DNA from: Solemya velum gill symbiont
Lineage (GTDB): Bacteria; Pseudomonadota; Gammaproteobacteria; Chromatiales; Chromatiaceae
Assembly (NCBI RefSeq): GCF_000787395.1
Contig: NZ_JRAA01000002.1
Span: 496,001-560,000, forward strand
Reading direction: 5' to 3'
Length of the DNA stretch: 64,000 bases
Shown: piece by piece, positions 1 to 64,000 of the stretch
Numbering within the stretch: position 1 is the stretch's first letter
Layout: every line of letters begins with the position of its first letter
Made by a program: the position numbers and the translations under genes
The notes under the pieces: generated by a model
The model's input: only the letters and a program-made list of their open reading frames with translations
What the model was told of the DNA's origin: nothing
Database searches by the model: none

Positions 1-486
1 TGGACGATTCACATGACTGATATTAGCGCGAGATTCTTTCATCCCTGGCAGCATTGGGTGTAGCACTCCATTCTCAATACCCCACACCTGGTCCAGCTCA
101 ACATCATCCAATTCATTCAGAATCTCATCATCTAATTGATTGTTGAGAACAATCAAATGCCGGCAAGCAGATTTCCTGAGTATCGATTTAACCTCCGGAA
201 ATTTATAATCATGGTGAAGAGGCATGGAGATCACGCCTGCTTGGAATCCTGAAATATAGGCGTAAAGTAATTCCGGGCAGTTTGGTAGCCATAGTGCAAC
301 AAGTTCATTTGACTTGAAGTAACGCCTGTATTGAAGCGTTAACTGACTGACTGTCGTAGCAACATCCTGGTATGTATGTTGCCTGTCATTAAAAGCAAAT
401 GCGGTTTTCTTTGGTGTATTTCGGACTGCCCTACCTGGTAAATCAGATAGATCAAAGGAATCACTTTTATTCTCCGGCATATTCAT
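1..486 (-). CDS. AMP-binding (acyl-CoA synthetase-like) enzyme, N-terminal part
   Basis: This reading frame runs off the left edge, so only about 162 N-terminal residues are present. The translation begins MNMPENKSDSFDLSDLPGR (or at the second Met, 480) and contains LVALWLPNCPELLYAYISGF, the typical early block of the ANL superfamily (acyl-CoA synthetases, NRPS adenylation domains, luciferases). These enzymes activate a carboxylate as an acyl-adenylate. The adenylate-forming signature motifs lie beyond the window, so the substrate cannot be guessed. It follows the dioxygenase gene by 18 bases on the same strand, so the two are probably cotranscribed. Confidence 0.75.
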   Translation of the reverse strand, partial: MNMPENKSDSFDLSDLPGRAVRNTPKKTAFAFNDRQHTYQDVATTVSQLTLQYRRYFKSNELVALWLPNCPELLYAYISGFQAGVISMPLHHDYKFPEVKSILRKSACRHLIVLNNQLDDEILNELDDVELDQVWGIENGVLHPMLPGMKESRANISHVNRP

Positions 487-504
487 CCATCCATTCCAAA
501 TATA

Positions 505-1593
505 TTAAGAAACAGTCATGAATTCTTTTTTGACGCCTCCCCTCTGTGACCCGGGCTCGACATTCCCGAAAAACACTTTCATTGACTCCGCCAGGGGGCG
601 TGAATTCGGTACTGCCATCCATGCTCGATATAATTGCCTTTGATTATGTAACTCTTCACCATTAATGAACTCTGTACGAGAGTGCAAGAGAACATGGTTA
701 TTCACGAACATCACATCACCCTCTTGAAAGTGCCTGCGATATTGCCAGTTCTCCTTATCATTGATATATCGATCAAACGTATCGAGTGCATCAATCTGAC
801 TCTCAGACATTTGAGCGACGCCTGGAAAATTTTGTGCCCGATCAGTGTAAAAGCGTGAATACCGGCAACAGATTTCGCCGTCTCTCTCGCTAAAAACCGG
901 AGCAGACCAGGTTCTGGGTAACGTAGTCGCTTCTGTATTGCGCCCTTCCGGGTACATATAATCCTGCCAGGCGTTAGCAAAATCCTGGTAAAGAATAGTG
1001 AGCTGATCAGGACAGGTACGCAGCATTTCATTATGTATCGCTACGGCACTGGCCAGGATTGTCTCCCCACCCGATAGAGGTGTTCTTCTGCATAAGAATC
1101 CGACAACATCGCAGCCGTCATTATGAACTGGAAGACCAAGATGGTGCTTGCTTCCACGACGTTCATATAAATTAGCCTGACCTTCATCCTGTATAGGCTG
1201 TAGTAGCTCCCCCATTACTGTTTGTGGTTGGGGTGTGCCGATGTAGGAAAGCATACCGCCATACATAAGGCGGGAATCATCTTCACTGCAATCAAGTGGG
1301 AAATTCTGAAATAGTACAACTCCACAACCTTCCTCCAGGTCTAATTGTGCTTGCTCGAGTAACGGACCTAAAGTGGGCAAGATAAAATTATCCTTCGAGG
1401 GTAACAATGTACCTTCTCGCACTTTTTGGGCCAATCCGTTCGTTGCGACGCTCTCTTTGAATTGCAGCAAGGCATTCTTGAGTTCATTTTGATGTGGTTC
1501 ACTAAGCACATGAATCCAGGATGTATCTTCTTCTAACTGGGACACTGTCCATGCCGCAGCACAATTGAAAGAGTGCATTGATCTATTTCTCAC
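505..1593 (-). CDS. TauD/TfdA-family Fe(II)/2-oxoglutarate dioxygenase
   Basis: The 362-residue protein has the family's iron-binding facial triad: His157-x-Asp159 in VHNDGCD and a distal His304 in VLLHSRTEF, with Arg323 (LYRAW) as the likely 2-oxoglutarate anchor. Asp at the second position argues for a hydroxylase and against a SyrB2-type halogenase, which has Ala/Gly there. Family members hydroxylate amino acids, taurine or tethered small molecules. The next gene downstream is an AMP-binding enzyme, which suggests that its substrate or product is a carboxylic acid that gets activated, but this is inference. Met6 (1578) is an alternative start. Confidence 0.8.
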   Translation of the reverse strand: MRNRSMHSFNCAAAWTVSQLEEDTSWIHVLSEPHQNELKNALLQFKESVATNGLAQKVREGTLLPSKDNFILPTLGPLLEQAQLDLEEGCGVVLFQNFPLDCSEDDSRLMYGGMLSYIGTPQPQTVMGELLQPIQDEGQANLYERRGSKHHLGLPVHNDGCDVVGFLCRRTPLSGGETILASAVAIHNEMLRTCPDQLTILYQDFANAWQDYMYPEGRNTEATTLPRTWSAPVFSERDGEICCRYSRFYTDRAQNFPGVAQMSESQIDALDTFDRYINDKENWQYRRHFQEGDVMFVNNHVLLHSRTEFINGEELHNQRQLYRAWMAVPNSRPLAESMKVFFGNVEPGSQRGGVKKEFMTVS

Positions 1594-1866
1594 GAGATGA
1601 TGACAAGGTAGTTATATTTCTGTTTTCTAAATAATTACACATTGAAAACATATCTTTATATTATACCGTCATCATGCAGATTCCCCAAACTACCGTATAC
1701 AGCCCCCTCATAGCGAACTGCTGTTCCTGAATACCTATCCTGGAGTCCATTTCTACCAGACTCTGTTTTCCCATATGAGCCCTATAACTAAATATTATTA
1801 TTTACCGGACAAATAGAAGTAAAATCATATGTACTAATACTTCAATCCTGTTTTTTTCATTGACTT

Positions 1867-2655
1867 ATGGCTATTACACGAATTCTTGAGCATAAATGGT
1901 TCCACAATTTCATCATTGCAGTCATCATTTTTAACGGCATCATTCTAGGCTATCAGACCTCAAAAGGACTCAGCGAATCAACCATCCGGCTACTGGATGT
2001 GCTGGATATGGCATGCCTCGCTATTTTCGTTATTGAAATAGTAATGAAGCTCTATGCCTACCGCCTCTCTTTCTTCAAAGATGGCTGGAACAACTTTGAC
2101 TTCATCATCGTTGCGATAGCCCTGGTTCCTACCACAGGTGGCCTGGCGATCCTCCGAGCATTCCGTATTTTCAGGGTGTTGCGCCTGGTTACTACCGTCG
2201 ATTCAATCAGGCGTGTCGTATCGGGCATGTTGCTCGCAATACCAGGTGTCGGGTCAGTCGGCGTATTACTTGTCATTGTTTTCTATATCGGCGCTGTTAT
2301 TTGCACAACGCTGTTTGGTGACACATTCCCTGACTGGTTTGGCAATATTGGACAATCCATGTACACCCTGTTCCAGGTTATGACTTTGGAATCCTGGTCA
2401 ATGGGAATAGTCAGGCCGGTCATGGAAGTATTCCCTTACGCATGGATTTTCTTTATTCCATTTATAACAGTGACGACTTTCACTGTATTAAACCTCTTCA
2501 TTGGAATTATCGTTGATGCGATGGCAACAATTAAAGAACAGGATCAAATCAAAAAGGCGAAGGAGAGTGATGTCGATGAACATTACGTCATACAAAAAGA
2601 TATTGCAGCCTTGAGAGAGCACCTTGACATCTTGATTAAGGACGTAAAGAGATAA
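1867..2655 (+). CDS. Voltage-gated sodium channel, NavAb/NaChBac type
   Basis: This is a single-domain, six-transmembrane ion channel subunit of 262 residues that should assemble as a tetramer in the inner membrane. S4 carries four arginines at three-residue spacing (R97, R100, R103, R106). The pore has the selectivity filter TLESWS (173-178), followed by MGIVRPVMEV, which is nearly the sequence of the structurally solved Arcobacter NavAb. This filter is sodium selective in characterised bacterial channels. Residues about 220-262 are charged and helical, matching the C-terminal coiled coil of the family. A MORN-repeat protein gene follows 50 bases downstream on the same strand. Confidence 0.93.
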   Translation: MAITRILEHKWFHNFIIAVIIFNGIILGYQTSKGLSESTIRLLDVLDMACLAIFVIEIVMKLYAYRLSFFKDGWNNFDFIIVAIALVPTTGGLAILRAFRIFRVLRLVTTVDSIRRVVSGMLLAIPGVGSVGVLLVIVFYIGAVICTTLFGDTFPDWFGNIGQSMYTLFQVMTLESWSMGIVRPVMEVFPYAWIFFIPFITVTTFTVLNLFIGIIVDAMATIKEQDQIKKAKESDVDEHYVIQKDIAALREHLDILIKDVKR

Positions 2656-2705
2656 CTGTCAGTTCAAGTCTGGCAGGGGTCTATGTAAAACCATTAGGTG
2701 ACATC

Positions 2706-3935
2706 ATGAAATTAAGTCGTAAAAACACATCGTTTGAAAAATCCGGTGAAAAGTATCTCATCTCGGAGATCGAGTCTGTTACGAAAATAAACCCAACCAT
2801 ATTCGATAGGATTGCTGGCTATTTTGGCATGGCAATTGCCGTTATTGGTGTACTTTCGTTTATGTTTGGCGAGTTCCTTCTGGCTGTAATCTTTGTCGTG
2901 ACTGGCGGATTATTAGGCTTCAAATCGAATTTCGGTCATGTTGAATACCAGGTAAAAATGGCCGATCAGGATAATATTGAATTTAATAAAGAGGACTTCG
3001 AGAAACTCAAGAAGGGAGTTGAAAATAATTCTCAGCACCTGGTGATGACAGAAGAGAAGAGAAAGGGTGGTATCTGGCCGATTATCAACTCCTCATTAAT
3101 CGTGGTGGTCGTTGGCTATTTTTCCCTCACAATATTGCTTCATTCAGATTGCACTGGTGATTGTGTTGATGGTCATGGTGTCTTTGTCTGGAGCAACAGT
3201 GATGAGTATGCCGGCCAATGGCGTAACGGAATGAGACATGGACAAGGCTCCTTTCTTTGGGCAAATGGGAATAAATATGTTGGTGACTGGGTTAATGACA
3301 AAAGAACTGGTCAAGGCACTTTTACCTGGTCTGACGGAACCATATACATCGGTAAGTTTTTAGAAGACAAAATCACTGGCCATGGTACGAAAACATATAC
3401 AGATGGAGACAAATATGTCGGAGACTGGCTTGATGGAGAACTATACGGTCAGGGGGTATATACATGGATAGAGGGCGATGAATATTCAGGCGACTGGGTA
3501 AGAAACGATCACTCTGGACATGGTACGAAAACCTGGGCAGACGGAGATAAGTATGTAGGTGACTGGCTAAATGACGAGAAACATGGCTATGGTGTCTACA
3601 CATGGCCGGATGGCTATCAATATGCAGGTGATTGGGTGAATGGTGAAAAGACTGGCCACGGCACATATACCTGGCCAAGCGGCACAATATACGAAGGTGT
3701 TTTTTTAAAGGGTGATATAACCGGCCACGGGACAAAGACCTGGACAGATGGAACTAACTATGTGGGAGAGTGGCTTAATGACAAAGAACATGGCCATGGC
3801 ACTTACACATGGTCAAGTGGCAACAAATATGTAGGTGAATGGAAGGAAGGAAATCAACACGGGCGTGGAAAGAAGATCTGGAATGACGGCGACGTAGAGT
3901 ATGGAGAATGGAGAAATGGTGAGAAAATTGATTAG
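2706..3935 (+). CDS. Membrane-anchored MORN-repeat protein
   Basis: The 409-residue protein has three probable membrane segments (about 36-52, 54-72 and 125-148) and then a C-terminal array of about eleven MORN repeats of 23 residues (YVGDW...G..HG.GT.TW). The repeat phase is exact at DNA level: near-identical blocks start at 3381 and 3519, 138 bases or two units apart. By positive charges (Lys/Arg-rich N-terminus and 73-124 loop) the repeats would face the periplasm, which is inference. MORN repeats bind lipids or proteins in other systems; no enzymatic domain is visible. It lies just behind the sodium channel gene and is probably cotranscribed with it. Confidence 0.85.
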   Translation: MKLSRKNTSFEKSGEKYLISEIESVTKINPTIFDRIAGYFGMAIAVIGVLSFMFGEFLLAVIFVVTGGLLGFKSNFGHVEYQVKMADQDNIEFNKEDFEKLKKGVENNSQHLVMTEEKRKGGIWPIINSSLIVVVVGYFSLTILLHSDCTGDCVDGHGVFVWSNSDEYAGQWRNGMRHGQGSFLWANGNKYVGDWVNDKRTGQGTFTWSDGTIYIGKFLEDKITGHGTKTYTDGDKYVGDWLDGELYGQGVYTWIEGDEYSGDWVRNDHSGHGTKTWADGDKYVGDWLNDEKHGYGVYTWPDGYQYAGDWVNGEKTGHGTYTWPSGTIYEGVFLKGDITGHGTKTWTDGTNYVGEWLNDKEHGHGTYTWSSGNKYVGEWKEGNQHGRGKKIWNDGDVEYGEWRNGEKID

Positions 3936-4064
3936 CTTGTGCGGAATGCTAGTCCGTATACGATAAGATATGTACAAGCAAACCTGTTTATGAAAATAAT
4001 CGTGTTGTAACTACTTGGTCCCTTAACTGGAAACCACACCTATATCGCTCATGAAAATTGTCAA

Positions 4065-4997
4065 ATGATACATTTCGTCACGACCAAATTGCACGGCTAT
4101 ACAGTGACCAATCTAATCGATAGACAGGGTGCTGAGCTCTGTAAACACTGGAACTATGAGAATTTGTTTGCACAGACGGACTTACCACAAGGAACCTGGA
4201 TATTCACAGATCATGAGCGACTTTTCCCCACAACCTTGCAAGGCGCGGCGTTCATCGCAAAACAACTGCAACTCAGAGGTGACCGGGTATTGAATAATCC
4301 GGCATTAGTGCGCAGCCGATATGAAGTGCTCCGCAGGTTACAGGAAGCCGGGATAAACCGATTTTCTGTTTACAGAGCTGATTCAAACCCTCAGCCGCGT
4401 CGGTTTCCGGTATTCATCCGCAATGAGCATAACCATTTGTCCGATGGAATATTTCTGATCCAGGACCAGGAGGAGTTGGATGAAGAGCTTGAACTCATGG
4501 AGTCAAAAGGTATACCACTGATCGGCAAACTGGTAATCGAATATTGCGGAGAAGAGTTCCTTCCAGAAACATGGCGCCGCTTCTCATCCTATTGCATCGG
4601 AGGAAAAATTATCAGCCACCATACGGGCTTCGACGATCAGTGGATCGTCAAGGACGGCTTTGATGCAGAGAAATTGGAGAATCATCCAGACAGGGAGGAG
4701 TTGCTGTCTATGGAAAGGAATTTTGTTATGCAAAACCAGTATGACGAAATCCTGCGGGAAGTCTTTTCGATCGCACGAATCGATTATGGCCGCGCCGATT
4801 TTTCGATATATGATGGACAAATCCAGGTTTTTGAAATCAATACGAATCCAATGCATGGCCGTGAAGAAGAAGTTCTGGCTCAAAGCCATCCCGGCAGACG
4901 AGATACATTAATAAGAAGCGAAGACATACTCCAGCAGGCAATCAAGGGGCTTCACGGCAACAGCCTCGATACACCCGGGCAATCAACGGGAAATTAA
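4065..4997 (+). CDS. ATP-grasp-fold ligase-like protein
   Basis: The 310-residue protein looks like a divergent ATP-grasp enzyme. A central lysine/glutamate block (GKLVIEYCGEEF, about 155-165) and a C-terminal metal-binding block, YGRADFSIYDG followed by VFEINTNP (E257, N259), match the ATP- and Mg-binding parts of the fold. ATP-grasp enzymes join a carboxylate to an amine or thiol through an acyl phosphate. It is the first gene of a five-gene operon and overlaps the next gene by one base (TAATG). No strong ribosome binding site is visible before the ATG at 4065; an upstream ATG at 4050 ends after five codons. The substrate is unknown. Confidence 0.7.
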   Translation: MIHFVTTKLHGYTVTNLIDRQGAELCKHWNYENLFAQTDLPQGTWIFTDHERLFPTTLQGAAFIAKQLQLRGDRVLNNPALVRSRYEVLRRLQEAGINRFSVYRADSNPQPRRFPVFIRNEHNHLSDGIFLIQDQEELDEELELMESKGIPLIGKLVIEYCGEEFLPETWRRFSSYCIGGKIISHHTGFDDQWIVKDGFDAEKLENHPDREELLSMERNFVMQNQYDEILREVFSIARIDYGRADFSIYDGQIQVFEINTNPMHGREEEVLAQSHPGRRDTLIRSEDILQQAIKGLHGNSLDTPGQSTGN

Positions 4998-5989
4998 TGC
5001 TCGAATTAAGCCTGTCAGATCAATTCACTTTCAATTCCAGGGAATACCGGGGCTTACTCAGGAACGCACAGGCAACTCCTTTTCAACACCCTGAATGGCT
5101 GTCTTCATACTACCGCTATCTTGTGGCACATCCTGAGAGTACGGCGATGGTGATCCTGGGCCACTCAAAGAGTACCGGAGAGCTTCAACTGGTTGTTCCG
5201 TTAGTAAAAAGGTTGTCAGAAAATGGATGCATTATCGAATCCGCCTATTCGGATGTGACGGACTATGCATGCCCGGTGGTGCATACAGGTTTACTTGCCA
5301 ACCGGGAAGCACTCTCTTCTCTCCCGGGTGATCTGATCAAGCTATTAGGGCCACACAAGCTCCTTCATATACAACCGGTGCGAGAAGAAGAGTTGCCATT
5401 ATGGAAACTCTTGATACGCCAATCTCCCGTCAAACTTGACTATGGCAGGCACCAGGTCACCCCGTCCCTGCCCTTTAGCCCATGGCGTGATCGAAACTTC
5501 GGCAAGGCGAGACGCAGCCAGCTGGATAGAAAACTCAGACGCCTTGAGGATCGAGGTCATGTTCGCCTGGAGATTGTCCCCACATCACATGCTGCTGGGG
5601 CGATCGAATGGGCACGCAGGCATCGGGAAGACCGTTTTCCAGACGATCCGATTCAGCGACCGGAAACACTGAGATTTTATAGTGAGATCGCCTCATCCGG
5701 GGAAGCTGCATCATTCACAAGAACATACCGTCTTAGCTGTGGAGGCGATACAGTAGCTGTCTGTTTCGGGATAGTTGATGAAATGCAGTTTTATTACCTG
5801 GTCCTGGCATGCGATTATCATAATTACGCAGCCCACTCTCCCGGTACGCTCATACTTGATCTCGCAATGGGTGACTGGGTTTCAGGTGGCGGGAAAATAT
5901 TTGATTTTACGATTGGTGACGAGGCCTATAAGAAAAACTTCCGCTGTGACAAGAGCCCCATGTATGAATTCATGGTCCGAACAGATTAA
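4997..5989 (+). CDS. GNAT-fold acyltransferase, FemAB/CelD (BcsL) type
   Basis: The 330-residue protein matches the double-GNAT family (FemAB-like, 'CelD/BcsL' acetyltransferase) found in polysaccharide and peptidoglycan-modifying operons. Visible landmarks are a basic block (KARRSQLDRKLRRLEDRG, about 171-188) and the C-terminal FDFTIGDEAYKKNFRCD, typical for this family. Members transfer acyl or aminoacyl groups to amines of sugars or amino acids. Its start codon overlaps the stop of the ATP-grasp gene by one base, implying coupled translation. A PIG-L deacetylase follows after 18 bases, so an amine freed by that enzyme could be its acceptor; this is inference. Confidence 0.75.
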   Translation: MLELSLSDQFTFNSREYRGLLRNAQATPFQHPEWLSSYYRYLVAHPESTAMVILGHSKSTGELQLVVPLVKRLSENGCIIESAYSDVTDYACPVVHTGLLANREALSSLPGDLIKLLGPHKLLHIQPVREEELPLWKLLIRQSPVKLDYGRHQVTPSLPFSPWRDRNFGKARRSQLDRKLRRLEDRGHVRLEIVPTSHAAGAIEWARRHREDRFPDDPIQRPETLRFYSEIASSGEAASFTRTYRLSCGGDTVAVCFGIVDEMQFYYLVLACDYHNYAAHSPGTLILDLAMGDWVSGGGKIFDFTIGDEAYKKNFRCDKSPMYEFMVRTD

Positions 5990-6007
5990 CCGGAAAGAGT
6001 AGCGGGA

Positions 6008-6748
6008 ATGAATAGTAGTGAGCATGTCATTTGCGTGGTTGCACACCCGGACGACGAAGTCCTTTGGTTCGCCTCGATACTTAAAGAGGTGGATAAAGTC
6101 ATATTCGTTTTTAATGACTGTGTCGATGCGCCCGGTATCGGCAACAAGCGTACGCATGCAGTCGGCCAACTCCCCTATGACAATGTCACACTTGCGATAC
6201 CGGAGGCTGGAACCTACGACCCCATGCATTGGAGGCACCCGAAATTGTCCGAATTCGGGCTGTACCTGGACCGGGACGCTGCTAGCAGAGAGACACTCCG
6301 GCTCTATGAGCGAAACTATCATTCGATTAAAACGCAACTGGAGAGTCTCATCCCGGAAAAGTCTATTGTCTATACGCATAACCCCTGGGGTGAATATGGT
6401 CATGCAGATCATGTTCAGGTCTATAGAGCCCTGAGTGATATACGCGACTCATTGCAACTAACTCTCAGGGTATCTCCTTATATCTCGGAACAGGCAGAAC
6501 CACTTGCACAGCTATATACTGAAAGCAGCTCTTTGCCACCAGAAAGAAAGCCTGTCGATTCTGACTTCACGAACCAGGTTGTGGATATATACCAACGAAG
6601 TGGTTGCTGGACATGGGCAGACGACTGGAAGTGGGATGAGGAGATGTATCTGTTGCCTGAGCCCCAACTAGCTAAAGAGACAAATAGCCTGACAAATATG
6701 GTGAACAGTACCTATATCAAAAAAATACCTTCATCGGTGACCAAGTGA
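6008..6748 (+). CDS. PIG-L family (LmbE-like) N-deacetylase
   Basis: The 246-residue protein carries the zinc-binding signature AHPDDE (His13, Asp15, Asp16) and a second block, NPWGEYGHADH (about 125-135), that supplies the remaining histidine ligands. These are the hallmarks of the PIG-L/MshB/BshB fold, whose members remove acetyl groups from N-acetylglucosaminyl compounds or mycothiol-type conjugates. Length and motif order are normal. It sits between the GNAT-type acyltransferase and the glycosyltransferase of a tight operon, which suggests that its substrate is the product of that glycosyltransferase. Confidence 0.85.
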   Translation: MNSSEHVICVVAHPDDEVLWFASILKEVDKVIFVFNDCVDAPGIGNKRTHAVGQLPYDNVTLAIPEAGTYDPMHWRHPKLSEFGLYLDRDAASRETLRLYERNYHSIKTQLESLIPEKSIVYTHNPWGEYGHADHVQVYRALSDIRDSLQLTLRVSPYISEQAEPLAQLYTESSSLPPERKPVDSDFTNQVVDIYQRSGCWTWADDWKWDEEMYLLPEPQLAKETNSLTNMVNSTYIKKIPSSVTK

Positions 6749-6779
6749 GTTTCTACATGAGCGGCATATTTCTCCCAAG

Positions 6780-7994
6780 ATGAAAAGACGAATAAAAATA
6801 GGCTTCATCACTCTCTTTTACCCTCCGATAGGTGGTGGCGGCGAAATCTATCTGAAAAGAATGATCGAGGCCCTGGATCAATTCGACCTCTCTCTATGGA
6901 CCTTGTCACCCGGTTCTGAAACTTTCTCTCAACCTAAAGATGACCACTACGACATCGAATATTATGGAGACAGCCCGCACATTGATTACACGACATTGGG
7001 GCACTGGTTCGAGGAGCACTACCAGGATATTTTCGCAACTATTCTGTCGTGGGTGAATAGATCAAACTGTGACCTCTTGATTCTGAATTCACCGATTACC
7101 TACTTTGATGAAACAAGAGAACTGGTTGATAAGCTCAGGGAAAAATGCCCGGTAGGCAGCATCTTGCATGATGTACCAGGAGAGTCATTTTCAAAGCTGA
7201 TGGAAAGCTACGATAAATGTGAAGACTGGGAGCAATCACTCGCAGACACGCATCATGAACGCATCCATATATCCAAAGCCAGGGAGTTTGGAGTATTTGC
7301 CTCCCCGTTCCAGATAGGAACAGACTTCACCATCTACAACAGTGCATGGGCACGGGAGTTCTATGACCCGGAAGGAGAGATGAAAAATATCATCTTCCAC
7401 CCACTGGTCAAACAGACAGACGAAGAACCCGAACTCGATTTGAATCCTGTGGATTTTACAATCGTCAATCCCCTGCCCATGAAAGGGGGAGCTCTTTTTC
7501 TCGCATTAGCGAATTTTCATTTTCGAAACGATAAAATACGGATATTAGGAGGTGGTTACAATTCAGCCATGCTGCAATTGGAGCCCTATCTTCGTCCTGT
7601 TTCATCCGGTTTCTACCACGGAAAGATGAATGGGAATATCGAGGTGCTGGATTACGTTAGTAACATGTCTGAAATCTATCGCAATACCAGGGTACTACTC
7701 CATCCGACACGGATTGAAGGCTATGGAATGACCGCTGCAGAAGCACTGCTTGAAAATTGCCTTGTCGTCACGACTGATATACCCGGTGTTATTGAAGGCG
7801 TAGGCAATGCGGCATTACAGATGCCATACTTCGCAACTCCCCAGGAGTGGGCTGACGCGATTTCAGACATGATAAAAAACCGTGAAGAATGGAAAACAAG
7901 AATAGCTGAAAGGGTCAGGCTCCTTAAAGATCGACAGGCCAGGGAGGTCGTTGAGCTTGAGAGATTCCTGGCACATATCGTACAAGATAGTTAA
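6780..7994 (+). CDS. Glycosyltransferase, GT4-like (GT-B fold)
   Basis: The 404-residue protein starts with a glycine-rich loop after a hydrophobic strand ([16 protein letters not shown], about 14-29), typical of GT-B enzymes, and has the C-terminal EGYGMTAAE signature (E-x7-E) that contacts the sugar nucleotide in GT4-type retaining transferases. The middle region is divergent, so donor and acceptor cannot be named. It is fourth in the operon, 31 bases after the PIG-L gene and 11 bases before the RidA gene. MshA and BshA, the glycosyltransferases of mycothiol and bacillithiol synthesis, are GT4 enzymes that also work with a PIG-L partner. Confidence 0.8.
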
Positions 7995-8005
7995 TTGGTG
8001 ACCTT

Positions 8006-8362
8006 ATGAACAAAACGATTGAACGCTTCGAAACCGGCCCACGTATGAGCCGAATTGTTAAACATAATGGAACGATCTATTTATGCGGCCAGGTTTGTAA
8101 AGATGCCACCCAGGGTATCAAGGAACAAACCGAGAGCATGCTGGAGAAAGTGGATACTCTTCTTGAACAGGCTGGCAGCGACAAGGAGCATATTCTCTCC
8201 GCAACTATCTATATCAAGGACATGCAAGATTTCGCTGCAATGAATGAGGTCTGGGACAACTGGATTCCCGAGGGCCATGCCCCGGCACGTGCATGTGTTG
8301 AAGCATCCATGGCACGTGATATTCTACTGGTAGAGATATCTGTTGTTGCAGCTGAAAAGTAG
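8006..8362 (+). CDS. RidA family (YjgF/UK114) protein
   Basis: The 118-residue protein is of usual length for the RidA family and contains the conserved arginine block [10 protein letters not shown] (about 90-99), which binds the carboxylate of imine or enamine intermediates. RidA proteins hydrolyse reactive 2-imino acids or, in subgroups, act in specialised pathways. It is last in the five-gene operon, 11 bases after the glycosyltransferase. The convergent operon next door encodes a flavin amino-acid dehydrogenase, an enzyme class that makes imines, so a shared role is plausible though unproven. Confidence 0.9.
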
Positions 8363-8386
8363 CTTTCGTAGCTGAATCCGCCCTAA

Positions 8387-9496
8387 CTACCCGGTCGGAA
8401 ACCTGTCGGCTCGAAATGGCTCGATGGGAAGGCTGCTTTGCCCATCCAGAATCAGTTCACTGAGGATGCGCCCCACCACAGGTGATAACTGGAAACCGTG
8501 GGCAGAGAAGCCGAACGCGTGAAAAAGCCCCGGCGCATTGATAGATGGTCCAATGACCGGAATATGATCCGGTGTAAATCCCTCGATACCAGCCCAGAAA
8601 CGTACAATTCGTGCATCTGCCATTTGCGGGAATAGCGTTGTCACAGTTCGTGCACTTTCGGCCATCGTCCTGTAATCAATCTCTGAGCGTTCATTGACCA
8701 TATCCAGCCTGGCCATATGTGCACCGCCAATAATGACGGTGCCATTCTGCATCTGTTTGAATGAGAGCTTGCGTGATGCTGCACCCACAACCGGATCAAT
8801 AAAGTGAGGCAGGCGTTCAGTGACCATCAGAGTCGGAGCACCAGGTTTGACAGGAATCTGATCACCGATAGTACTGGCCAGCCTGGCACCCCAGGCACCA
8901 GAGGCATTCACTACGACGGGGGCCCGAATCTCCCCCATGTGCGTCGAAGCAAGCCAGTTATCACCCTCGCGTTCAAGCGCATTAAGTGCGGTATGACTGT
9001 GGAAATCTGCACCAAGTGATTCGGCCTTGCGGCGGAACGCGGTAGTCGCGTGGTAGGGCCTGGCAAACCCGTCATCTTCACACCAGAGTGCACCAAGGCA
9101 ATGCGGGGCGAGCGCGGGGACAAGCTCATAAAGCTTGTCACGATTAATCATCTGTTCGTGCTCATAACCCAGCTCACGCACTAAAGCAGCTCGTGTCTCC
9201 AGCAGTTCCATATCTGCATCACTTTCTGCCACCCGTACCTGGCCGGACAACTTAACATCACAATCGCTGTCCACCAGTTCCTGTATATGCGACCAGATTC
9301 TTGATGCCTCTACCGTGAGCGGTATCTCAGCCGGGTTACGGTTGAGTTTGCGCAGGCCTCCGGCATTGACGCCGGAGGCATGACGGCCGGAGTGATCCTT
9401 GTCCAGCACGATACTCTTGACGCCACGCTTTGCGAGATAGAGTGCTGTGCAGGCACCCATCAGGCCCCCGCCAATAATCAGGACATCACTCTTCAC
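8387..9496 (-). CDS. FAD-dependent amino-acid dehydrogenase, catalytic subunit (DAO fold)
   Basis: The 369-residue protein starts with a dinucleotide-binding loop (IIGGGLMGACTA) and has the C-terminal GFSAHGFQLSP block of D-amino-acid-oxidase-type flavoenzymes such as HcnC, opine oxidase B and D-hydroxyproline dehydrogenase beta. It oxidises a C-N bond of an amino acid or imino acid. Its start overlaps the end of the upstream subunit by 11 bases, and the three-subunit order (small [2Fe-2S] protein, NAD(P)/FAD protein, DAO subunit) matches HcnABC and the hydroxyproline or opine enzymes. Which substrate it uses cannot be read from the sequence; the length is closer to the latter than to HcnC. 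Confidence 0.85.
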   Translation of the reverse strand: MKSDVLIIGGGLMGACTALYLAKRGVKSIVLDKDHSGRHASGVNAGGLRKLNRNPAEIPLTVEASRIWSHIQELVDSDCDVKLSGQVRVAESDADMELLETRAALVRELGYEHEQMINRDKLYELVPALAPHCLGALWCEDDGFARPYHATTAFRRKAESLGADFHSHTALNALEREGDNWLASTHMGEIRAPVVVNASGAWGARLASTIGDQIPVKPGAPTLMVTERLPHFIDPVVGAASRKLSFKQMQNGTVIIGGAHMARLDMVNERSEIDYRTMAESARTVTTLFPQMADARIVRFWAGIEGFTPDHIPVIGPSINAPGLFHAFGFSAHGFQLSPVVGRILSELILDGQSSLPIEPFRADRFPTG

Positions 9497-10880
9497 TATT
9501 CTGCTCCATGCCCGCCAATTGCCCGATAGTGATCGGCTTGACCGGCGGACGTACCCGGTAGGGCTCGATATCGCGTGGATTGGTGCCGGTCTCGTAAGCG
9601 ATCAACTGTGCGACCGAATCAGCACACTGGCGTCCCTGGCAGGGCCCCATTCCGCAACGGGTATGGAATTTCACTGCATTGGGGGTTTGATGTCCCTCTT
9701 CAAGCACCTTGCGAATATCACCTGCTGTCACCTCTTCACAACGGCACAGGATCTCTTCATCTGTGGGGTGCGTGAGCATTATGCTTGGCGGACGGAACAT
9801 AGCATCCAGAAATGGGCGGATCAGGAGCTCGTCCTTCATCCAGCGCAGATCTTTCTTTGCCTTCTTATCTCGTTCGCCTTGGCTTATATGGCCCATCTGA
9901 TGAATGGCATTGAATGCCGCCAGCCGACCGTTATGTTCGGCTGTACGTGCACCACCGATACCAGCATTGTCTCCAGCCACGCTGATACCCTTGATATCTG
10001 TTGCGCCCCACACATCATTGACGGGACGCCAGCATTGCTGCGCGGTGTTCCACTCGTGCGCACAACTCGCAGCACGACTCAGATGGGTTTGTGGAATGAC
10101 GCCAAAATGAGTTAACAGCAAGGGTGTTTTGATCGAGTAGAGTTTGTTTCGGTGGATATAATCCACTGCCTGTACGTGTCCACCTCCAATTGCACGCAAA
10201 TCCTTAACACCATGCCGGGTCAGTACACCTGCTGCCTTGAGGTCACGTTTATAACGCAGCCCCTTGGTAATATAGTGGTGTGCCAGCAGCGCTTTAGGTA
10301 AATAGGGTGCTGCACGTAACCAGTTACTCATTGGCTGTACATCCAGTACCGCCTTCACATCTACACCTGCATTCAGGTATTGCCATGCAAGCAGTAACAG
10401 AAGTGGACCTGAACCTGCCAGAACCACACCATCAGAGGGCACCAGGCCCGACTGCTTCAAAAGGATCTGTCCGGCACCGGCATTCATCACACCCGGCAAT
10501 GTCCATCCCGGAAATGGAACCGGTCTCTCCTGAGCACCACCTGCAATGATGACCTGGTCAGCATGGATCAAGTGCGCCCTGCCCTGGTGAAGAACGCCCA
10601 GTTCAAGCTGGCCATTAAGGGACCACACAGAGGCATCACTAAAATAGTGCGTGTTCGATGAGCGCATCAGTTGCACCAGCTTTTCACCACGCTGATACTC
10701 ACTACCGAGCAGTTCCGCACGTTGCGTCGGCATGGACTCGATATTTCGGTAAATCTGGCCTCCGGGTGCAGGCTGCTCATCCAGCAAGGCAGTTTCTATG
10801 CCATGTTCAGAAGCTGTTGTGGCCGCAGCCAGTCCGGCCGGACCAGCGCCGATAATGACCAGGGGGTAATGTGATTTCAT
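9486..10880 (-). CDS. NAD(P)/FAD oxidoreductase subunit with BFD-type [2Fe-2S] domain
   Basis: The 464-residue protein has an N-terminal FAD-binding loop (IIGAGPAGLAA), a second nucleotide-binding loop (VLAGSGPLLLL) and a C-terminal cysteine cluster, CRCEEVT followed by TRCGMGPCQGRQC, that binds a [2Fe-2S] centre. This is the architecture of HcnB, opine oxidase A and the D-hydroxyproline dehydrogenase alpha subunit, which pass electrons within a heterotrimer. It overlaps the upstream ferredoxin-like gene by four bases (ATGA) and the downstream catalytic subunit by 11 bases, so the three are surely translated together. Confidence 0.88.
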   Translation of the reverse strand: MKSHYPLVIIGAGPAGLAAATTASEHGIETALLDEQPAPGGQIYRNIESMPTQRAELLGSEYQRGEKLVQLMRSSNTHYFSDASVWSLNGQLELGVLHQGRAHLIHADQVIIAGGAQERPVPFPGWTLPGVMNAGAGQILLKQSGLVPSDGVVLAGSGPLLLLLAWQYLNAGVDVKAVLDVQPMSNWLRAAPYLPKALLAHHYITKGLRYKRDLKAAGVLTRHGVKDLRAIGGGHVQAVDYIHRNKLYSIKTPLLLTHFGVIPQTHLSRAASCAHEWNTAQQCWRPVNDVWGATDIKGISVAGDNAGIGGARTAEHNGRLAAFNAIHQMGHISQGERDKKAKKDLRWMKDELLIRPFLDAMFRPPSIMLTHPTDEEILCRCEEVTAGDIRKVLEEGHQTPNAVKFHTRCGMGPCQGRQCADSVAQLIAYETGTNPRDIEPYRVRPPVKPITIGQLAGMEQNSEE

Positions 10881-11164
10881 TCACCGGCCCCGTGTTGGCG
10901 ACGGATACGCATGCCTTCAGCTACCTTTATCATGCAGGCCTGGCGGTTTGGTTTACCATCGATTTCGACCAGGCAGTCGAAGCATACCCCCATCATGCAA
11001 TAAGGAGCACGCGGCTTGCCGGAGATAGTTGTTGTGCGGGTATGGATCAGTCCGTGGGCAAGTGCGACTGCTGCGACACTCTCCCCAGCCGGTACCCGCA
11101 CACTCGTGCCTTCTATCTCGACCATGACGGTCTCGGTGGGGTTCTCCTCAAGGCGTTTGAACAT
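10877..11164 (-). CDS. Small [2Fe-2S]-binding subunit (HcnA/LhpF-like)
   Basis: The 95-residue protein has the plant-ferredoxin-type cluster ligands in YCMMGVCFDC with a further cysteine in RQACMI. It is the third subunit of a flavin amino-acid dehydrogenase of the HcnABC/opine oxidase/hydroxyproline dehydrogenase type and would carry electrons away from the flavin. Its stop codon overlaps the start of the next subunit by four bases. The ornithine-cyclodeaminase-family gene lies 44 bases upstream on the same strand. Confidence 0.85.
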   Translation of the reverse strand: MFKRLEENPTETVMVEIEGTSVRVPAGESVAAVALAHGLIHTRTTTISGKPRAPYCMMGVCFDCLVEIDGKPNRQACMIKVAEGMRIRRQHGAGE

Positions 11165-11208
11165 GATGTCGAACCATTTGAGGGGCGCAGTTGGCGCCCG
11201 GTATCAAT

Positions 11209-12267
11209 CTACAGACGAATTTGTTTGGCTATGTCTGCATGCTCGAAAATCATGGATTTTTGCAGGTCCAGGGCCGTTCCGATGCCAGCTGACATAGCCC
11301 TATTATACATAGAGAGTCCAATAGCCACATCGATATAGGCCAGGCCAACAGCATTAAAATAGATACGTTCCTGATCATTTTCGCGCCCAACCTTGTGACC
11401 GCTGACCAGCTCATGCAAATCAGCATGGATTCTGTGGCTGTCGATATAGCCTTCCTTGTACATGCGGCTCAGCGTCTGCGTTCTATGGGTGACTGTCTCC
11501 CAGTCGTCGCAGACAATTTTATCACTCTGCAGTGCGACGTCATATTCATCTTCCCAGCCGCCAATATGGCTGTAAAAGGCACCCGGCTTGACCCAGCTGG
11601 CGTGTAGCAGTGGTGCCTGTGCGCTGGTTGCTGTAACCAGGATATCTGCCCCCTCCATGGCCTTCTTTCCATTCGTACGCGCAGCAATAAATTCCATATC
11701 CGGAAACAGGTGTGACAGCTCGTCTATAAATGCATCTTCCTCTTCCGGCAGCTTGGATGCGACACGGCACTGCTTGAGTGATGGACGCACAGTCTTCATG
11801 CCAATAAGGTGCATTTTGGCCTGCTCGCCGGATCCAATAAAACCAATCACCTCGGAATTCTCAACAGCCAGGTGCTTGGCAGCAATGGCGCCCATGGCCG
11901 CAACTCGCATGTTCGAGGCAAGGGTGCCCTCAACTACCGCAATGGGAAATCCGTGTTTGATCTCGGAGAGAAGGAAAATAGCTGAAAGGTTCTGTTTGTC
12001 GTGTTTTACCGGATTGTTTGGAAACACTGAAACCCATTTCACGCCACAGACCTTTTCGTCCAGCAGTGTCGCGGGTAGACAGTTGATTCGATCCTGGCTT
12101 GACTGGTTGAAAATCTGCACCACTTTCTCAGGAAACAGGACGCCACCTTCTTCATAGGAGATAAGGGTCTTTTCCGCTGTTTCGATAACCATGCGCATAT
12201 CAAAACAGCCTGCCTCCAGAAGGTCTTCCTGGGACAAATAGGTAAAACTGATTCTATGCTCGTTCAT
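11209..12267 (-). CDS. Ornithine cyclodeaminase / mu-crystallin family protein
   Basis: The chosen ATG at 12267 gives 352 residues and has a strong ribosome binding site (AGGGGGAG, about 10 bases upstream); a longer frame from 12297 lacks this. The protein has an NAD(P)-binding loop (VIGFIGSGEQAKMHL) and the family's ATSAQAPLL block. Members include ornithine cyclodeaminase, ketimine reductases (pyrroline-2-carboxylate reductase) and 2,3-diaminopropionate synthases. Because it heads an operon with a flavin amino-acid dehydrogenase, a ketimine or cyclic-imine reductase role is favoured, but this is inference. Confidence 0.85.
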   Translation of the reverse strand: MNEHRISFTYLSQEDLLEAGCFDMRMVIETAEKTLISYEEGGVLFPEKVVQIFNQSSQDRINCLPATLLDEKVCGVKWVSVFPNNPVKHDKQNLSAIFLLSEIKHGFPIAVVEGTLASNMRVAAMGAIAAKHLAVENSEVIGFIGSGEQAKMHLIGMKTVRPSLKQCRVASKLPEEEDAFIDELSHLFPDMEFIAARTNGKKAMEGADILVTATSAQAPLLHASWVKPGAFYSHIGGWEDEYDVALQSDKIVCDDWETVTHRTQTLSRMYKEGYIDSHRIHADLHELVSGHKVGRENDQERIYFNAVGLAYIDVAIGLSMYNRAMSAGIGTALDLQKSMIFEHADIAKQIRL

Positions 12268-12520
12268 TGATCGAAACTCCCCCTGTTTTTTTGCCACGTA
12301 CCGAATATCGCAGCATTATCTGAACATTATTTAATCAAGGCTTTTCTAGTGTCAAATCGAATCTCCCGCAGGGAAATTTCGATGCATCCTGATGTAAGAA
12401 AAATTTCATCCCGACAGTGCAAGAAAAGAGTAAATATAAGTCAAATGTCAATACCGAAAGTGATGTGTTGATGTAGCATTAAAAAGATTGGCGTTTAAAA
12501 AACTAGAGAGATCAACATTC

Positions 12521-15298
12521 ATGAATGACACAGTAATTGACAAAATCTGGGCCTTCGGTTTTAACGAAGGCGATGGCAAAGACAAGAAACTTCTGGGTGG
12601 CAAGGGCGCCAATCTCTGCGAGATGACACAACTCGGACTGAATGTACCACCAGGATTCGTCATTACCACGGAAGCCTGCCTTGATTACCTTGATTCCGAC
12701 GATGACGCCTTACCTTCAGATTTAATGGACCAGGTACGCCAGCAGATGCAGGAGGTTGAATCACTGACCGGCAAAAAATTTGGCGACCCTGAAGACCCGC
12801 TACTGGTATCGGTTCGCTCCGGTTCGGCAATGTCCATGCCCGGCATGATGGATACGATACTCAACCTGGGCCTCAACTCGGAGACGCTGCAGGGCGAGAT
12901 CAGGCAGACCGGTGACGAGCGTTTTGGTTATGACTCCTATCGCCGCTTCATTCAGCTGTTTGGCAAAGTTGCTCTTGATATTGATGACGAAGAGTTTGAC
13001 AAAGAGTTCGATGCCGTTAAAGAAAAGGCCAATGTTTCTGAGGATGTCGGTCTGTCAGCCGATAATCTGAAAGAGATCAGTGAACGCTTCTTACACGTGG
13101 TTTCCGAGCAGACCGGGCGACCTTTTCCCGAGGATCCTTACGAGCAGTTGGAGATCGCTGTCAAGGCCGTCTTTAACTCATGGATGGGGAAACGCGCAGT
13201 TGATTATCGCCGCGAATTCCACATCACACCAGACATGGCCCATGGCACAGCCGTCAATATCTGCACCATGGTATTTGGCAACAGGGGCGACGACTCGGCC
13301 ACCGGCGTTGCCTTTACCCGTAATCCCGGCACCGGTGAAAACAAGCTGTTTGGTGAATACCTGATCAATGCCCAGGGCGAAGATGTTGTCGCCGGTATTC
13401 GTACACCAAAACCGATCGACAAGCTTGCCGGCGAAATGCCTGAAATGGCACGTCAGCTGGAAGAGTTACGCCAGAAGCTCGAAGAGCATTACTGTGAAGT
13501 TCAGGACTTCGAATTCACCATTGAGCGCGGCACTCTCTATTGCCTGCAGACACGTAACGGCAAAATGAATGCCGTTGCCATGGTCAGGACGTCGGTTGAA
13601 ATGGAACAGGAGAAACTGATCGACAAGAAGCAGGCACTTCTACGCATTGAACCCGACCTGCTTGAACAGATGCTTTACCCACGACTCGATCCCGAAGCAC
13701 AAGCTGTTTCACTTGCGCAGGGTTTACCCGCCTCCCCGGGCGCCGCTACAGGTATCGCGGTGTTCGATGCTGACCGCGCAGAAGTCAGAGGGAAATCAGG
13801 TGAGCGCGTGATTTTATTGCGTGAGGAAACCAAGCCGGAAGATATTCACGGCTTCTTTGCATCCCAGGGTATTCTCACAAGTCGTGGAGGTAAAACCTCA
13901 CATGCTGCTGTTGTCGCACGCGGGATGGGAAAACCCTGTGTTGCTGGAGCAGAGGGCATCGAGGTTGATGTCAATCTGCGCATCGCCTCTGTTGGCGACA
14001 CCACCATCCATGAAGGAGACATGATCACCCTCGATGGCAGCACCGGTAAAGTCTATCTCGGAGAGGTTGCAACCATTGAAGCAGAAGTGACAGCAGAACT
14101 CAGCATCTTGCTGAAATGGGCTGATGAAATAGCACGCCTGACAGTCATGGCAAATGCAGACACGGCGCTTGATGGACGGGACGCACTGAAATATGGCGCC
14201 AGGGGAATCGGGCTGTGCCGTACAGAACGCATGTTTAATGACCCAAGCCGACTTCCTGTTGTGATCGAAATGATCGTTGCAGAAACTCTGGAAGAGCGGC
14301 AAGTCGCCCTGGAGAAGCTTCTGCCGATGCAGCGGAGTGATTTTAAAGAGCTTTTCGAAGTAATGTCGCCCTACCCTGTCACGATTCGCCTGCTGGATCC
14401 GCCTATTCATGAGTTCCTTCCCTCCGAAAACCAGCTTGTCAGGGAACTGGAACAGCTAAAACAGCTCAAACAAACAGTTGTAGGGATGGATGTTCTGGTA
14501 GGAACCATGTCACTGCTGGTCGATCCTCTTGCTACAAATGATGAAGCCGAACCAGTTCATTCACTAGCCGATGCTCACATGGTTGAAGAAGCTATCAGCA
14601 AGAAGGAGTCCATGCTGAAGAAGGTGCGCTCCTTGTACGAAACCAACCCCATGCTGGGGCATCGTGGCGTACGCCTTGGAATCACATTTCCGGAAATCTA
14701 CTCAATGCAGATCCGCGCCATCCTCGAAGCTGCGGCTGAGTGTGAAAAGAAAGGGATCGAGGTACATCCGAAAATCAAGGTCCCACAGGTCTGTACGGCA
14801 CAGGAACTTCTCTCTGTAAAACGACTGGTGGATGACATCAAGGCCGAACTCAAAGAGCGTCTTGGCCAGACACCAGGATTCCAGTTCGGCACCATGATCG
14901 AGGTTGTCAGGTCCTGCATGCGTGCAGATAGCCTGGCAGAAGAGGCTGAGTTCTTCTCATTTGGAACCAATGACCTGACACAGGCCACTTTTTCATTCTC
15001 ACGCGAAGATGCTGAGAATAAGTTCCTTCCAATGTACAACGAATCAGGAATTCTCCAGGACAATCCATTCGAAGTACTCGATGAGAAAGGTGTTGGAAAA
15101 CTCATGGCACTGGCTGTCGACTGGGGCAAAAAGACAAGGCCTGACCTCCTTGTTGGCATTTGTGGCGAGCATGGTGGGCACCCTGCATCGATCAATTTTT
15201 GCCATAACATTGGTCTGGACTATATCTCCTGCTCGGCACCAAGAGTACCAGTTGCTCGCCTTGCAGCGGCCCAGGCTGCATTGTCGGGTGAAGAATAA
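12521..15298 (+). CDS. ppdK: Pyruvate, phosphate dikinase
   Basis: The 925-residue enzyme interconverts pyruvate + ATP + Pi with phosphoenolpyruvate + AMP + PPi. It has the N-terminal ATP-grasp part (GGKGANLCEM, RSGSAMSMPGMMDT), the swivelling phosphohistidine domain (GGKTSHAAVVARGMGKPC) and the C-terminal PEP/pyruvate barrel with FSFGTNDLTQ and the GICGEHGG block. Length is normal. The ATG at 12521 is preferred over an upstream TTG at 12488 because the protein then begins at the usual MNDTVIDKIWAF. It is transcribed away from the ornithine-cyclodeaminase-family gene, with about 250 bases of shared promoter region. Confidence 0.96.
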   Translation: MNDTVIDKIWAFGFNEGDGKDKKLLGGKGANLCEMTQLGLNVPPGFVITTEACLDYLDSDDDALPSDLMDQVRQQMQEVESLTGKKFGDPEDPLLVSVRSGSAMSMPGMMDTILNLGLNSETLQGEIRQTGDERFGYDSYRRFIQLFGKVALDIDDEEFDKEFDAVKEKANVSEDVGLSADNLKEISERFLHVVSEQTGRPFPEDPYEQLEIAVKAVFNSWMGKRAVDYRREFHITPDMAHGTAVNICTMVFGNRGDDSATGVAFTRNPGTGENKLFGEYLINAQGEDVVAGIRTPKPIDKLAGEMPEMARQLEELRQKLEEHYCEVQDFEFTIERGTLYCLQTRNGKMNAVAMVRTSVEMEQEKLIDKKQALLRIEPDLLEQMLYPRLDPEAQAVSLAQGLPASPGAATGIAVFDADRAEVRGKSGERVILLREETKPEDIHGFFASQGILTSRGGKTSHAAVVARGMGKPCVAGAEGIEVDVNLRIASVGDTTIHEGDMITLDGSTGKVYLGEVATIEAEVTAELSILLKWADEIARLTVMANADTALDGRDALKYGARGIGLCRTERMFNDPSRLPVVIEMIVAETLEERQVALEKLLPMQRSDFKELFEVMSPYPVTIRLLDPPIHEFLPSENQLVRELEQLKQLKQTVVGMDVLVGTMSLLVDPLATNDEAEPVHSLADAHMVEEAISKKESMLKKVRSLYETNPMLGHRGVRLGITFPEIYSMQIRAILEAAAECEKKGIEVHPKIKVPQVCTAQELLSVKRLVDDIKAELKERLGQTPGFQFGTMIEVVRSCMRADSLAEEAEFFSFGTNDLTQATFSFSREDAENKFLPMYNESGILQDNPFEVLDEKGVGKLMALAVDWGKKTRPDLLVGICGEHGGHPASINFCHNIGLDYISCSAPRVPVARLAAAQAALSGEE

Positions 15299-15336
15299 AC
15301 GGATTCCTATCTGACGGAATGTGAATTACAGAAATT

Positions 15337-15372
15337 GAACAGGCTTGCAACGATCTTGTTGCAAGCCTGTTC
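15337..15372. repeat. 15-bp perfect inverted repeat (hairpin) after ppdK
   Basis: The arms GAACAGGCTTGCAAC and GTTGCAAGCCTGTTC are perfectly complementary around a six-base loop (GATCTT). It lies 38 bases after the ppdK stop. There is only a weak T-rich run after it (CTGTTTCAC), so it may be a terminator of low strength, an mRNA-stabilising 3' stem or a processing site. No gene is seen from 15299 to 15531. Confidence 0.6.
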
Positions 15373-15531
15373 CTGTTTCACAGCAGTAATAGTGATCTAA
15401 CAGTAATTCTCATAGCCCCGAATTCAGGCGTCAGTCTCCCCCGACAATCCCATCTTCATACCCGCAACTGTCCACAGTAGTATAGAATCGACTCATCACT
15501 ATTGGTTCGGTAACAGATAACCATTCCACAT

Positions 15532-17013
15532 ATGCAGAAACCAATCTGGCTTGCCTCATATCCCCGTAGCGGAAATACCTACCTGCGAACTATTCTATTT
15601 CACTGTTTTGGACTCAGATCAGCAAGCATTTATCCTAATGACCTGGGTACAAATGAATACCTGCAGAAACAGGTTGGTCATATTGAACATATTGATGGGA
15701 AAATCCAATTCCCTCCCGGTACAAAATTCCCAGTAATCAAAACCCATGAAGTGCCACCTGATAATAATCCGACTATCTACCTTGTTCGTAACGGTTACGA
15801 TGCAACACTCAGCCTGCATGACTGGCTTGACAACAATGTAGATTTATCCGATATCATCATCGGAAAACAACCTTTTTCTTTAACTTGGTCACGTCACCTG
15901 GAAGCCTGGCACCCGTGGAACCGGCCAAACACCCTTTTTCTCCGTTTTGAGGAAATCACCACAGACTTGCCGTCATTATTAAAGCAGTTGAGCACCTTTC
16001 TTAATCTGCCCATATTGTCTGAAACCGTTCCAAGCCGCGATCAGATTGCAGCAAAGGATGGAAAATGGATACGCGCACAACACAGCCATAAAAGCAGGAT
16101 ATTTACTTCGAAGCAGCGTCATCAGTTCAACCACGAAAATGCTGCAATGATGAAACAACTCGGCTACCCACTGGTTAGTGAAAAATTGACTCATCAGCAG
16201 TTGCCTGTTGTGAGTCATAACAACAAGGAGTATCTGCTTGGAGGAATCACATCTACTGACAACCTGAAAGACTTCTTTAGAATGATCAGGCCGGTCGCGA
16301 TAACAACTCCACTGATTCGAATTGGCGAAAACAACGATGGCGGTTACCTTGTTCCTGACGATTTGGATTTGATCCAGGCCTGTTTTTCTCCGGGTGTATC
16401 AGATATCTGCCAGTTTGAAGAGGATCTTGCCGAACGCGGAATCAAGTCCTTCATGACCGATTATTCAGTAGAAGCAGCACCTGTTGAAAACCCCTTGTTT
16501 CACTTCAAGAAGCGACACCTGGGATTAACAAATGACAGTCAGACAATTCGGTTGTATGACTGGGTTAATCAGGAGATACCGGAGGCAGGTGATGACCTGG
16601 TTTTACAGATGGATATTGAGGGCGCTGAGTACCAGGTATTACTGGATACTCCTGCAGACACCTTACGAAGATTCAGAATAGTGGTTATAGAGTTCCACGG
16701 ATTAACACGACTTTTCGCATCCGCAATATTTACATATATGCAGCAGGCTTTCAGGAGACTGACAGATAATTTTGAGGTTGTACATATGCACCCGAACAAC
16801 TGCTGTCCAGTGAGGATGCATAAGGATTTTGAAGTACCCGATGTCCTTGAATGTACCTTTTATCGTAAAGATCGGGCTCATGCTGTTATCTCTGATGCAC
16901 AATTGGCGTTCCCCCATGCACTTGATGCTCCGAACGTACCGCATAAAGAGGATATCAAGTTGCCCACATGCTGGAGCTCAGACGAATGGCAGGGAAATAT
17001 TCAACTTTTGTGA
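15532..17013 (+). CDS. Fusion: sulfotransferase + FkbM-type methyltransferase
   Basis: Residues about 1-225 form a PAPS-dependent sulfotransferase: the 5'-phosphosulfate loop is YPRSGNTYLRT (about 10-20) and the 3'-phosphate block is YLVRNGYDATLSLHDW. Residues about 240-490 form an FkbM-like, SAM-dependent methyltransferase: IGENNDGGYLVP, SDICQFEEDLAERG and DIEGAEYQVL followed by IVVIEFHGL. A single protein could thus sulfate and O-methylate the same glycan or lipid. The join shows no stop or frame break. GDP-fucose genes lie just downstream on the other strand. The acceptor is unknown. Confidence 0.85.
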   Translation: MQKPIWLASYPRSGNTYLRTILFHCFGLRSASIYPNDLGTNEYLQKQVGHIEHIDGKIQFPPGTKFPVIKTHEVPPDNNPTIYLVRNGYDATLSLHDWLDNNVDLSDIIIGKQPFSLTWSRHLEAWHPWNRPNTLFLRFEEITTDLPSLLKQLSTFLNLPILSETVPSRDQIAAKDGKWIRAQHSHKSRIFTSKQRHQFNHENAAMMKQLGYPLVSEKLTHQQLPVVSHNNKEYLLGGITSTDNLKDFFRMIRPVAITTPLIRIGENNDGGYLVPDDLDLIQACFSPGVSDICQFEEDLAERGIKSFMTDYSVEAAPVENPLFHFKKRHLGLTNDSQTIRLYDWVNQEIPEAGDDLVLQMDIEGAEYQVLLDTPADTLRRFRIVVIEFHGLTRLFASAIFTYMQQAFRRLTDNFEVVHMHPNNCCPVRMHKDFEVPDVLECTFYRKDRAHAVISDAQLAFPHALDAPNVPHKEDIKLPTCWSSDEWQGNIQLL

Positions 17014-17296
17014 CGGACTTTCCAAAACAGGTGAACCAATCCAGCATATCAATCTGCCCCAGGAGGAAGCGTACCATCGCAACAGGGATGCAATCGTTGA
17101 CTTGCTAATGCTTGGACTGGCTCAGGAACTGGAATGCGGAATTGTTGAAAACCATTTTGGTGGCAAACGAAATTATTCCGGTTTCTCACGATTGGCAATG
17201 CAGTTGAATGCGAACAGGCCAATCTTGATGCACTTGATTGGAGCACAAAGTGTTAACTCCTTATTTCCTTTATGGGGCATAAAGGAACAACACTAA
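17014..17296 (+). other. Orphan open frame without a clear start (possible gene remnant)
   Basis: Downstream of the fusion gene, another frame stays open to 17296 and encodes a protein-like stretch (NLPQEEAYHRNRDAIVDLLM, then LAQELECGIVENHFGG). It has no ATG or good ribosome binding site near its beginning and overlaps the previous gene in a different frame. It may be the tail of a gene lost by deletion or frameshift, or chance. I do not recognise the family. Nothing else is seen before fcl ends at 17322. Confidence 0.3.
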
Positions 17297-17321
17297 ATAG
17301 TGTGCCGGGATTTTATAAATC

Positions 17322-18296
17322 TTACATTGTCACCTTGTTCATGCCTGCCTGATGACCCAGATACCAGCGATAGGTCATCGAAAGCCCCTCTTTCAGATCG
17401 ATACTCGCTCTCCAGCCCATACGCTGTATTCTACCCACATCCAGTAGCTTACGAGGCGTGCCATCCGGTTTGCTTTCATCAAATACCAGGCGTCCTTCAT
17501 AGCCGATCACTTCTGCCATTGTCTGTGCCAACTCAAGGATAGTGCAATCAATGCCGGTACCGATATTGATATGTGACATCATCGGACTGGTGTTGGCGAG
17601 ATACTCGCTACTATCAAGATTCATGATAAAAACACTGGCATCTGCCATATCATCCACGTGCAGGAATTCACGCATTGGGGTCCCTGTTCCCCAGATAACA
17701 ACTTCATTGTCACCTGATAGCTTTGCTTCATGTATACGACGCATCAAGGCTGGAGCAACATGACTGTTTTGCGGATGGAAATTGTCATTCTGTCCATATA
17801 AATTCGTCGGCATGACACTGCGGTAATCTCGCCCGTACTGGCGATTATAGCTCTCGCATAGCTTGATACCGGCGATCTTTGCAATCGCATAAGGCTCGTT
17901 TGTAGGCTCCAGTTCACCAGTAAGCAGGCACGTTTCATCCATCGGCTGTGGTGCCAGGCGTGGATAGATACAACTTGATTCCAGAAATAGCAGCTTCTGT
18001 ACATCATTGTTACTTGCGGCATGAATGACATTGCATTCGATCATTAAATTGTCAAAGATAAAATCAGCAGGATATGTGTCATTTGCATAAATACCCCCGA
18101 CTTTCGCTGCAGCAAGGTAGACCTGGTCTATTTCCTGATCCTGAAAGAACTCCTCGACTTCCTTCTGATTGGTCAAATCCAGTTCGGAGTGATCGCGAGT
18201 AACAATCTCACAACCACCTGTCGACTTCAGCGCACGTACGATTGCCGAACCAACCATGCCTGTATGACCAGCAACATAGACTCTTGTTTTATTCAT
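17322..18296 (-). CDS. fcl: GDP-L-fucose synthase
   Basis: The 324-residue protein is an extended short-chain dehydrogenase that epimerises and reduces GDP-4-keto-6-deoxymannose to GDP-L-fucose. It has the NADP-binding loop [16 protein letters not shown], the catalytic YAIAK (Tyr/Lys pair, preceded by EPTNEP) and the conserved [19 protein letters not shown] block. Length is normal. It follows gmd by 59 bases on the same strand, the usual order of the two-step pathway. Confidence 0.95.
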
Positions 18297-18355
18297 ATGA
18301 GGTTTCTAATCCCATCATGCTGACAATAATTAAGAGGAGACATCAACTCGCCTGT

Positions 18356-19433
18356 CTAACCGGGCAGTTCGGTCCCGATTTGCTTGCAAAGCTGTTCACG
18401 CTGCGCCTCCTTTATGTCAGTGCTTACCATCTCCTTGACCATCTCCTCAAATGTTATTTTGGGCGTCCATCCCAACTTCTCCCTCGCCTTCGTGGCATCT
18501 CCCAGCAGTGAGTCAACTTCTGTGGGACGAAAATAGCGTGGGTCTACAGCGATAATAGCTTCTCCGGATTCACTATCGATACCCTTCTCATTCACCCCGG
18601 AACCAGACCATTTGATCGCAATCTCCAACTCTTTGCATGCAAAGTTAACGAAGTCACGCACTGAATACTGCATACCGGTCGCAATGCAAAAATCCTCAGG
18701 CTCATCCTGCTGCAACATGAGCCATTGCATTTCAATATAGTCGCGAGCGTGTCCCCAGTCCCGTTTTGCATCAAGGTTTCCGAGGTAGAGGCAGGACTGC
18801 AAACCCAATTTGATACGGGCCAGTGCACGGGTAATTTTTCGCGTAACAAAAGTCTCACCACGCATTGGCGACTCATGATTGAAAAGGATGCCGTTACATG
18901 CATACATACCGTAAGCTTCACGGTAGTTAACCGTAATCCAGTATGCATAAAGCTTGGCTACTGCATATGGGGAGCGGGGATGAAATGGTGTGTTTTCATT
19001 CTGAGGCATTTCTACCGCTTTACCGTAGAGCTCTGAAGTTGAAGCCTGGTAAAAACGGGTTTTCTCTTCAAGGCCAAGAATACGAATCGCCTCTAGTATT
19101 CGCAGCGGACCTATTGCATCAGAGTTTGCTGTATATTCCGGCTCTTCGAATGAAACATGCCACATGTGACTGCGCAGCAAGGTTATAAATCTCATCCGGT
19201 TGTACTTGTTGAATAATCCGAACCAGGCTGGATGAATCAGTCATGTCTCCATGATGAAGAAAGAAATGCAGATGATCTTCATGTGGATCCTGGTAGAGGT
19301 GATCAATACGATCGGTATTGATCAGGGAAGTTCGGCGCTTGATGCCATGAACCTCGTACCCCTTCTCCAACAGGAATTCTGAGAGATATGCACCATCCTG
19401 ACCTGTAACTCCCGTGATAAGAGCTGTTTTCAT
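18356..19433 (-). pseudogene. gmd: GDP-mannose 4,6-dehydratase, interrupted by a frameshift
   Basis: The N-terminal frame (from ATG 19433, ribosome binding site AAGGA) reads [20 protein letters not shown] up to NLAAQSHV, and the rest ([20 protein letters not shown] onward, with catalytic [10 protein letters not shown]) is in another frame. The canonical family sequence runs straight through [15 protein letters not shown]. Here four bases stand where one codon belongs, at 19157-19160, so one extra base breaks the gene. The rest is intact to 18356. Either the gene is recently inactivated or the base is an error. GDP-fucose would not be made if the break is real. Confidence 0.85.
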
Positions 19434-19513
19434 TTACATAATTCCTTGATCAGGTATGGCCCTGATTCATCGACGAGCCTGCTGATATTCTGTTAAGCAT
19501 TCGGCGTGATAAC

Positions 19514-20050
19514 TCAACGCATGAATTTTGATGCCATACCCATGATATCGTCCAGCGCAGAACCGTCCTTATCTGCATCGAGGATTCCGGTCAGCATTCC
19601 GCCAAGCCCTTCAGGTTGCCCAGCTGATGCATTTCCCAACCCTTTCTTTGCCATTGCCCCCATGGCTACGCTGGCTAGCATTGGCAGCATCTGCTTTAAA
19701 ATACCGCTATCAACTCCACTGCTTTCAGCTGCACGCGATGCAACCTGGCGACTGACATCCTTGCTACCAAGGATATGTCCCAGAATTTTATTCCCTTCCT
19801 CAACAGTTCCAGACTCAGCCAACACCTCGGGCTGGTCAATGTACTTGCTGTGATTGCCTCCGGTCAGTGCACCAATAAGATCGCCAAGCCCCTGGGAGCC
19901 ACTCGCGTTTTTGCTAATTCCCTGTGTCAAAGCAGGAAGCAACGCACCCATGGCTGACTTTGCCTGGCCTTCATCAAGCTGGAAGTTGTTCGCTACCTGT
20001 CGCACAACATCTCCATTTTGTGCACTTAAAATTGTTTCTAGCAGATTCAT
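19514..20050 (-). CDS. DUF937 family protein
   Basis: The start at 20050 (MNLLETILSAQNG) has a GGAG ribosome binding site and gives 178 residues. The protein is rich in Gly, Ala and Ser, and has the DUF937 features: an N-terminal helix pair (VVRQVANNFQLDEGQAKSAM), a central GGNHSKYIDQPEVL region and a C-terminal LADILDADKDGS-like tail (TGILDADKDGSALDDIMG). The biochemical role of the family is not known. It is divergent from the MFS gene at 20270. Confidence 0.8.
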   Translation of the reverse strand: MNLLETILSAQNGDVVRQVANNFQLDEGQAKSAMGALLPALTQGISKNASGSQGLGDLIGALTGGNHSKYIDQPEVLAESGTVEEGNKILGHILGSKDVSRQVASRAAESSGVDSGILKQMLPMLASVAMGAMAKKGLGNASAGQPEGLGGMLTGILDADKDGSALDDIMGMASKFMR

Positions 20051-20269
20051 TGATTTACTCCGAACTGAATTTGATTCTAAAGAAACTGTTATCTGTACTG
20101 CAATCATATGAGAATACCACTCAATTCGGAAAATCTGGGCAAATATTCACTACCGCGAGATCAAGACGCATATTGTGACGAGATAAAGTACATTTGGCTG
20201 AAGAGAGATGATCCCTCGCATCCCAAACAGGTTATAGTCAGAGCCATTGGCTGAAGCAACAGATGAGAT

Positions 20270-21466
20270 ATGACCTCGCAAATTGAACGCCTGAAAGTGT
20301 TAAGCGCCGGAATTCTTAGTCTCATCCTGATGGTGGGAATAGCACGCTTTGCCTACACTCCTCTACTGCCCTTGATGCAGCAACAGGCTGGTTTTGGCGT
20401 TTCCGAAGCGGGATGGCTTGCGGCCATCAATTACATCGGCTACCTCAGTGGTGCAATCTGGGCATCATTAATCAGCGACCTGGTTCTGAAAGACCGCCTC
20501 TACCGTCTTGGCCTGGTGGTTGCTGTCGTATCGACTTTCGTCATGGGAATCACAGACAATTTCTGGTTATGGTCCCTCTCCAGGTTCTTTGCAGGCCTGA
20601 GTAGTGCCGCCGGATTGCTGGCTGGTTCCGGCCTGATCATGAACTGGCTGATCCGCCATGAACATCGCAGTGAGCTAGGCATCCACTTTGCCGGAATAGG
20701 ACTGGGTATCGCTTTATGTGCATTCCTGGTCGAAATAATGAGCAGCCACTTGGTCTGGAGTGAACAGTGGATATTTCTGACTCTCATTGGTGCCTTGATT
20801 CTCATTCCAGCCTGGAGATGGCTGCCCAGGCCAGAGAAAACAACAGTAACGCGTACCGGCAAGGAGATGGTTGATCGCCCACCAGGAAAAACTTTTTTGC
20901 GCCTGTTTATGCTGGCATATTTCTGTGCCGGTGTCGGTTACGTGGTGAGTGCGACCTTTATCGTTGCAATCGTAGAGCAGTTGCCCGGCCTCGAGGGAAA
21001 TGGCTCGTGGGCTTTCCTGATCCTGGGGTTAGCTGCAGCACCTGCATGTATGTTCTGGGACATGGTCGCCAGAAAAGTTGGTAATTTCAATGCCTTGATT
21101 GCTGCATTCACGCTGCAGATAGTAGGCATCCTGATATCGGTTGTTGAAGCAAATCTCTACGTTGTATTGCTCGGATCTGCTTTATTCGGTGGGACATTTA
21201 TCGGGATTGTCAGCCTGGTACTTAGTATGGCGGGGCGCTATTACCCTACCCGGCCGGCAAAGATGATGGGCAAGATGACCATATCTTATGGCGTGGCTCA
21301 AATCCTCGCACCTGCAGTGACAGGTTTACTTGCGGAATATAGTGGAAACTATAGCGATGGTCTCTACATGGCAGCCATCATCATGGCATTCGGCACCCTG
21401 CTGATGTTCAGGCTGAAAGCGATCGATCAGAATGAAATGAAGAACTCCGGTACGGGCTCGCTGTAA
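20270..21466 (+). CDS. yjiJ: MFS transporter, YbfB/YjiJ family
   Basis: This 398-residue inner-membrane protein has about twelve hydrophobic segments and the family's N-terminal block VGIARFAYTPLLPLMQQQAG followed by GWLAAINYIGYLSGAI. The substrate of the family is unknown. In E. coli yjiJ lies near yjiS (DUF1127) and the MocR regulator yjiR; the next two genes here are exactly these types, which supports the symbol. A GGT...ATGA-type spacing is seen but no clear promoter. Confidence 0.8.
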   Translation: MTSQIERLKVLSAGILSLILMVGIARFAYTPLLPLMQQQAGFGVSEAGWLAAINYIGYLSGAIWASLISDLVLKDRLYRLGLVVAVVSTFVMGITDNFWLWSLSRFFAGLSSAAGLLAGSGLIMNWLIRHEHRSELGIHFAGIGLGIALCAFLVEIMSSHLVWSEQWIFLTLIGALILIPAWRWLPRPEKTTVTRTGKEMVDRPPGKTFLRLFMLAYFCAGVGYVVSATFIVAIVEQLPGLEGNGSWAFLILGLAAAPACMFWDMVARKVGNFNALIAAFTLQIVGILISVVEANLYVVLLGSALFGGTFIGIVSLVLSMAGRYYPTRPAKMMGKMTISYGVAQILAPAVTGLLAEYSGNYSDGLYMAAIIMAFGTLLMFRLKAIDQNEMKNSGTGSL

Positions 21467-21544
21467 TTGGTGACTGAAGCCAAACACAGTTCACCGGATG
21501 CACCGGAGCATGATTCAATGCTGTTCGACTCTCCCTCAGGACAA

Positions 21545-21778
21545 TCAATCCTGCCAGAAGTGCTTACCAGCCTCATCACGGGCCTGCTGCTCTGAAATAC
21601 CAATATCATCCAAATGATCAGGAGTTAATTGGCCCAGTTGGCTGCGTTGCTTTCCACGCTGATACCAGGTCTCTAATGTCATAACGAGTGCTGGCAGAAC
21701 CTTGTTCTCGCCTACAAGTGAATCAATCCACTCGAGGAAACCGAGTGTCTGGTTATGGATGAGTTGCTGTGTTGTCAT
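21545..21778 (-). CDS. yjiS: DUF1127 (YjiS-like) small protein
   Basis: The 77-residue protein ends with the DUF1127 pattern: WYQRGKQRSQLGQLTPDHLD and DIGISEQQARDEAGKHFWQD. Short DUF1127 proteins affect phosphate/carbon metabolism and RNA turnover in Alphaproteobacteria; in Gammaproteobacteria they are often regulated by a neighbouring MocR factor. It is divergent from the MocR gene at 21899, with an inverted repeat between the two. Confidence 0.85.
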   Translation of the reverse strand: MTTQQLIHNQTLGFLEWIDSLVGENKVLPALVMTLETWYQRGKQRSQLGQLTPDHLDDIGISEQQARDEAGKHFWQD

Positions 21779-21837
21779 GACGTTCCCTCCGTTTCAGTTT
21801 CAGGGCTGTTTGTTGATGTGTAGCAGTTTAGCGCCAC

Positions 21838-21886
21838 AACTGTTATGGTGACAGATACAAATTACAGGAATTTAACCGTAACAGTT
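21838..21886. promoter_or_regulatory. Candidate MocR operator (inverted repeat)
   Basis: AACTGTTATGG (21838-21848) and CCGTAACAGTT (21876-21886) match as an inverted repeat in 10 of 11 positions. A further TAGCAGTTT (21821-21829) repeats TAACAGTTT (21879-21887) directly. The sites lie between the divergent DUF1127 and MocR genes, where MocR regulators usually bind. They also argue against the longer MocR start at 21845, since the operator would then be inside the gene. Confidence 0.6.
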
Positions 21887-21898
21887 TGCGAGGTTGTT

Positions 21899-23320
21899 AT
21901 GCTCCGGCACGAACAGGTTTCCGAGACAATTGCCCATATGATCACCAGTGGAGCACTGTCGCCTGGCGACAAGGTGCCTTCACTGCGCAAAATGAGCCAG
22001 GATGCAGGTGTTAGTATCAGCACTGTTTCCCAGGCCTATATCAATCTCGAACACCAGGGCGTTCTTGAAGCGAGGCCGCAATCGGGCTTTTATGTAACCG
22101 AGCATGCAGTTGACACACCACAGGCCCCGGAAATGAAGACCACGGCGGCAGAACCCTGCTGCATTCCGTTTCGGGACCTGTACAACACCATCTTCTCCCT
22201 CGCCGGGCGCTCCGACATCGTTCCGCTGGGTGCGGCCGTGCCCTCGACCAGCCTGTTGCCGGTGAAAGGCCTCTTGCGTGCGACAAGGCGCATCATGACC
22301 GAGGAACCGGAACGCGTTGTCAGTTATGCATTCCCTCCCGGTGTGCGCGAGTTGCGCGAGCAGATTGCACTGGCCTACACGCGTATGAATACAAAAGTGG
22401 ATGTAGACCAGATCATCATCACGACCGGTGCGACCGAGGCACTCGCACTGGGCCTGCAGACCGTGACACGACCGGGCGATGTGGTGGCGGTTGAATCACC
22501 AACCTACTTTTCAGTTCTCAAGTTAATGCAGCAGTTGGGCTTGATGGCGGTTGAAGTGCCAACAGACCCGGAAACAGGCATGGACCTGGATGCACTCGAC
22601 CAGATTATGGAAACCAGTGACGTCAAGGCGGTCATTACCGTTCCCAACTTCCAGAACCCGCTGGGTTTTACAATGCCTGACGAGAATAAACAACGTCTCG
22701 TCGAGATGCTGACTGCTCGGTCAGTACCACTACTTGAAGATGATATCTATGGAGACCTGCACTTTGGTGACCGACGCCCAAGCCCGTGCAAACGGTTTGA
22801 CACCAAAGGCATCGTCATCAGCTGTGGCTGCTATTCAAAGAATATTGCACCAGGGTATCGTGTCGGCTGGGTCGTTCCGGGGCGATATTACAAAGAGGTA
22901 CTGGAACGCAAACAGGCATTTAACAGTGCAACGCCAACACTAACGCAACTCGCCGTAGCAGAATTTCTCAAGAGCGGAGAGTATGAGCGCAGCCTCAAAC
23001 GTATACGCGCAGCATTAAAAAGAGAAGTCGGCTGGGTGCGTCACATGATCTGCCAGCACTTCCCGTCAGAAACAAAAGTGACGAATCCTGCCGGTGGTTT
23101 TATTCTGTGGGTGGAACTCCCTTCAAATGTGAGTGGACGTGATCTGTTCGACGAGGCACTGAAAAAGAATATCAGTGTCACCCCGGGGGTACTCTTCTCT
23201 TCATTAAGGCATTACCGGAACTGTATCCGTATCAATTGCGGTTACGATCAGGACACTGTGAAGGAGGATACTTTCATCACACTTGGCAAGCTGATAAAGA
23301 AACTGGCGTTGGGAAAATAA
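21899..23320 (+). CDS. yjiR: MocR/GntR-family regulator with aminotransferase domain
   Basis: The start at 21899 (MLRHEQVSETIAHMI) gives 473 residues. An N-terminal GntR winged helix (about 1-75, with SLRKMSQDAGVSISTVSQAY) is fused to a fold-type-I aminotransferase domain. The PLP lysine lies in CYSKNIAPGYRVGW, and TGATEALALGLQ and NPLGFTMP are typical cofactor contacts. MocR proteins use the PLP domain to sense a ligand. An in-frame GTG/ATG at 21845 is rejected because the DUF1127-facing repeats cover that part. Target genes are likely itself, DUF1127 and perhaps the MFS gene. Confidence 0.9.
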   Translation: MLRHEQVSETIAHMITSGALSPGDKVPSLRKMSQDAGVSISTVSQAYINLEHQGVLEARPQSGFYVTEHAVDTPQAPEMKTTAAEPCCIPFRDLYNTIFSLAGRSDIVPLGAAVPSTSLLPVKGLLRATRRIMTEEPERVVSYAFPPGVRELREQIALAYTRMNTKVDVDQIIITTGATEALALGLQTVTRPGDVVAVESPTYFSVLKLMQQLGLMAVEVPTDPETGMDLDALDQIMETSDVKAVITVPNFQNPLGFTMPDENKQRLVEMLTARSVPLLEDDIYGDLHFGDRRPSPCKRFDTKGIVISCGCYSKNIAPGYRVGWVVPGRYYKEVLERKQAFNSATPTLTQLAVAEFLKSGEYERSLKRIRAALKREVGWVRHMICQHFPSETKVTNPAGGFILWVELPSNVSGRDLFDEALKKNISVTPGVLFSSLRHYRNCIRINCGYDQDTVKEDTFITLGKLIKKLALGK

Positions 23321-23428
23321 TCGCCTGGCCTCCTGTCCATCAGGTAACATATTTCATATACGTGATTAAAAATGAGATAATCAGATCTAACCTGTTTATT
23401 CTGTTTCTCATACCTGTAGGTGGAATAC

Positions 23429-24853
23429 GTGGATACAGGCATCATAGAACCAATGGTTTCACATAATGACCCGATAGCCCCGGTCATTTTTGGCGTCACC
23501 CTTATACTGGTGGCTGCACTGGTTGGCCGCTATGCTGCCCGCGCATTAAAACAAACCTCCGTTCTTGGTGAACTCCTTATGGGTGTTCTGCTGGGAAACC
23601 TTCTCTACCTGTTCGGTTATGACCTGATCATCATCCTGCGTGAAGGAATAGGATGTACTGAGATCGCACAACTTGTCATGGCCGGCATGCCGGTTGATGA
23701 GTGTGTCAGCCGTGCTGTCGACAATAAAAATGCAGCTGATGTATTGAGAATCATCACCGGACCCAATGGAAGTGAGTACCTTGCCATTGCACAGGCAGTC
23801 GATGTCTTCTCCCGTTACGGGGTTATCTTTCTGCTTTTCCACGTCGGACTGAATACCTGTATCGCAGAACTGAAGCAGGTTGGCTGGGACTCTATTCGTG
23901 TTGCCATCATCGGCGTGGTCGTTCCCTTCGCACTCGGCTTCATGGTGAGCTGGTGGTTACTGCCCAGCACATCACATTCACATCACATGTTTCTAGGTGC
24001 AACACTTGGTGCAACCAGTATCGGGATTACTGCTCGCGTGCTGCAGGACCTGAATAAAACCACCTGCAGGGAATCACATGTAATACTCGGAGCGGCTGTC
24101 ATGGACGACCTGCTGGGACTGGTGATGCTCTCCATCGTTTCCGGCATCGTCGTCACCGGCAACATGGATTTCCGCAGTATTTCAGAAACTGTATTCCAGG
24201 CTTTTCTCTTTATTACCGTCGTCCTGATGCTTGGGCCCTACATCATCAGGGTATTGATTCGTCTGCTGCGCAAACTAGACGAGATGGAAGCCAAGCTCTT
24301 CATCTCTTTCGTGTTTGTCATGACATTGGCATGGTTTGCCAATCTTGCCGGCCTGGCAACAATTATTGGTGCTTTTGCGGCCGGTTTACTCCTGCTCGAT
24401 TCGCAATTTACCGAGTGGGGAAAAGAGGAAGAGCAGAAATACTCTATCCAGGAGCTGTTCGCCCCGATCGAGGCAATCCTGGTTCCGATATTCTTTGTTC
24501 TCATGGGAATACAGGTAAAACTGGAGACCTTCCTGGACTGGAATGTCCTCCTCTTTGCAGGCGCCTTGATTATTGTCGCCGTGATCGGAAAACTGGCTGC
24601 CGGTCTTGGTGCTTTTGGCAAATTAAATAAAATTGCCGTCGGCATCGGCATGATGCCACGTGGCGAGGTAGGTCTTGTATTCGCATCCATCGGCAAGACC
24701 CTGGGCGTTATTGACAGCACCCTCTTCTCCGCCGTGGTACTGATGGTGATCTTTTCCACATTGATCACACCCCCACTGCTCAAGATAGCAATGGCGAATT
24801 GCGAAACAGGGCCAGATGACAAGGGCAAGGTTTATTCAAAGCTTTGCAAGTAG
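23429..24853 (+). CDS. Cation:proton antiporter (CPA2, Kef/NhaS type)
   Basis: This 474-residue membrane protein has about twelve to thirteen hydrophobic segments. LLFHVGLNTCIAELKQVGWD and GATLGATSIGITARVLQDL, with VMDDLLGLVML (the ion-binding Asp pair region), and a C-terminal GMMPRGEVGLVFASIG are signatures of CPA2 exchangers. It should swap K+ or Na+ for H+ across the inner membrane. The GTG at 23429 follows an AGGTGGA ribosome binding site; GTG 23420 and ATG 23453 are alternatives. No C-terminal TrkA domain is present. Confidence 0.85.
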   Translation: MDTGIIEPMVSHNDPIAPVIFGVTLILVAALVGRYAARALKQTSVLGELLMGVLLGNLLYLFGYDLIIILREGIGCTEIAQLVMAGMPVDECVSRAVDNKNAADVLRIITGPNGSEYLAIAQAVDVFSRYGVIFLLFHVGLNTCIAELKQVGWDSIRVAIIGVVVPFALGFMVSWWLLPSTSHSHHMFLGATLGATSIGITARVLQDLNKTTCRESHVILGAAVMDDLLGLVMLSIVSGIVVTGNMDFRSISETVFQAFLFITVVLMLGPYIIRVLIRLLRKLDEMEAKLFISFVFVMTLAWFANLAGLATIIGAFAAGLLLLDSQFTEWGKEEEQKYSIQELFAPIEAILVPIFFVLMGIQVKLETFLDWNVLLFAGALIIVAVIGKLAAGLGAFGKLNKIAVGIGMMPRGEVGLVFASIGKTLGVIDSTLFSAVVLMVIFSTLITPPLLKIAMANCETGPDDKGKVYSKLCK

Positions 24854-24913
24854 GGAAGTTGGAAGCATATACTCAAAGATAACCAATTTTTTCAGAAAAC
24901 AGGATTTTCCCTC

Positions 24914-25537
24914 GTGAAATTTTTAAGCCGTAATATATTAACCGGTTTTATAACCATTATTCCGGTCACACTGACTCTCTACCTGCTCTACTGGCTGATT
25001 GTGTCGGTTGAGACAGTTCTGGGCGACCTGATTAAATTGGCACTTCCATCCGGTCTCTATTGGCCTGGCATGGGAGTCATTGCAGGACTGTTTCTGTTTT
25101 TCGCCGTAGGCCTGCTGATGCATGCGTATGTCGTTCGGCGCCTGTTTGCGATGAGCGAACAGATTCTCTACCGCATGCCTGTAATCAAGTCGATCTATCG
25201 TTCAATCCGTGACTTTTTCGACTATTTCTCACCAAAAGAGAAGGATGAGTTTGAGCAGGTCGTCGCTATTACTATTGGCGATACGGATATGCAGATCATC
25301 GGATTTGTCACCCAGGACAATCCCGATCACATACCGGAAGGCTTACGCCAGGATGACCACGTACTTGTCTACCTGCCCATGAGCTACATGATCGGAGGTT
25401 ACGCGGTACTTGTTCCCAGGAATTCGATCCGCCCACTGGATCTCAACATGGAGGAAGCAATGCGTTTTGCCCTGACTGCCGGTGTTACGGGAGCCGTCAA
25501 TACACCGCATGAGACTGAAGAGGGAGTGGGAAAGTAA
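24914..25537 (+). CDS. DUF502 family membrane protein
   Basis: The 207-residue protein starts with GTG at 24914. It has two strong membrane segments (ILTGFITIIPVTLTLYLLYW and a second at about 53-75), then YRSIRDFF and the later MSYMIGGYAVLVPRNSIRPL block of the DUF502 family. The function of the family is not established. It follows the antiporter by 60 bases on the same strand. Confidence 0.85.
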   Translation: MKFLSRNILTGFITIIPVTLTLYLLYWLIVSVETVLGDLIKLALPSGLYWPGMGVIAGLFLFFAVGLLMHAYVVRRLFAMSEQILYRMPVIKSIYRSIRDFFDYFSPKEKDEFEQVVAITIGDTDMQIIGFVTQDNPDHIPEGLRQDDHVLVYLPMSYMIGGYAVLVPRNSIRPLDLNMEEAMRFALTAGVTGAVNTPHETEEGVGK

Positions 25538-25660
25538 ATTCTGAGCTATAGTTACTTAACTGGTTGTGATGATCTACCGACTAGCACCTGTTGATTCAAG
25601 AAGGGAAAACAAAATCATAAGCCACTGTTTTAATTAACGATTATTTGCCAGGAGATAACC

Positions 25661-26089
25661 ATGCCATCAACATTCCAGTCTATCGACATCGACGCTCCTG
25701 TTAACGAGGTCTGGGAAAAATTGGGCAACTTCCATGACATGTCATGGGCGCCAAATGTTATTACCAAGCTGGATATGGTTGGAGATATTGATGGCAGTGA
25801 AGCAGGTGCTAAAAGAATCCTGAATGATGCCTTTCATGAAACCCTGGTAGAGATCGATCACGACAGTGCTTGCCTGAAATATTCAATCGACGACGGACCA
25901 TCACCTGTTTCCCGAGATGAAGTAACAAATTACTACGGTCTTGTAACCCTGTCTCCGACAGCAGATGAGAAGGGAACTCATGTCGAGTGGACATCGTCAT
26001 GGGACTCGAACAAAGAAGATGCCGTCGAATTCTGCCATGGCATCTATGTCGCACTTCTCGAAGAGTTAGCCAACTCATTCAAGCAGTAA
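25661..26089 (+). CDS. SRPBCC (START/polyketide-cyclase-like) protein
   Basis: The 142-residue protein begins QSIDIDAPVNEVWEKLGNFH, the classic first strand and helix of SRPBCC ligand-binding proteins, and continues with a GAKRILNDAFHETLVEID strand pair. Such proteins bind hydrophobic ligands in a deep pocket; no specific ligand is evident. AGGAG lies about 8 bases before the ATG. It appears to be monocistronic. Confidence 0.8.
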   Translation: MPSTFQSIDIDAPVNEVWEKLGNFHDMSWAPNVITKLDMVGDIDGSEAGAKRILNDAFHETLVEIDHDSACLKYSIDDGPSPVSRDEVTNYYGLVTLSPTADEKGTHVEWTSSWDSNKEDAVEFCHGIYVALLEELANSFKQ

Positions 26090-26314
26090 CCTGTCTGAAA
26101 TGCATCCAGCTGTGCCTGCAAGGTGATCATTGTGCGCCGCACGACTGCAAACCTGATTCAAATGGGCTATTCTTGACAGCATTACAAAAAAATATGACGG
26201 AAGCTCTCTAATATCAAGGCAGAGCGAAACTGTCAGACAAGTGGAAAAAACAAGAATAAGCCGCTTGCTTGAGCTGGAACCAAAGGACAGTTCAACAAAC
26301 TGGAGGAGGTGGAT

Positions 26315-26692
26315 GTGAACACTGTTGAATCAAACAATATAGGTGTATTGACTGTCCTGGTCACTCAATTCCGGCGTAGCCGACTCCCAAGGTTACTGGA
26401 GATCAAGGAGTCTGTTATACATGGAAACAAGATCAGTGAAGAGGATATTGAATTTCTCAACAATGTGATTTCAGACGCCAATCACGCAATACCTACAGTT
26501 AATGGTGTTCCTGAACTACACAGCTTTTGCAGCCATGTCACACACCTGATTCAAACGATAACAGAACGGGCATTGATCAATGAGGAGAAAAACTTTCTGC
26601 CTGATCTGAGTAATGATCAGCGAACTCACTCGCCCATCATTACTCCAAAAAAGGCTGCCAGAGCCGTCACCCTCACCCCAGGCTATTCCTGA
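26315..26692 (+). CDS. Hypothetical protein, all-helical
   Basis: The 125-residue frame from GTG 26315 has an ideal ribosome binding site (GGAGGAGG, six bases upstream). The protein looks helical and has a pattern of ISEEDIEFLNNVISDANH and HSFCSHVTHLIQTITERAL, with no signal peptide. I do not recognise a family. The convergent cytochrome gene ends 22 bases after it. Confidence 0.55.
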   Translation: MNTVESNNIGVLTVLVTQFRRSRLPRLLEIKESVIHGNKISEEDIEFLNNVISDANHAIPTVNGVPELHSFCSHVTHLIQTITERALINEEKNFLPDLSNDQRTHSPIITPKKAARAVTLTPGYS

Positions 26693-26713
26693 CCAACACT
26701 TGCAGTATCCAGC

Positions 26714-27148
26714 TTAATTGCCCTGGGCTTTGCTCATCATTGCCTCCCTCTCTTCCCATTGCTGATAGATATTGTCAGACCACTTACTCTGGAAAAATGT
26801 GATCACGTCATCTATTTCTTTTGCTGACAACTTATCCTTAAAGGGTGGCATACTGCCACCAAGCGGAATTCCCCCAATACGAATCTGTCGTCGTAATATA
26901 TTCATTGGATGGTGCCAGGCATGGGCAGATCCATTTAACGGCGGTGGAGGATACTTGCCATCGACGCCAGGCTGCTTCCAGTTTTGTGTTGCCTCTGCAT
27001 TTTGCCCATGACAGCTTGCGCAGTTCTCTGAAAACAGCTTCTCTCCATTCTTAACCTGGTCATCGGTATACCAGCGTCCTGCGGCAATACTGTCCGTTAG
27101 CAGAAGTAAAATTGTCGCCCCCAGTAAAGTGTATCGAATCATTCTCAT
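26714..27148 (-). CDS. Monoheme c-type cytochrome
   Basis: The start at 27148 (MRMIRYTLLGATILLLLTDS) gives 144 residues with a signal peptide and a GAGG ribosome binding site. One heme motif, CASCHG (about 41-46 after this start), is followed by a distal methionine candidate in GGSMPPF, as in class I cytochromes of the CccA type. It is exported and would carry electrons in the periplasm. It follows the DUF411 gene by 10 bases in the same operon; this pairing recurs in copper-related loci. Confidence 0.85.
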   Translation of the reverse strand: MRMIRYTLLGATILLLLTDSIAAGRWYTDDQVKNGEKLFSENCASCHGQNAEATQNWKQPGVDGKYPPPPLNGSAHAWHHPMNILRRQIRIGGIPLGGSMPPFKDKLSAKEIDDVITFFQSKWSDNIYQQWEEREAMMSKAQGN

Positions 27149-27158
27149 TCCACTTACC

Positions 27159-27683
27159 TCAATACTGTGCGTAGACAGATGTGTTGTTATCCGGATCAAC
27201 TTCCAATACGGCATAGCTGTCCTTCCTGTGACCCTCCATTCCAGGTGACCCCATCGGCATACCGGGAACTGTTAATCCTGAAATTTCGGGTTTTTCAGAT
27301 AACAGGCGCTTGATGTCTTTTGCAGGCACGTGTCCCTCGATAAAATAACCATCTACAGTGGCTGTGTGACATGACTGCAGTCCCGCTTGCACACCAAATT
27401 CCTGTTTAATTGGCTGCATATTGGATCGGTCTCTTGTGCTCACCGTGAACCCATTTGAACGCAGATGATCGACCCATTCGTTACAACAGCCACATGTGGG
27501 GCTTTTATAGACAATCACTTCAGCCGCTTCCACTGGCTGAGTTGAAACATTAACGAGTAGCGCTGCTGCTCCGCCTATCATCCCAACGAAAATCGTGAAT
27601 AAAAATACTTTCCTTAATGACTGACGCTTCCCAGTTTTTGACTCTTTATCTTGAATGCTATTTGTTCTGCCTTGCATACTCAT
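27159..27683 (-). CDS. DUF411 family periplasmic metal-binding protein
   Basis: The 174-residue protein has an N-terminal membrane anchor or signal (FLFTIFVGMIGGAAALLV) and the DUF411 core: VYKSPTCGCCNEWVDHLRSN, a central CHTATVDGYFIEGHVP and the C-terminal GLTVPGMPMGSPGME. Family members are linked to copper resistance; the CxCC and Cys/His positions could bind Cu(I). It is followed by a cytochrome gene and preceded by a Cys/Met/His-rich protein on the same strand. Confidence 0.88.
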   Translation of the reverse strand: MSMQGRTNSIQDKESKTGKRQSLRKVFLFTIFVGMIGGAAALLVNVSTQPVEAAEVIVYKSPTCGCCNEWVDHLRSNGFTVSTRDRSNMQPIKQEFGVQAGLQSCHTATVDGYFIEGHVPAKDIKRLLSEKPEISGLTVPGMPMGSPGMEGHRKDSYAVLEVDPDNNTSVYAQY

Positions 27684-27826
27684 ATCGACAACCTCTCGAT
27701 GCTGACGAGATCATGCTCATACATGATTTCTGATATTCATATCGATTGATCAGACGATTGGAATTAACATTCTCAATCTCTGTTCAACCTGTAAACAGGT
27801 GGTATTAACCAAGCCTGGAATCAGAT

Positions 27827-28198
27827 TCAGGTTATCGGAGGTCGAAAGAAAACAAACGGGGGAGCAATGGGAATTGCCGAAGAGACAATAGCGAGATAAT
27901 TCGACTTGTTATGTTGATCTGTATGCGTAAATAAATTTTCCATACAGGTGAGATTGGCACAATTGCCGGAAGAACAGGAAGAGTCTATTCCACATGTGTG
28001 CTGCTTCTGACAACAATCTCCCTGCTCCACGCTTGGTTGATCACTAGCTGAGTGATGCATGGCGTGCATTGTGTCATCTGACATCTCCATGTTCATTTCT
28101 GCACAATGCGCGTTGCTTGCAGCAGTCAATAACACGGGATAAAGCCCGACCAGAATGGCCAGGATGATGGGTAGACTCTTAGTCGTTAACCTGTTCAT
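27827..28198 (-). CDS. Cys/Met/His-rich exported protein, copper-associated
   Basis: The 123-residue protein has a signal peptide (IILAILVGLYPVLLTAASNA) followed by a metal-binding-looking stretch: CAEMNMEMSDDTMHAMHH and then CCQKQHTCGIDSSCSSGNC. Its C-terminus ends in FFRPPIT, a tail seen in small copper-induced proteins of the DUF2946/CopL type. It likely binds Cu(I) in the periplasm, which is inference. It lies upstream of DUF411 on the same strand with a gap of about 140 bases. Confidence 0.65.
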   Translation of the reverse strand: MNRLTTKSLPIILAILVGLYPVLLTAASNAHCAEMNMEMSDDTMHAMHHSASDQPSVEQGDCCQKQHTCGIDSSCSSGNCANLTCMENLFTHTDQHNKSNYLAIVSSAIPIAPPFVFFRPPIT

Positions 28199-28296
28199 GT
28201 GCCTATCAGGATAGCAGGGAGAGAATTGGCGTCAAGCTGACTGAACATAATTTCTGGCAGCTACTGGTGAAATCTGTATTGCCTTGTCCCTTTCTG

Positions 28297-28911
28297 TCAG
28301 GTTTTAGTCAACAAAATAGCGCCCGTGGTTATCATTGCGCAACCGGCTGTTTTATTCATTCTGCTCTGCGCAGTTTCACTTTTGAAAAGCAGTCTCGCAC
28401 GAGATGCTGTGAAGGCATAGAAGAGCATCACCGAACCGAGCACAAAAGAGACAACCAATGCAACAATAGCCACATCAATAGTCGCAAGTGTACCCAGGTT
28501 AACGAAGGTGGGCAGAAAGCCCAGGTAGAAGAGAATCACTTTCGGGTTACCGAGCGTTATCGACAAGCCGCCAAGGAAGCTCTGTTTACCGGATTGATAA
28601 TTTGCTTCGGTGATATCTGTCAACGATATACGGGCATGCCACAACCTGACACCCAGCCAGATCAAATAGGCTGCACCCAGGTATTTAATCACTGTGAATA
28701 GTGCGTTGAATGTTTCTGCAATAGCCGCAAGACCATAAATCGCAAACAGAAGAAAAACCAGGTCACCGACAACAATACCCATGATGACGGGCAACGTGTG
28801 TCTGAATCCCGAGGCAAGCGCTTTGGAGACTGTTGCAAATACTCCCGGTCCAGGCGTGATGGCTAATAGAAACATGGCGAGCGCCAGCCCCAATGTGCTG
28901 ATGATTGTCAT
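28297..28911 (-). CDS. LysE/RhtB family amino-acid exporter
   Basis: The 204-residue inner-membrane protein has six hydrophobic segments and the family's N-terminal FLLAITPGPGVFATVSKAL. A middle GGLSITLGNPKVILFYLGFL block is also diagnostic. These carriers export amino acids or their derivatives. Nothing nearby fixes the substrate. Confidence 0.9.
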   Translation of the reverse strand: MTIISTLGLALAMFLLAITPGPGVFATVSKALASGFRHTLPVIMGIVVGDLVFLLFAIYGLAAIAETFNALFTVIKYLGAAYLIWLGVRLWHARISLTDITEANYQSGKQSFLGGLSITLGNPKVILFYLGFLPTFVNLGTLATIDVAIVALVVSFVLGSVMLFYAFTASRARLLFKSETAQSRMNKTAGCAMITTGAILLTKT

Positions 28912-28975
28912 AGAGCCTCTGGCCTGATGCTAAAAACTATTTATGGGAACACTTCCACTATTACAGGTTACCGGA

Positions 28976-29743
28976 TCAGATATGTTTTTTCATAAATGCA
29001 TTCATGATAGTGGCAAGATTCACCGGGGCCTCCTGCATTGGATAATGTCCTGCATTTGCAATGAATTCCAGTTCTGAATTCGGTAGCCACGCAAAATAGG
29101 TTGCCTCCATCGCCTCTTTCGTAAAGGCTTGGTCATGTTCACCAAGGCAAACCAGGGTTGGCGTTTCCAAACCGACCACCTCGTCAGAAAAGCTCTCCTT
29201 AACCCACGCATTCAGGTAGCCCGTGAAAGCAGGCACAGTCGTAGTATTGCGAGAACGTTCAACCATGTAATTCAACCATGCTGAAGAGTTTCTGTTACCG
29301 GTTGTGAAATCAAGGATGTTATAACGGTTCTCATCGCTCTCAATCGCACCTTCGAACATTGGCCATGTCTGCTCGTCAAGTTGTGCGCCACAAGCTGGCA
29401 CAGGGTCTATTCCAACAGCGCTTTTCACCCTCTCACGATCATCAATATCGAGCATCACCCGCTGCATTGCCATGCCTCCCATTGAGTGACCAACCAGGTG
29501 GAAGCTGTCGCAGTAGAGTGAATCGATGAGTTCGATGGTATCACTGGCAATTTCACTCGTCGTATAACTGCCGTCGATATCGGCTGATTTACCATAGCCC
29601 CGGTAGTCAATAAAAACATAGGTGAATGTCTCTTTGTCGAGCGCCGGAAATGTTGGCTCCCAGACTGAGTAGTCTCCAAACCAGCCGTGAAGTACAAAAA
29701 CTGTTTCAGGGCCCGAACCGATAATAGTGTGACCAATAGCCAT
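28976..29743 (-). CDS. Alpha/beta hydrolase
   Basis: The 255-residue protein shows the fold's landmarks: an oxyanion-hole HGWFGDYSVWEP (about 19-30), the nucleophile elbow LVGHSMGGMAMQ (Ser at about 100), a candidate acid Asp in LGEHDQAFT and the terminal His in ANAGHYPMQEAP. The closest types are esterases or carboxylester hydrolases of the 3-oxoadipate enol-lactonase-like group. The substrate is unknown and the gene seems to stand alone. Confidence 0.88.
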   Translation of the reverse strand: MAIGHTIIGSGPETVFVLHGWFGDYSVWEPTFPALDKETFTYVFIDYRGYGKSADIDGSYTTSEIASDTIELIDSLYCDSFHLVGHSMGGMAMQRVMLDIDDRERVKSAVGIDPVPACGAQLDEQTWPMFEGAIESDENRYNILDFTTGNRNSSAWLNYMVERSRNTTTVPAFTGYLNAWVKESFSDEVVGLETPTLVCLGEHDQAFTKEAMEATYFAWLPNSELEFIANAGHYPMQEAPVNLATIMNAFMKKHI

Positions 29744-29938
29744 AATTGAGTTCTCCTCTGAATAACCGGCTTCCCCGGCCGGTCTCTTTTCTTAGTTGTT
29801 ATCGCGGGTGTAGCTAAGAGCGTGGATGACGCTTCCACAAATTCTTGATACAAGTATAGAACATTAACCTGATAGTATATTTTTCACCGGTCTGACTATA
29901 TTATCGGCTAATGATTACCTGATATTGATCTAAAGCCC

Positions 29939-30388
29939 ATGATTCGTTGCATCTCCATTCTCCTGGCTGCCCTCTTGCTTCTCTCCTGCAGCAATACAAC
30001 GCCCTATCCTGCCCTGCAGATGTCAACCTATGAGGGCGAAACAATTGAACTGGACAATGAGACACCTCTGACACTGCTCTTCTTTTTCTCGATGAGCAAC
30101 CCTGTCTCGATTGGAGCGCTCTACAACCTGCATCAGCACGTCCTTGATGATGAGATCGATATTATTGCGATTGCAACGCAAGTTGACCGGCCACCGAATG
30201 TCGCGATTATTCAACGAAAACTACTGATACCGATCGTGATTGATAACGATGACCGCATCTCACCGACATTCGGGGGGATGCAATTAACGCCCGCAATCAA
30301 GCTGATCAAAATGGGGGAAATATTGCATTCACAGGATGAACCAATTGATTACGAAGCTCTCAATGAATTGATTGCAGACAACAAGTAA
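29939..30388 (+). CDS. Lipoprotein with thioredoxin-like fold lacking the active cysteines
   Basis: The 149-residue protein starts with a lipoprotein signal peptide (lipobox LLSC, Cys at about 17). The rest resembles a TlpA/ResA-type thioredoxin fold (PLTLLFFFSMSNP, then cis-Pro-like LTPAIKLI), but where the family has WCxxC there is SMSNPVS and there are no other cysteines. It therefore cannot do thiol chemistry and may be a structural or heme/copper-binding homologue. It converges on fccB across a shared terminator. Confidence 0.6.
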   Translation: MIRCISILLAALLLLSCSNTTPYPALQMSTYEGETIELDNETPLTLLFFFSMSNPVSIGALYNLHQHVLDDEIDIIAIATQVDRPPNVAIIQRKLLIPIVIDNDDRISPTFGGMQLTPAIKLIKMGEILHSQDEPIDYEALNELIADNK

Positions 30389-30408
30389 CACCCTGTCGCT
30401 TCGCCCAT

Positions 30409-30437
30409 AAAAAAAGCCCGCAGTTGCGGGCTTTTTT
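30409..30437. terminator. Bidirectional rho-independent terminator
   Basis: GCCCGCA-GT-TGCGGGC flanked by A-run and T-run (30416-30431 core) serves both the lipoprotein gene (+) and fccB (-), which converge here. Confidence 0.9.
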
Positions 30438-30456
30438 GTTACGCAAGTAACACCTA

Positions 30457-31737
30457 TTACATGAAAATATCACTAGTGATATTGTTAAACCAGCTATAGG
30501 CATACTGTACTTCACGTGCACGGTCAGTCGCAGAGCTGTCCATTGGCGTCAGACCACCAGACCCCTTGATCTTGGCAACTTTACCGTCAACCAGGTTGTA
30601 AACCATTGCAACAGAGATCGCGTCATCCGGACCAACGATACTGTAACAAGTGTTAACCCAGCTTGGATCACCAGGCTGATTGCCGTTAAGCAGGTTAACA
30701 ACTGCTGCTGCAGTGACCTTGGCTTCAGAACTTGCCGCGTAGCCAGATTTTGGCAGTGGCTTCTGAATTGCCGCATCACCGATAACGTGAATACCCTTAT
30801 GGATAGTAGACTCAAAGGTTGCGTGATCAACAGGGCACCAGCCGCTGTCATTCGTCAGACCAGCAGTCTTGGCGATAGATCCAGCATGCTGTGCCGGAAT
30901 GATGTTAACCACATCACCCTTCATGGTGTCGCCCTTTCCAGTAGTGATAGTACCGGCTTTTGCATCAACGCTTGCAACGCCACCTGTCTCTTCAACACTG
31001 TGCCACTCGATAATGCCCTTGTAGTGCCTGTCGAAGGCTTGCATGAAGAGCTTCATCTTGGAGAATTTCTTCTTCGCATCAAGGATCACTATCTTGGACT
31101 TTGGCTTGTTAGCCTTCAGATACATGCCAATCTGGCAAGCACGCTCGTATGGTCCAGGAGGACAACGGAACGGATTTGGCGGTGGTGCAATAATCACTGT
31201 ACCACCATCCTTCATCGCGTGAACCTGGTCACGCAGGATCTGAGTCTGCTCACCGGCTTTCCACGCATGTGGCATCATCTGGGCTGCTTCTTCACTGTAG
31301 CCACCGATGGTGTCGTAACGCAGGGAGATACCTGGAGCTACGATACAACGGTCATAGTCAAAAGACTGGCCGCCAGCGGTCATGACTTTCTTCGCACCAG
31401 CATCGATGCCTGACACCATGTCATGTACGATGTTGATACCGTGACCTTTCAGGCCATCATAGCCAAAACGGATGCTTTCCATGGTGCGGTGACCACTGAG
31501 CACCTCGTTACTGAGGTAACAGGTGTGATAGTGCTTGTTTGGTTCAATGATAGTGACATCAATTGAGCTGTCACCACGCTTGATATATTTTGCTGCTGTT
31601 GCACCGGCAGTACCACCACCAATAACAACAACCTTCTTTGTACCTGAAGCGATGGAGAAAACTGGTGCTCCTACAGCAGAAACTGCAGCTGTACCACCTA
31701 CAACCTTGACAAAGTTACGACGTGTAAATTTCTTCAT
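30457..31737 (-). CDS. fccB: Flavocytochrome c sulfide dehydrogenase, flavoprotein subunit
   Basis: The 426-residue protein oxidises sulfide to sulfur in the periplasm. A twin-arginine signal (FTRRNFVKVVGG) starts it, followed by the FAD loop VVIGGGTAGATAAKYI, then HTCYLSNEVLSG and the second redox-cysteine region NTCYSIV that characterise FccB/SoxF. It follows fccA by 14 bases; the two form the FCSD heterodimer. Because it carries a Tat signal and folds with FAD in the cytoplasm before export, the layout is as known for Chromatiaceae. Confidence 0.95.
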   Translation of the reverse strand: MKKFTRRNFVKVVGGTAAVSAVGAPVFSIASGTKKVVVIGGGTAGATAAKYIKRGDSSIDVTIIEPNKHYHTCYLSNEVLSGHRTMESIRFGYDGLKGHGINIVHDMVSGIDAGAKKVMTAGGQSFDYDRCIVAPGISLRYDTIGGYSEEAAQMMPHAWKAGEQTQILRDQVHAMKDGGTVIIAPPPNPFRCPPGPYERACQIGMYLKANKPKSKIVILDAKKKFSKMKLFMQAFDRHYKGIIEWHSVEETGGVASVDAKAGTITTGKGDTMKGDVVNIIPAQHAGSIAKTAGLTNDSGWCPVDHATFESTIHKGIHVIGDAAIQKPLPKSGYAASSEAKVTAAAVVNLLNGNQPGDPSWVNTCYSIVGPDDAISVAMVYNLVDGKVAKIKGSGGLTPMDSSATDRAREVQYAYSWFNNITSDIFM

Positions 31738-31751
31738 TATCAGATACCCCC

Positions 31752-32330
31752 TTATTTCTGGCTTGCAAAGAAGTGAAGAGTTGCTTCGATTTGCGCATCA
31801 TCGAGCTTCTTGACTTTTTTAGCCATTTTCTTTGGCATTTCACGTGCGCCACTCTTGAAGTCTTCCATTGAGTATTGCAGGTATGGGAGCCACTGACCGG
31901 CAAGAATGCCAGAATCGTCATCGGCAAGTGCACCTTTCTCGTCATGACACTTTTCACAGCTGTCCTCATAGACTTTGGCACCGGCTGCTACTTTGTCCGC
32001 ATCAGTTTTCTGATCGGCGGATGGAATATCCTGTGCTGCAAAAACTTCACCCATGGCAGCATACTGCTCTTCTGTATAACCTTTTGCGATACGGCCCATG
32101 ATCGTACTGGCGCGCTCACCACTCTTGAACTGATTCATTGAATCAACCAGGTATACAGACGACATACCTGCGAGATGCGGTGCTGCTGGTCCGGTACTTA
32201 CACCATCTGTACCATGACAGCCAGCACATGTGTCGGCCAGCATCTGGCCTGTTGGTTCGGCAGATACACTCGCCGCCCCAAGCACCAACCCCGCGCTCAA
32301 TGTAATTGAGATAATTCTTTTTAAAGACAT
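31752..32330 (-). CDS. fccA: Diheme cytochrome c subunit of sulfide dehydrogenase
   Basis: The 192-residue protein has a signal peptide and two heme motifs, CAGCHG (about 35) and CEKCHD (about 133), in the cytochrome c4-like arrangement of FccA. It takes electrons from the FccB flavin and passes them to soluble cytochromes. It is the first gene of the pair, with fccB 14 bases downstream. The 250 bases upstream (32331-32580) hold only AT-rich promoter-like sequence and no ORF. Confidence 0.9.
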   Translation of the reverse strand: MSLKRIISITLSAGLVLGAASVSAEPTGQMLADTCAGCHGTDGVSTGPAAPHLAGMSSVYLVDSMNQFKSGERASTIMGRIAKGYTEEQYAAMGEVFAAQDIPSADQKTDADKVAAGAKVYEDSCEKCHDEKGALADDDSGILAGQWLPYLQYSMEDFKSGAREMPKKMAKKVKKLDDAQIEATLHFFASQK

Positions 32331-32580
32331 ATGATTCCTCTCCTGTTTTTTCTTTTCAGGTGTGTTGGCTTATTTAAGGCCGCTCTCCCAGACTGGATAT
32401 CCGGGAAAGACTCCATTCTCCGTATTATTATTTATCGCCACAGCCTTTGCTGACCGCGACATTATTATGCATTGCCTCATGACTATAAGGGTTTAAAACT
32501 GTAGCGTCAAAACCATTTTAAATATTAGTATTTTAGAATGAAGTTACTTAATTCTACTTCATCTCATCACAAGAACCGAT

Positions 32581-35052
32581 TCAGTCGTCGACTCTCTGCA
32601 AACGTAACGCATTGACTACCACGACCAGTGAGCTCAGCGACATTCCAATTGCTGCACCCCACGGCGGTATCAGCCCGACAGCAGCAAAAGGAACCGCAAT
32701 AAAATTGTATCCTGCTGCCCAGGCAAAATTCTGCATCAGGTTTGTATGAGTTCTTTTCGCAAGACGACGTGCCTTTACAAGCACCTCTGGCTCATCATTA
32801 AGCAAAAGGAAATCACTACTGTTATTCGCAAGATCAGTCGCATCGGCAAAAGAGAGAGACATCTGCAAGCGCAAGCGTCGGGGCAACATTAATGCCATCA
32901 CCAAACATGGCGATTTGCCTGCCCTCCTTCTGACGGGATTGCACCCAGTCGAACTTCTCACGCGGAGAGAGATTGGCATGGAAGCTGGTAATGCCCAACT
33001 TGTTCGCAACCCGTTCAACATTCTGCTGTGAATCTCCACTGAGAATGACAAACTCTTCAACGCCAGTCTCTTTCAGGCCTGAGAGAAGTTCCTCAACCCC
33101 GGAACGCAAGGGATCATGGAAAGTGAAAATAGCAACCACACCACTGCCGGAAGCGAGAACAGAGACGAGATATCCCTGCTGGCGAAAGGACTCAACCCTC
33201 TCTCTTTGCTCAGCTGTCAGCGGTGTTGATTCTTCAATATATTCAGCCTTGCCAAGAAACCACTCTTCACCATTTATACGCGCTCTGGTGCCTGCGCCGG
33301 GCAGGTTAAACAACTCTCCGGTATCCGCTTTATCGTGAGGAAAAGCCCGTAACGCCTTTGCAACCGGGTGTTCAGAATCTGCCGAGAGCAGCGATGCGCG
33401 GCCCATGGCATCATCCCGCTCGACACCCGCATAAGTAACAATCTCGGCCAGTTCCGGCTTGCCGTGTGTCAATGTGCCAGTCTTGTCGAAAACAAAAAGT
33501 TTGCTCTTTGCCAGTGCATCCAATGCTTTCATGCGTAACGGCAGCATACCCAGTCCAACAAATTTCCCGGCACTGACCGAGAGTGACATTGGAGTCGCCA
33601 GTGCGAGCGCGCATGGGCAGGTAACAATCAGTACAGCAACAGTTGTTGCCAGCCATTGATCTGGCTGGTGAATGAACCAGTAAGTGGCCGTAGTCGCTGC
33701 AAGCACAAGAATCACGGCAACGAACCAGGTTGCAATCCTGTCCGCCAACTCGGCATATCCGGGGCGCTGCGCAAGCCCCCTGTCGATCAGCTTGCGGATT
33801 TCACTCACGGCAGATGCCTGCACAGTGTGTGTCACCCGCATGTCGATGGATTGCTCTCCATTAACAGAACCGGCAAGCAGTGCATCTCCAACCTCATGCA
33901 GAACAGGCAAAGACTCACCCGTGAGCAGTGATTCATCGAAACTGCTCTCACCCCTGACGACTTCACCATCGACCTGTACCGTTTCACCCGGAAGCAGGTG
34001 CACCAGGTCTCCGACCTGCAAATCCTCAACTGCTACGCGATGCCTTTCGCCACTGGAATCGATCCTTGAAGCTGTTCTGGGTGTCACCCTTGCCAACTCT
34101 TCCAATCTGCCTGCGGCCTTCAACTTACCCTTGAGCTCAAGTCTGCGCGCGAGCAGCAGGAAGAAGACAAACATTGCGATCGAATCCAGGTAAACCTCAC
34201 CCTGGCTGGTGATGGTCGCATTGAGGCTGCCGAACCAGGCGAACAGAAGCCCCAGCACAACCGGGACGTCCATTCCAAGGCGCCGGTTTTTAATATCGCT
34301 CCAGACGCCGGCAAAGAATTCCTGACCTGAATAGATCAGAATACATGCGGTCAGGAACAGCCCGGTCCAACGCCCGAGGACAACCCACATAGGTAGAGAT
34401 GCACCCGGCTCTGCCGGCAACAAGTAAGTGGCGAACGAAAACTGCATCACCAGCATACCGATAACACCTGCATAATAAGGCGCTCGGTACTGCGCCGGTT
34501 ACGTACTTTCTGCAGTTGCTTTGATCGCGTTGCATCATATGGATGTGCGATATAGCCAATACTGGTAATCGCTGTGAGTATCTCACTGAGGCGAATCTTT
34601 TGCGGATCCCACTTCACGCGCGCACGCTGTGTCACATCATCGATATGAACATCCATGACACCATCAAGACTGCGTAAATGTCGTTCATTCAGCCACAAGC
34701 AAGCTGGACACCTGATATTCTCCAGCAGCAGTGACGCCTCACGCCACGCACCTTCCTCGAGAACAAAATTCTTCTGTATCTCGGGGCGGTCATATAGATC
34801 AGACTGCTTGAGAAAATCAGGAACAATATCAATATCGGCTGTTGCGGAATGCGTGGTTCGGTGTTTGTAATAATCCTCGAGTCCGGCACCAACAATTGCG
34901 CTGCAAACAGCCTCGCACCCATGGCAGCAGAAATGCCTCTCGACATCCAGAACATCCAGGTTGATTGGGTCATCGAAATCAGGAACAGGCAACCCGCAGT
35001 GAAAACAGGTCTCCTCTACCTCGGAAGGTGGTTTGATGTCAGCTCCGCCCAT
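32581..35052 (-). pseudogene. ccoI: Copper-exporting P1B ATPase CcoI/FixI-like, broken by two frameshifts
   Basis: The N-terminal frame (from 35052) has the zinc-finger-like CFHCG...CCHGC part and CPACLWLNERHLR of the heavy-metal domain. The middle frame (from about 34456) has TCPCALALATP, the phosphorylation site FDKTGTLTHG and a hinge motif read as MFGDGINVAPTL instead of GDGIND. The third frame (to 32581) has NSSDFLLLNDEP and the last membrane helices. Frame breaks lie at about 34460-34475 and in the TCTCTC/TTTT run near 32847-32860, where loss of one TC unit would restore VSLSFADATD. The D-to-V change hits a Mg-binding residue, so the gene is probably dead. CcoI normally delivers copper to cytochrome oxidase. 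Confidence 0.85.
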
Positions 35053-35090
35053 GTGAGTATTGTATGATAGAAGAATCAGGCGGAGTAACG

Positions 35091-35122
35091 AAAACCCCGA
35101 TCATTCACATGATCGGGGTTTT
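35091..35122. terminator. Terminator between the oxidase operon and ccoI
   Basis: AAAACCCCGATCAT-TCAC-ATGATCGGGGTTTT is a 14-bp perfect stem with a four-base loop ending in a T-run in both directions. It lies after the cytochrome gene of the oxidase operon and before the start of ccoI on the minus strand, so it separates the two transcription units. Confidence 0.88.
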
Positions 35123-35129
35123 GAGTCAG

Positions 35130-35792
35130 TTACTCGGGGTCAGGCAGTGCGTAATAGTCTGCCAGTGCCTCGATCTCTTCTTCTGTCAGCGCCTTGCTAA
35201 CGTAGCGCATACGTGAGTAGACATCGTTCTCTCGATCATCTTCCTTGAATGCTGTCATAGCCGTAACCAGGTATTCCTTGTACTGGTTATTGATACGCGG
35301 GTGGTCAAACTGACCACCGTTACCACGGCTACCGTGGCAGGCAGCACATGCTTTCAGCAAACGCTCCGGATCGCCGTTAACAACCAGCTTGCGCACATCC
35401 TCCGACATCTGCTTGCCTTCCGTGCCGTTGCCTGCTTCTTGCATGCCGAACCAGACAGCCAGGTCTGCCAGCTGCTGATCGTCCATCTCCTTGACCTTCT
35501 TGTACATGTCACGGTCATCACGCTTCTTGTCCCTGAAATCGATCAACTGCTTGAAGGCGTATGAAGGCATCAGGCCTGCGATATTGTTGTCCTCACCGTC
35601 ATCAGAGACACCATTGTCACCATGACACTTTGAACACTTCTCCTTCTTTGCAAGCGCTTCGCCCCGTGCAGGGTCTGCGTTCATAAGAAATTTCAGTGTG
35701 GGAACGTCATATGCAACATTCGAGGAAGGCTCGGCCGACACTATAGATGCAGACAGAACCATTGCTATTACTGTAGTAATTCTAATCATCAT
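35130..35792 (-). CDS. Diheme cytochrome c of the oxidase operon
   Basis: The start at 35792 (MMIRITTVIAMVLSASIVSA) gives 220 residues and a signal peptide; an upstream ATG at 35807 would overlap the oxidase gene by 13 bases. Heme motifs are CSKCHG and CAACHG. The two-lobed layout is of the cytochrome c4 type, an efficient donor to terminal oxidases, and the gene is the last of a four-gene ba3-type oxidase operon. Confidence 0.88.
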   Translation of the reverse strand: MMIRITTVIAMVLSASIVSAEPSSNVAYDVPTLKFLMNADPARGEALAKKEKCSKCHGDNGVSDDGEDNNIAGLMPSYAFKQLIDFRDKKRDDRDMYKKVKEMDDQQLADLAVWFGMQEAGNGTEGKQMSEDVRKLVVNGDPERLLKACAACHGSRGNGGQFDHPRINNQYKEYLVTAMTAFKEDDRENDVYSRMRYVSKALTEEEIEALADYYALPDPE

Positions 35793-35794
35793 CG

Positions 35795-37417
35795 TTAAAT
35801 GCTCCATGGTACTGCGCCGAAGGTTTCCATCAGGAAGAATTGTGCAATCGGATAGCCATAGCTGGCGACCAGGTAGACAATGATCAGTCCAACCCAGAAA
35901 CCAAAGCTGTTCATCAGGTGCGGCATACGCGCAATAGAATGAACCGGCTCTGCATATTCCACTTCAGGTACTGCTACTGCAACCTGGTTACCATGCGTCC
36001 TGTAAAGGTTGTAGACCAGCATCAAGGCAGATATCAAGAGGATCACACCACCGACGATCATTGCCATTTCAGGTATGATCCACTTCTCGACAAGCTCCGC
36101 ATCGTAGGGAGTTGAAGATATCCGGCGTGGTTGACCATCGAGACCCAACTGGTGCCACGGCAGTGTCAGGACCAGCATACCGATAAACCAGAGCCACAAT
36201 TGTTTCAAAGCCATACCGTTGGAGTGCAGCTCTTTTCCTGTCATCTTCGGCCACAGGTAATATGCGATAGCGAAGTACATGATGACAGTCGTACCACCAA
36301 AGATCAGGTGGAAGTGCCCGGTGACCCACTGGGTGTTATGTATCATGACATTCATTGAGTAACTTGCATTGATAACGCCACCGAAGCCACCGAATGTCAG
36401 CATCAGCATGGCAAGACCGGTTGCCAGCACCATCGGGTTATTCCACGGCAGTTTTCCTATCCATCCAAACAGTCCCTTGCCACCACGCAGACGTCCTGCG
36501 ATCTCCATCGATGCGATGATGGTAAATCCAGTAATCAGGGTTGGTACTGCAACCAGCATGGTTCCCGTCATGTGCAGAAATTTCCAGCCTGCTGCCTGGA
36601 ACGGGCCCATGTAGAGATGATGGAAACCGATAGGTACCGAGATCACCAGCAGCATGATAAATGCCAGGCGCCCCATCTGATCACTCAGGAGCTTGCCACC
36701 AGCCTGCTTCGGCATCAGCGTGTAGAAAGCAATGTATGCCGGAAACAACCAGAAGTAGACGATTGCATGCAGTGTCCAGGAAAACAGCGTACGTGCCAGA
36801 CCGACATCGACAGTATCGATCAGTCCGAGAGACCATGGAAGTAACTGGAACAGCACTTCAGCTGCAACACCCAGGCTGGTAAAAAGCCACATGATTGCAT
36901 TGGCAGTCGTACCGTACATGGCAAGAGGAATCGTCTCGCCAGGATTGGCTTTCTTCCACTTCATGGTCGACATGATCATCTCGAGGCACCATACCCAGGA
37001 CCCAACAACCAGCAGTACTGCACCAATATAGAATGTAGGGTGGGCTACCAGTGGTGGATAGAAGGTAAAGAGTACAAATGCATTGCCTGTCAGCAATGGC
37101 GCGGCGGCCATCAGTACACCGATGACTGCGAGATAGAAACCGAACCAGGCCAGCGGCTTGTTCCATAAAGGCTGCTTGAGGCTGGTGGTTGCCGTGTAAT
37201 AGCCATACCCCATGATCAGGAAGGTCGTCAGGACAAAACCCATCAACACACCGTGGGTTGAGACAGAGCCGAAATAGAGTTCCGGTGATTTAAGTGCAGG
37301 AACCAGGTCAATGCGTTCAACGACCTGGTAAACGCCAAGCAGGACAGCGGCTGCAAATGCAATGAAGCCTACCCACATGTTCGCTAATGCCAGGCCGGGA
37401 GCTTTGTAATCATTCAT
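35795..37417 (-). CDS. cbaA: Heme-copper oxidase subunit I, B-family (ba3-type)
   Basis: The 540-residue membrane protein has about thirteen hydrophobic segments and the histidine ligands of heme-copper oxidases: STHGVLMGF for the low-spin heme, FSWTLHAIVYFWLFPAYIAF with the CuB His and cross-linked Tyr, GFHHLYMGP for the other CuB ligands and TQWVTGHFHLIFGG for the heme pair. The His-His-Tyr positions and lack of the A-family D-channel residues point to the ba3 (B-family) group. Its start overlaps the stop of subunit II by one base (TAATG). ba3-type enzymes work at low oxygen. Confidence 0.9.
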   Translation of the reverse strand: MNDYKAPGLALANMWVGFIAFAAAVLLGVYQVVERIDLVPALKSPELYFGSVSTHGVLMGFVLTTFLIMGYGYYTATTSLKQPLWNKPLAWFGFYLAVIGVLMAAAPLLTGNAFVLFTFYPPLVAHPTFYIGAVLLVVGSWVWCLEMIMSTMKWKKANPGETIPLAMYGTTANAIMWLFTSLGVAAEVLFQLLPWSLGLIDTVDVGLARTLFSWTLHAIVYFWLFPAYIAFYTLMPKQAGGKLLSDQMGRLAFIMLLVISVPIGFHHLYMGPFQAAGWKFLHMTGTMLVAVPTLITGFTIIASMEIAGRLRGGKGLFGWIGKLPWNNPMVLATGLAMLMLTFGGFGGVINASYSMNVMIHNTQWVTGHFHLIFGGTTVIMYFAIAYYLWPKMTGKELHSNGMALKQLWLWFIGMLVLTLPWHQLGLDGQPRRISSTPYDAELVEKWIIPEMAMIVGGVILLISALMLVYNLYRTHGNQVAVAVPEVEYAEPVHSIARMPHLMNSFGFWVGLIIVYLVASYGYPIAQFFLMETFGAVPWSI

Positions 37418-37938
37418 TATTTTGCTCCTCCAGCTGATTTATCAACCACGGTCAGACGTGACCACATACTGTCATGGCCCAGACCGCAATACTCGTTACA
37501 AAGAAAAGAATACTTGCCAGCTGTAGGAAAACTGGTCGTAAATTCGGATACGTAACCGGGAACGATCATTGTAGCCGCGTTGGTGTATGGAGCATGAACC
37601 CCGTGCAGGACATCTGCACTCGCCATGCGGAATTTCACCGGGGTGTCAGTCGGCACCTCGATTTCCGGCGGAAAGAATCCGTAGCGGGCTGCAACCATGG
37701 TCACAGTCAGACTACCGTCCTCGTTCTGTTTCACGCCCAGGTTATCTTCGGCAAACTCTTCAGTAAGATGCAAACGCGTTGAATCTATCGTTTCCACGTT
37801 ACTGGGAGGATGAATATTACTGGAGAGCGCATAGAGGCCAAGAACAAAACCGACAAGCACCGCGAGAAAAAGTGACATCCACACCCAGCGTCGCTCGAGC
37901 GGATCTTCACATAAAGTTTTTAATGGATCTTGCATCAT
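37417..37938 (-). CDS. cbaB: Cytochrome c oxidase subunit II, CuA-containing (ba3-type)
   Basis: The 173-residue protein has a single membrane anchor (about 19-41) and the binuclear CuA signature FLCNEYCGLGHDSMW near its C-terminus, with His earlier in DVLHGVHAPY. It takes electrons from cytochrome c and passes them to subunit I. It lies between the 50-residue subunit and subunit I; the one-base overlap with the latter indicates coupled translation. Confidence 0.92.
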   Translation of the reverse strand: MMQDPLKTLCEDPLERRWVWMSLFLAVLVGFVLGLYALSSNIHPPSNVETIDSTRLHLTEEFAEDNLGVKQNEDGSLTVTMVAARYGFFPPEIEVPTDTPVKFRMASADVLHGVHAPYTNAATMIVPGYVSEFTTSFPTAGKYSFLCNEYCGLGHDSMWSRLTVVDKSAGGAK

Positions 37939-37945
37939 TCTCTCC

Positions 37946-38098
37946 TCAGCTCACCGGGCCATGCATCAGGAACCGACCGAAAAACATCATGGCCCATCCA
38001 AAAGCCATAATCAGCGCAAATACAAGGAGAAGTGCATAGGTTCCTTTTGGAGAACCATGCAGGATCTTCTCTTCTTCCTCAGGAGTAAGTTGACTCAT
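37946..38098 (-). CDS. 50-residue oxidase subunit (subunit IIa / CbaD-like), first gene of the ba3 operon
   Basis: This short gene reads MSQLTPEEEEKILHG followed by a single hydrophobic helix (ALLLVFALIMAFGWAMMFFG) and ends MHGPVS. Its ATG at 38098 has a GAGGTGAGAAGA ribosome binding site, and the stop lies 7 bases before the subunit II start. Small single-helix subunits of this kind (subunit IIa) complete ba3-type oxidases. It is too short for most gene callers and could easily be missed. The 280 bases to its right (38099-38378) hold no gene. Confidence 0.8.
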   Translation of the reverse strand: MSQLTPEEEEKILHGSPKGTYALLLVFALIMAFGWAMMFFGRFLMHGPVS

Positions 38099-38378
38099 TC
38101 TTCTCACCTCAAACAAAACAAGTGGACAGGTGTACCGTCTACATAAAGCAGGCAGTCCTGGAAAATGGGTTATATATTGGGTAAATCTTTGCTTGCTTCC
38201 TCAGCATCCTCAATTATTGTTGTTATTGATTTTCATTTCTGTTTGAGAAAGTATTCCAGACATATCTTTTCACTGCAAGTGGTACCACAACGAGAGATTT
38301 TTTTCAGGACAATTATTTGGACGGTAGCGCTTTTATCGGCAAGATATATTTGATCTTCCTGATTTTGAAGTAGAATTA

Positions 38379-38427
38379 TTGATCTATATCAATTTTCTTG
38401 CAGCCCCACTGAACTAGTATTAATTTG
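38379..38427 (+). promoter_or_regulatory. FNR/Anr-type promoter of the HAO-like gene
   Basis: TTGATCTATATCAA (38379-38392) is a perfect FNR box (TTGAT-N4-ATCAA). The -10-like TAGTAT at 38415-38420 would place transcription at about 38427, exactly 41.5 bases from the box centre, the classic class II geometry. This predicts activation of the octaheme cytochrome gene when oxygen is low. Confidence 0.8.
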
Positions 38428-38473
38428 CGTTTTTTCAATTCGCCCATAAGAAAGTTTCGAGGAGTGTACTAAA

Positions 38474-39868
38474 ATGAAAAAATTAATAAGTGTCGCTCTT
38501 TTCGGTCTTGCTTTTCTGTTTGCCAATAGCTCCATGGCATCAGTTAAAGAAGCTCCTAAAGAGATGTCTGCAGAGACAAAAGAGTGTGTCAAGTGTCACC
38601 AGAAAAATAACCCGGGAATCGTTCAGCAGTGGGGTCGCAGTAAACACTACGGCGCCAACGTAGGCTGTTATGAATGCCACCAGGCCGATAAAGGTGACGT
38701 GGATGCATACGTCCATGATGACAAGAAAGTAAAGAAAAACATTTCTATCATCGTTTCACCGAAAGACTGTGCAAACTGCCACGAAAAGGCAGCACACGAA
38801 ATGACCACCTCGCGCCATGCGAAGGCCGGTCACATCATCGATTCGCTTGATAACCTGCTCGCTGAAGTAGTTGAAGGCAATCGTGGCATGGTCACCCCGG
38901 GTTTCCCCAATGGTAACTCTGCTGCGGCAGTCAATGGTTGCTGGCAGTGCCACGGTTCAAAAGTTGTCGTCCTGGAAGACGGTGCGCTTGATCCGGCTAC
39001 ATGGCCTAACACAGGCATCGGTCGTATCAACCCCGATGGTTCAGAAGGCACCTGTAGCGCGTGTCACTCTCGCCACCAGTTCTCTACAGAACAGGCACGT
39101 AAACCAGATAACTGCGGCAAGTGTCACCTCGGCCCGGGTCATCCTCAGAAGGAGATCTACGAGGAGTCCAAGCACGGTATCGCTTTTAAAGCTTATGAAG
39201 ACGAGATGAACCTGGATAGCGCCAAGTGGGTCGTCGGTGTTGATTACACTGCTGCTCCTACCTGTGCAACCTGTCACATGGGCGCAACCCGCAAACAGGA
39301 ATCCACGCATAACGTCGGTGAGCGTATCAGTTGGACCAACCGTCCACCTATCTCGGTTCGTCCAGAAGTCATGGATGCCAAGATGGGTCTTGAGTCGCAA
39401 AACCTGAAATGGGATGAGCGTCGCAAGAACATGCAGGATGTCTGTTCAGCATGTCATACAGAAGAGTATGTTAATAATTTCTACATTCAGTACGACAGCC
39501 TCATTGAACTCTACAATGAGAAGTATGCAAAGCCTGGTAAAGCGCTCTATGGTGCAGCCAAGCCTCTGCTGAAGCCTGCCAAGTTCTCCAACAAGCTGGA
39601 TTGGATCTGGTTCGAGCTGTGGCATCATGAAGGCCGCCGTGCTCGTATGGCAGCATCAATGATGGCGCCTGACTATACGCACTGGCATGGTACCTACCAC
39701 CTTGCTCTACACTTCTATACCAAGATGGTTCCTGAGGTCGAGAAATTGATCAAGGAAGGCAAGGCGTCCAAAGACAAGGCCAAGAAGAAAGCTGCAAAGG
39801 CACTTCAGGCCAAGCTGGATGAAGTATTGAACTCAGAAAACCACAAGTGGTATCTGAATAAAAAATAA
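38474..39868 (+). CDS. Octaheme c-type cytochrome, hydroxylamine-oxidoreductase-like
   Basis: The 464-residue protein has a signal peptide and eight CxxCH motifs (CVKCH, CYECH, CANCH, CWQCH, CSACH, CGKCH, CATCH, CSACH), which is the heme count of octaheme HAO-type enzymes. A C-terminal block, MMAPDYTHWHGTYHLAL, resembles the HAO family. In ammonia oxidisers this family oxidises hydroxylamine; relatives in other bacteria reduce nitrite or hydroxylamine. Whether the catalytic cross-linking tyrosine of true HAO is present cannot be settled by eye. The FNR box upstream favours a reductive or detoxifying role at low oxygen. Confidence 0.85.
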   Translation: MKKLISVALFGLAFLFANSSMASVKEAPKEMSAETKECVKCHQKNNPGIVQQWGRSKHYGANVGCYECHQADKGDVDAYVHDDKKVKKNISIIVSPKDCANCHEKAAHEMTTSRHAKAGHIIDSLDNLLAEVVEGNRGMVTPGFPNGNSAAAVNGCWQCHGSKVVVLEDGALDPATWPNTGIGRINPDGSEGTCSACHSRHQFSTEQARKPDNCGKCHLGPGHPQKEIYEESKHGIAFKAYEDEMNLDSAKWVVGVDYTAAPTCATCHMGATRKQESTHNVGERISWTNRPPISVRPEVMDAKMGLESQNLKWDERRKNMQDVCSACHTEEYVNNFYIQYDSLIELYNEKYAKPGKALYGAAKPLLKPAKFSNKLDWIWFELWHHEGRRARMAASMMAPDYTHWHGTYHLALHFYTKMVPEVEKLIKEGKASKDKAKKKAAKALQAKLDEVLNSENHKWYLNKK

Positions 39869-39886
39869 TCAACGAGGAGTAATTTT

Positions 39887-39919
39887 CCCGGGCAATCTGG
39901 CGATTGCCCGGGTTTTTTT
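39887..39919 (+). terminator. Rho-independent terminator after the HAO-like gene
   Basis: CCCGGGCAATC-TGGC-GATTGCCCGGG is a perfect 11-bp stem followed by seven T residues. It lies between the octaheme gene and the TPR gene, so the latter is expressed by read-through or from its own promoter. Confidence 0.92.
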
Positions 39920-39948
39920 CACTCCATACCACACCCACAGGTGGAAAA

Positions 39949-40468
39949 ATGAAGAAAACCGTTTTATTAACGACTATCACATCCCTGTTGTTGCTTCTTG
40001 CATCTGCCTCCCTGGCATCTGAGGATGCTTCCAAATTGATAGCAGAAGGGAACAGGCTCTGGTCTGAAAACAAGGTTGAGGATGCAGAAGTCAGTTTCAA
40101 AAAAGCTATCGAAGCGGATCCTGACTCCCCCGAGGCTTACGGCAGGCTTGGTGCACTACTGATGGTTCAGAATCGTGGAGATGATGCCATCGCTGCATAC
40201 CAGGAGGCGATCACCAGGGATTCGGAAAATGCAAAATACTTTGCTGCCCTCCAGTATTGCTTACCTGCACAAGGGATATCATGCGATGGCAAAGGAGATG
40301 GTCGAACGCGCAATCGAACTTGACCCAAACATGAAAAACGCGAAAGACATCACAAAATATATCGATGCCAAAATGGAACGGATGGCAGAAGCATCTTCAG
40401 CACAAGAACATAAGAATGGAAATGACCCACATGCAAACGTGGTTCCTGCGCCCGCAGGAGAGAAGTAG
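39949..40468 (+). pseudogene. Exported TPR protein, interrupted by a frameshift
   Basis: From ATG 39949 the protein has a signal peptide (LLTTITSLLLLLASASLA) and tetratricopeptide repeats (FKKAIEADPDSPEAYGRLGA, then IAAYQEAITRDSENAKYFA). At about 40250-40256 the frame changes: AALQYCL continues in the first frame, while SIAYLHKGYHAMAKEM, the natural continuation, lies in the next one. Removal of one C in CCCTCCAG would restore AALSIAYLHKGY. The second frame runs to 40468. It sits beside the octaheme cytochrome and may help its assembly, which is inference. Confidence 0.75.
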
Positions 40469-40497
40469 ACAAGCCGGGAAGTTCTTTCACTGAAAAC

Positions 40498-40530
40498 TAA
40501 AAAGCCCTGCGCATGCGCAGGGCTTTTTTT
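40498..40530. terminator. Bidirectional terminator
   Basis: AGCCCTGCGC-AT-GCGCAGGGCT flanked by A- and T-runs separates the converging TPR (+) and DUF302 (-) genes. Confidence 0.92.
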
Positions 40531-40547
40531 ATGCCTTTAGATGACTA

Positions 40548-41039
40548 TCACTCAAATGAAACCATCTGCTTCATATCAGGCATGACCTGCCTCATAGCCA
40601 TGGCAACATCCCCACCAATCATATTTCCGACTGTTTCAAGATTCATCATTGAAACGTAGGTTTTACCATCTGCTTTCTGATAGATGGCAAAGGTACAGGG
40701 CATCATGGTTGCGAGGTATTTATTCTCGTCCTTTTTAAGCAGGTTCGCAGCAACGTCTACCTGGCACATCTTGATTGCCACGACAGGTCCCACATCAATC
40801 TTGACAATTTTTTTGAAGTTTTTCTGGAAATTGGCTTCCCACTTGGACGGTACCTTCCAGCCCAGAGATTTTGCTTTGGCCTTCATGTGGTCAATTGTTT
40901 CCTGAAAACCCAGCGGGCTCTCGATCTCTGTTACCAGCAAATTTTTTGCCTGTGTTTTAATAACAAACAGGGTTCCAGTTACGCCAATGGCAAGCGCAAC
41001 AATAAAAGCAACAAACGCACCACCTTTCTGATTTTTCAT
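40548..41039 (-). CDS. DUF302 family exported protein
   Basis: The 163-residue protein has an N-terminal membrane anchor (FVAFIVALAIGVTGTLFVI) and the DUF302 core: FQETIDHMKAKAKSLGWKVP, KIDVGPVVAIKMCQVDVAAN and MPCTFAIYQKADGKTYVSMM. Members are common in sulfur-oxidising bacteria and are thought to bind cofactors or volatile ligands; their function is not established. It converges on the TPR gene. Confidence 0.85.
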   Translation of the reverse strand: MKNQKGGAFVAFIVALAIGVTGTLFVIKTQAKNLLVTEIESPLGFQETIDHMKAKAKSLGWKVPSKWEANFQKNFKKIVKIDVGPVVAIKMCQVDVAANLLKKDENKYLATMMPCTFAIYQKADGKTYVSMMNLETVGNMIGGDVAMAMRQVMPDMKQMVSFE

Positions 41040-41166
41040 AAAATATCTCCAACCGAAGAATTGAGTTAATTCTTAATTATATTGATAAAAACAGGGTATT
41101 AAAGCCAGTGTAGGACATGGCAATATTGATGTCAAAGAGCCTTTAACATGGAAGTTTATGCATTTT

Positions 41167-41829
41167 TCAATGCGATAACAGCCGGATGTAACTGACTAGC
41201 GCTTCAACATCATTCCTGCTCAATATACCACGCCAGGCAGGCATGAATTTACCCTGCCCCTGCAGAATACTGCTAATGAGTTCACGATTATCCATGCGGT
41301 TTATCTCATTAGGATTGGTAAAGTCCATTGGCTCTATACCCATCAGTCGAGTCATGATGCCATCGCCCTCCCCCTCTTCACCATGGCATACGTAACAATA
41401 CTTCTGGTAGAGCTGCATGCCGACCTCAGGATCGCCCATCAAATCATGTTTGGCGCGGCTCAGAAAGCGTAAATATGCAATCAACGCCTTAACCTGAGAT
41501 TCATCGAAAACCTCTTTCCATTCCGGCATGGCTTCATTCAGCAGGTTATGGCGATCACGACCTGTAATGGTCTGGCGACCTTCACCAGTAATGATCTTGG
41601 TCAGAATTGTTTCGCTTCTGGAGCGTACAGTCGTTGTCAGGTCTGCAGGACTGATCTCCATTACCTTCGCAAGTGGACCTTCGCCTTTACCATCAACTCC
41701 ATGGCACAACTGGCAATAGGAAACATACAGGCGCTGACCCTCGTATGCCGCAGGGGGATTGGCCATGACATCAGGAAGATTCAGAGCCACAACAACAAGC
41801 AACACAATAGACTGGATAAGGCTTTTCAT
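41167..41829 (-). CDS. Diheme c-type cytochrome
   Basis: The start at 41829 (MKSLIQSIVLLVVVALNLPD) has an AGGTG ribosome binding site and yields 220 residues with a signal peptide. Heme motifs CQLCHG and CYVCHG mark two class I domains, each with a conserved Met (for example KFMPAWRG). It is probably an electron carrier in the periplasm. It is divergent from another diheme cytochrome at 42019. Confidence 0.85.
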   Translation of the reverse strand: MKSLIQSIVLLVVVALNLPDVMANPPAAYEGQRLYVSYCQLCHGVDGKGEGPLAKVMEISPADLTTTVRSRSETILTKIITGEGRQTITGRDRHNLLNEAMPEWKEVFDESQVKALIAYLRFLSRAKHDLMGDPEVGMQLYQKYCYVCHGEEGEGDGIMTRLMGIEPMDFTNPNEINRMDNRELISSILQGQGKFMPAWRGILSRNDVEALVSYIRLLSH

Positions 41830-42018
41830 AATTTTCACCTGTAACTGCTGCCAGATTCCCTGGTGGAATCCGGGCAATATGACTAACGACAAGGACGTAT
41901 CTGTATATTATAGTGACTTATCACAATAGCACCTGACGGGGAGATGCATGCGCGAACGATCAGCCATCACGATGAAAAACCAATCGGCATCATCTAACCA
42001 CGGAGAACCGGTAACATC

Positions 42019-42687
42019 ATGCAAGTTCTGACTCTCTTTGCAGCATTGATTATTGCCTTCCTCTCTTCCCGGGCTGGCGCTGTTGATCTTGAGAATGGCG
42101 AAGAGATCAATGAAGTCTGCGCAGCATGTCATGGAGAATATGGCCAGGGTGGGAAAAATGGCGAATACCCACGAATAGCCGGGCAGCCTGCCGGTTACAC
42201 GTATAAACAGCTAAAACGCTTCCAGGATCGCTCTCGACCGAATATGCCCATGGTCGAGCATGTCGACAAGCGCGAGCTGCCAGACTCGGATATAGAGGAT
42301 ATCTCTGTTTATCTGAGCAAGATCGTATTACCGACAAAACTGCCACCTGTTGATGAAACCGCTCCCGACTTCGATGCTTACCAGCGCCTGCTTCAAACCA
42401 AGAGACTTATGCAGATTGCCCGTGCAGAAGGAGATATCGAAAAAGGCAAGGTGCTTTACAAAAAGGAGTGCCGTTCCTGCCATGGCAAGGAGGGTGTCGG
42501 CAAACCAAAAGATAATGTTCCCATGCTTGCCGGTCAATACACCAACTACCTGTGGAGACAGGTTGATAAATACCTGGACGGAACCCTGATTCACGATGAA
42601 GATGAACCCGACAGTGAACTGCTGGCCGAATTTTCACGTGAGGATATCAGGGATATCTTTGCCTACCTCTCAATCGCTGATGACTGA
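42019..42687 (+). CDS. Diheme c-type cytochrome (c4-like)
   Basis: The 222-residue protein has a signal peptide (LTLFAALIIAFLSSRAGA) and two heme motifs, CAACHG and CRSCHG, in the repeated layout of cytochrome c4. The NMPMVEHVDKREL and IAGQPAGYTYKQLKRFQD blocks are typical. It should pass electrons to a terminal oxidase or reductase. The 190 bases before it are shared with the divergent cytochrome; they include GTGACTTATCAC, which is not a convincing FNR or CRP site. Confidence 0.87.
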   Translation: MQVLTLFAALIIAFLSSRAGAVDLENGEEINEVCAACHGEYGQGGKNGEYPRIAGQPAGYTYKQLKRFQDRSRPNMPMVEHVDKRELPDSDIEDISVYLSKIVLPTKLPPVDETAPDFDAYQRLLQTKRLMQIARAEGDIEKGKVLYKKECRSCHGKEGVGKPKDNVPMLAGQYTNYLWRQVDKYLDGTLIHDEDEPDSELLAEFSREDIRDIFAYLSIADD

Positions 42688-42901
42688 CACCTATCTGAAT
42701 GCCACATTTTTCAATCTGCCAGCCATTCCCGGAATTTCCGGATACCCAAGCATTAATACAGAAATACATTATTCTACTGGCTCATCAATCAATTACTCCA
42801 CGAACCAAACACAAAACAGGAATAAATATCGGGTGACAGAGATAGCATGGGAATCACTAATTGAGTAAACTGGATACAGTATTATCAGGAGGCGACATTT
42901 A

Positions 42902-44875
42902 ATGCCGCACAGATCTTCACGATCAAAAGTCTTTTCGTTACGAATGTTTCTACCTGTCGTAGCCATCGTTCTGATTGCTGCATTCGTTATCAAAATGGGG
43001 CACGACTCTACCACGAGAGTCTCCAGCAATGCTTCAAAACTGATCGAAACTCAAATCCCCAAACTGCGTGCAACTGATGACATCAGGCACGAAATGAATG
43101 CTCGCCTGATTAATCTCTACACCTATTACGCAACGCTTGAACCATCGGCCATAACAGGCAACACCCAGCTTGAGGATGGCTTCCATACCAACCTGCAGGA
43201 ACTGGAGTCTCTTGGTTTTCCTGATTTTGAGGCCAAAGCATTAATATCCGCTTCAGGGGAATTTCAATCACACCAGGATGCTTTCCACGCAGAGATGTCC
43301 CTTGGTGCCGAACGTGACTGGGACCAATTACGCGTTCACCTCGCCAACGCCCAGGAAAGTGCACAAAAGTCCGATCGGATACTATCCGAGTGGAGCAGAA
43401 ATATTCGTAACATGGCTGGTGAGGGCGCGACTACCACGCTGGATGATCTAAGCCGGTTGAATCAATTAGCTATCACCTTCAGTCTTGTCGTAATTGCGAT
43501 TGCAACCTTTTTCATGATCATGCTGTATGCGCGCTTCAGGGACCAGGATGAGATCTACTGGCGTGCCTATCATGATCACCTCACCGGACTCCCCAATCGC
43601 AGAAACCTGGAAGAGAAGCTTTATGACGATCTGCTCAAGGATGGTAATAGTAAAAAAACCATACTCCTTATCGGACTCGATCGTCTGGCATTGATCACGA
43701 GCACCTTTGGCCACCTGATGGCAGACCAGCTCGCGGTATCTGTGACAACATGGTTAGAGGAGAAACTGGAAAAGGAAGGTGCTCCGGATGACTCTCTCTA
43801 CGAGTTCGCCCCCGGTGTCTGGCTTCTCCTGCTTGATGAGAACCAGCAAACAGGCAAGGCAAATAACCTGGCGTATGCACTTCTGGATATCGCCACGACA
43901 CCGATGTTATTCGGAGTCCATCAGCCAAATGTCACATGCAGCATCGGTATCTCCTGCTGCCCTGATGACGACAATACAGTCAGCGGCCTGCTGAGAAAAG
44001 CAGACACGGCCTTACGTGAAGCACTCCAGTCAGGAGGCAATGACGTCGTCTGTTATCAACCACGCATGAATACCGAGACTGAAATGTGGCTCTCTACCGA
44101 GGCGGGCCTGCGACACTCTCTTGAAAACAACGTGGAACTTGAGCTCTATTTCCAGCCAAAAATCGAGGTGGCAACAGGCAAGATTCATTGCGCAGAAGCA
44201 CTGCTTCGGTGGCATCACGATGATGAGATGGTCTCCCCCGGGGTGTTTATCCCTGTCGCTGAAGCATGCGGCTTGATCGTCCCCGTGGGCGAATGGGTCA
44301 TGAATCACGCCTGCAAGCAGATCAGGGAGTGGCTGGATGAAGGCATGACGATACCTGTAGCAGTCAATATCTCCGCACAGCACTTCCAATTGAGCAACTT
44401 TTCAGAGCATGTCCAATACGCTCTTGAAAAATATAATGTGCCAGCAGAAATGCTTGAGCTGGAGATCACCGAGGAGGCATCCACCGCGCACCCTGATCAA
44501 CTCGTCATGAGTATGCTGGCACTGAAATCGATAGGTGTTACATTGACCATCGATGACTTTGGCACAGGTTACTCTTCGCTCTCCTACCTGAAACAGCTCC
44601 CTATCGATGCAATCAAGATTGACCGGGCATTTGTCAGCAACATGGATGAAGCCAACCGTGACAAGGCGATTGTGCAGATGATCATGCAGCTTGCACAGGA
44701 ACTTGGATTCAAGGTCGTCGCCGAGGGAGTTGAAACAGAGAAACAGAAAGAGCTTCTGACCGACATGGGGTGTGACCTGCTGCAAGGCTTCCTGTTCAGC
44801 AGGCCGATACCGGCAAATGAGTATCAGAAGCTGATGCGTTCAGAGCCTTCCTGGAACATGAATACACCCAATTAA
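42902..44875 (+). CDS. Membrane-bound EAL phosphodiesterase with degenerate GGDEF domain
   Basis: The 657-residue protein has two membrane helices (about 13-33 and 190-210) bracketing a helical periplasmic sensor region, then a GGDEF-like domain whose signature is lost (YEFAPGVWLLLLD) and a complete EAL domain with EALLRW, DDFGTGYSSLSYLKQL and DAIKIDRAFV. It should degrade cyclic di-GMP, with the first catalytic domain serving for regulation. AGGAGG precedes the ATG. A terminator follows at 44908. Confidence 0.9.
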   Translation: MPHRSSRSKVFSLRMFLPVVAIVLIAAFVIKMGHDSTTRVSSNASKLIETQIPKLRATDDIRHEMNARLINLYTYYATLEPSAITGNTQLEDGFHTNLQELESLGFPDFEAKALISASGEFQSHQDAFHAEMSLGAERDWDQLRVHLANAQESAQKSDRILSEWSRNIRNMAGEGATTTLDDLSRLNQLAITFSLVVIAIATFFMIMLYARFRDQDEIYWRAYHDHLTGLPNRRNLEEKLYDDLLKDGNSKKTILLIGLDRLALITSTFGHLMADQLAVSVTTWLEEKLEKEGAPDDSLYEFAPGVWLLLLDENQQTGKANNLAYALLDIATTPMLFGVHQPNVTCSIGISCCPDDDNTVSGLLRKADTALREALQSGGNDVVCYQPRMNTETEMWLSTEAGLRHSLENNVELELYFQPKIEVATGKIHCAEALLRWHHDDEMVSPGVFIPVAEACGLIVPVGEWVMNHACKQIREWLDEGMTIPVAVNISAQHFQLSNFSEHVQYALEKYNVPAEMLELEITEEASTAHPDQLVMSMLALKSIGVTLTIDDFGTGYSSLSYLKQLPIDAIKIDRAFVSNMDEANRDKAIVQMIMQLAQELGFKVVAEGVETEKQKELLTDMGCDLLQGFLFSRPIPANEYQKLMRSEPSWNMNTPN

Positions 44876-44907
44876 TCCAGCCAAAAGAGATGAAAAACAG
44901 CGATTCA

Positions 44908-44938
44908 CAAAAAAGCCAGGGCAATCCCTGGCTTTTTT
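44908..44938. terminator. Bidirectional terminator
   Basis: AAAGCCAGGG-CAAT-CCCTGGCTTTT separates the EAL gene (+) from the peroxidase gene (-), which converge here. Confidence 0.92.
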
Positions 44939-45001
44939 AATTGTAGTATTGCTGTGAACAACCTGTACCAGGCAAGTAGTCTGGGACAGGTGCTGTTGTG
45001 C

Positions 45002-46330
45002 TTACTCAGCCAATGTCAAACCACTTGGCACTGAACGAGGCACGTCGCTGCGCAAGTCAATGTTGCCCTTGTCAGTCAGTGTGTGCAGGAAAGCAACTAG
45101 CTGGTCAACCTGCTTGTCACTCAGTGATACAGGCTCATAATCACTAGCCGCATCTGCAATTTTCTGCACCAATTCCGAACTATCCATGACAACACAGTCA
45201 ATAGCATCAAGGTCAGCTCTTGAAGGCATGACCGGCTGGCTGTGACAGTCATAAGCCCACAGAGAAGCAACAGGATCAAGATGATGTCTGACCACTTCTT
45301 CCAGTGTGTCGTAAGCACCTGCATGCCCATATGGTGCCGTCAGTGCAACATTACGCAGGATTGGCGTACGGAAGGCGTACATATCATTCTGTACACCTGT
45401 TTCACCACCACGACCGAAATCCTCACGGCCAACACCATTACCATCAATATCACCTATCCCATGGCCCTTTCCGGGACCAATCTGTGGCATTGCAATAGCA
45501 TGGAACTCCATATCAGAGAAGATTTCGCCGCTATGACATTCTGAACAACCCGCCTTGCCGAAGAAGAGCTTTTTACCTTTCTGCTCATCCTTACTGAATG
45601 CCTGGTAGTTACCCGCCTTGTAGGCATCCCACGGGCTATTATCAGCTCGCCATGCGTCAATTTCAAATGCAGCAATCGCATTTGCAGCATGCGCATAGGT
45701 GATGTCAGCTGCACTAATACCAAACACAGCGTTGAAACGAGCCTCATATTCAGGAATTGCCCGGAGACGATCTGCCAACAGTTCCCAAACTCCTCCGGGG
45801 CCTGCCAGGTTACCAACGCTAGTTGCATCAGCAACAGGATTCTCACCTGATTGTCCAGCCATCTCCGCACTACTTGTGACAGGGAACATCGCCTGGACAG
45901 CAACAATATTTTCGAGATTATTTGGCAAGTCACCACCTGCAGGGGACTTAAACCCACTTGGATAGGTTGGATCACCCTCTATACGACCATCATGGAAGAT
46001 GCGTGTGACCTCGGTACTGCCGAGCATGAAGACTGGTGGCGCATTACGTGGTACGCGCTCATGAACTGCGTCAGCACCTGTACCAGTATCCCTAGTCACA
46101 CCAAGACCTACACCACCTTCACCAATTGGCAGTGACAGACCATCGCCTGTATCAGCCAAGGCATGGTGGCAGGTTGCGCAGGATATGTTCTTATTTCCAC
46201 TCAGGATTTTGTCATGGAAAAGCAGTTTTCCAAGTTCAACTTTTGCTATGTCTGGCGTACTGTTGTCGACAAATTCAACAGCTGTCGCCGTAAGCGGCAG
46301 CGCGAGAGCCAAAAAGGCCAGTTTTTTCAT
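45002..46330 (-). CDS. Diheme cytochrome c peroxidase, MauG/CcpA family
   Basis: The 442-residue protein has a signal peptide (KKLAFLALALPLTATA) and two heme motifs, CATCHH (about 50) and CSECHS (about 268). The N-terminal NISCATCHHALADTGDG and C-terminal GHAGAYDTLEEVVRHHLDP blocks are standard for bacterial diheme peroxidases, which reduce hydrogen peroxide in the periplasm. MauG-type relatives instead modify partner proteins. Length is larger than usual for CcpA (about 330-350). It is transcribed away from the P460-like gene. Confidence 0.9.
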   Translation of the reverse strand: MKKLAFLALALPLTATAVEFVDNSTPDIAKVELGKLLFHDKILSGNKNISCATCHHALADTGDGLSLPIGEGGVGLGVTRDTGTGADAVHERVPRNAPPVFMLGSTEVTRIFHDGRIEGDPTYPSGFKSPAGGDLPNNLENIVAVQAMFPVTSSAEMAGQSGENPVADATSVGNLAGPGGVWELLADRLRAIPEYEARFNAVFGISAADITYAHAANAIAAFEIDAWRADNSPWDAYKAGNYQAFSKDEQKGKKLFFGKAGCSECHSGEIFSDMEFHAIAMPQIGPGKGHGIGDIDGNGVGREDFGRGGETGVQNDMYAFRTPILRNVALTAPYGHAGAYDTLEEVVRHHLDPVASLWAYDCHSQPVMPSRADLDAIDCVVMDSSELVQKIADAASDYEPVSLSDKQVDQLVAFLHTLTDKGNIDLRSDVPRSVPSGLTLAE

Positions 46331-46819
46331 TGTGTTCCCCTTTGTATTATTACTTGGTAACCGTTTGATGCAACCCGTTACAAACAGTTATCTACAACTC
46401 GATAGTTCTATAATTTTTATTTTATTTGCAAGCATGTTAACAGGGCGTTGAACGCATTCTGGCACCATACAGGCACCTGTTAGGCCGGTGGCTTTGCGAA
46501 CCCAGCTTTCGAACAGGCTAAACCTTGTGAAAAGAATTACAGACCAATTCACAATGCCCAATCAAGAATAAAGCAAGCTCAATACTTTCTCAAGAAAATT
46601 CAATAATGGTCACGCAACATACTGTATTTTATAAATTATATATGCGCCTATAAATTTGTTTCGCCAGTGCTATTTCGCCTGCCGATACGGTCCAGCTACC
46701 CAATCAATATGGACAATCTCTCTTTAGTCTGCATCAAGATTATCAATTGTTTTTATGAACGCCAAACCTCTCTATCAGTGTCTCCTCTTTGGCAAGAAGA
46801 CCAGATAGAGGATGAAAAG
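46331..46819. other. AT-rich intergenic region between peroxidase and P460-like genes
   Basis: About 490 bases without a supported gene. They should hold the divergent promoters. Frames read here have no ribosome binding site or coding look, and no perfect FNR box was found; the half-sites CATCAAGATTATCAA at 46731-46745 do not form a palindrome. Confidence 0.7.
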
Positions 46820-47377
46820 ATGAATAATATAATCAATTGGAACCACTCCCTGTTGGCAGCATCCATTCTGATGCTTGGTCAATCGTCGGTGGCACAAGAG
46901 ACTGCACCTGCTTTTTTCGGTGGCCCGGACGATGTCTCTTATGCGGAGAAACTGTGGGATTCACTGGAAGAGAACCAACTCGTCGGCAGAGATGCCATCA
47001 ATGTCTTCCCATTTGCTGGAAATCAGCCGCATGGTGCAATTCAGCAAGTCCTGGACAAAGAGATAGTGGTAGATGGAAAAGCATCCCGCGTCATCGTAAA
47101 ACGTAATCACGGCGGTGCGAATATCTCCGTCAAATCGATATACAGTGACCCCGTCTCAAACCTGAAAGCTGTGACAGTCATGGTTAAACGTGAGGCAGGC
47201 TACGATAGCGACAACCTCGACTGGTTCTGGGCCAAATACACAGCTGCAGGCAACCTCGACAATAATCCCAAAGGCACATTACTCGCAGGACGTATTGGAA
47301 AAAATGCTTCTGCAGGGTGTATTGCCTGCCACAGGGCAATTGGCGGAGAAGACCTGGAAACACTGACAGAAAAATAA
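46820..47377 (+). CDS. Cytochrome P460-like protein
   Basis: The start at 46820 (MNNIINWNHSLLAASILMLG) gives 185 residues with a signal peptide and a GAGG ribosome binding site. The late single heme motif (CIACHRAIGG), and the core VMVKREAGYDSDNLDWFWAK, followed by an AGRIGKNASAGC stretch, are features of the cytochrome P460/c'-beta family. P460 from ammonia and methane oxidisers converts hydroxylamine and NO to N2O; c'-beta members bind NO. The covalent lysine-heme link cannot be predicted with confidence. With the HAO-like gene it points to reactive nitrogen handling. Confidence 0.85.
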   Translation: MNNIINWNHSLLAASILMLGQSSVAQETAPAFFGGPDDVSYAEKLWDSLEENQLVGRDAINVFPFAGNQPHGAIQQVLDKEIVVDGKASRVIVKRNHGGANISVKSIYSDPVSNLKAVTVMVKREAGYDSDNLDWFWAKYTAAGNLDNNPKGTLLAGRIGKNASAGCIACHRAIGGEDLETLTEK

Positions 47378-47581
47378 CTCGCGGCGGCACCTGATGGTGC
47401 CCTGCCCCCCATTACATTTTATACCTGCCCCACGACAGTTTATATCTGGGGAAATACCATGGTTTTATGATTGACCTCAGCCTGCATCACGCAGTATCTT
47501 GTCAGCATTATCAAAGCAGGAAACTGCATGATTTATAACAATGACCACCTGGATTCATGGTGATCACAAGGAGGAGCAGTT

Positions 47582-48175
47582 ATGAACACTACAAACAGAG
47601 TCCTGGAGAAACAGCTCCTCGATAGCGAAACCACCTATCTGAAGCCTGTCTATTCACTTCGTGACAACATCTCCCTGTCCGATCCCGCAACAGATGTCAT
47701 GACAGACCTGACGAAGGCCTCGGCACAGACAGTCAACCCGTGCGCACTCCTCAAGGAAGCGACAGAACGCATGATCGCCAGTAATGTTCGCCTGCTGTTC
47801 GTTGTCAACCAGCATCACCATATTATGGGTATCATCACCAGCAGGGATGTCGAGGGTGAACGTGTCATGAACCACCTCTCCAACGCCGGAGGAAATCGCG
47901 ACGAGATCATGGTTCGTGATCTCATGACACCTCAGTTCAAGGTCGAGGTCCTCAGCATGGAAGACGTACGCGGCGCCTCGGTTGGAGATATCATTGCCAC
48001 CCTGAAACGCATGGGACGTCAGCACGCACTCGTTTCTGAAACCGATGAAAATGGCCGCCAGGTGATTCGCGGCGTCCTCTCCACGACCTCAATCGCTCGC
48101 CAGACGGGCATCGAAATCGATACCTCCGATGTTGCTGGCGGCAATATTGCCAACCTGCAGAGTGGTCGCAGCTAA
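47582..48175 (+). CDS. CBS-domain protein
   Basis: The 197-residue protein carries two CBS motifs (about 38-95 and 110-175), shown by the HHIMGIITSRDVEGERVMNH and QVIRGVLSTTSIARQTGIEI strands. Such pairs bind adenosine nucleotides and report cell energy status. AAGGAGGAG lies right before the ATG. No enzymatic domain is attached, and it appears to be alone in its transcription unit. Confidence 0.85.
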   Translation: MNTTNRVLEKQLLDSETTYLKPVYSLRDNISLSDPATDVMTDLTKASAQTVNPCALLKEATERMIASNVRLLFVVNQHHHIMGIITSRDVEGERVMNHLSNAGGNRDEIMVRDLMTPQFKVEVLSMEDVRGASVGDIIATLKRMGRQHALVSETDENGRQVIRGVLSTTSIARQTGIEIDTSDVAGGNIANLQSGRS

Positions 48176-48394
48176 CCCATCCCCTGGACCATAAGAAAAC
48201 AGCCCCAGATTTCGGGGGAAATTCACTAGGTACATACCGCCTGGTGCCCCCCCCGAACACATCGATTTGCTCCAAATCGCTACCAACATTACACCTCCAC
48301 TCCCACATTACGGCTACACAAGTGATTGATAAATGAGGCCTTCCAATCAAGGCTTGACAAACACTGCATCTTGAACCACATTTATAACTAACAA

Positions 48395-48442
48395 ACACAA
48401 CATGTTGTATTTATAATTATTTCTTCACGCAACATGTAGAGC
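48395..48442 (+). promoter_or_regulatory. Paired NrdR boxes upstream of nrdJ
   Basis: ACACAACATGTTGTAT (48395-48410) and ACGCAACATGTAGAGC (48427-48442) fit the 16-base NrdR consensus. Their centres (48402.5 and 48434.5) are 32 bases apart, the spacing seen in ribonucleotide reductase promoters regulated by NrdR. They lie 85-130 bases before nrdJa. The rest of the 351 bases between the CBS gene and nrdJa (48176-48526) shows a weak hairpin near 48205 and a run of eight C, but no gene and no cobalamin riboswitch. Confidence 0.7.
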
Positions 48443-48526
48443 TTGGTAAATTTCTTGTTTCATACCAGACCATTGCGTCGATAAGCAGTTGGCTGGTTAA
48501 TTGACCACCTGGAAGCCTGAGTCAGA

Positions 48527-50692
48527 ATGAAAAACCTCAATCTCAAATCCGAAGAGTTGACTACCACAGAAGTCCCTGCAGAAATCGCAATGCAGGATGC
48601 ATCGGCAGATATCTGGAACTCCAAGTACCGCCTCAAGCAGAAAGATGGAACACCGGTAGACGCGGATATCGACGCCACATTCCGTCGCGTGGCATCTGCC
48701 CTGGCGGAGATTGAGACTGATAGTGAGAAACACGCCGAATATACTGAAAAATTTCTCTGGGCACTTAAAAATGGTGCTATCCCGGCTGGTCGTATTATCT
48801 CTAATGCCGGTTCAGCTGCACATCGCCCCTCAACTTCGACGATCAATTGCACCGTCTCAGACACTATCGGCGACTCAATGGGCGACATCCTCGACAAGGT
48901 GCATGATGCAGGCCTGACGCTGAAAGCAGGCTGCGGTATCGGCTACGAATTCTCAACCCTGCGACCACGTGGCGCCTACGTCAGCGGCGCCGGTGCACGT
49001 ACCTCGGGCCCACTGTCGTTTATGGATATCTACGACAAGATGTGTTTCACAGTCTCTTCCGCCGGTGGCAGACGCGGCGCACAGATGGCGACCTTCGATA
49101 TCGGTCACCCCGACGTGATGGATTTCATCCGTGCCAAGCGCGAGGATGGACGCCTGCGACAATTCAACCTGTCACTGCTGATTACCAGCGAATTTATGCA
49201 GGCCGTAATGCGCAATGAAGATTGGGAACTGGCATTCCCGCTGACCCGGGAAGAGGTCTCATCAGACAAAATTGATCTGCAAGACACCAGCCAGGTGGTG
49301 TGGCGCGAATGGCCAACCAGCGAGGGATATATCAGCAACGAAAGCGGCCTGGTGGCATGCAAGATCAGCAGGACTATCCGTGCTCGTCGACTTTGGGACG
49401 TTATCATGTCGAGCACCTACGACTATGCAGAGCCCGGCTTCATTCTCATCGACAAGGTCAATGAGATGAACAACAATTGGTTTTGTGAGACCGTGCGTGC
49501 AACCAATCCATGTGGTGAACAACCCCTTCCCCCTCATGGCGCATGCCTGCTCGGTTCAGTTAACCTGACGCGTTTTGTAGAGAATCCTTTCACCAATGAG
49601 GCCTTCTTTGACTGGGAGAAATTCAGGGAAGTCGTTTCCGTGTTTACCCGTATGCTCGACAATGTTGTCGAGATCAATGGCCTGCCGCTCGACAAGCAGG
49701 GCGACGAAATCAGGAACAAGCGCCGCCATGGCATGGGTTACCTGGGACTTGGCTCTGCCATGACCATGCTGCAAATGAAATATGGCGATAGTGACTCGCT
49801 CGAGTTTACCCGCCGCGTCACGCGTGAACTGGCGGTCACTGGCTGGCGTGCAGGTATCGACCTGGCAAAGGAGAAGGGTGCCGCGCCCATTATGGATGAG
49901 ACCTTCCAGGTGACCGAGAAGATGCTGACCGAAAGGCCCGAGATGCGCCGTGACCACTGGAAGGCCGGTGATGAAATCAGCGGCAAGGTGCTGCATGCCC
50001 GTTACAGCCGCTATATGCAGAAACTGGCCGAGGTCGAGCCGCAACTGGTTGATGAGATCAGCAAACACGGCTGTCGCTTCACACACCACAGCTCAATTGC
50101 ACCGACTGGCACCATCTCTTTGTCACTTGCCAACAATGCCAGTAATGGCATCGAGCCCAGTTTTGCCCATCACTATTCACGCAATATCATTCGTGAAGGG
50201 AAAAAGAGCAAGGAGAAGGTCGACGTCCTGAGTTATGAACTGCTGGCTTACCGTGAACATGTGAACCCGGATGCGATACCGGGCAGCAAAGATCCGAAAC
50301 AGCAGCTTCCCGATTACTTCGTCAGTGCAGACGAAATCAGCCCCAGGCAGCATGTCGAAGTTCAGGCTGCTGCCCAGGAGTGGATCGATTCATCCATCTC
50401 GAAAACCATTAACGTTCCCACGGAGTATGACTACGAGGAGTTCAAGGATATCTACCTCTACGCCTACGAAAAGGGACTCAAGGGCTGCACAACGTTCCGC
50501 TTTAATCCGGAAGCCTTCCAGGGCGTTCTGGTCAAGGAACAGGACCTTGAAAACACCAGCTACACATTCACTCTCGATGACGGTACGAAAATTACCGCAA
50601 AAGGTAATGAAGAGATTGAATATGATGGAGAAATCCATACGGCTGCCAACCTTTTTGATGCCCTTAAAGAGGGCTACTACGGCAAGCTCTAG
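48527..50692 (+). CDS. nrdJa: Class II (B12-dependent) ribonucleotide reductase, large part
   Basis: The 721-residue protein has the class II catalytic core: STSTINCTVSDT, GCGIGYEFSTLRPRGA, NPCGEQPLPPHGACLLGS and the late SIAPTGTISLSLANNASNG. It reduces ribonucleotides using adenosylcobalamin without need for oxygen. The C-terminal zinc-ribbon part that completes the enzyme is encoded by the next gene, 11 bases downstream, as in the split NrdJa/NrdJb of Pseudomonas. Regulation is likely by NrdR through the boxes upstream. Confidence 0.93.
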   Translation: MKNLNLKSEELTTTEVPAEIAMQDASADIWNSKYRLKQKDGTPVDADIDATFRRVASALAEIETDSEKHAEYTEKFLWALKNGAIPAGRIISNAGSAAHRPSTSTINCTVSDTIGDSMGDILDKVHDAGLTLKAGCGIGYEFSTLRPRGAYVSGAGARTSGPLSFMDIYDKMCFTVSSAGGRRGAQMATFDIGHPDVMDFIRAKREDGRLRQFNLSLLITSEFMQAVMRNEDWELAFPLTREEVSSDKIDLQDTSQVVWREWPTSEGYISNESGLVACKISRTIRARRLWDVIMSSTYDYAEPGFILIDKVNEMNNNWFCETVRATNPCGEQPLPPHGACLLGSVNLTRFVENPFTNEAFFDWEKFREVVSVFTRMLDNVVEINGLPLDKQGDEIRNKRRHGMGYLGLGSAMTMLQMKYGDSDSLEFTRRVTRELAVTGWRAGIDLAKEKGAAPIMDETFQVTEKMLTERPEMRRDHWKAGDEISGKVLHARYSRYMQKLAEVEPQLVDEISKHGCRFTHHSSIAPTGTISLSLANNASNGIEPSFAHHYSRNIIREGKKSKEKVDVLSYELLAYREHVNPDAIPGSKDPKQQLPDYFVSADEISPRQHVEVQAAAQEWIDSSISKTINVPTEYDYEEFKDIYLYAYEKGLKGCTTFRFNPEAFQGVLVKEQDLENTSYTFTLDDGTKITAKGNEEIEYDGEIHTAANLFDALKEGYYGKL

Positions 50693-50703
50693 AGGCAGGC
50701 AAG

Positions 50704-51399
50704 ATGACCATCAAAATTGATTCAAAAATCACCGCATACGAAGTTGAAGCTGACGAAGTACCAGCGGAAACAGTCGCTGTCAAAGAGAAGCCGGAAAGCA
50801 ATGTCATACAGATGCACGAGAAGGTTGCTCGCCCGGGCATGCTGTTTGGCTCTACCTACAAGATAAAAACCCCTCTCTCGGATCACGCACTCTACGTAAC
50901 AATCAACGACATCGTTCTCAACGAGGGTACCGAGCATGAGATGCGTCGCCCCTTCGAGATTTTCATCAACTCCAAGAACATGGATCACTACCAGTGGATT
51001 GTCGCACTGACCCTGATCATGTCGGCTGTCTTCCGCAAGGGTGGCGACGTTACCTTTCTGGTTGAAGAGTTACGTTCCGTGTTTGATCCCAACGGCGGCT
51101 ACTTTAAAAAGGGTGGCAAGTACATGTCCTCACTGGTTGCGGAAATAGGTGAGGTCGTTTGCGACCACCTGCAGATGATCGGCATGCTCAAACCTGACAA
51201 GCCGGATGAACATCAACAGAAAATTCTTGATGAGAAACGTGCAGAGTTTGAACAAGATAGAGCCGTTGAAGAGAATACCGGTCAGGATCAATCTTTTCCT
51301 GACAGTGCGCAACTGTGCAAAAAGTGTCACACCAAGGCAGTCATTAATATGGACAACTGCCTCACGTGCCTGAACTGCGGTGAGTCAAAATGCGGGTAA
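50704..51399 (+). CDS. nrdJb: Class II ribonucleotide reductase, C-terminal part
   Basis: The 231-residue protein matches the C-terminal region of NrdJ: GSTYKIKTPLSDHALYVTIN, then FEIFINSKNMDHYQWIVALT and a cysteine-rich tail (CKKCHTKAVINMDNC and CLNCGESKCG) that rereduces the active site. In many bacteria this is fused to NrdJa; here the two are separate but adjacent (11 bases), so they surely form one enzyme. Confidence 0.92.
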   Translation: MTIKIDSKITAYEVEADEVPAETVAVKEKPESNVIQMHEKVARPGMLFGSTYKIKTPLSDHALYVTINDIVLNEGTEHEMRRPFEIFINSKNMDHYQWIVALTLIMSAVFRKGGDVTFLVEELRSVFDPNGGYFKKGGKYMSSLVAEIGEVVCDHLQMIGMLKPDKPDEHQQKILDEKRAEFEQDRAVEENTGQDQSFPDSAQLCKKCHTKAVINMDNCLTCLNCGESKCG

Positions 51400-51502
51400 T
51401 CTGAAGCACAAGATTGCGCATCACTGCAGGAAAAACATTTTTGTATTGATCCGGATGAGCTGCCGAGTGATCAGGCCCTAACGGCCGTGAGACTACCGGC
51501 AG

Positions 51503-53299
51503 TTATTCAGAACGCTCTTTGCTGTTCTGTTCCTGCTGTTCAGGCTGCTCCTGTGCTTCCTGCGGCTCTTCATCATGCCCTTCCTGAGGCACTTCCTGCT
51601 GCAATTCTTGATCACTCTCCGGCTCCGACTGCAAAATAATCATCTCGCACACGCGCATGAACAGCTTGTGGATATGACGGTAGTGTTCAATCGCATTGGA
51701 TTCAATTTTGTAAACAACAAGGTGTTCCGGTGATTCCTGTGTAAGACGGCTATATAGATGCGAACGGGCACGCTCTACAAGCCCAGCAAAATGCGCCTTC
51801 GAATCAAGTATCTCCTGCGCCTTGTCACGATCATTATTCCCTATCGCCTCCAGTGCAGCTTGGCCGACCAGATAAGTCTCTTTATAGATCGCCTTGATCA
51901 ACTCTTCCGTGCCCTCGCTGAACACCAGTTTGTAATCAAGTCGCTTGTAGCTGTCAGAGACAATTCCCTTCTCTACTGTATCAGCAATATTTTCAATGTG
52001 ATTTGCCAGGGTGACATACTGGTAGAGACGTTGCGGCAACGGATCTACGAGATCGCCCGATGAAAGATCGTGCAGATAGACAATGATCGCACTGTGCAGA
52101 ATATCGATCTCCTCGTCGCGCTGTTGAAGCGAGTGAATTCGTTCACGTGTACCAACGGTCAGGATCGGCATACTGTCCCTCAGCATGGAGAGCGCATGTT
52201 TACCCATGCGGGTGATCTCAAGACGCACACGATCAAGCGCCAGCGCAGGCTGGTCAAGGTAGTAGTCGTCGATATATTTCGGCTCAATAATCTTTTCCTC
52301 GATCACCGGTTTTGACGGAACAATACGCAGCACGATGGCAGACAGGGTATTGGTAAAGCCAAGAAAGATCAGAAGATTGAGTACATTGAATACAGTATGT
52401 GCATTGGCAATCTGGCGTGGCGTATCTGCTGCAAGACGGTCGACTCCATCAAGGCCTAACGACACGGGCGAAACATATCTCACCACTTCCGCCAACCAGG
52501 GGATAAAGGCAATGAACAACAAAACTCCCAGTACGTTAAACAGAATATGGGCGACTGCTGCCTGCATCGCCTCTCGAGGTTTGCCTATTGCAGAGATATA
52601 GGCTGTCACACAGGTACCAATATTTGAACCCATCACCAGCGCAATCCCGGCCTCGAGTGTCACAAAACCCTGACTTGCCATGATGATCACGATACCAGTG
52701 GTCGCCGAGGAGCTCTGTATCAAGGCTGTAAAAGCCGCTCCCATGAGGATACCCAACAACGGATTTTCCATTCCTCGCATAAGATCCATGAAGGGTTCCA
52801 GGGACCTCAACGGGTTGGTTGCCTGGCTCATCAGCTCCATACCGAAAAAGAGCATACCCAATCCCATCAGCATGATGCCGATCTGCCTGACACGCTGATT
52901 GGTTGCCAGCACCTCGGTAAAAAAACCGATCGCAATCAGCAGCATGGCTGATTTGGTGATTTTAAAAGCGATAATCTGCGCCGTGATCGTGGTGCCGACA
53001 TTGGCTCCAAGAATGATTCCCATCGACTGGGTAAAATTCATTACACCTGCGGTAATAAAACCGACCACCAGGACTGTAGTAATTGATGATGACTGGATAA
53101 TTGCGGTGACACCCGCACCTGCCAGGGCACCTGTAACCCGGTTGGTAGTCAGCTTTGAGAGGATGTTTTTGACACGATCGCCTGCAACCAGCTTGAGCGC
53201 CTCGGTCATTTTGCGCATGCCATAGAGAAACAGCGCCAGGCCACCGGCCAGGCCGACAATCATTACCCCGAATTCTACGCTTGTGCTGGTCTCTTGCAT
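51503..53299 (-). CDS. nptA: Na/phosphate cotransporter family protein with PhoU-like domain
   Basis: The start at 53299 (MQETSTSVEFGVMIVGLAGG) gives 598 residues; the longer frame to 53377 overlaps pstS. It has two Na/Pi-cotransporter repeats with the QSSS motifs (AIIQSSSITTV, ALIQSSSATTG), a C-terminal PhoU-like helical domain (about 350-560) and a Glu/Gln-rich tail. Members take up phosphate with sodium or export it. It lies 28 bases after pstS in the same operon. Confidence 0.88.
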   Translation of the reverse strand: MQETSTSVEFGVMIVGLAGGLALFLYGMRKMTEALKLVAGDRVKNILSKLTTNRVTGALAGAGVTAIIQSSSITTVLVVGFITAGVMNFTQSMGIILGANVGTTITAQIIAFKITKSAMLLIAIGFFTEVLATNQRVRQIGIMLMGLGMLFFGMELMSQATNPLRSLEPFMDLMRGMENPLLGILMGAAFTALIQSSSATTGIVIIMASQGFVTLEAGIALVMGSNIGTCVTAYISAIGKPREAMQAAVAHILFNVLGVLLFIAFIPWLAEVVRYVSPVSLGLDGVDRLAADTPRQIANAHTVFNVLNLLIFLGFTNTLSAIVLRIVPSKPVIEEKIIEPKYIDDYYLDQPALALDRVRLEITRMGKHALSMLRDSMPILTVGTRERIHSLQQRDEEIDILHSAIIVYLHDLSSGDLVDPLPQRLYQYVTLANHIENIADTVEKGIVSDSYKRLDYKLVFSEGTEELIKAIYKETYLVGQAALEAIGNNDRDKAQEILDSKAHFAGLVERARSHLYSRLTQESPEHLVVYKIESNAIEHYRHIHKLFMRVCEMIILQSEPESDQELQQEVPQEGHDEEPQEAQEQPEQQEQNSKERSE

Positions 53300-53327
53300 A
53301 AATTGAAGTGTGTAGTCTCCCGCCCGG

Positions 53328-54365
53328 TTATATGCCTGGAAGAGCTCTCTCCCTCCATCTTGAACTCTCTTCTGCACTGAGTGGAATCAAGCCCTTATCA
53401 ACCAGGTAACCTTCATCACCCCATGCTGCATCGGAAGTGAATTCAGACAGGAACTCGCTGAGCCCGTTTACGAGTGGATAGTGTTCTCTCTTGATATAGA
53501 GATAGAGCGGTCTCGACAGGGGATAACTGCTGTTCTCGATCATTTCGAATTCAGGGGCAATCGAGTCGATCGATGCCGCATTCAGGAGATCGCCATTACG
53601 CTCCAGAAAGTTGTACCCGAGGATGCCGATTGCACCCGGATCATGAGACAACTTGCGTACGATTCGCGCATCATTCTCGCCCGCATTGATATAGGCGCCA
53701 TCTTCCCTGAAGGTGTAACAGTGTTCATTGTATGCCTCTGAATCCTTTCCTCTCATGTCACGCAGCATGGCGTGATCGGCACAGGCCTGCTCCATCAGTT
53801 TCTCAACCAGGATGTCACGCGTTCCGGAACTGAGAGGTGGGCCGAGTATCTTGATGGGCATTGCGGGCAGTGATTCGCTGATTTCGTTCCAGTTACTGTA
53901 AGGATTACTGACCAGTTCGGCTCTGCCGGAAGGATCAGGTATCTCCCTCGCCAGGGCGAGGTAGAGATCCCTTGAAGAAAAATCGAAAGTCTCTGCATCA
54001 TTTGTGCTCACGAACACAATACCGTCATAGCCGATTTTTACCTGTACGGGATCATCTATCCCATTACTCTCGCACTGCTTGAGCTCTTCTTCATTCAGCT
54101 TTCTTGACGCCATCGCAATATCAGGCGTTTCCAGACCGGCACCATCACAGAAAAAACGGAAACCACCACCGGTCCCCATCGCCTCAACAACGGGTGAGCG
54201 TGCACCTGTCTTGCGTACGAATCGTTCCACTACCGCAGAGACAATCGGAAATGCTGTCGAAGAACCGACAATCATGATGTAGTCACGCTGCTGTACAGCA
54301 GGCGTTGACCCCATGATGCCCGCAGAAAGAAGTAATCCTGTCAGTAGTTGCCAGGGTTTTATCAC
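53328..54365 (-). CDS. pstS: Phosphate-binding protein PstS-like
   Basis: The GTG at 54365 overlaps the stop of the PiT gene by four bases (GTGA) and gives 345 residues with a signal peptide (LLTGLLLSAGIMGSTPA). The core IVGSSTAFPIVSAVVERF and later ILGPPLSSGTRDILVEKLME belong to periplasmic phosphate-binding proteins. No pstCAB genes follow; instead a Na/Pi carrier does. It may deliver phosphate to these carriers or serve as a sensor, which is inference. Confidence 0.87.
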   Translation of the reverse strand: MIKPWQLLTGLLLSAGIMGSTPAVQQRDYIMIVGSSTAFPIVSAVVERFVRKTGARSPVVEAMGTGGGFRFFCDGAGLETPDIAMASRKLNEEELKQCESNGIDDPVQVKIGYDGIVFVSTNDAETFDFSSRDLYLALAREIPDPSGRAELVSNPYSNWNEISESLPAMPIKILGPPLSSGTRDILVEKLMEQACADHAMLRDMRGKDSEAYNEHCYTFREDGAYINAGENDARIVRKLSHDPGAIGILGYNFLERNGDLLNAASIDSIAPEFEMIENSSYPLSRPLYLYIKREHYPLVNGLSEFLSEFTSDAAWGDEGYLVDKGLIPLSAEESSRWRERALPGI

Positions 54366-55927
54366 AACATCAGGCCCCTGATCATGAAGAAGAGCATGGC
54401 TGCGAGAATGCCTGATACAGGCACGGTAATCACCCATGCTGCAACAATCTTCATCAATGCAGAACGTTTGACAAGCTCGGTTTTGTAAACTTTCTTTAGT
54501 CCCTTGCGCTCCTTCTTGCTCAGATCAGCAGATGCTGAATGCTCTTTCAACTGCTGCAGCATCTCGGCTTTTCTTCTGATCGTTGCCTTCTGGAATCTCA
54601 ACAGGAAGGCCTCGACCTCGGCTTCGTCCCTGCCGTGATGATGATCCTTGATCTCTTCGACCATTTTCAAATAGGTATGCTTGAGGAACTCTCGCAGAAA
54701 TCCAACTCCGAAAACTGCACCAACCGCGATATGCGTTGATGAAACAGGCAAACCCAACTGGGAGGCGATAATGACAGTTATTGCAGCGGCCATGGCGATA
54801 CAGAAGGCGCGCATCTGGTCGAGCTCAGTTATCTCGCTACCGACAGTCTTGATCAGCTTGGGACCATAGAGAGCAAGGCCGATCGCGATACCAATTGCAC
54901 CAACCATCATGACCCAAATTGGAATCTCCGCCTTCTTGGCGATTCCGCCATGCAGGATTGCATCATTAATAGCAGCTAGAGGGCCAACAGCATTAGCCAC
55001 GTCATTCGCACCATGCGCAAAGCTGAGCAGTGCTGCTGCAAAAATCAGCGGTACGGTAAAGAGACGATTGATGCTCCCTTTCTCATTCGCCATCTTGTTT
55101 GCCGCTTTTGCGATCATCGGTCTGATGATGAGGAAAATAACAACTGCAACAGCGAGTCCAATCAGCAGAGCCATAGGAAAATCGACTTTCCAGAGTTTTT
55201 TCAGCCCCTTGAGTACCAGGTAAGTAGAGAAGGCCCATGCCATTACACTGACGAGTAGTGGTACCATTCGTTTCCCAGCAGTAATCATATCCTCCTGGTA
55301 GGTGATGCTGCGCTTGATCAGGTAGAGAAAGCTGGCTGCGATCATGCCGCCAAGAACCGGTGAAATCACCCAACTGGCTGCAATCTGTCCCATCTTTCCC
55401 CAGTCGGCAATACCAAGCCCACCGGCAGCAATTCCTGCTCCGAGTACACCACCAACGATGGAGTGTGTCGTCGATACTGGTGCACCGAGTGCCGTAGCAA
55501 TATTCAGCCATATTGCACCTGCCAGAAGTGCCGCCATCATCAGCCAGATGAAGGTATCACTGTCTGCAATCATGGCTGGATCAATGATCCCTTTCTTGAT
55601 CGTACTGACCACGTCACCGCCTGCAATCAATGCACCGGAAGCTTCAAAGATGGCCGCGATGAGTATCGCACCGGCAAGTGTCAGCGCCTTTGAACCAACT
55701 GCAGGCCCGACATTATTGGCAACATCATTGGCACCGATATTCATCGCCATGTAGCCACCAATCATGGCTGCAGCAACAAGCATGTATCCGCCATCCAGAC
55801 CTTGCAGGCTGAAGCCTGAAAACAGCATGATTCCGACGATAAAAAGAAGGGCAACACCCAACCTGAAAAGCTCCGGACGCCCGAAACGGGTCGCCTTCTC
55901 AATTTGAGATAAATTCTGTAATTCCAT
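54362..55927 (-). CDS. pitA: Inorganic phosphate transporter, PiT family
   Basis: The 521-residue inner-membrane protein has two copies of the PiT signature (NIGANDVANNVGPAVGSKAL and FAHGANDVANAVGPLAAIND) with long internal cytoplasmic loop and about ten to twelve helices. PiT proteins carry metal-phosphate with protons or sodium. It is the first gene of a three-gene phosphate operon. The region before it has a Pho-box-like sequence. Confidence 0.93.
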   Translation of the reverse strand: MELQNLSQIEKATRFGRPELFRLGVALLFIVGIMLFSGFSLQGLDGGYMLVAAAMIGGYMAMNIGANDVANNVGPAVGSKALTLAGAILIAAIFEASGALIAGGDVVSTIKKGIIDPAMIADSDTFIWLMMAALLAGAIWLNIATALGAPVSTTHSIVGGVLGAGIAAGGLGIADWGKMGQIAASWVISPVLGGMIAASFLYLIKRSITYQEDMITAGKRMVPLLVSVMAWAFSTYLVLKGLKKLWKVDFPMALLIGLAVAVVIFLIIRPMIAKAANKMANEKGSINRLFTVPLIFAAALLSFAHGANDVANAVGPLAAINDAILHGGIAKKAEIPIWVMMVGAIGIAIGLALYGPKLIKTVGSEITELDQMRAFCIAMAAAITVIIASQLGLPVSSTHIAVGAVFGVGFLREFLKHTYLKMVEEIKDHHHGRDEAEVEAFLLRFQKATIRRKAEMLQQLKEHSASADLSKKERKGLKKVYKTELVKRSALMKIVAAWVITVPVSGILAAMLFFMIRGLML

Positions 55928-55982
55928 GGTCGATCCTTAAGGGGGTGAAATTTGGATTGCGAACATTATAATTTTAACAAAT

Positions 55983-56000
55983 CCGTCACAATTCTGTCAC
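55983..56000 (+). promoter_or_regulatory. Pho-box-like sequence before the phosphate operon
   Basis: CCGTCAC-AATT-CTGTCAC has two seven-base direct repeats with a four-base spacer, as in the PhoB consensus (CTGTCAT twice). It is 56 bases before pitA. The repeats read on the strand opposite to the transcribed direction, which is unusual, so binding is plausible but the orientation needs explanation. Confidence 0.55.
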
Positions 56001-56095
56001 ATAAATCATGGTTATCATCAAATCAGGCAGGCATCTACGGAATGGCCTCTTGGAGTAGAAAAACAGGGTCCGAAAATCTTGCAGTGACTCCCTCT

Positions 56096-56581
56096 TTATG
56101 CCCCTGTTCGCTCAAAACGACCAAGCTTACGATTCTTTTCTACCTTGTCCCATTCAAACACCTCGCCATTGATAGCAATGTAAACGCCGTAAGGCAGTAA
56201 TTGCACAGCAGCAACGGCACAACCGAGGTTAAAAAGTGCATCCGAACTGCCCACGCGATGAGGAATCATTGAACCGGTCAGAACAATGGTCTTTGCCAGC
56301 TCCAGGGAAGCAAGATCCGCTGCGGTCCGGGTCATGGTGTCGGTGCCGTGAGTTATGATCAGCTGCTCTTCTTGTGCCCGGCGACAGGCGTCTGAAACCA
56401 CTTGGCGGTCTGCATCAGTAAAATCGAGACTGTCTTTCTGCATCAGGATCTCGACGGTGGTTTCTGCCGTACACCGCCCCTGCTTCAGCATTTCCTCGAT
56501 AATCGAATCCTTGAACCAGAGTTTACCATCAGCTTCGAGATAGACCTTATCGATAGTCCCGCCGGTCAAAAGTATGCGCAT
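56096..56581 (-). CDS. Short asparaginase-domain protein
   Basis: The 161-residue protein has the two threonine-containing motifs of L-asparaginases (LLTGGTIDKVY at the N-terminus and ITHGTDTMTRTA at about 76) and SMIPHRVGSSDALFNLG, but is only half the size of AnsA/AnsB since the C-terminal domain is missing. Such one-domain proteins are widespread in Proteobacteria, so it is likely a natural form and not a truncation. Activity is unknown. Confidence 0.82.
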   Translation of the reverse strand: MRILLTGGTIDKVYLEADGKLWFKDSIIEEMLKQGRCTAETTVEILMQKDSLDFTDADRQVVSDACRRAQEEQLIITHGTDTMTRTAADLASLELAKTIVLTGSMIPHRVGSSDALFNLGCAVAAVQLLPYGVYIAINGEVFEWDKVEKNRKLGRFERTGA

Positions 56582-56704
56582 CTGCAGTTTTTCCTTTCAA
56601 TTCACAGGCCAATAATAGGAAGAACCGCACTGTAAGTCGAGAGAGCCCTTCCGCTACCGGCCACATACCGATAAAATAGATTCTTTTCGCCAACGATAAA
56701 TTCC

Positions 56705-58423
56705 ATGCGCACATCACAATTTCCTCTCAATACTGTCAAGGAAACACCGTCCGATGCGGAGATTCCAAGCCATCAGCTGATGCTGCGCGCAGGTATGATC
56801 CGTAAACTTGCCGCCGGTCTCTACAGCTGGCTGCCGCTGGGACTGCGTGTTTTGCGCAAAGTCGAGGCTATCGTACGCGACGAGATGAATAAATCAGGCG
56901 CGCTCGAACTGATGATGCCCGCAGTACAGCCTGCAGAGCTGTGGCAGGAATCAGGGCGTTGGGAACAGTACGGCCCCGAACTGCTGCGTTTTCACGACCG
57001 CCACAACCGCGAGTTCTGTTTCGGACCGACACACGAGGAGATCATTACCGATATTGCGCGCAATGAACTGCGCAGCTATCGGCAGCTTCCGGTCAATTAC
57101 TACCAGGTACAGACCAAGTTCCGTGATGAGACCCGGCCACGTTTCGGTGTAATGCGCTCTCGCGAATTCATCATGAAAGACTCCTACTCCTTCCATCTCG
57201 ATCAGGAGTCGCTGCAGAAAACCTACGATGACATGTACCAGGCCTACAGCAATATCTTCAGCCGCTGTGGCCTCGAATTCCGGCCAGTGCATGCAGATAC
57301 AGGTTCAATTGGCGGTAGTGCATCGCATGAATTCCACGTGCTGGCGGATTCAGGTGAGGATGCCATCGCCTTCTCGACAAAAAGTAGTTATGCGGCAAAC
57401 GTGGAGCTGGCTGAGGCAATTCCGGTAACAGATGCAACTGCTGCGGCAAGCGAAGAACTGCGCCTGGTTGACACGCCGGACGCAAAAACTATTGACGAAC
57501 TTGTCGAGCAGTTTGACCAGCCGATTGAGCGCACCGTCAAGACCCTCATCGTTGAAGCATCCGAAGAGAATGAAGCAGACCTGGTCGCACTGATCGTGCG
57601 TGGCGATCACAGTCTCAACGAGATCAAGGCAGAAAAGCTGCCCGGCATCGCCTCTCCTCTCTGTTTTGCAACTGAAGAACAGATTCGAAATGCTATCGGT
57701 GCAGGCACCGGCTCACTTGGCCCGTTGAACCTACCAATCCCCTGTGTCGTTGACCGTAGCGTTGCTCACTGCAGCGATTTCAGCGCCGGCGCCAACCAGG
57801 ATGGCAAACACTATTTCGGCATCAATTGGGAAAGAGACATGCCACTGCCACAGGTTGCCGATATACGTAATGTTGTGGAGGGCGATCCAAGCCCTGATGG
57901 CGAAGGCACTCTGACAATCGCACGCGGTATCGAAGTTGGACATATCTTCCAACTCGGCACCAAGTACTCTGAGGCACTCAAGGCACAGGTGCTGGATGAA
58001 AACGGCAAGGCCGCAACCATGACCATGGGCTGTTATGGTATTGGTGTGACACGCGTAGTCGGTGCAGCAATTGAACAGCACCACGATGACAAGGGCATCA
58101 CCTGGCCAACTGCTATCGCACCTTTCCAGCTGGCGATAGTACCAATGAATCTGAAAAAATCGGAGATGGTTCGCGAGGCTGCCGAACAACTCTACACACA
58201 GTTGACTGATGCCGGAATCGAGGTATTGTTCGATGACCGTGACATGCGCCCCGGCGTCATGTTTGCAGATATGGAACTGATCGGAATACCGCATCGCATC
58301 GTCATCGGCGAACGCTCACTCAAGGAAGGCATGATTGAATACCGTGACCGCCGTGAAAGCGATAACGAGATGATTCCTCGCGATGAACTCGTTTCTTTCC
58401 TGCAACAGAAACTCAATAACTGA
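56705..58423 (+). CDS. proS: Prolyl-tRNA synthetase
   Basis: The 572-residue class II enzyme charges tRNA-Pro. Motif 2 ([21 protein letters not shown]) and motif 3 ([11 protein letters not shown]) are intact, and an editing domain lies between them (about 230-390), giving the bacterial length. The fabA gene follows after 23 bases, so they are probably cotranscribed. Confidence 0.97.
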
Positions 58424-58446
58424 AACTGAACAACCAAGGAACACTG

Positions 58447-58962
58447 ATGAAACAAGCTTCCAGCTATGAAAAAGAAGAACTGCTGAAATGTGGTTACGGC
58501 GAACTTTTTGGTGATGGCAACGCGCGCCTGCCAGTCGGCAATATGCTGATGATGGATCGTATCGTCAAGATCAGTGACTCCGGCGGCACCTATGGTAAAG
58601 GAGAAATCATTGCCGAACTTGATGTTGACCCTGAACAGTGGTTCTTTGCCTGTCACTTCCCGAGCGATCCGGTTATGCCCGGCTGCCTCGGACTGGATGC
58701 CATGTGGCAGCTGGTGGGATTCTTCCTCGGCTGGAGTGGACACCCGGGTCGCGGACGTGCGCTTGGTGTCGGTGAAGTGAAATTTACCGGCCAGGTTCTG
58801 CCAACTGCCAAGAAAGTCACCTACCGTATCAATGTCAGGCGTGTTCTCGCGCAGAAGCTTGTACTTGGTATTGCAGATGGCTCGATGGAAGTTGATGGGC
58901 GAGAGATATACACTGCAAAGAACCTGCGCGTGGGCCTCTTCACATCGACCGAGAACTTTTGA
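58447..58962 (+). CDS. fabA: 3-hydroxydecanoyl-ACP dehydratase/isomerase
   Basis: The 171-residue protein has the active-site His in [14 protein letters not shown] and the catalytic Asp in [15 protein letters not shown]. FabA introduces the double bond for unsaturated fatty acids at the C10 stage. The usual partner fabB is not next to it in this window. AAGGA lies before the ATG. A terminator follows. Confidence 0.96.
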
Positions 58963-59006
58963 ACCAAGCCGGCACCTGCCGGATCGGACAAATTGCACAC
59001 AATAAG

Positions 59007-59032
59007 AAAGCCCGCATCTGCGGGCTTTTTTT
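59007..59032. terminator. Terminator after fabA
   Basis: AAAGCCCGCA-TC-TGCGGGCTTTTTTT is a strong stem with T-run; it also serves the converging gene at 59056. Confidence 0.93.
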
Positions 59033-59055
59033 ATTAACTAGCGAGACTGATCAGA

Positions 59056-59361
59056 TCAGTCGAGGTAACTCCAGTTACCCGCTGTCATCTGCTGCATGCC
59101 TTGCTCGTAGGCCATCTCGCCTTCGAATTTTGCCTTGCCAGCAGTTTTCACGGCCTTATCAAAATCACCCTTCTCAACAGCCGCCTTGGCCTTTTTGATC
59201 ATCTTGGCTGTATCGCGCCATGCAATACCTTTCTTGTTAGCCTTGTCATAGGCAGCCTGGGCTTCAGCAATCGCAGCATCAGCTGCAGCCTTGTCTGCTG
59301 CAAATGCAGCCCCTGACAGGGCAACGGAAATTACTAAAGCGCTTGCAATAGTCTTGAGCAT
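59056..59361 (-). CDS. SoxXA-binding-protein-like (SoxK) small exported protein
   Basis: The 101-residue protein has a signal peptide (MLKTIASALVISVALSGAAF) and a helical, Ala/Lys-rich core with GIAWRDTAKMIKKAKAA and FDKAVKTAGKAKFEGEMAYE, the pattern of SoxXA-binding (SoxK) proteins that stimulate the SoxXA cytochrome in thiosulfate oxidation. No other sox genes are in the window. It converges on fabA. Confidence 0.75.
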   Translation of the reverse strand: MLKTIASALVISVALSGAAFAADKAAADAAIAEAQAAYDKANKKGIAWRDTAKMIKKAKAAVEKGDFDKAVKTAGKAKFEGEMAYEQGMQQMTAGNWSYLD

Positions 59362-59696
59362 AATTCTCCACTCCTCGATGTGTGTTTTTCTATTTCTAAC
59401 TGGCCAATTGGGATACCGGCCTCTTCTTATGGTCTGGTGAAAGTTAACACGAATTCAGCAGGATGCCAACTCTGCCTGAGACGTATCTGCAAATTTGCCT
59501 GACAACAGGCAAAAATAGAGGAAATAACCCTATTTTTCATACCCTTTAATTTACAAATACACTGCACATTAGGGAAAATACGTAGATAAGACCAATATAA
59601 GCGATTTTGAGCGAATTAACTGGACATTTAGCCTCTAATTAGCGACACTTGCTTAAATCTGATTATACCCCGATGGAGCTGTCAGGAACAAAAAAT
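59362..59696. other. Intergenic region with divergent promoters and a palindrome
   Basis: The 335 bases between the SoxK-like gene and aroQ hold no gene. TTTGCCTG-ACAA-CAGGCAAA (59494-59513) is a perfect 8-bp inverted repeat that could be an operator. The rest is AT-rich. Confidence 0.5.
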
Positions 59697-60137
59697 ATGG
59701 CAAAAATCCTGGTTCTAAATGGCCCAAATCTCAATCTGCTGGGAAAGCGCGAGCCCGACATATATGGCTCTGAAACACTGGCAGATATTGAAAAGCGCCT
59801 GACGGATCTTGCCAGAGAATCAGCCGACCAGGTCGATTTCTTGCAGTCAAATTCCGAGGTCGAGTTACTGCAACGTGTGCATGAAGCGCGTGAAGACAGT
59901 ACTGATTTCATTATTATCAACCCCGGCGCATTCACGCATACCAGTATCGCCTTGCGTGACGCGTTGCTTGGGGTAGACATCCCTTTCATCGAGATACATC
60001 TTTCCAACGTGCACAGCCGCGAGGCATTCCGCCAGCAATCCTATCTTTCAGATATTGCTGTCGGTGTCATTACCGGGCTTGGCAGCCAGGGCTACGAGTT
60101 AGCACTGGCTGCAGCACAAAAACGCATTAACCCCTGA
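59697..60137 (+). CDS. aroQ: 3-dehydroquinate dehydratase, type II
   Basis: The ATG at 59697 ([20 protein letters not shown]) is preferred over a longer frame from 59649; it has an AGGA ribosome binding site and gives the usual 146 residues. Catalytic Tyr (DIYG) and His in [15 protein letters not shown] are present. The enzyme makes 3-dehydroshikimate in the shikimate pathway. The gene order aroQ-accB-accC-prmA is standard in Gammaproteobacteria. Confidence 0.96.
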
Positions 60138-60161
60138 ATTTAAAGTTTTCCGAGAGTCATA

Positions 60162-60617
60162 ATGGATATTCGCAAAGTAAAAAAATTAATCGAACTGCTC
60201 GAGGAGTCGGACGTTGCAGAGATCGAGATTCATGAAGGTGAAGAATCGGTTCGCATCAGCAGGTCCAGCTCGATACCGGCACCCATGCCACAGCAGGTAA
60301 TGGCAGCCATGCCCCAGGCGATGCCCGCTGCTGCACCTGCAGCACCGGCAGAAGCTCCTGCTGCGGCAGCTGAAGAGCCAGCAGGCCACATCATCAAGTC
60401 GCCAATGGTTGGCACTTTTTACCGCTCATCATCACCGACAGCAGCTGCTTTTGTTGAAGAGGGCCAGAGCGTCTCGGCCGGCGATACCCTGTGTATCATT
60501 GAGGCGATGAAAATCCTCAACCAGATTGAATCCGACAAGACTGGCGTTGTTAAAAAGGTACTTGTCGACAATGGTCAGCCGGTTGAATACAACGAACCGC
60601 TGTTTATCATCGAATAA
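60162..60617 (+). CDS. accB: Biotin carboxyl carrier protein of acetyl-CoA carboxylase
   Basis: The 151-residue protein has an N-terminal helical region, a flexible Ala/Pro linker (about 45-75) and the biotinyl domain with the biotinylated lysine in [10 protein letters not shown]. It is the carrier subunit of acetyl-CoA carboxylase. It lies 24 bases after aroQ and 12 bases before accC. Confidence 0.97.
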
Positions 60618-60629
60618 GGCCAATATCCC

Positions 60630-61970
60630 ATGATTGAAAAGGTTCTTATCGCAAACCGCGGCGAGATCGCCCTTCGCATCCAGCGCGCCTGTCGTGAACT
60701 GGGCATCAAGACGGTTGCCGTACATTCTGAAGCCGACCGCGATCTCAAGCATGTACGCCTCGCCGATGAGTCCGTCTGTATAGGACCGGCCTCATCCACC
60801 GACAGCTACCTGCAGATTCCAAATATCATCAGTGCTGCTGAAGTAACAGATGCTGTTGCCATCCATCCCGGCTACGGTTTTCTCTCCGAGAATGCTGACT
60901 TTGCAGAAAGGGTTGAAGACTCGGGCTTCGTATTCATTGGTCCAAAATCTGACACCATCCGCATGATGGGTGACAAGATCACTGCCATCGAGGCGATGAA
61001 GGAGGCCGGCGTTCCCTGCGTTCCCGGTTCCGACGGCCCACTGACTAAGGACGACGAGCGTACCATCAAGATGGCGCGTGAAATCGGTTATCCGGTCATC
61101 ATCAAGGCTGCTGGCGGTGGTGGTGGTCGCGGAATGCGTGTGGTTCACTCCGAGGGCTCACTGCTCAACTCCATTTCTCTGACCAAGACCGAGGCACACA
61201 CGGCCTTTGGCAACGATACCGTCTACATGGAGAAGTTCCTCGAGAATCCCCGCCATGTCGAGTTCCAGGTACTCTCAGATACACACGGCAACGCCATTCA
61301 CCTCGGTGAGCGCGACTGTTCAATGCAGCGCAGACATCAAAAAGTTGTCGAGGAAGCGCCTGCACCTGGCATTACGGACAAACAACGCAAAGAGATTGGT
61401 GAACGCTGCGCTGAGGCCTGCCAGACCATTGGATATCGTGGTGCCGGTACATTCGAATTTCTGTTCGAGAACGACGAATTCTACTTCATCGAGATGAATA
61501 CCCGTGTACAGGTCGAGCATCCGGTAACCGAAATGGTAACCGGTGTGGATATCGTCAAGGAACAGCTGCTGATCGCAAGCGGCGAGAAGCTGTCGTATAA
61601 ACAGAAGCAGATCAAAATGCGTGGTCATGCGGTCGAGTGCCGCATCAACGCCGAGGATGCCAAGACTTTCATGCCCAGCCCTGGCACTATTACCCAGCTG
61701 CATGTTCCAGGCGGCCCAGGTGTACGTGTCGATACGCATATCTACAATGGTTACAAGGTTCCACCCTACTATGATTCAATGATCGGCAAGCTCATTACTC
61801 ATGGTGAAGACCGACAGTCTGCCATTGCTCGTATGCATACGGCACTCGCCGAGATGGTCATCGATGGCATCAAGACCAATATCCCACTGCAGCGGGATAT
61901 TATGCGTGACTCAGCTTTCAAAGAAGGCGGAGCCAACATTCACTATCTTGAAAAGAAACTCGGACTCTGA
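60630..61970 (+). CDS. accC: Biotin carboxylase subunit of acetyl-CoA carboxylase
   Basis: The 446-residue ATP-grasp enzyme has [18 protein letters not shown] at its start, the glycine-rich [14 protein letters not shown] loop and the conserved [18 protein letters not shown]. It carboxylates the biotin on AccB. Length is normal and no breaks are seen. Confidence 0.97.
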
Positions 61971-61994
61971 CGGTCACCGGGCAAGTCACAGAAA

Positions 61995-62882
61995 ATGCCC
62001 TGGGTCCAGGTCCACATTCCGGTTGAAAAGGCAGCAGCTCAAGCAGTTGAGCTGCTGCTGGAAACAATCGGTGCCATCTCCATCACACTCACGGATGCCG
62101 GTGACGAACCGCAACTCGAACCGGCTCCCGGTGAAGAGCGCATCTGGAGTGAGACAGTCGTAACAGCACTGTTTGAAAGCGAAACTGACTGGCAACAGTT
62201 ACGTAGCGCACTCGAAACTGCTCTCGATCAACTCAACATCAATGCGACACCAGTAATCGAGGTTCTCGAAGAGCAGGAGTGGGAACGCGCCTGGCTTGAT
62301 GACTTCAAACCAATGCGATTTGGCGAACGCCTGTGGGTAGTCCCACGCGGGCTGCAGCTTCCGGATGAAGCAACTGATCCCGTCGTAATGACACTTGATC
62401 CGGGTCTCGCATTCGGTACAGGCACGCACCCGACGACTGCCCTGTGTCTCGAATGGCTAGACCAGGCGGATCTACCAGGCAAGGATGTTATCGATTTCGG
62501 CTGCGGTTCGGGAATACTGGCAATCGCCGCATTGCTGCTCGGGGCACGCCAGGCAACTGGTATCGATCACGACCCCCAGGCGCTGATTGCGAGTGAACAG
62601 AATGCAGAAGAGAACGGTGTGCTTGACCGCCTTGTGCTGCAAAACAGCGATACCCCTCCCCAAAAGTCAGCCGATATCGTCATGGCAAATATACTTGCCA
62701 GCGTCCTGATTGACCTCTCCACACAATTGGCATCACTACCTCGTCAGGGTGGCCGTATTGCACTCTCCGGCATACTTGCCGACCAGGCAGAGGATGTACG
62801 CGCTGCTTTTGATCCCTACTTTCGCCTGGAAGCGACACAAAATCTGGATGACTGGGTATTAATCACTGGCACAAAGCGTTGA
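61995..62882 (+). CDS. prmA: Ribosomal protein L11 methyltransferase
   Basis: The 295-residue protein has the N-terminal L11-recognition domain (PWVQVHIPVEKAAAQAVELL) and a SAM-binding domain with VIDFGCGSGILAIAALLLGA and the late MANILASVLIDL. It trimethylates ribosomal protein L11. It follows accC by 24 bases in the housekeeping operon. Confidence 0.95.
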   Translation: MPWVQVHIPVEKAAAQAVELLLETIGAISITLTDAGDEPQLEPAPGEERIWSETVVTALFESETDWQQLRSALETALDQLNINATPVIEVLEEQEWERAWLDDFKPMRFGERLWVVPRGLQLPDEATDPVVMTLDPGLAFGTGTHPTTALCLEWLDQADLPGKDVIDFGCGSGILAIAALLLGARQATGIDHDPQALIASEQNAEENGVLDRLVLQNSDTPPQKSADIVMANILASVLIDLSTQLASLPRQGGRIALSGILADQAEDVRAAFDPYFRLEATQNLDDWVLITGTKR

Positions 62883-62994
62883 TTAATAAACTATTTCTTA
62901 ATTAACCCCACTTGCAAAGCATGTGCGCACTGCCCCACACCCCTCTTTTATCAAAATTGCGAATTATCAATAAAAAATAGACTATATTTAAGGT

Positions 62995-63339
62995 ATGGAC
63001 AGAAAGCAGTCATATCTGAAATTTCTTCAGTTGGCACAAGCGGTTAAAGAGACATCAGATTTTCCCGCTCTTGATGCTGTCGAAGAGCGTGTCCTGAACA
63101 TCTTTGCTATCGCATGGCACAAAGGACGCGAAATCACCGTACTCGAGGCAATGAAGATGCTACCAGGCATCTCGGAGAGCACGGTTTTCCGTCGCATCAA
63201 GTCACTGCGCCAGAAAGAGATGATATCGCTTAATATGGACGAAAAAGATCGTCGTACACGTTTTATTCGTCCGACTGAGCGTGCTAATGACTACTTCGGC
63301 AGGCTTGGCAATTGCATGAAAAAAGCACAACAGGCCTGA
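62995..63339 (+). CDS. MarR-like winged-helix protein
   Basis: The 114-residue protein has a helix-turn-helix core, TVLEAMKMLPGISESTVFRR, then IKSLRQKEMISLNMDEKDRR and a wing, as in MarR-type regulators. The recognition helix looks intact. Its regulon cannot be named. The gene is close before mscS on the same strand but 113 bases apart. Confidence 0.75.
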   Translation: MDRKQSYLKFLQLAQAVKETSDFPALDAVEERVLNIFAIAWHKGREITVLEAMKMLPGISESTVFRRIKSLRQKEMISLNMDEKDRRTRFIRPTERANDYFGRLGNCMKKAQQA

Positions 63340-63452
63340 GTCTGTAATCCACGGCAAGATTTCCCTCTACCCACATTACACAATTGACCTGAGCGCCCTT
63401 GTGGCAGTATCTTGTTATTCCCTGAGAATTCCAGAGAAAGAGGTAACTATCC

Positions 63453-64000
63453 GTGGAAAAAATACTACAGTGGCTCGGCCAGATTGACCCCACCCTGATC
63501 ACCAACACAATCATGGAGTATGGCATCTCCATCCTGTCTGCTCTCGCCATCTACATTATCGGTAAGTGGCTGGTAACACGGATATCCACGCTGATAAAGA
63601 AAACCATGACAAGCCGCGGAGTCGAACAAACTCTGGTCAAATTTCTTGGCAATATCGTGCACTGGCTACTGCTCGCCTTTGTCATCATTGCTGCCCTGAC
63701 GCAGCTCGGCGTTGAAACCACTTCGATTGCAGCCATCTTCGCAGCCGCTGGCCTGGCCATTGGTCTTGCACTCAAGGATTCACTATCAAATTTCGCTTCG
63801 GGTGTGATGATCATCATGTTCCGCACTTTCAAGGTTGGTGACTTTGTTGAAATTGCGGGCACATCGGGAACTGTCGAGGAAGTGAGTATCTTTACGACCC
63901 ACCTCAAGACGCCCGACAACAAGCTTGTCATTGTGCCCAACTCATCCATCACCAGCGGCACCATTACCAATTTCTCAGCAAAGCCAACGCGTCGTGTCGA
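63453..64000 (+). CDS. mscS: Small-conductance mechanosensitive channel (partial)
   Basis: The gene starts with GTG at 63453 (ribosome binding site AGAGGT) and runs off the right edge, leaving about 182 residues. Three membrane helices are seen, the third being the pore-lining AAGLAIGLALKDSLSNFASG, followed by the MFRTFKVGDFVEIAGTSGTV beta domain. MscS opens under membrane tension and lets out solutes after osmotic down-shock. Confidence 0.93.
   Translation, partial: MEKILQWLGQIDPTLITNTIMEYGISILSALAIYIIGKWLVTRISTLIKKTMTSRGVEQTLVKFLGNIVHWLLLAFVIIAALTQLGVETTSIAAIFAAAGLAIGLALKDSLSNFASGVMIIMFRTFKVGDFVEIAGTSGTVEEVSIFTTHLKTPDNKLVIVPNSSITSGTITNFSAKPTRRV

Follow-up and report, generated by a model that had tools for sequence, protein, structure and literature searches.

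A few unrelated bacteria share a small gene set that looks suited to loading amino acids onto a sugar-bearing molecule, and that resembles mycothiol synthesis, it seems, only in outline. The set was found in the Solemya velum gill symbiont, in a 64,000-nucleotide stretch of DNA referred to here as the window. It is plausibly a mobile biosynthetic cassette whose enzymes furnish a sugar conjugate with an amide-bound amino-acid moiety, aminoacyl or short peptidyl, a reading to which we assign a probability of about one half. Computation establishes the gene content, the conserved core formed by genes A and B and a family-4 glycosyltransferase (GT4), the predicted folds and the retention of active-site motifs, and it shows that A and B have run in parallel through their history.

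In the window, the set is part of a string of five ORFs located on the same strand, each starting with ATG (Table 1). The intergenic gaps measure -1 (A/B), 18 (B/C), 31 (C/D) and 11 (D/RidA) bases, and the five-ORF operon described in an earlier note on this DNA is reproduced in full. Promoter-like and terminator-like sites do not exceed chance between positions 3900 and 8450 (4 against 6.8, and 1 against 3.7, in shuffled sequences, respectively). The last ORF matches the Pfam family Ribonuc_L-PSP (96.9 bits, cut-off 27.3). The earlier note had counted this RidA gene among the five families of the operon, but no RidA gene was detected (E<=1e-3) in any of the 12 orthologous loci, which stand out when the best 80 of the 242 gene A relatives are compared, and the gene was rejected as a cassette member. 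It belongs to the window string, lies outside the conserved unit, and is probably a passenger.

Table 1. Genes of the window string, with predicted functions and the evidence for each assignment.
Feature	Positions	Strand	Basis
Gene A, ATP-grasp-type; predicted ATP-dependent carboxylate-amine ligase	4065..4997	+	predicted fold, motifs
Gene B, Acetyltransf_6, two GNAT domains; predicted (amino)acyl transferase to amine	4997..5989	+	Pfam, fold
Gene C, PIG-L type deacetylase; predicted sugar-amine unmasking	6008..6748	+	Pfam, both zinc motifs
Gene D, family-4 glycosyltransferase	6780..7994	+	Pfam
RidA/L-PSP protein, final ORF of the string	8006..8362	+	Pfam

The best 80 of the 242 relatives of gene A have been examined; several loci are short contigs, so that absences are lower bounds. 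The 12 orthologous loci (46-55% identity) are mostly from Alphaproteobacteria, and one is from a Planctomycetota MAG. In all 12, B directly follows A and a GT4 gene adjoins the pair, while B is found in none of the 68 other loci. Since A and B are adjacent and in the same order at every orthologous locus, and B is missing from the rest, their pairing goes beyond chance; the compact, pathway-like unit proposed earlier is supported, with A-B-GT4 as its conserved core. The two genes overlap by 4-40 bases in all 12 relatives, with starts placed by hand, ORF calling in these genomes (longest frame, GC bias) being rough. Additions to the core vary. PIG-L genes are found in 4 of the 12 loci, and are therefore optional, GT2 genes in 6, and neither in 2. 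The earlier note had suggested a search for co-occurrence of all five families in the window order; the order A-B-PIG-L-GT4 is repeated at the Planctomycetota locus (L020), but not at the other 11, and nowhere with RidA.

In a quickly built tree with 85 rows, the 13 A proteins having a B partner fall on a single branch, for which SH-aLRT is 98, and were as clustered in 0 of 500 shuffles. L020 is the partner of the window in the A tree and again in the B tree. Distances among A and among B proteins are correlated (r = 0.97, 0 of 5000 permutations), a value inflated by shared species history. An empty-site comparison was attempted with the genus neighbour G006, in which the anchor gene was not found. 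A literature search, including the available parts of PMC2922099 and PMC8939145, returned no account of an A-B-GT4 cassette.

Pfam models find nothing in gene A at E<=0.1, and a PDB sequence search with gene A alone returned no relative. It is denominated ATP-grasp because of comparisons made with a middling predicted fold (mean pLDDT 69.8) and of a short motif match to D-alanine ligases (E 0.0015). In the model, pLDDT falls below 50 at residues 8-22, 101-131, 153-156 and 300-310, R119 and K155 included. The predicted fold lies nearest to ligases of the RimK/LysX type, as neighbours include RimK (Z 11.3, rmsd 5.2, 228 aligned), ArgX (Z 10.6), LysX (Z 9.8) and PsnB (Z 9.7); Foldseek ranks a D-alanine ligase at the top. 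The model is consistent with an ATP-grasp fold carrying a conserved D...E.N site; residues D245, E257 and N259 are kept in 13/13 A sequences, and the stretch aligns with D-alanine ligases. Loss of the ATP-binding residues, which the earlier note held would undo its proposal, is not observed. Profile comparison of gene A with GshB of the same genome yielded no meaningful alignment.

Gene B matches Acetyltransf_6 (80.3 bits, cut-off 22, Pfam), and its model features two GNAT domains in a predicted FemX arrangement; PDB sequence searches found no match. In a comparison set that did not include MshD, the modelled fold ranks closest to FemA (Z 18.9, rmsd 4.6, 283 aligned), FemX (Z 18.4) and the entries of Sbb17 and Sba18 (Z 18.2-18.6; Sbb17 18.6, rmsd 3.3, 269 aligned), ahead of CoA-type GNATs such as glucosamine N-acetyltransferase (Z 14.7) and the tandem GNAT MAB_4324 (Z 15.3). 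PDB titles describe Sbb17 and Sba18 as aminoacyl-tRNA-dependent peptide synthases, and name streptothrisamine in 2 of 3 entries. CoA-dependent tandem GNATs too reach Z 14-15 with gene B, and a common fold shows no function. Residue K312 is invariant across 13 B sequences, and may, by an inferred mapping, correspond to FemX Lys305, named in PMC12945691.

Gene C is a PIG-L protein (35.1 bits, cut-off 28.2, Pfam) hosting the zinc motifs AHPDDE and EYGHADH, both kept in 5/5 PIG-L sequences. Gene D matches Glyco_trans_1_4 (44.1 bits, cut-off 27) and Glycos_transf_1 (39.3 bits, cut-off 26.4) in Pfam. It is 49% identical to the GT4 of L020; the remaining 11 relatives carry a different family-4 glycosyltransferase, located upstream of A, which aligns with D only in part and non-significantly.

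The presence of a GT4, a PIG-L protein, a ligase and a GNAT-fold protein recalls mycothiol (MshA-D) and bacillithiol (BshA-C) synthesis, as the earlier note pointed out, and could suggest a true thiol pathway in which the ATP-grasp protein ligates cysteine in place of MshC. The likeness stands for the broad enzyme classes, and the zinc motifs of gene C do align with those of MshB, but a closer analogy is not supported. Gene C scores 16.4 bits against the MshB model (cut-off 224.35), and gene D 17.4 against BshA (cut-off 273.7) and 15.2 against MshA (cut-off 462.5). The upstream GT4s of two relatives, L024 and L031, reach 78.9 and 85.8 bits with BshA and 60.8 and 81.2 with MshA, values still far below the same cut-offs. 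Gene B is closest to FemX-like ligases, and at E<=0.1 the NCBIfam matches of the five proteins encoded by the operon include neither MshC nor BshC. A profile of the window-type PIG-L, built from five sequences and liable to miss other PIG-L proteins, found no match in 8 of 13 carrier genomes, and the deacetylation step is therefore not general. Glutathione synthetase scores above cut-off in 11 of the 13 carriers, window genome included. The missing PIG-L type, the unmet Msh and Bsh cut-offs and the glutathione synthetases weaken the thiol pathway to the point of being very improbable.

In the amide-building cassette that we favour, the order of steps, the donors, the acceptor and the product are, like the mobility of the cassette, what we infer. 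The family-4 glycosyltransferase would attach a sugar to an acceptor, either a small one or a lipid, and PIG-L, where present, would remove an N-acetyl group to leave a free amine. The FemX-like B would then form one amide bond, most likely from aminoacyl-tRNA, and the ATP-grasp A another, from a free carboxylate and ATP. More tentatively, and rather doubtfully when taken as a whole, these genes may define an undescribed class of glycoconjugates, in which a glycoside receives its amino acids from two amide-forming enzymes, the ATP-driven A, from a new ATP-grasp family, and a tRNA-dependent B, the cassette of 3-5 genes having spread between Proteobacteria and Planctomycetota.

A comparable unit is known from type B flagellin glycosylation of C. 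difficile, where three glycosyltransferase genes are followed by FemAB-like (CDR20291_0244), ATP-grasp (0245) and cyclodeaminase (0246) genes; according to the sections available, which describe no FemAB-like mutant, mutants in GT3, ATP-grasp and cyclodeaminase lack the terminal peptidylamido-sugar (PMC5207246), and the amino-acid cap contains taurine, alanine and glycine (PMC5207245). The families differ, since the C. difficile proteins are ATP-grasp Pfam 13535, FemAB-like Pfam 02388 and group II glycosyltransferases, whereas A has no Pfam family and B is an Acetyltransf_6 protein. An ornithine cyclodeaminase gene of the window (11209-12297) was rejected as a partner of this kind, being on the opposite strand and found in 0/12 orthologous loci. 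Streptothricin-type FemX-like ligases share the fold of B, though B is only 10-11% identical to Sbb17 and Sba18. Orf11, of the same type, turns streptothrisamine into glycylthricin with Gly-tRNA, and a term search of the available part of the same review found no mention of ATP-grasp (PMC12945691).

The cassette could also add an amino-acid-bearing sugar to LPS core, glycolipid or exopolysaccharide, working in the cytoplasm and having no flippase or polymerase of its own; this is possible, if less probable than the general reading. The carriers belong to lineages that we take to be Gram-negative, and HfsK of Caulobacter is an Acetyltransf_6 protein. HfsK is a tandem GNAT acting in the holdfast adhesin, and has FemX as nearest solved structure; the portions of the paper available show no ATP-grasp partner (PMC5362036). 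The best PDB sequence match of gene D is a fragment of the mannosyl transferase WbaZ-1, and glycogen, teichuronic-acid, EPS and other models are matched, always below cut-off, by two of the relatives' upstream GT4s and by one of their GT2s. The polysaccharide alternative put forward earlier finds some ground in distant A relatives of Methylohalomonas (L015, L016), judged by eye to lie among glycosyltransferases and a flippase-like ORF, and in a PF01943 gene flanked by B paralogues in one carrier (G824, contig C5). PF01943 is present in 12 of 13 carrier genomes, yet no wzx-type gene of this family is near the cassette in any of the 12 relatives (L020, L021 and L023 being on short contigs); it shares the cassette contig in 2 of 12, at 157 kb and about 824 kb. 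The search covered PF01943 only. The window genome has no PF01943 match, as against 13 of 14 control genomes with one, and the ten neighbouring genes tested, drawn from four loci, proved ordinary, with one of them lacking a family. On this PF01943 search a classical polysaccharide locus was rejected for the orthologous cassettes, and the placement of homologues within loci with wzx/wzy genes, which the earlier note held would count against its conjugate pathway, was not seen there as far as PF01943 shows.

Alternatively, A might ligate residues to a protein or peptide that the glycosyltransferase then glycosylates. RimK, LysX/ArgX and PsnB, among the nearest folds of A, act on proteins or peptides. 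Of the 68 loci with distant A relatives, 38 encode an aKG-HExxH-type protein within 2 kb of the relative, and RiPP peptides are modified by enzymes of this kind (PMC12636437). However, no HExxH gene of the TIGR04267 type occurs in the 12 orthologous loci, and the only match in the window genome is on contig C4, the operon being on C3. A precursor peptide ahead of A was rejected, since the 129 bases 5' of A in the window hold no convincing ORF by eye. Modification of peptides or proteins is improbable for the cassette. The sister family of A may ligate residues to a protein or peptide beside peptide beta-hydroxylases, and its position next to aKG-HExxH peptide hydroxylases provides a second lead.

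A, B and GT4 make up a small gene set open to testing in named rhizobial strains of Mesorhizobium, and A adds a Pfam-less ATP-grasp-type family. Were B to use aminoacyl-tRNA, Gram-negative bacteria would be credited with an additional way of making sugar-amino-acid conjugates, one that depends on tRNA. Two distant relatives of A, annotated as hypothetical protein, and three of B were found in plasmid records.

The five adjoining ORFs noticed earlier were all recovered on the + strand, with intergenic gaps of -1, 18, 31 and 11 bases, in a genome of 2.70 Mb and 10 contigs. Pfam matches above cut-off assign B to Acetyltransf_6, C to PIG-L, D to glycosyltransferase group 1 and E to RidA. The ATP-grasp-type protein A gave no Pfam match at E<=0.1, and four relatives tested (loci L020, L024, L015 and L017) none at E<=0.01. 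The predicted A model, built from 13 sequences (mean pLDDT 69.8), resembles RimK (Z 11.3, rmsd 5.2, 228 aligned; VIA-align), as well as ArgX, LysX and PsnB; a D-alanine ligase ranks first in Foldseek. The expected ATP-grasp site residues are retained, D245, E257 and N259 being invariant in 13/13 A sequences, as are R119, K155, E159 and K196; the poorly modelled parts include R119 and K155. The D...E.N stretch is alignable with D-alanine ligases, and no alignment was obtained with GshB of the same genome. The predicted B model (pLDDT 90.9) is closest to FemA, FemX and the aminoacyl-tRNA-dependent Sbb17/Sba18 (Z 18.2-18.9, rows at most 1 Z apart being tied), followed by L-PGS/MprF (15-16.8), and by tandem GNATs (14.5-15.3), MAB_4324 and glucosamine N-acetyltransferase among them. 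C retains the AHPDDE and YGHxDH motifs, both alignable with MshB.

A is rare across the sampled genomes. It was matched in 1/96 genomes of the family (the window's own), 2/147 of the order (own and one weak), 8/369 of the class (own, five strong but distant at 35-41%, two weak) and, at E<=1e-40, 5/398 of the phylum (own and four distant). D at E<=1e-30 was found in 1/299, again the window's own. Scanning one genome per species gave 242 A relatives, the best 80 of which were retained; 12 of these, at 46-55% identity, separate from the rest. They derive from five Mesorhizobium, one Rhizobiales, one Hyphomicrobiales MAG, Dongia deserti, three MAGs labelled Rhodospirillaceae, Proteobacteria and Alphaproteobacteria, and one Planctomycetota MAG.

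In all 12 orthologous loci B immediately follows A on the same strand, overlapping it by 4-40 bases; B is absent from the 68 other loci among the best 80 of 242. A different family-4 glycosyltransferase, U, lies directly upstream of A in 11/12 (two Pfam-checked), with U/A overlaps of 1-4 bases in 10/11 and an 84-base gap in the remaining locus, all overlaps depending on where start codons were placed in the relatives' loci. Comparison of U with D gave no demonstration of orthology. In the twelfth locus, L020 from the Planctomycetota MAG, a window-type D lies downstream of C. The window's A-B-C-D order is thus exactly repeated in L020. RidA is probably a passenger: it was found at E<=1e-3 in none of the 12 loci, nor were eleven further window neighbours. 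C and a GT2 gene are mutually exclusive across the 12 loci: C is found in L020, L021, L024 and L028, GT2 in L022, L023, L025, L026, L027 and L031 (one Pfam-checked), and neither in L029 and L030. C-type PIG-L occurs in single copy in 5 of the 13 carrier genomes (the window's own and the 12 orthologous ones), a count covering the C type, so that other PIG-L proteins are possible in the remaining 8.

The 13 A proteins with adjoining B form a single branch (SH-aLRT 98; quick tree of 85 A proteins), and the window pairs with L020 in both the A (100/100) and B (100/99) trees. Pairwise distances of A and B correlate at 0.97 (0/5000 permutations), a value that shared species history alone would inflate. 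The two trees disagree on L021. The gammaproteobacterial set is closest to the Planctomycetota one, and sampling of related genomes did not recover it, which suggests horizontal transfer; misbinning of the L020 MAG contig could also have caused this kinship.

Features located in the window and in related loci
Feature	Location	Strand	Remarks
Five-gene string A-E	window 4065-8362	+	
MORN-repeat protein	window 2706-3935		ten matches; immediately upstream of cassette
DAO-type, FAD-dependent, small 2Fe-2S-like, ornithine cyclodeaminase-family genes	window 8387-12297	-	consecutive, convergent with cassette; resemble an operon for amino-acid oxidation
Sulfotransferase, then FkbM-like methyltransferase	window 15532-17013		single ORF; read by eye
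GDP-mannose dehydratase-like ORF	window 18356-19195	-	N-terminal nucleotide-binding part seemingly missing as called (by eye)
ABC ATPase gene and 507-aa ORF	L024:12901-15179, L028:12873-15151 (Dongia, FK1)	same as PIG-L	115-131 bases past PIG-L; possible exporter; 507-aa ORF without Pfam family (run on L024)
Two B paralogues bracketing a PF01943 gene	G824:C5:209577-213130		genome carrying L030
aKG-HExxH-type genes by distant A relatives	L015:10681-13016, L017:148-2015		
Tandem A-type ATP-grasp matches	L032:2521-4301		pair
aKG-HExxH-type protein	L107:8934-9920	-	contig C4 of the window's genome; cassette on a different contig

A close likeness to the mycothiol and bacillithiol pathways brought up in the earlier note was not borne out. 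Scores with the MshA, BshA and MshB models fall far below cut-off, and glutathione synthetase is above cut-off in 11/13 carriers, the window's genome included, with a model that matched 8/14 controls, 3 of them above cut-off; in one carrier it is in two pieces, each under cut-off, and the carrier search did not find it in the Planctomycetota MAG. These results count against a thiol product. The same note's alternative is modification of an exopolysaccharide. A wzx-type (PF01943) gene is present in 12/13 carrier genomes, that of the window being searched and found negative, and is never close to an orthologous cassette; it shares the contig in 2/12, at 157 kb and about 824 kb. Ten neighbouring proteins surveyed from L020, L024, L026 and L030 are an ABC ATPase, two EamA, a glyoxalase, a DAHP-synthase family member, Dabb, a cyclopropane synthase, GGDEF-EAL, a fumarase and one without family. 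On the other side are the bracketed PF01943 gene of the table, additional B paralogues lying in tandem in the Mesorhizobium genomes G816, G820 and G821, and distant A relatives of Methylohalomonas, seen by eye amid glycosyltransferases and a flippase-like ORF.

In C. difficile, three glycosyltransferase genes are followed by FemAB-like, ATP-grasp and ornithine cyclodeaminase genes, and the terminal peptidylamido-sugar of flagellin is described as lost in GT3, ATP-grasp and cyclodeaminase mutants (PMC5207246); taurine, alanine and glycine are reported components of the glycan cap (PMC5207245). The likeness consists in glycosyltransferase, FemAB-like and ATP-grasp genes occurring together. According to a review, FemX-like Orf11 converts streptothrisamine to glycylthricin with Gly-tRNA (PMC12945691). 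There is also a general discussion of operons pairing ATP-grasp and GNAT-fold ligases for peptide-type metabolites (PMC2922099). Given these precedents, the most economical reading, given a probability of about one half, is that the cassette would make a predicted amino-acid amide on a sugar.

An aKG-HExxH-type gene, often divergent, lies within 2 kb of A in 38 of the 68 other loci (L032-L099) among the best 80 of 242, and in none of the 12 orthologous ones; the two A subfamilies thus differ in gene company. The name is that of NCBIfam TIGR04267, above cut-off in 4/4 such proteins tested. Enzymes of this type are described as modifiers of RiPP peptides (PMC12636437). Distant A proteins and aKG-HExxH peptide beta-hydroxylases may be an undescribed peptide-modifying pair. 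No A-like protein was found on contig C4 of the window's genome. L018 holds an additional protein resembling, below cut-off, HprK-related kinase A and PqqD-type chaperones.
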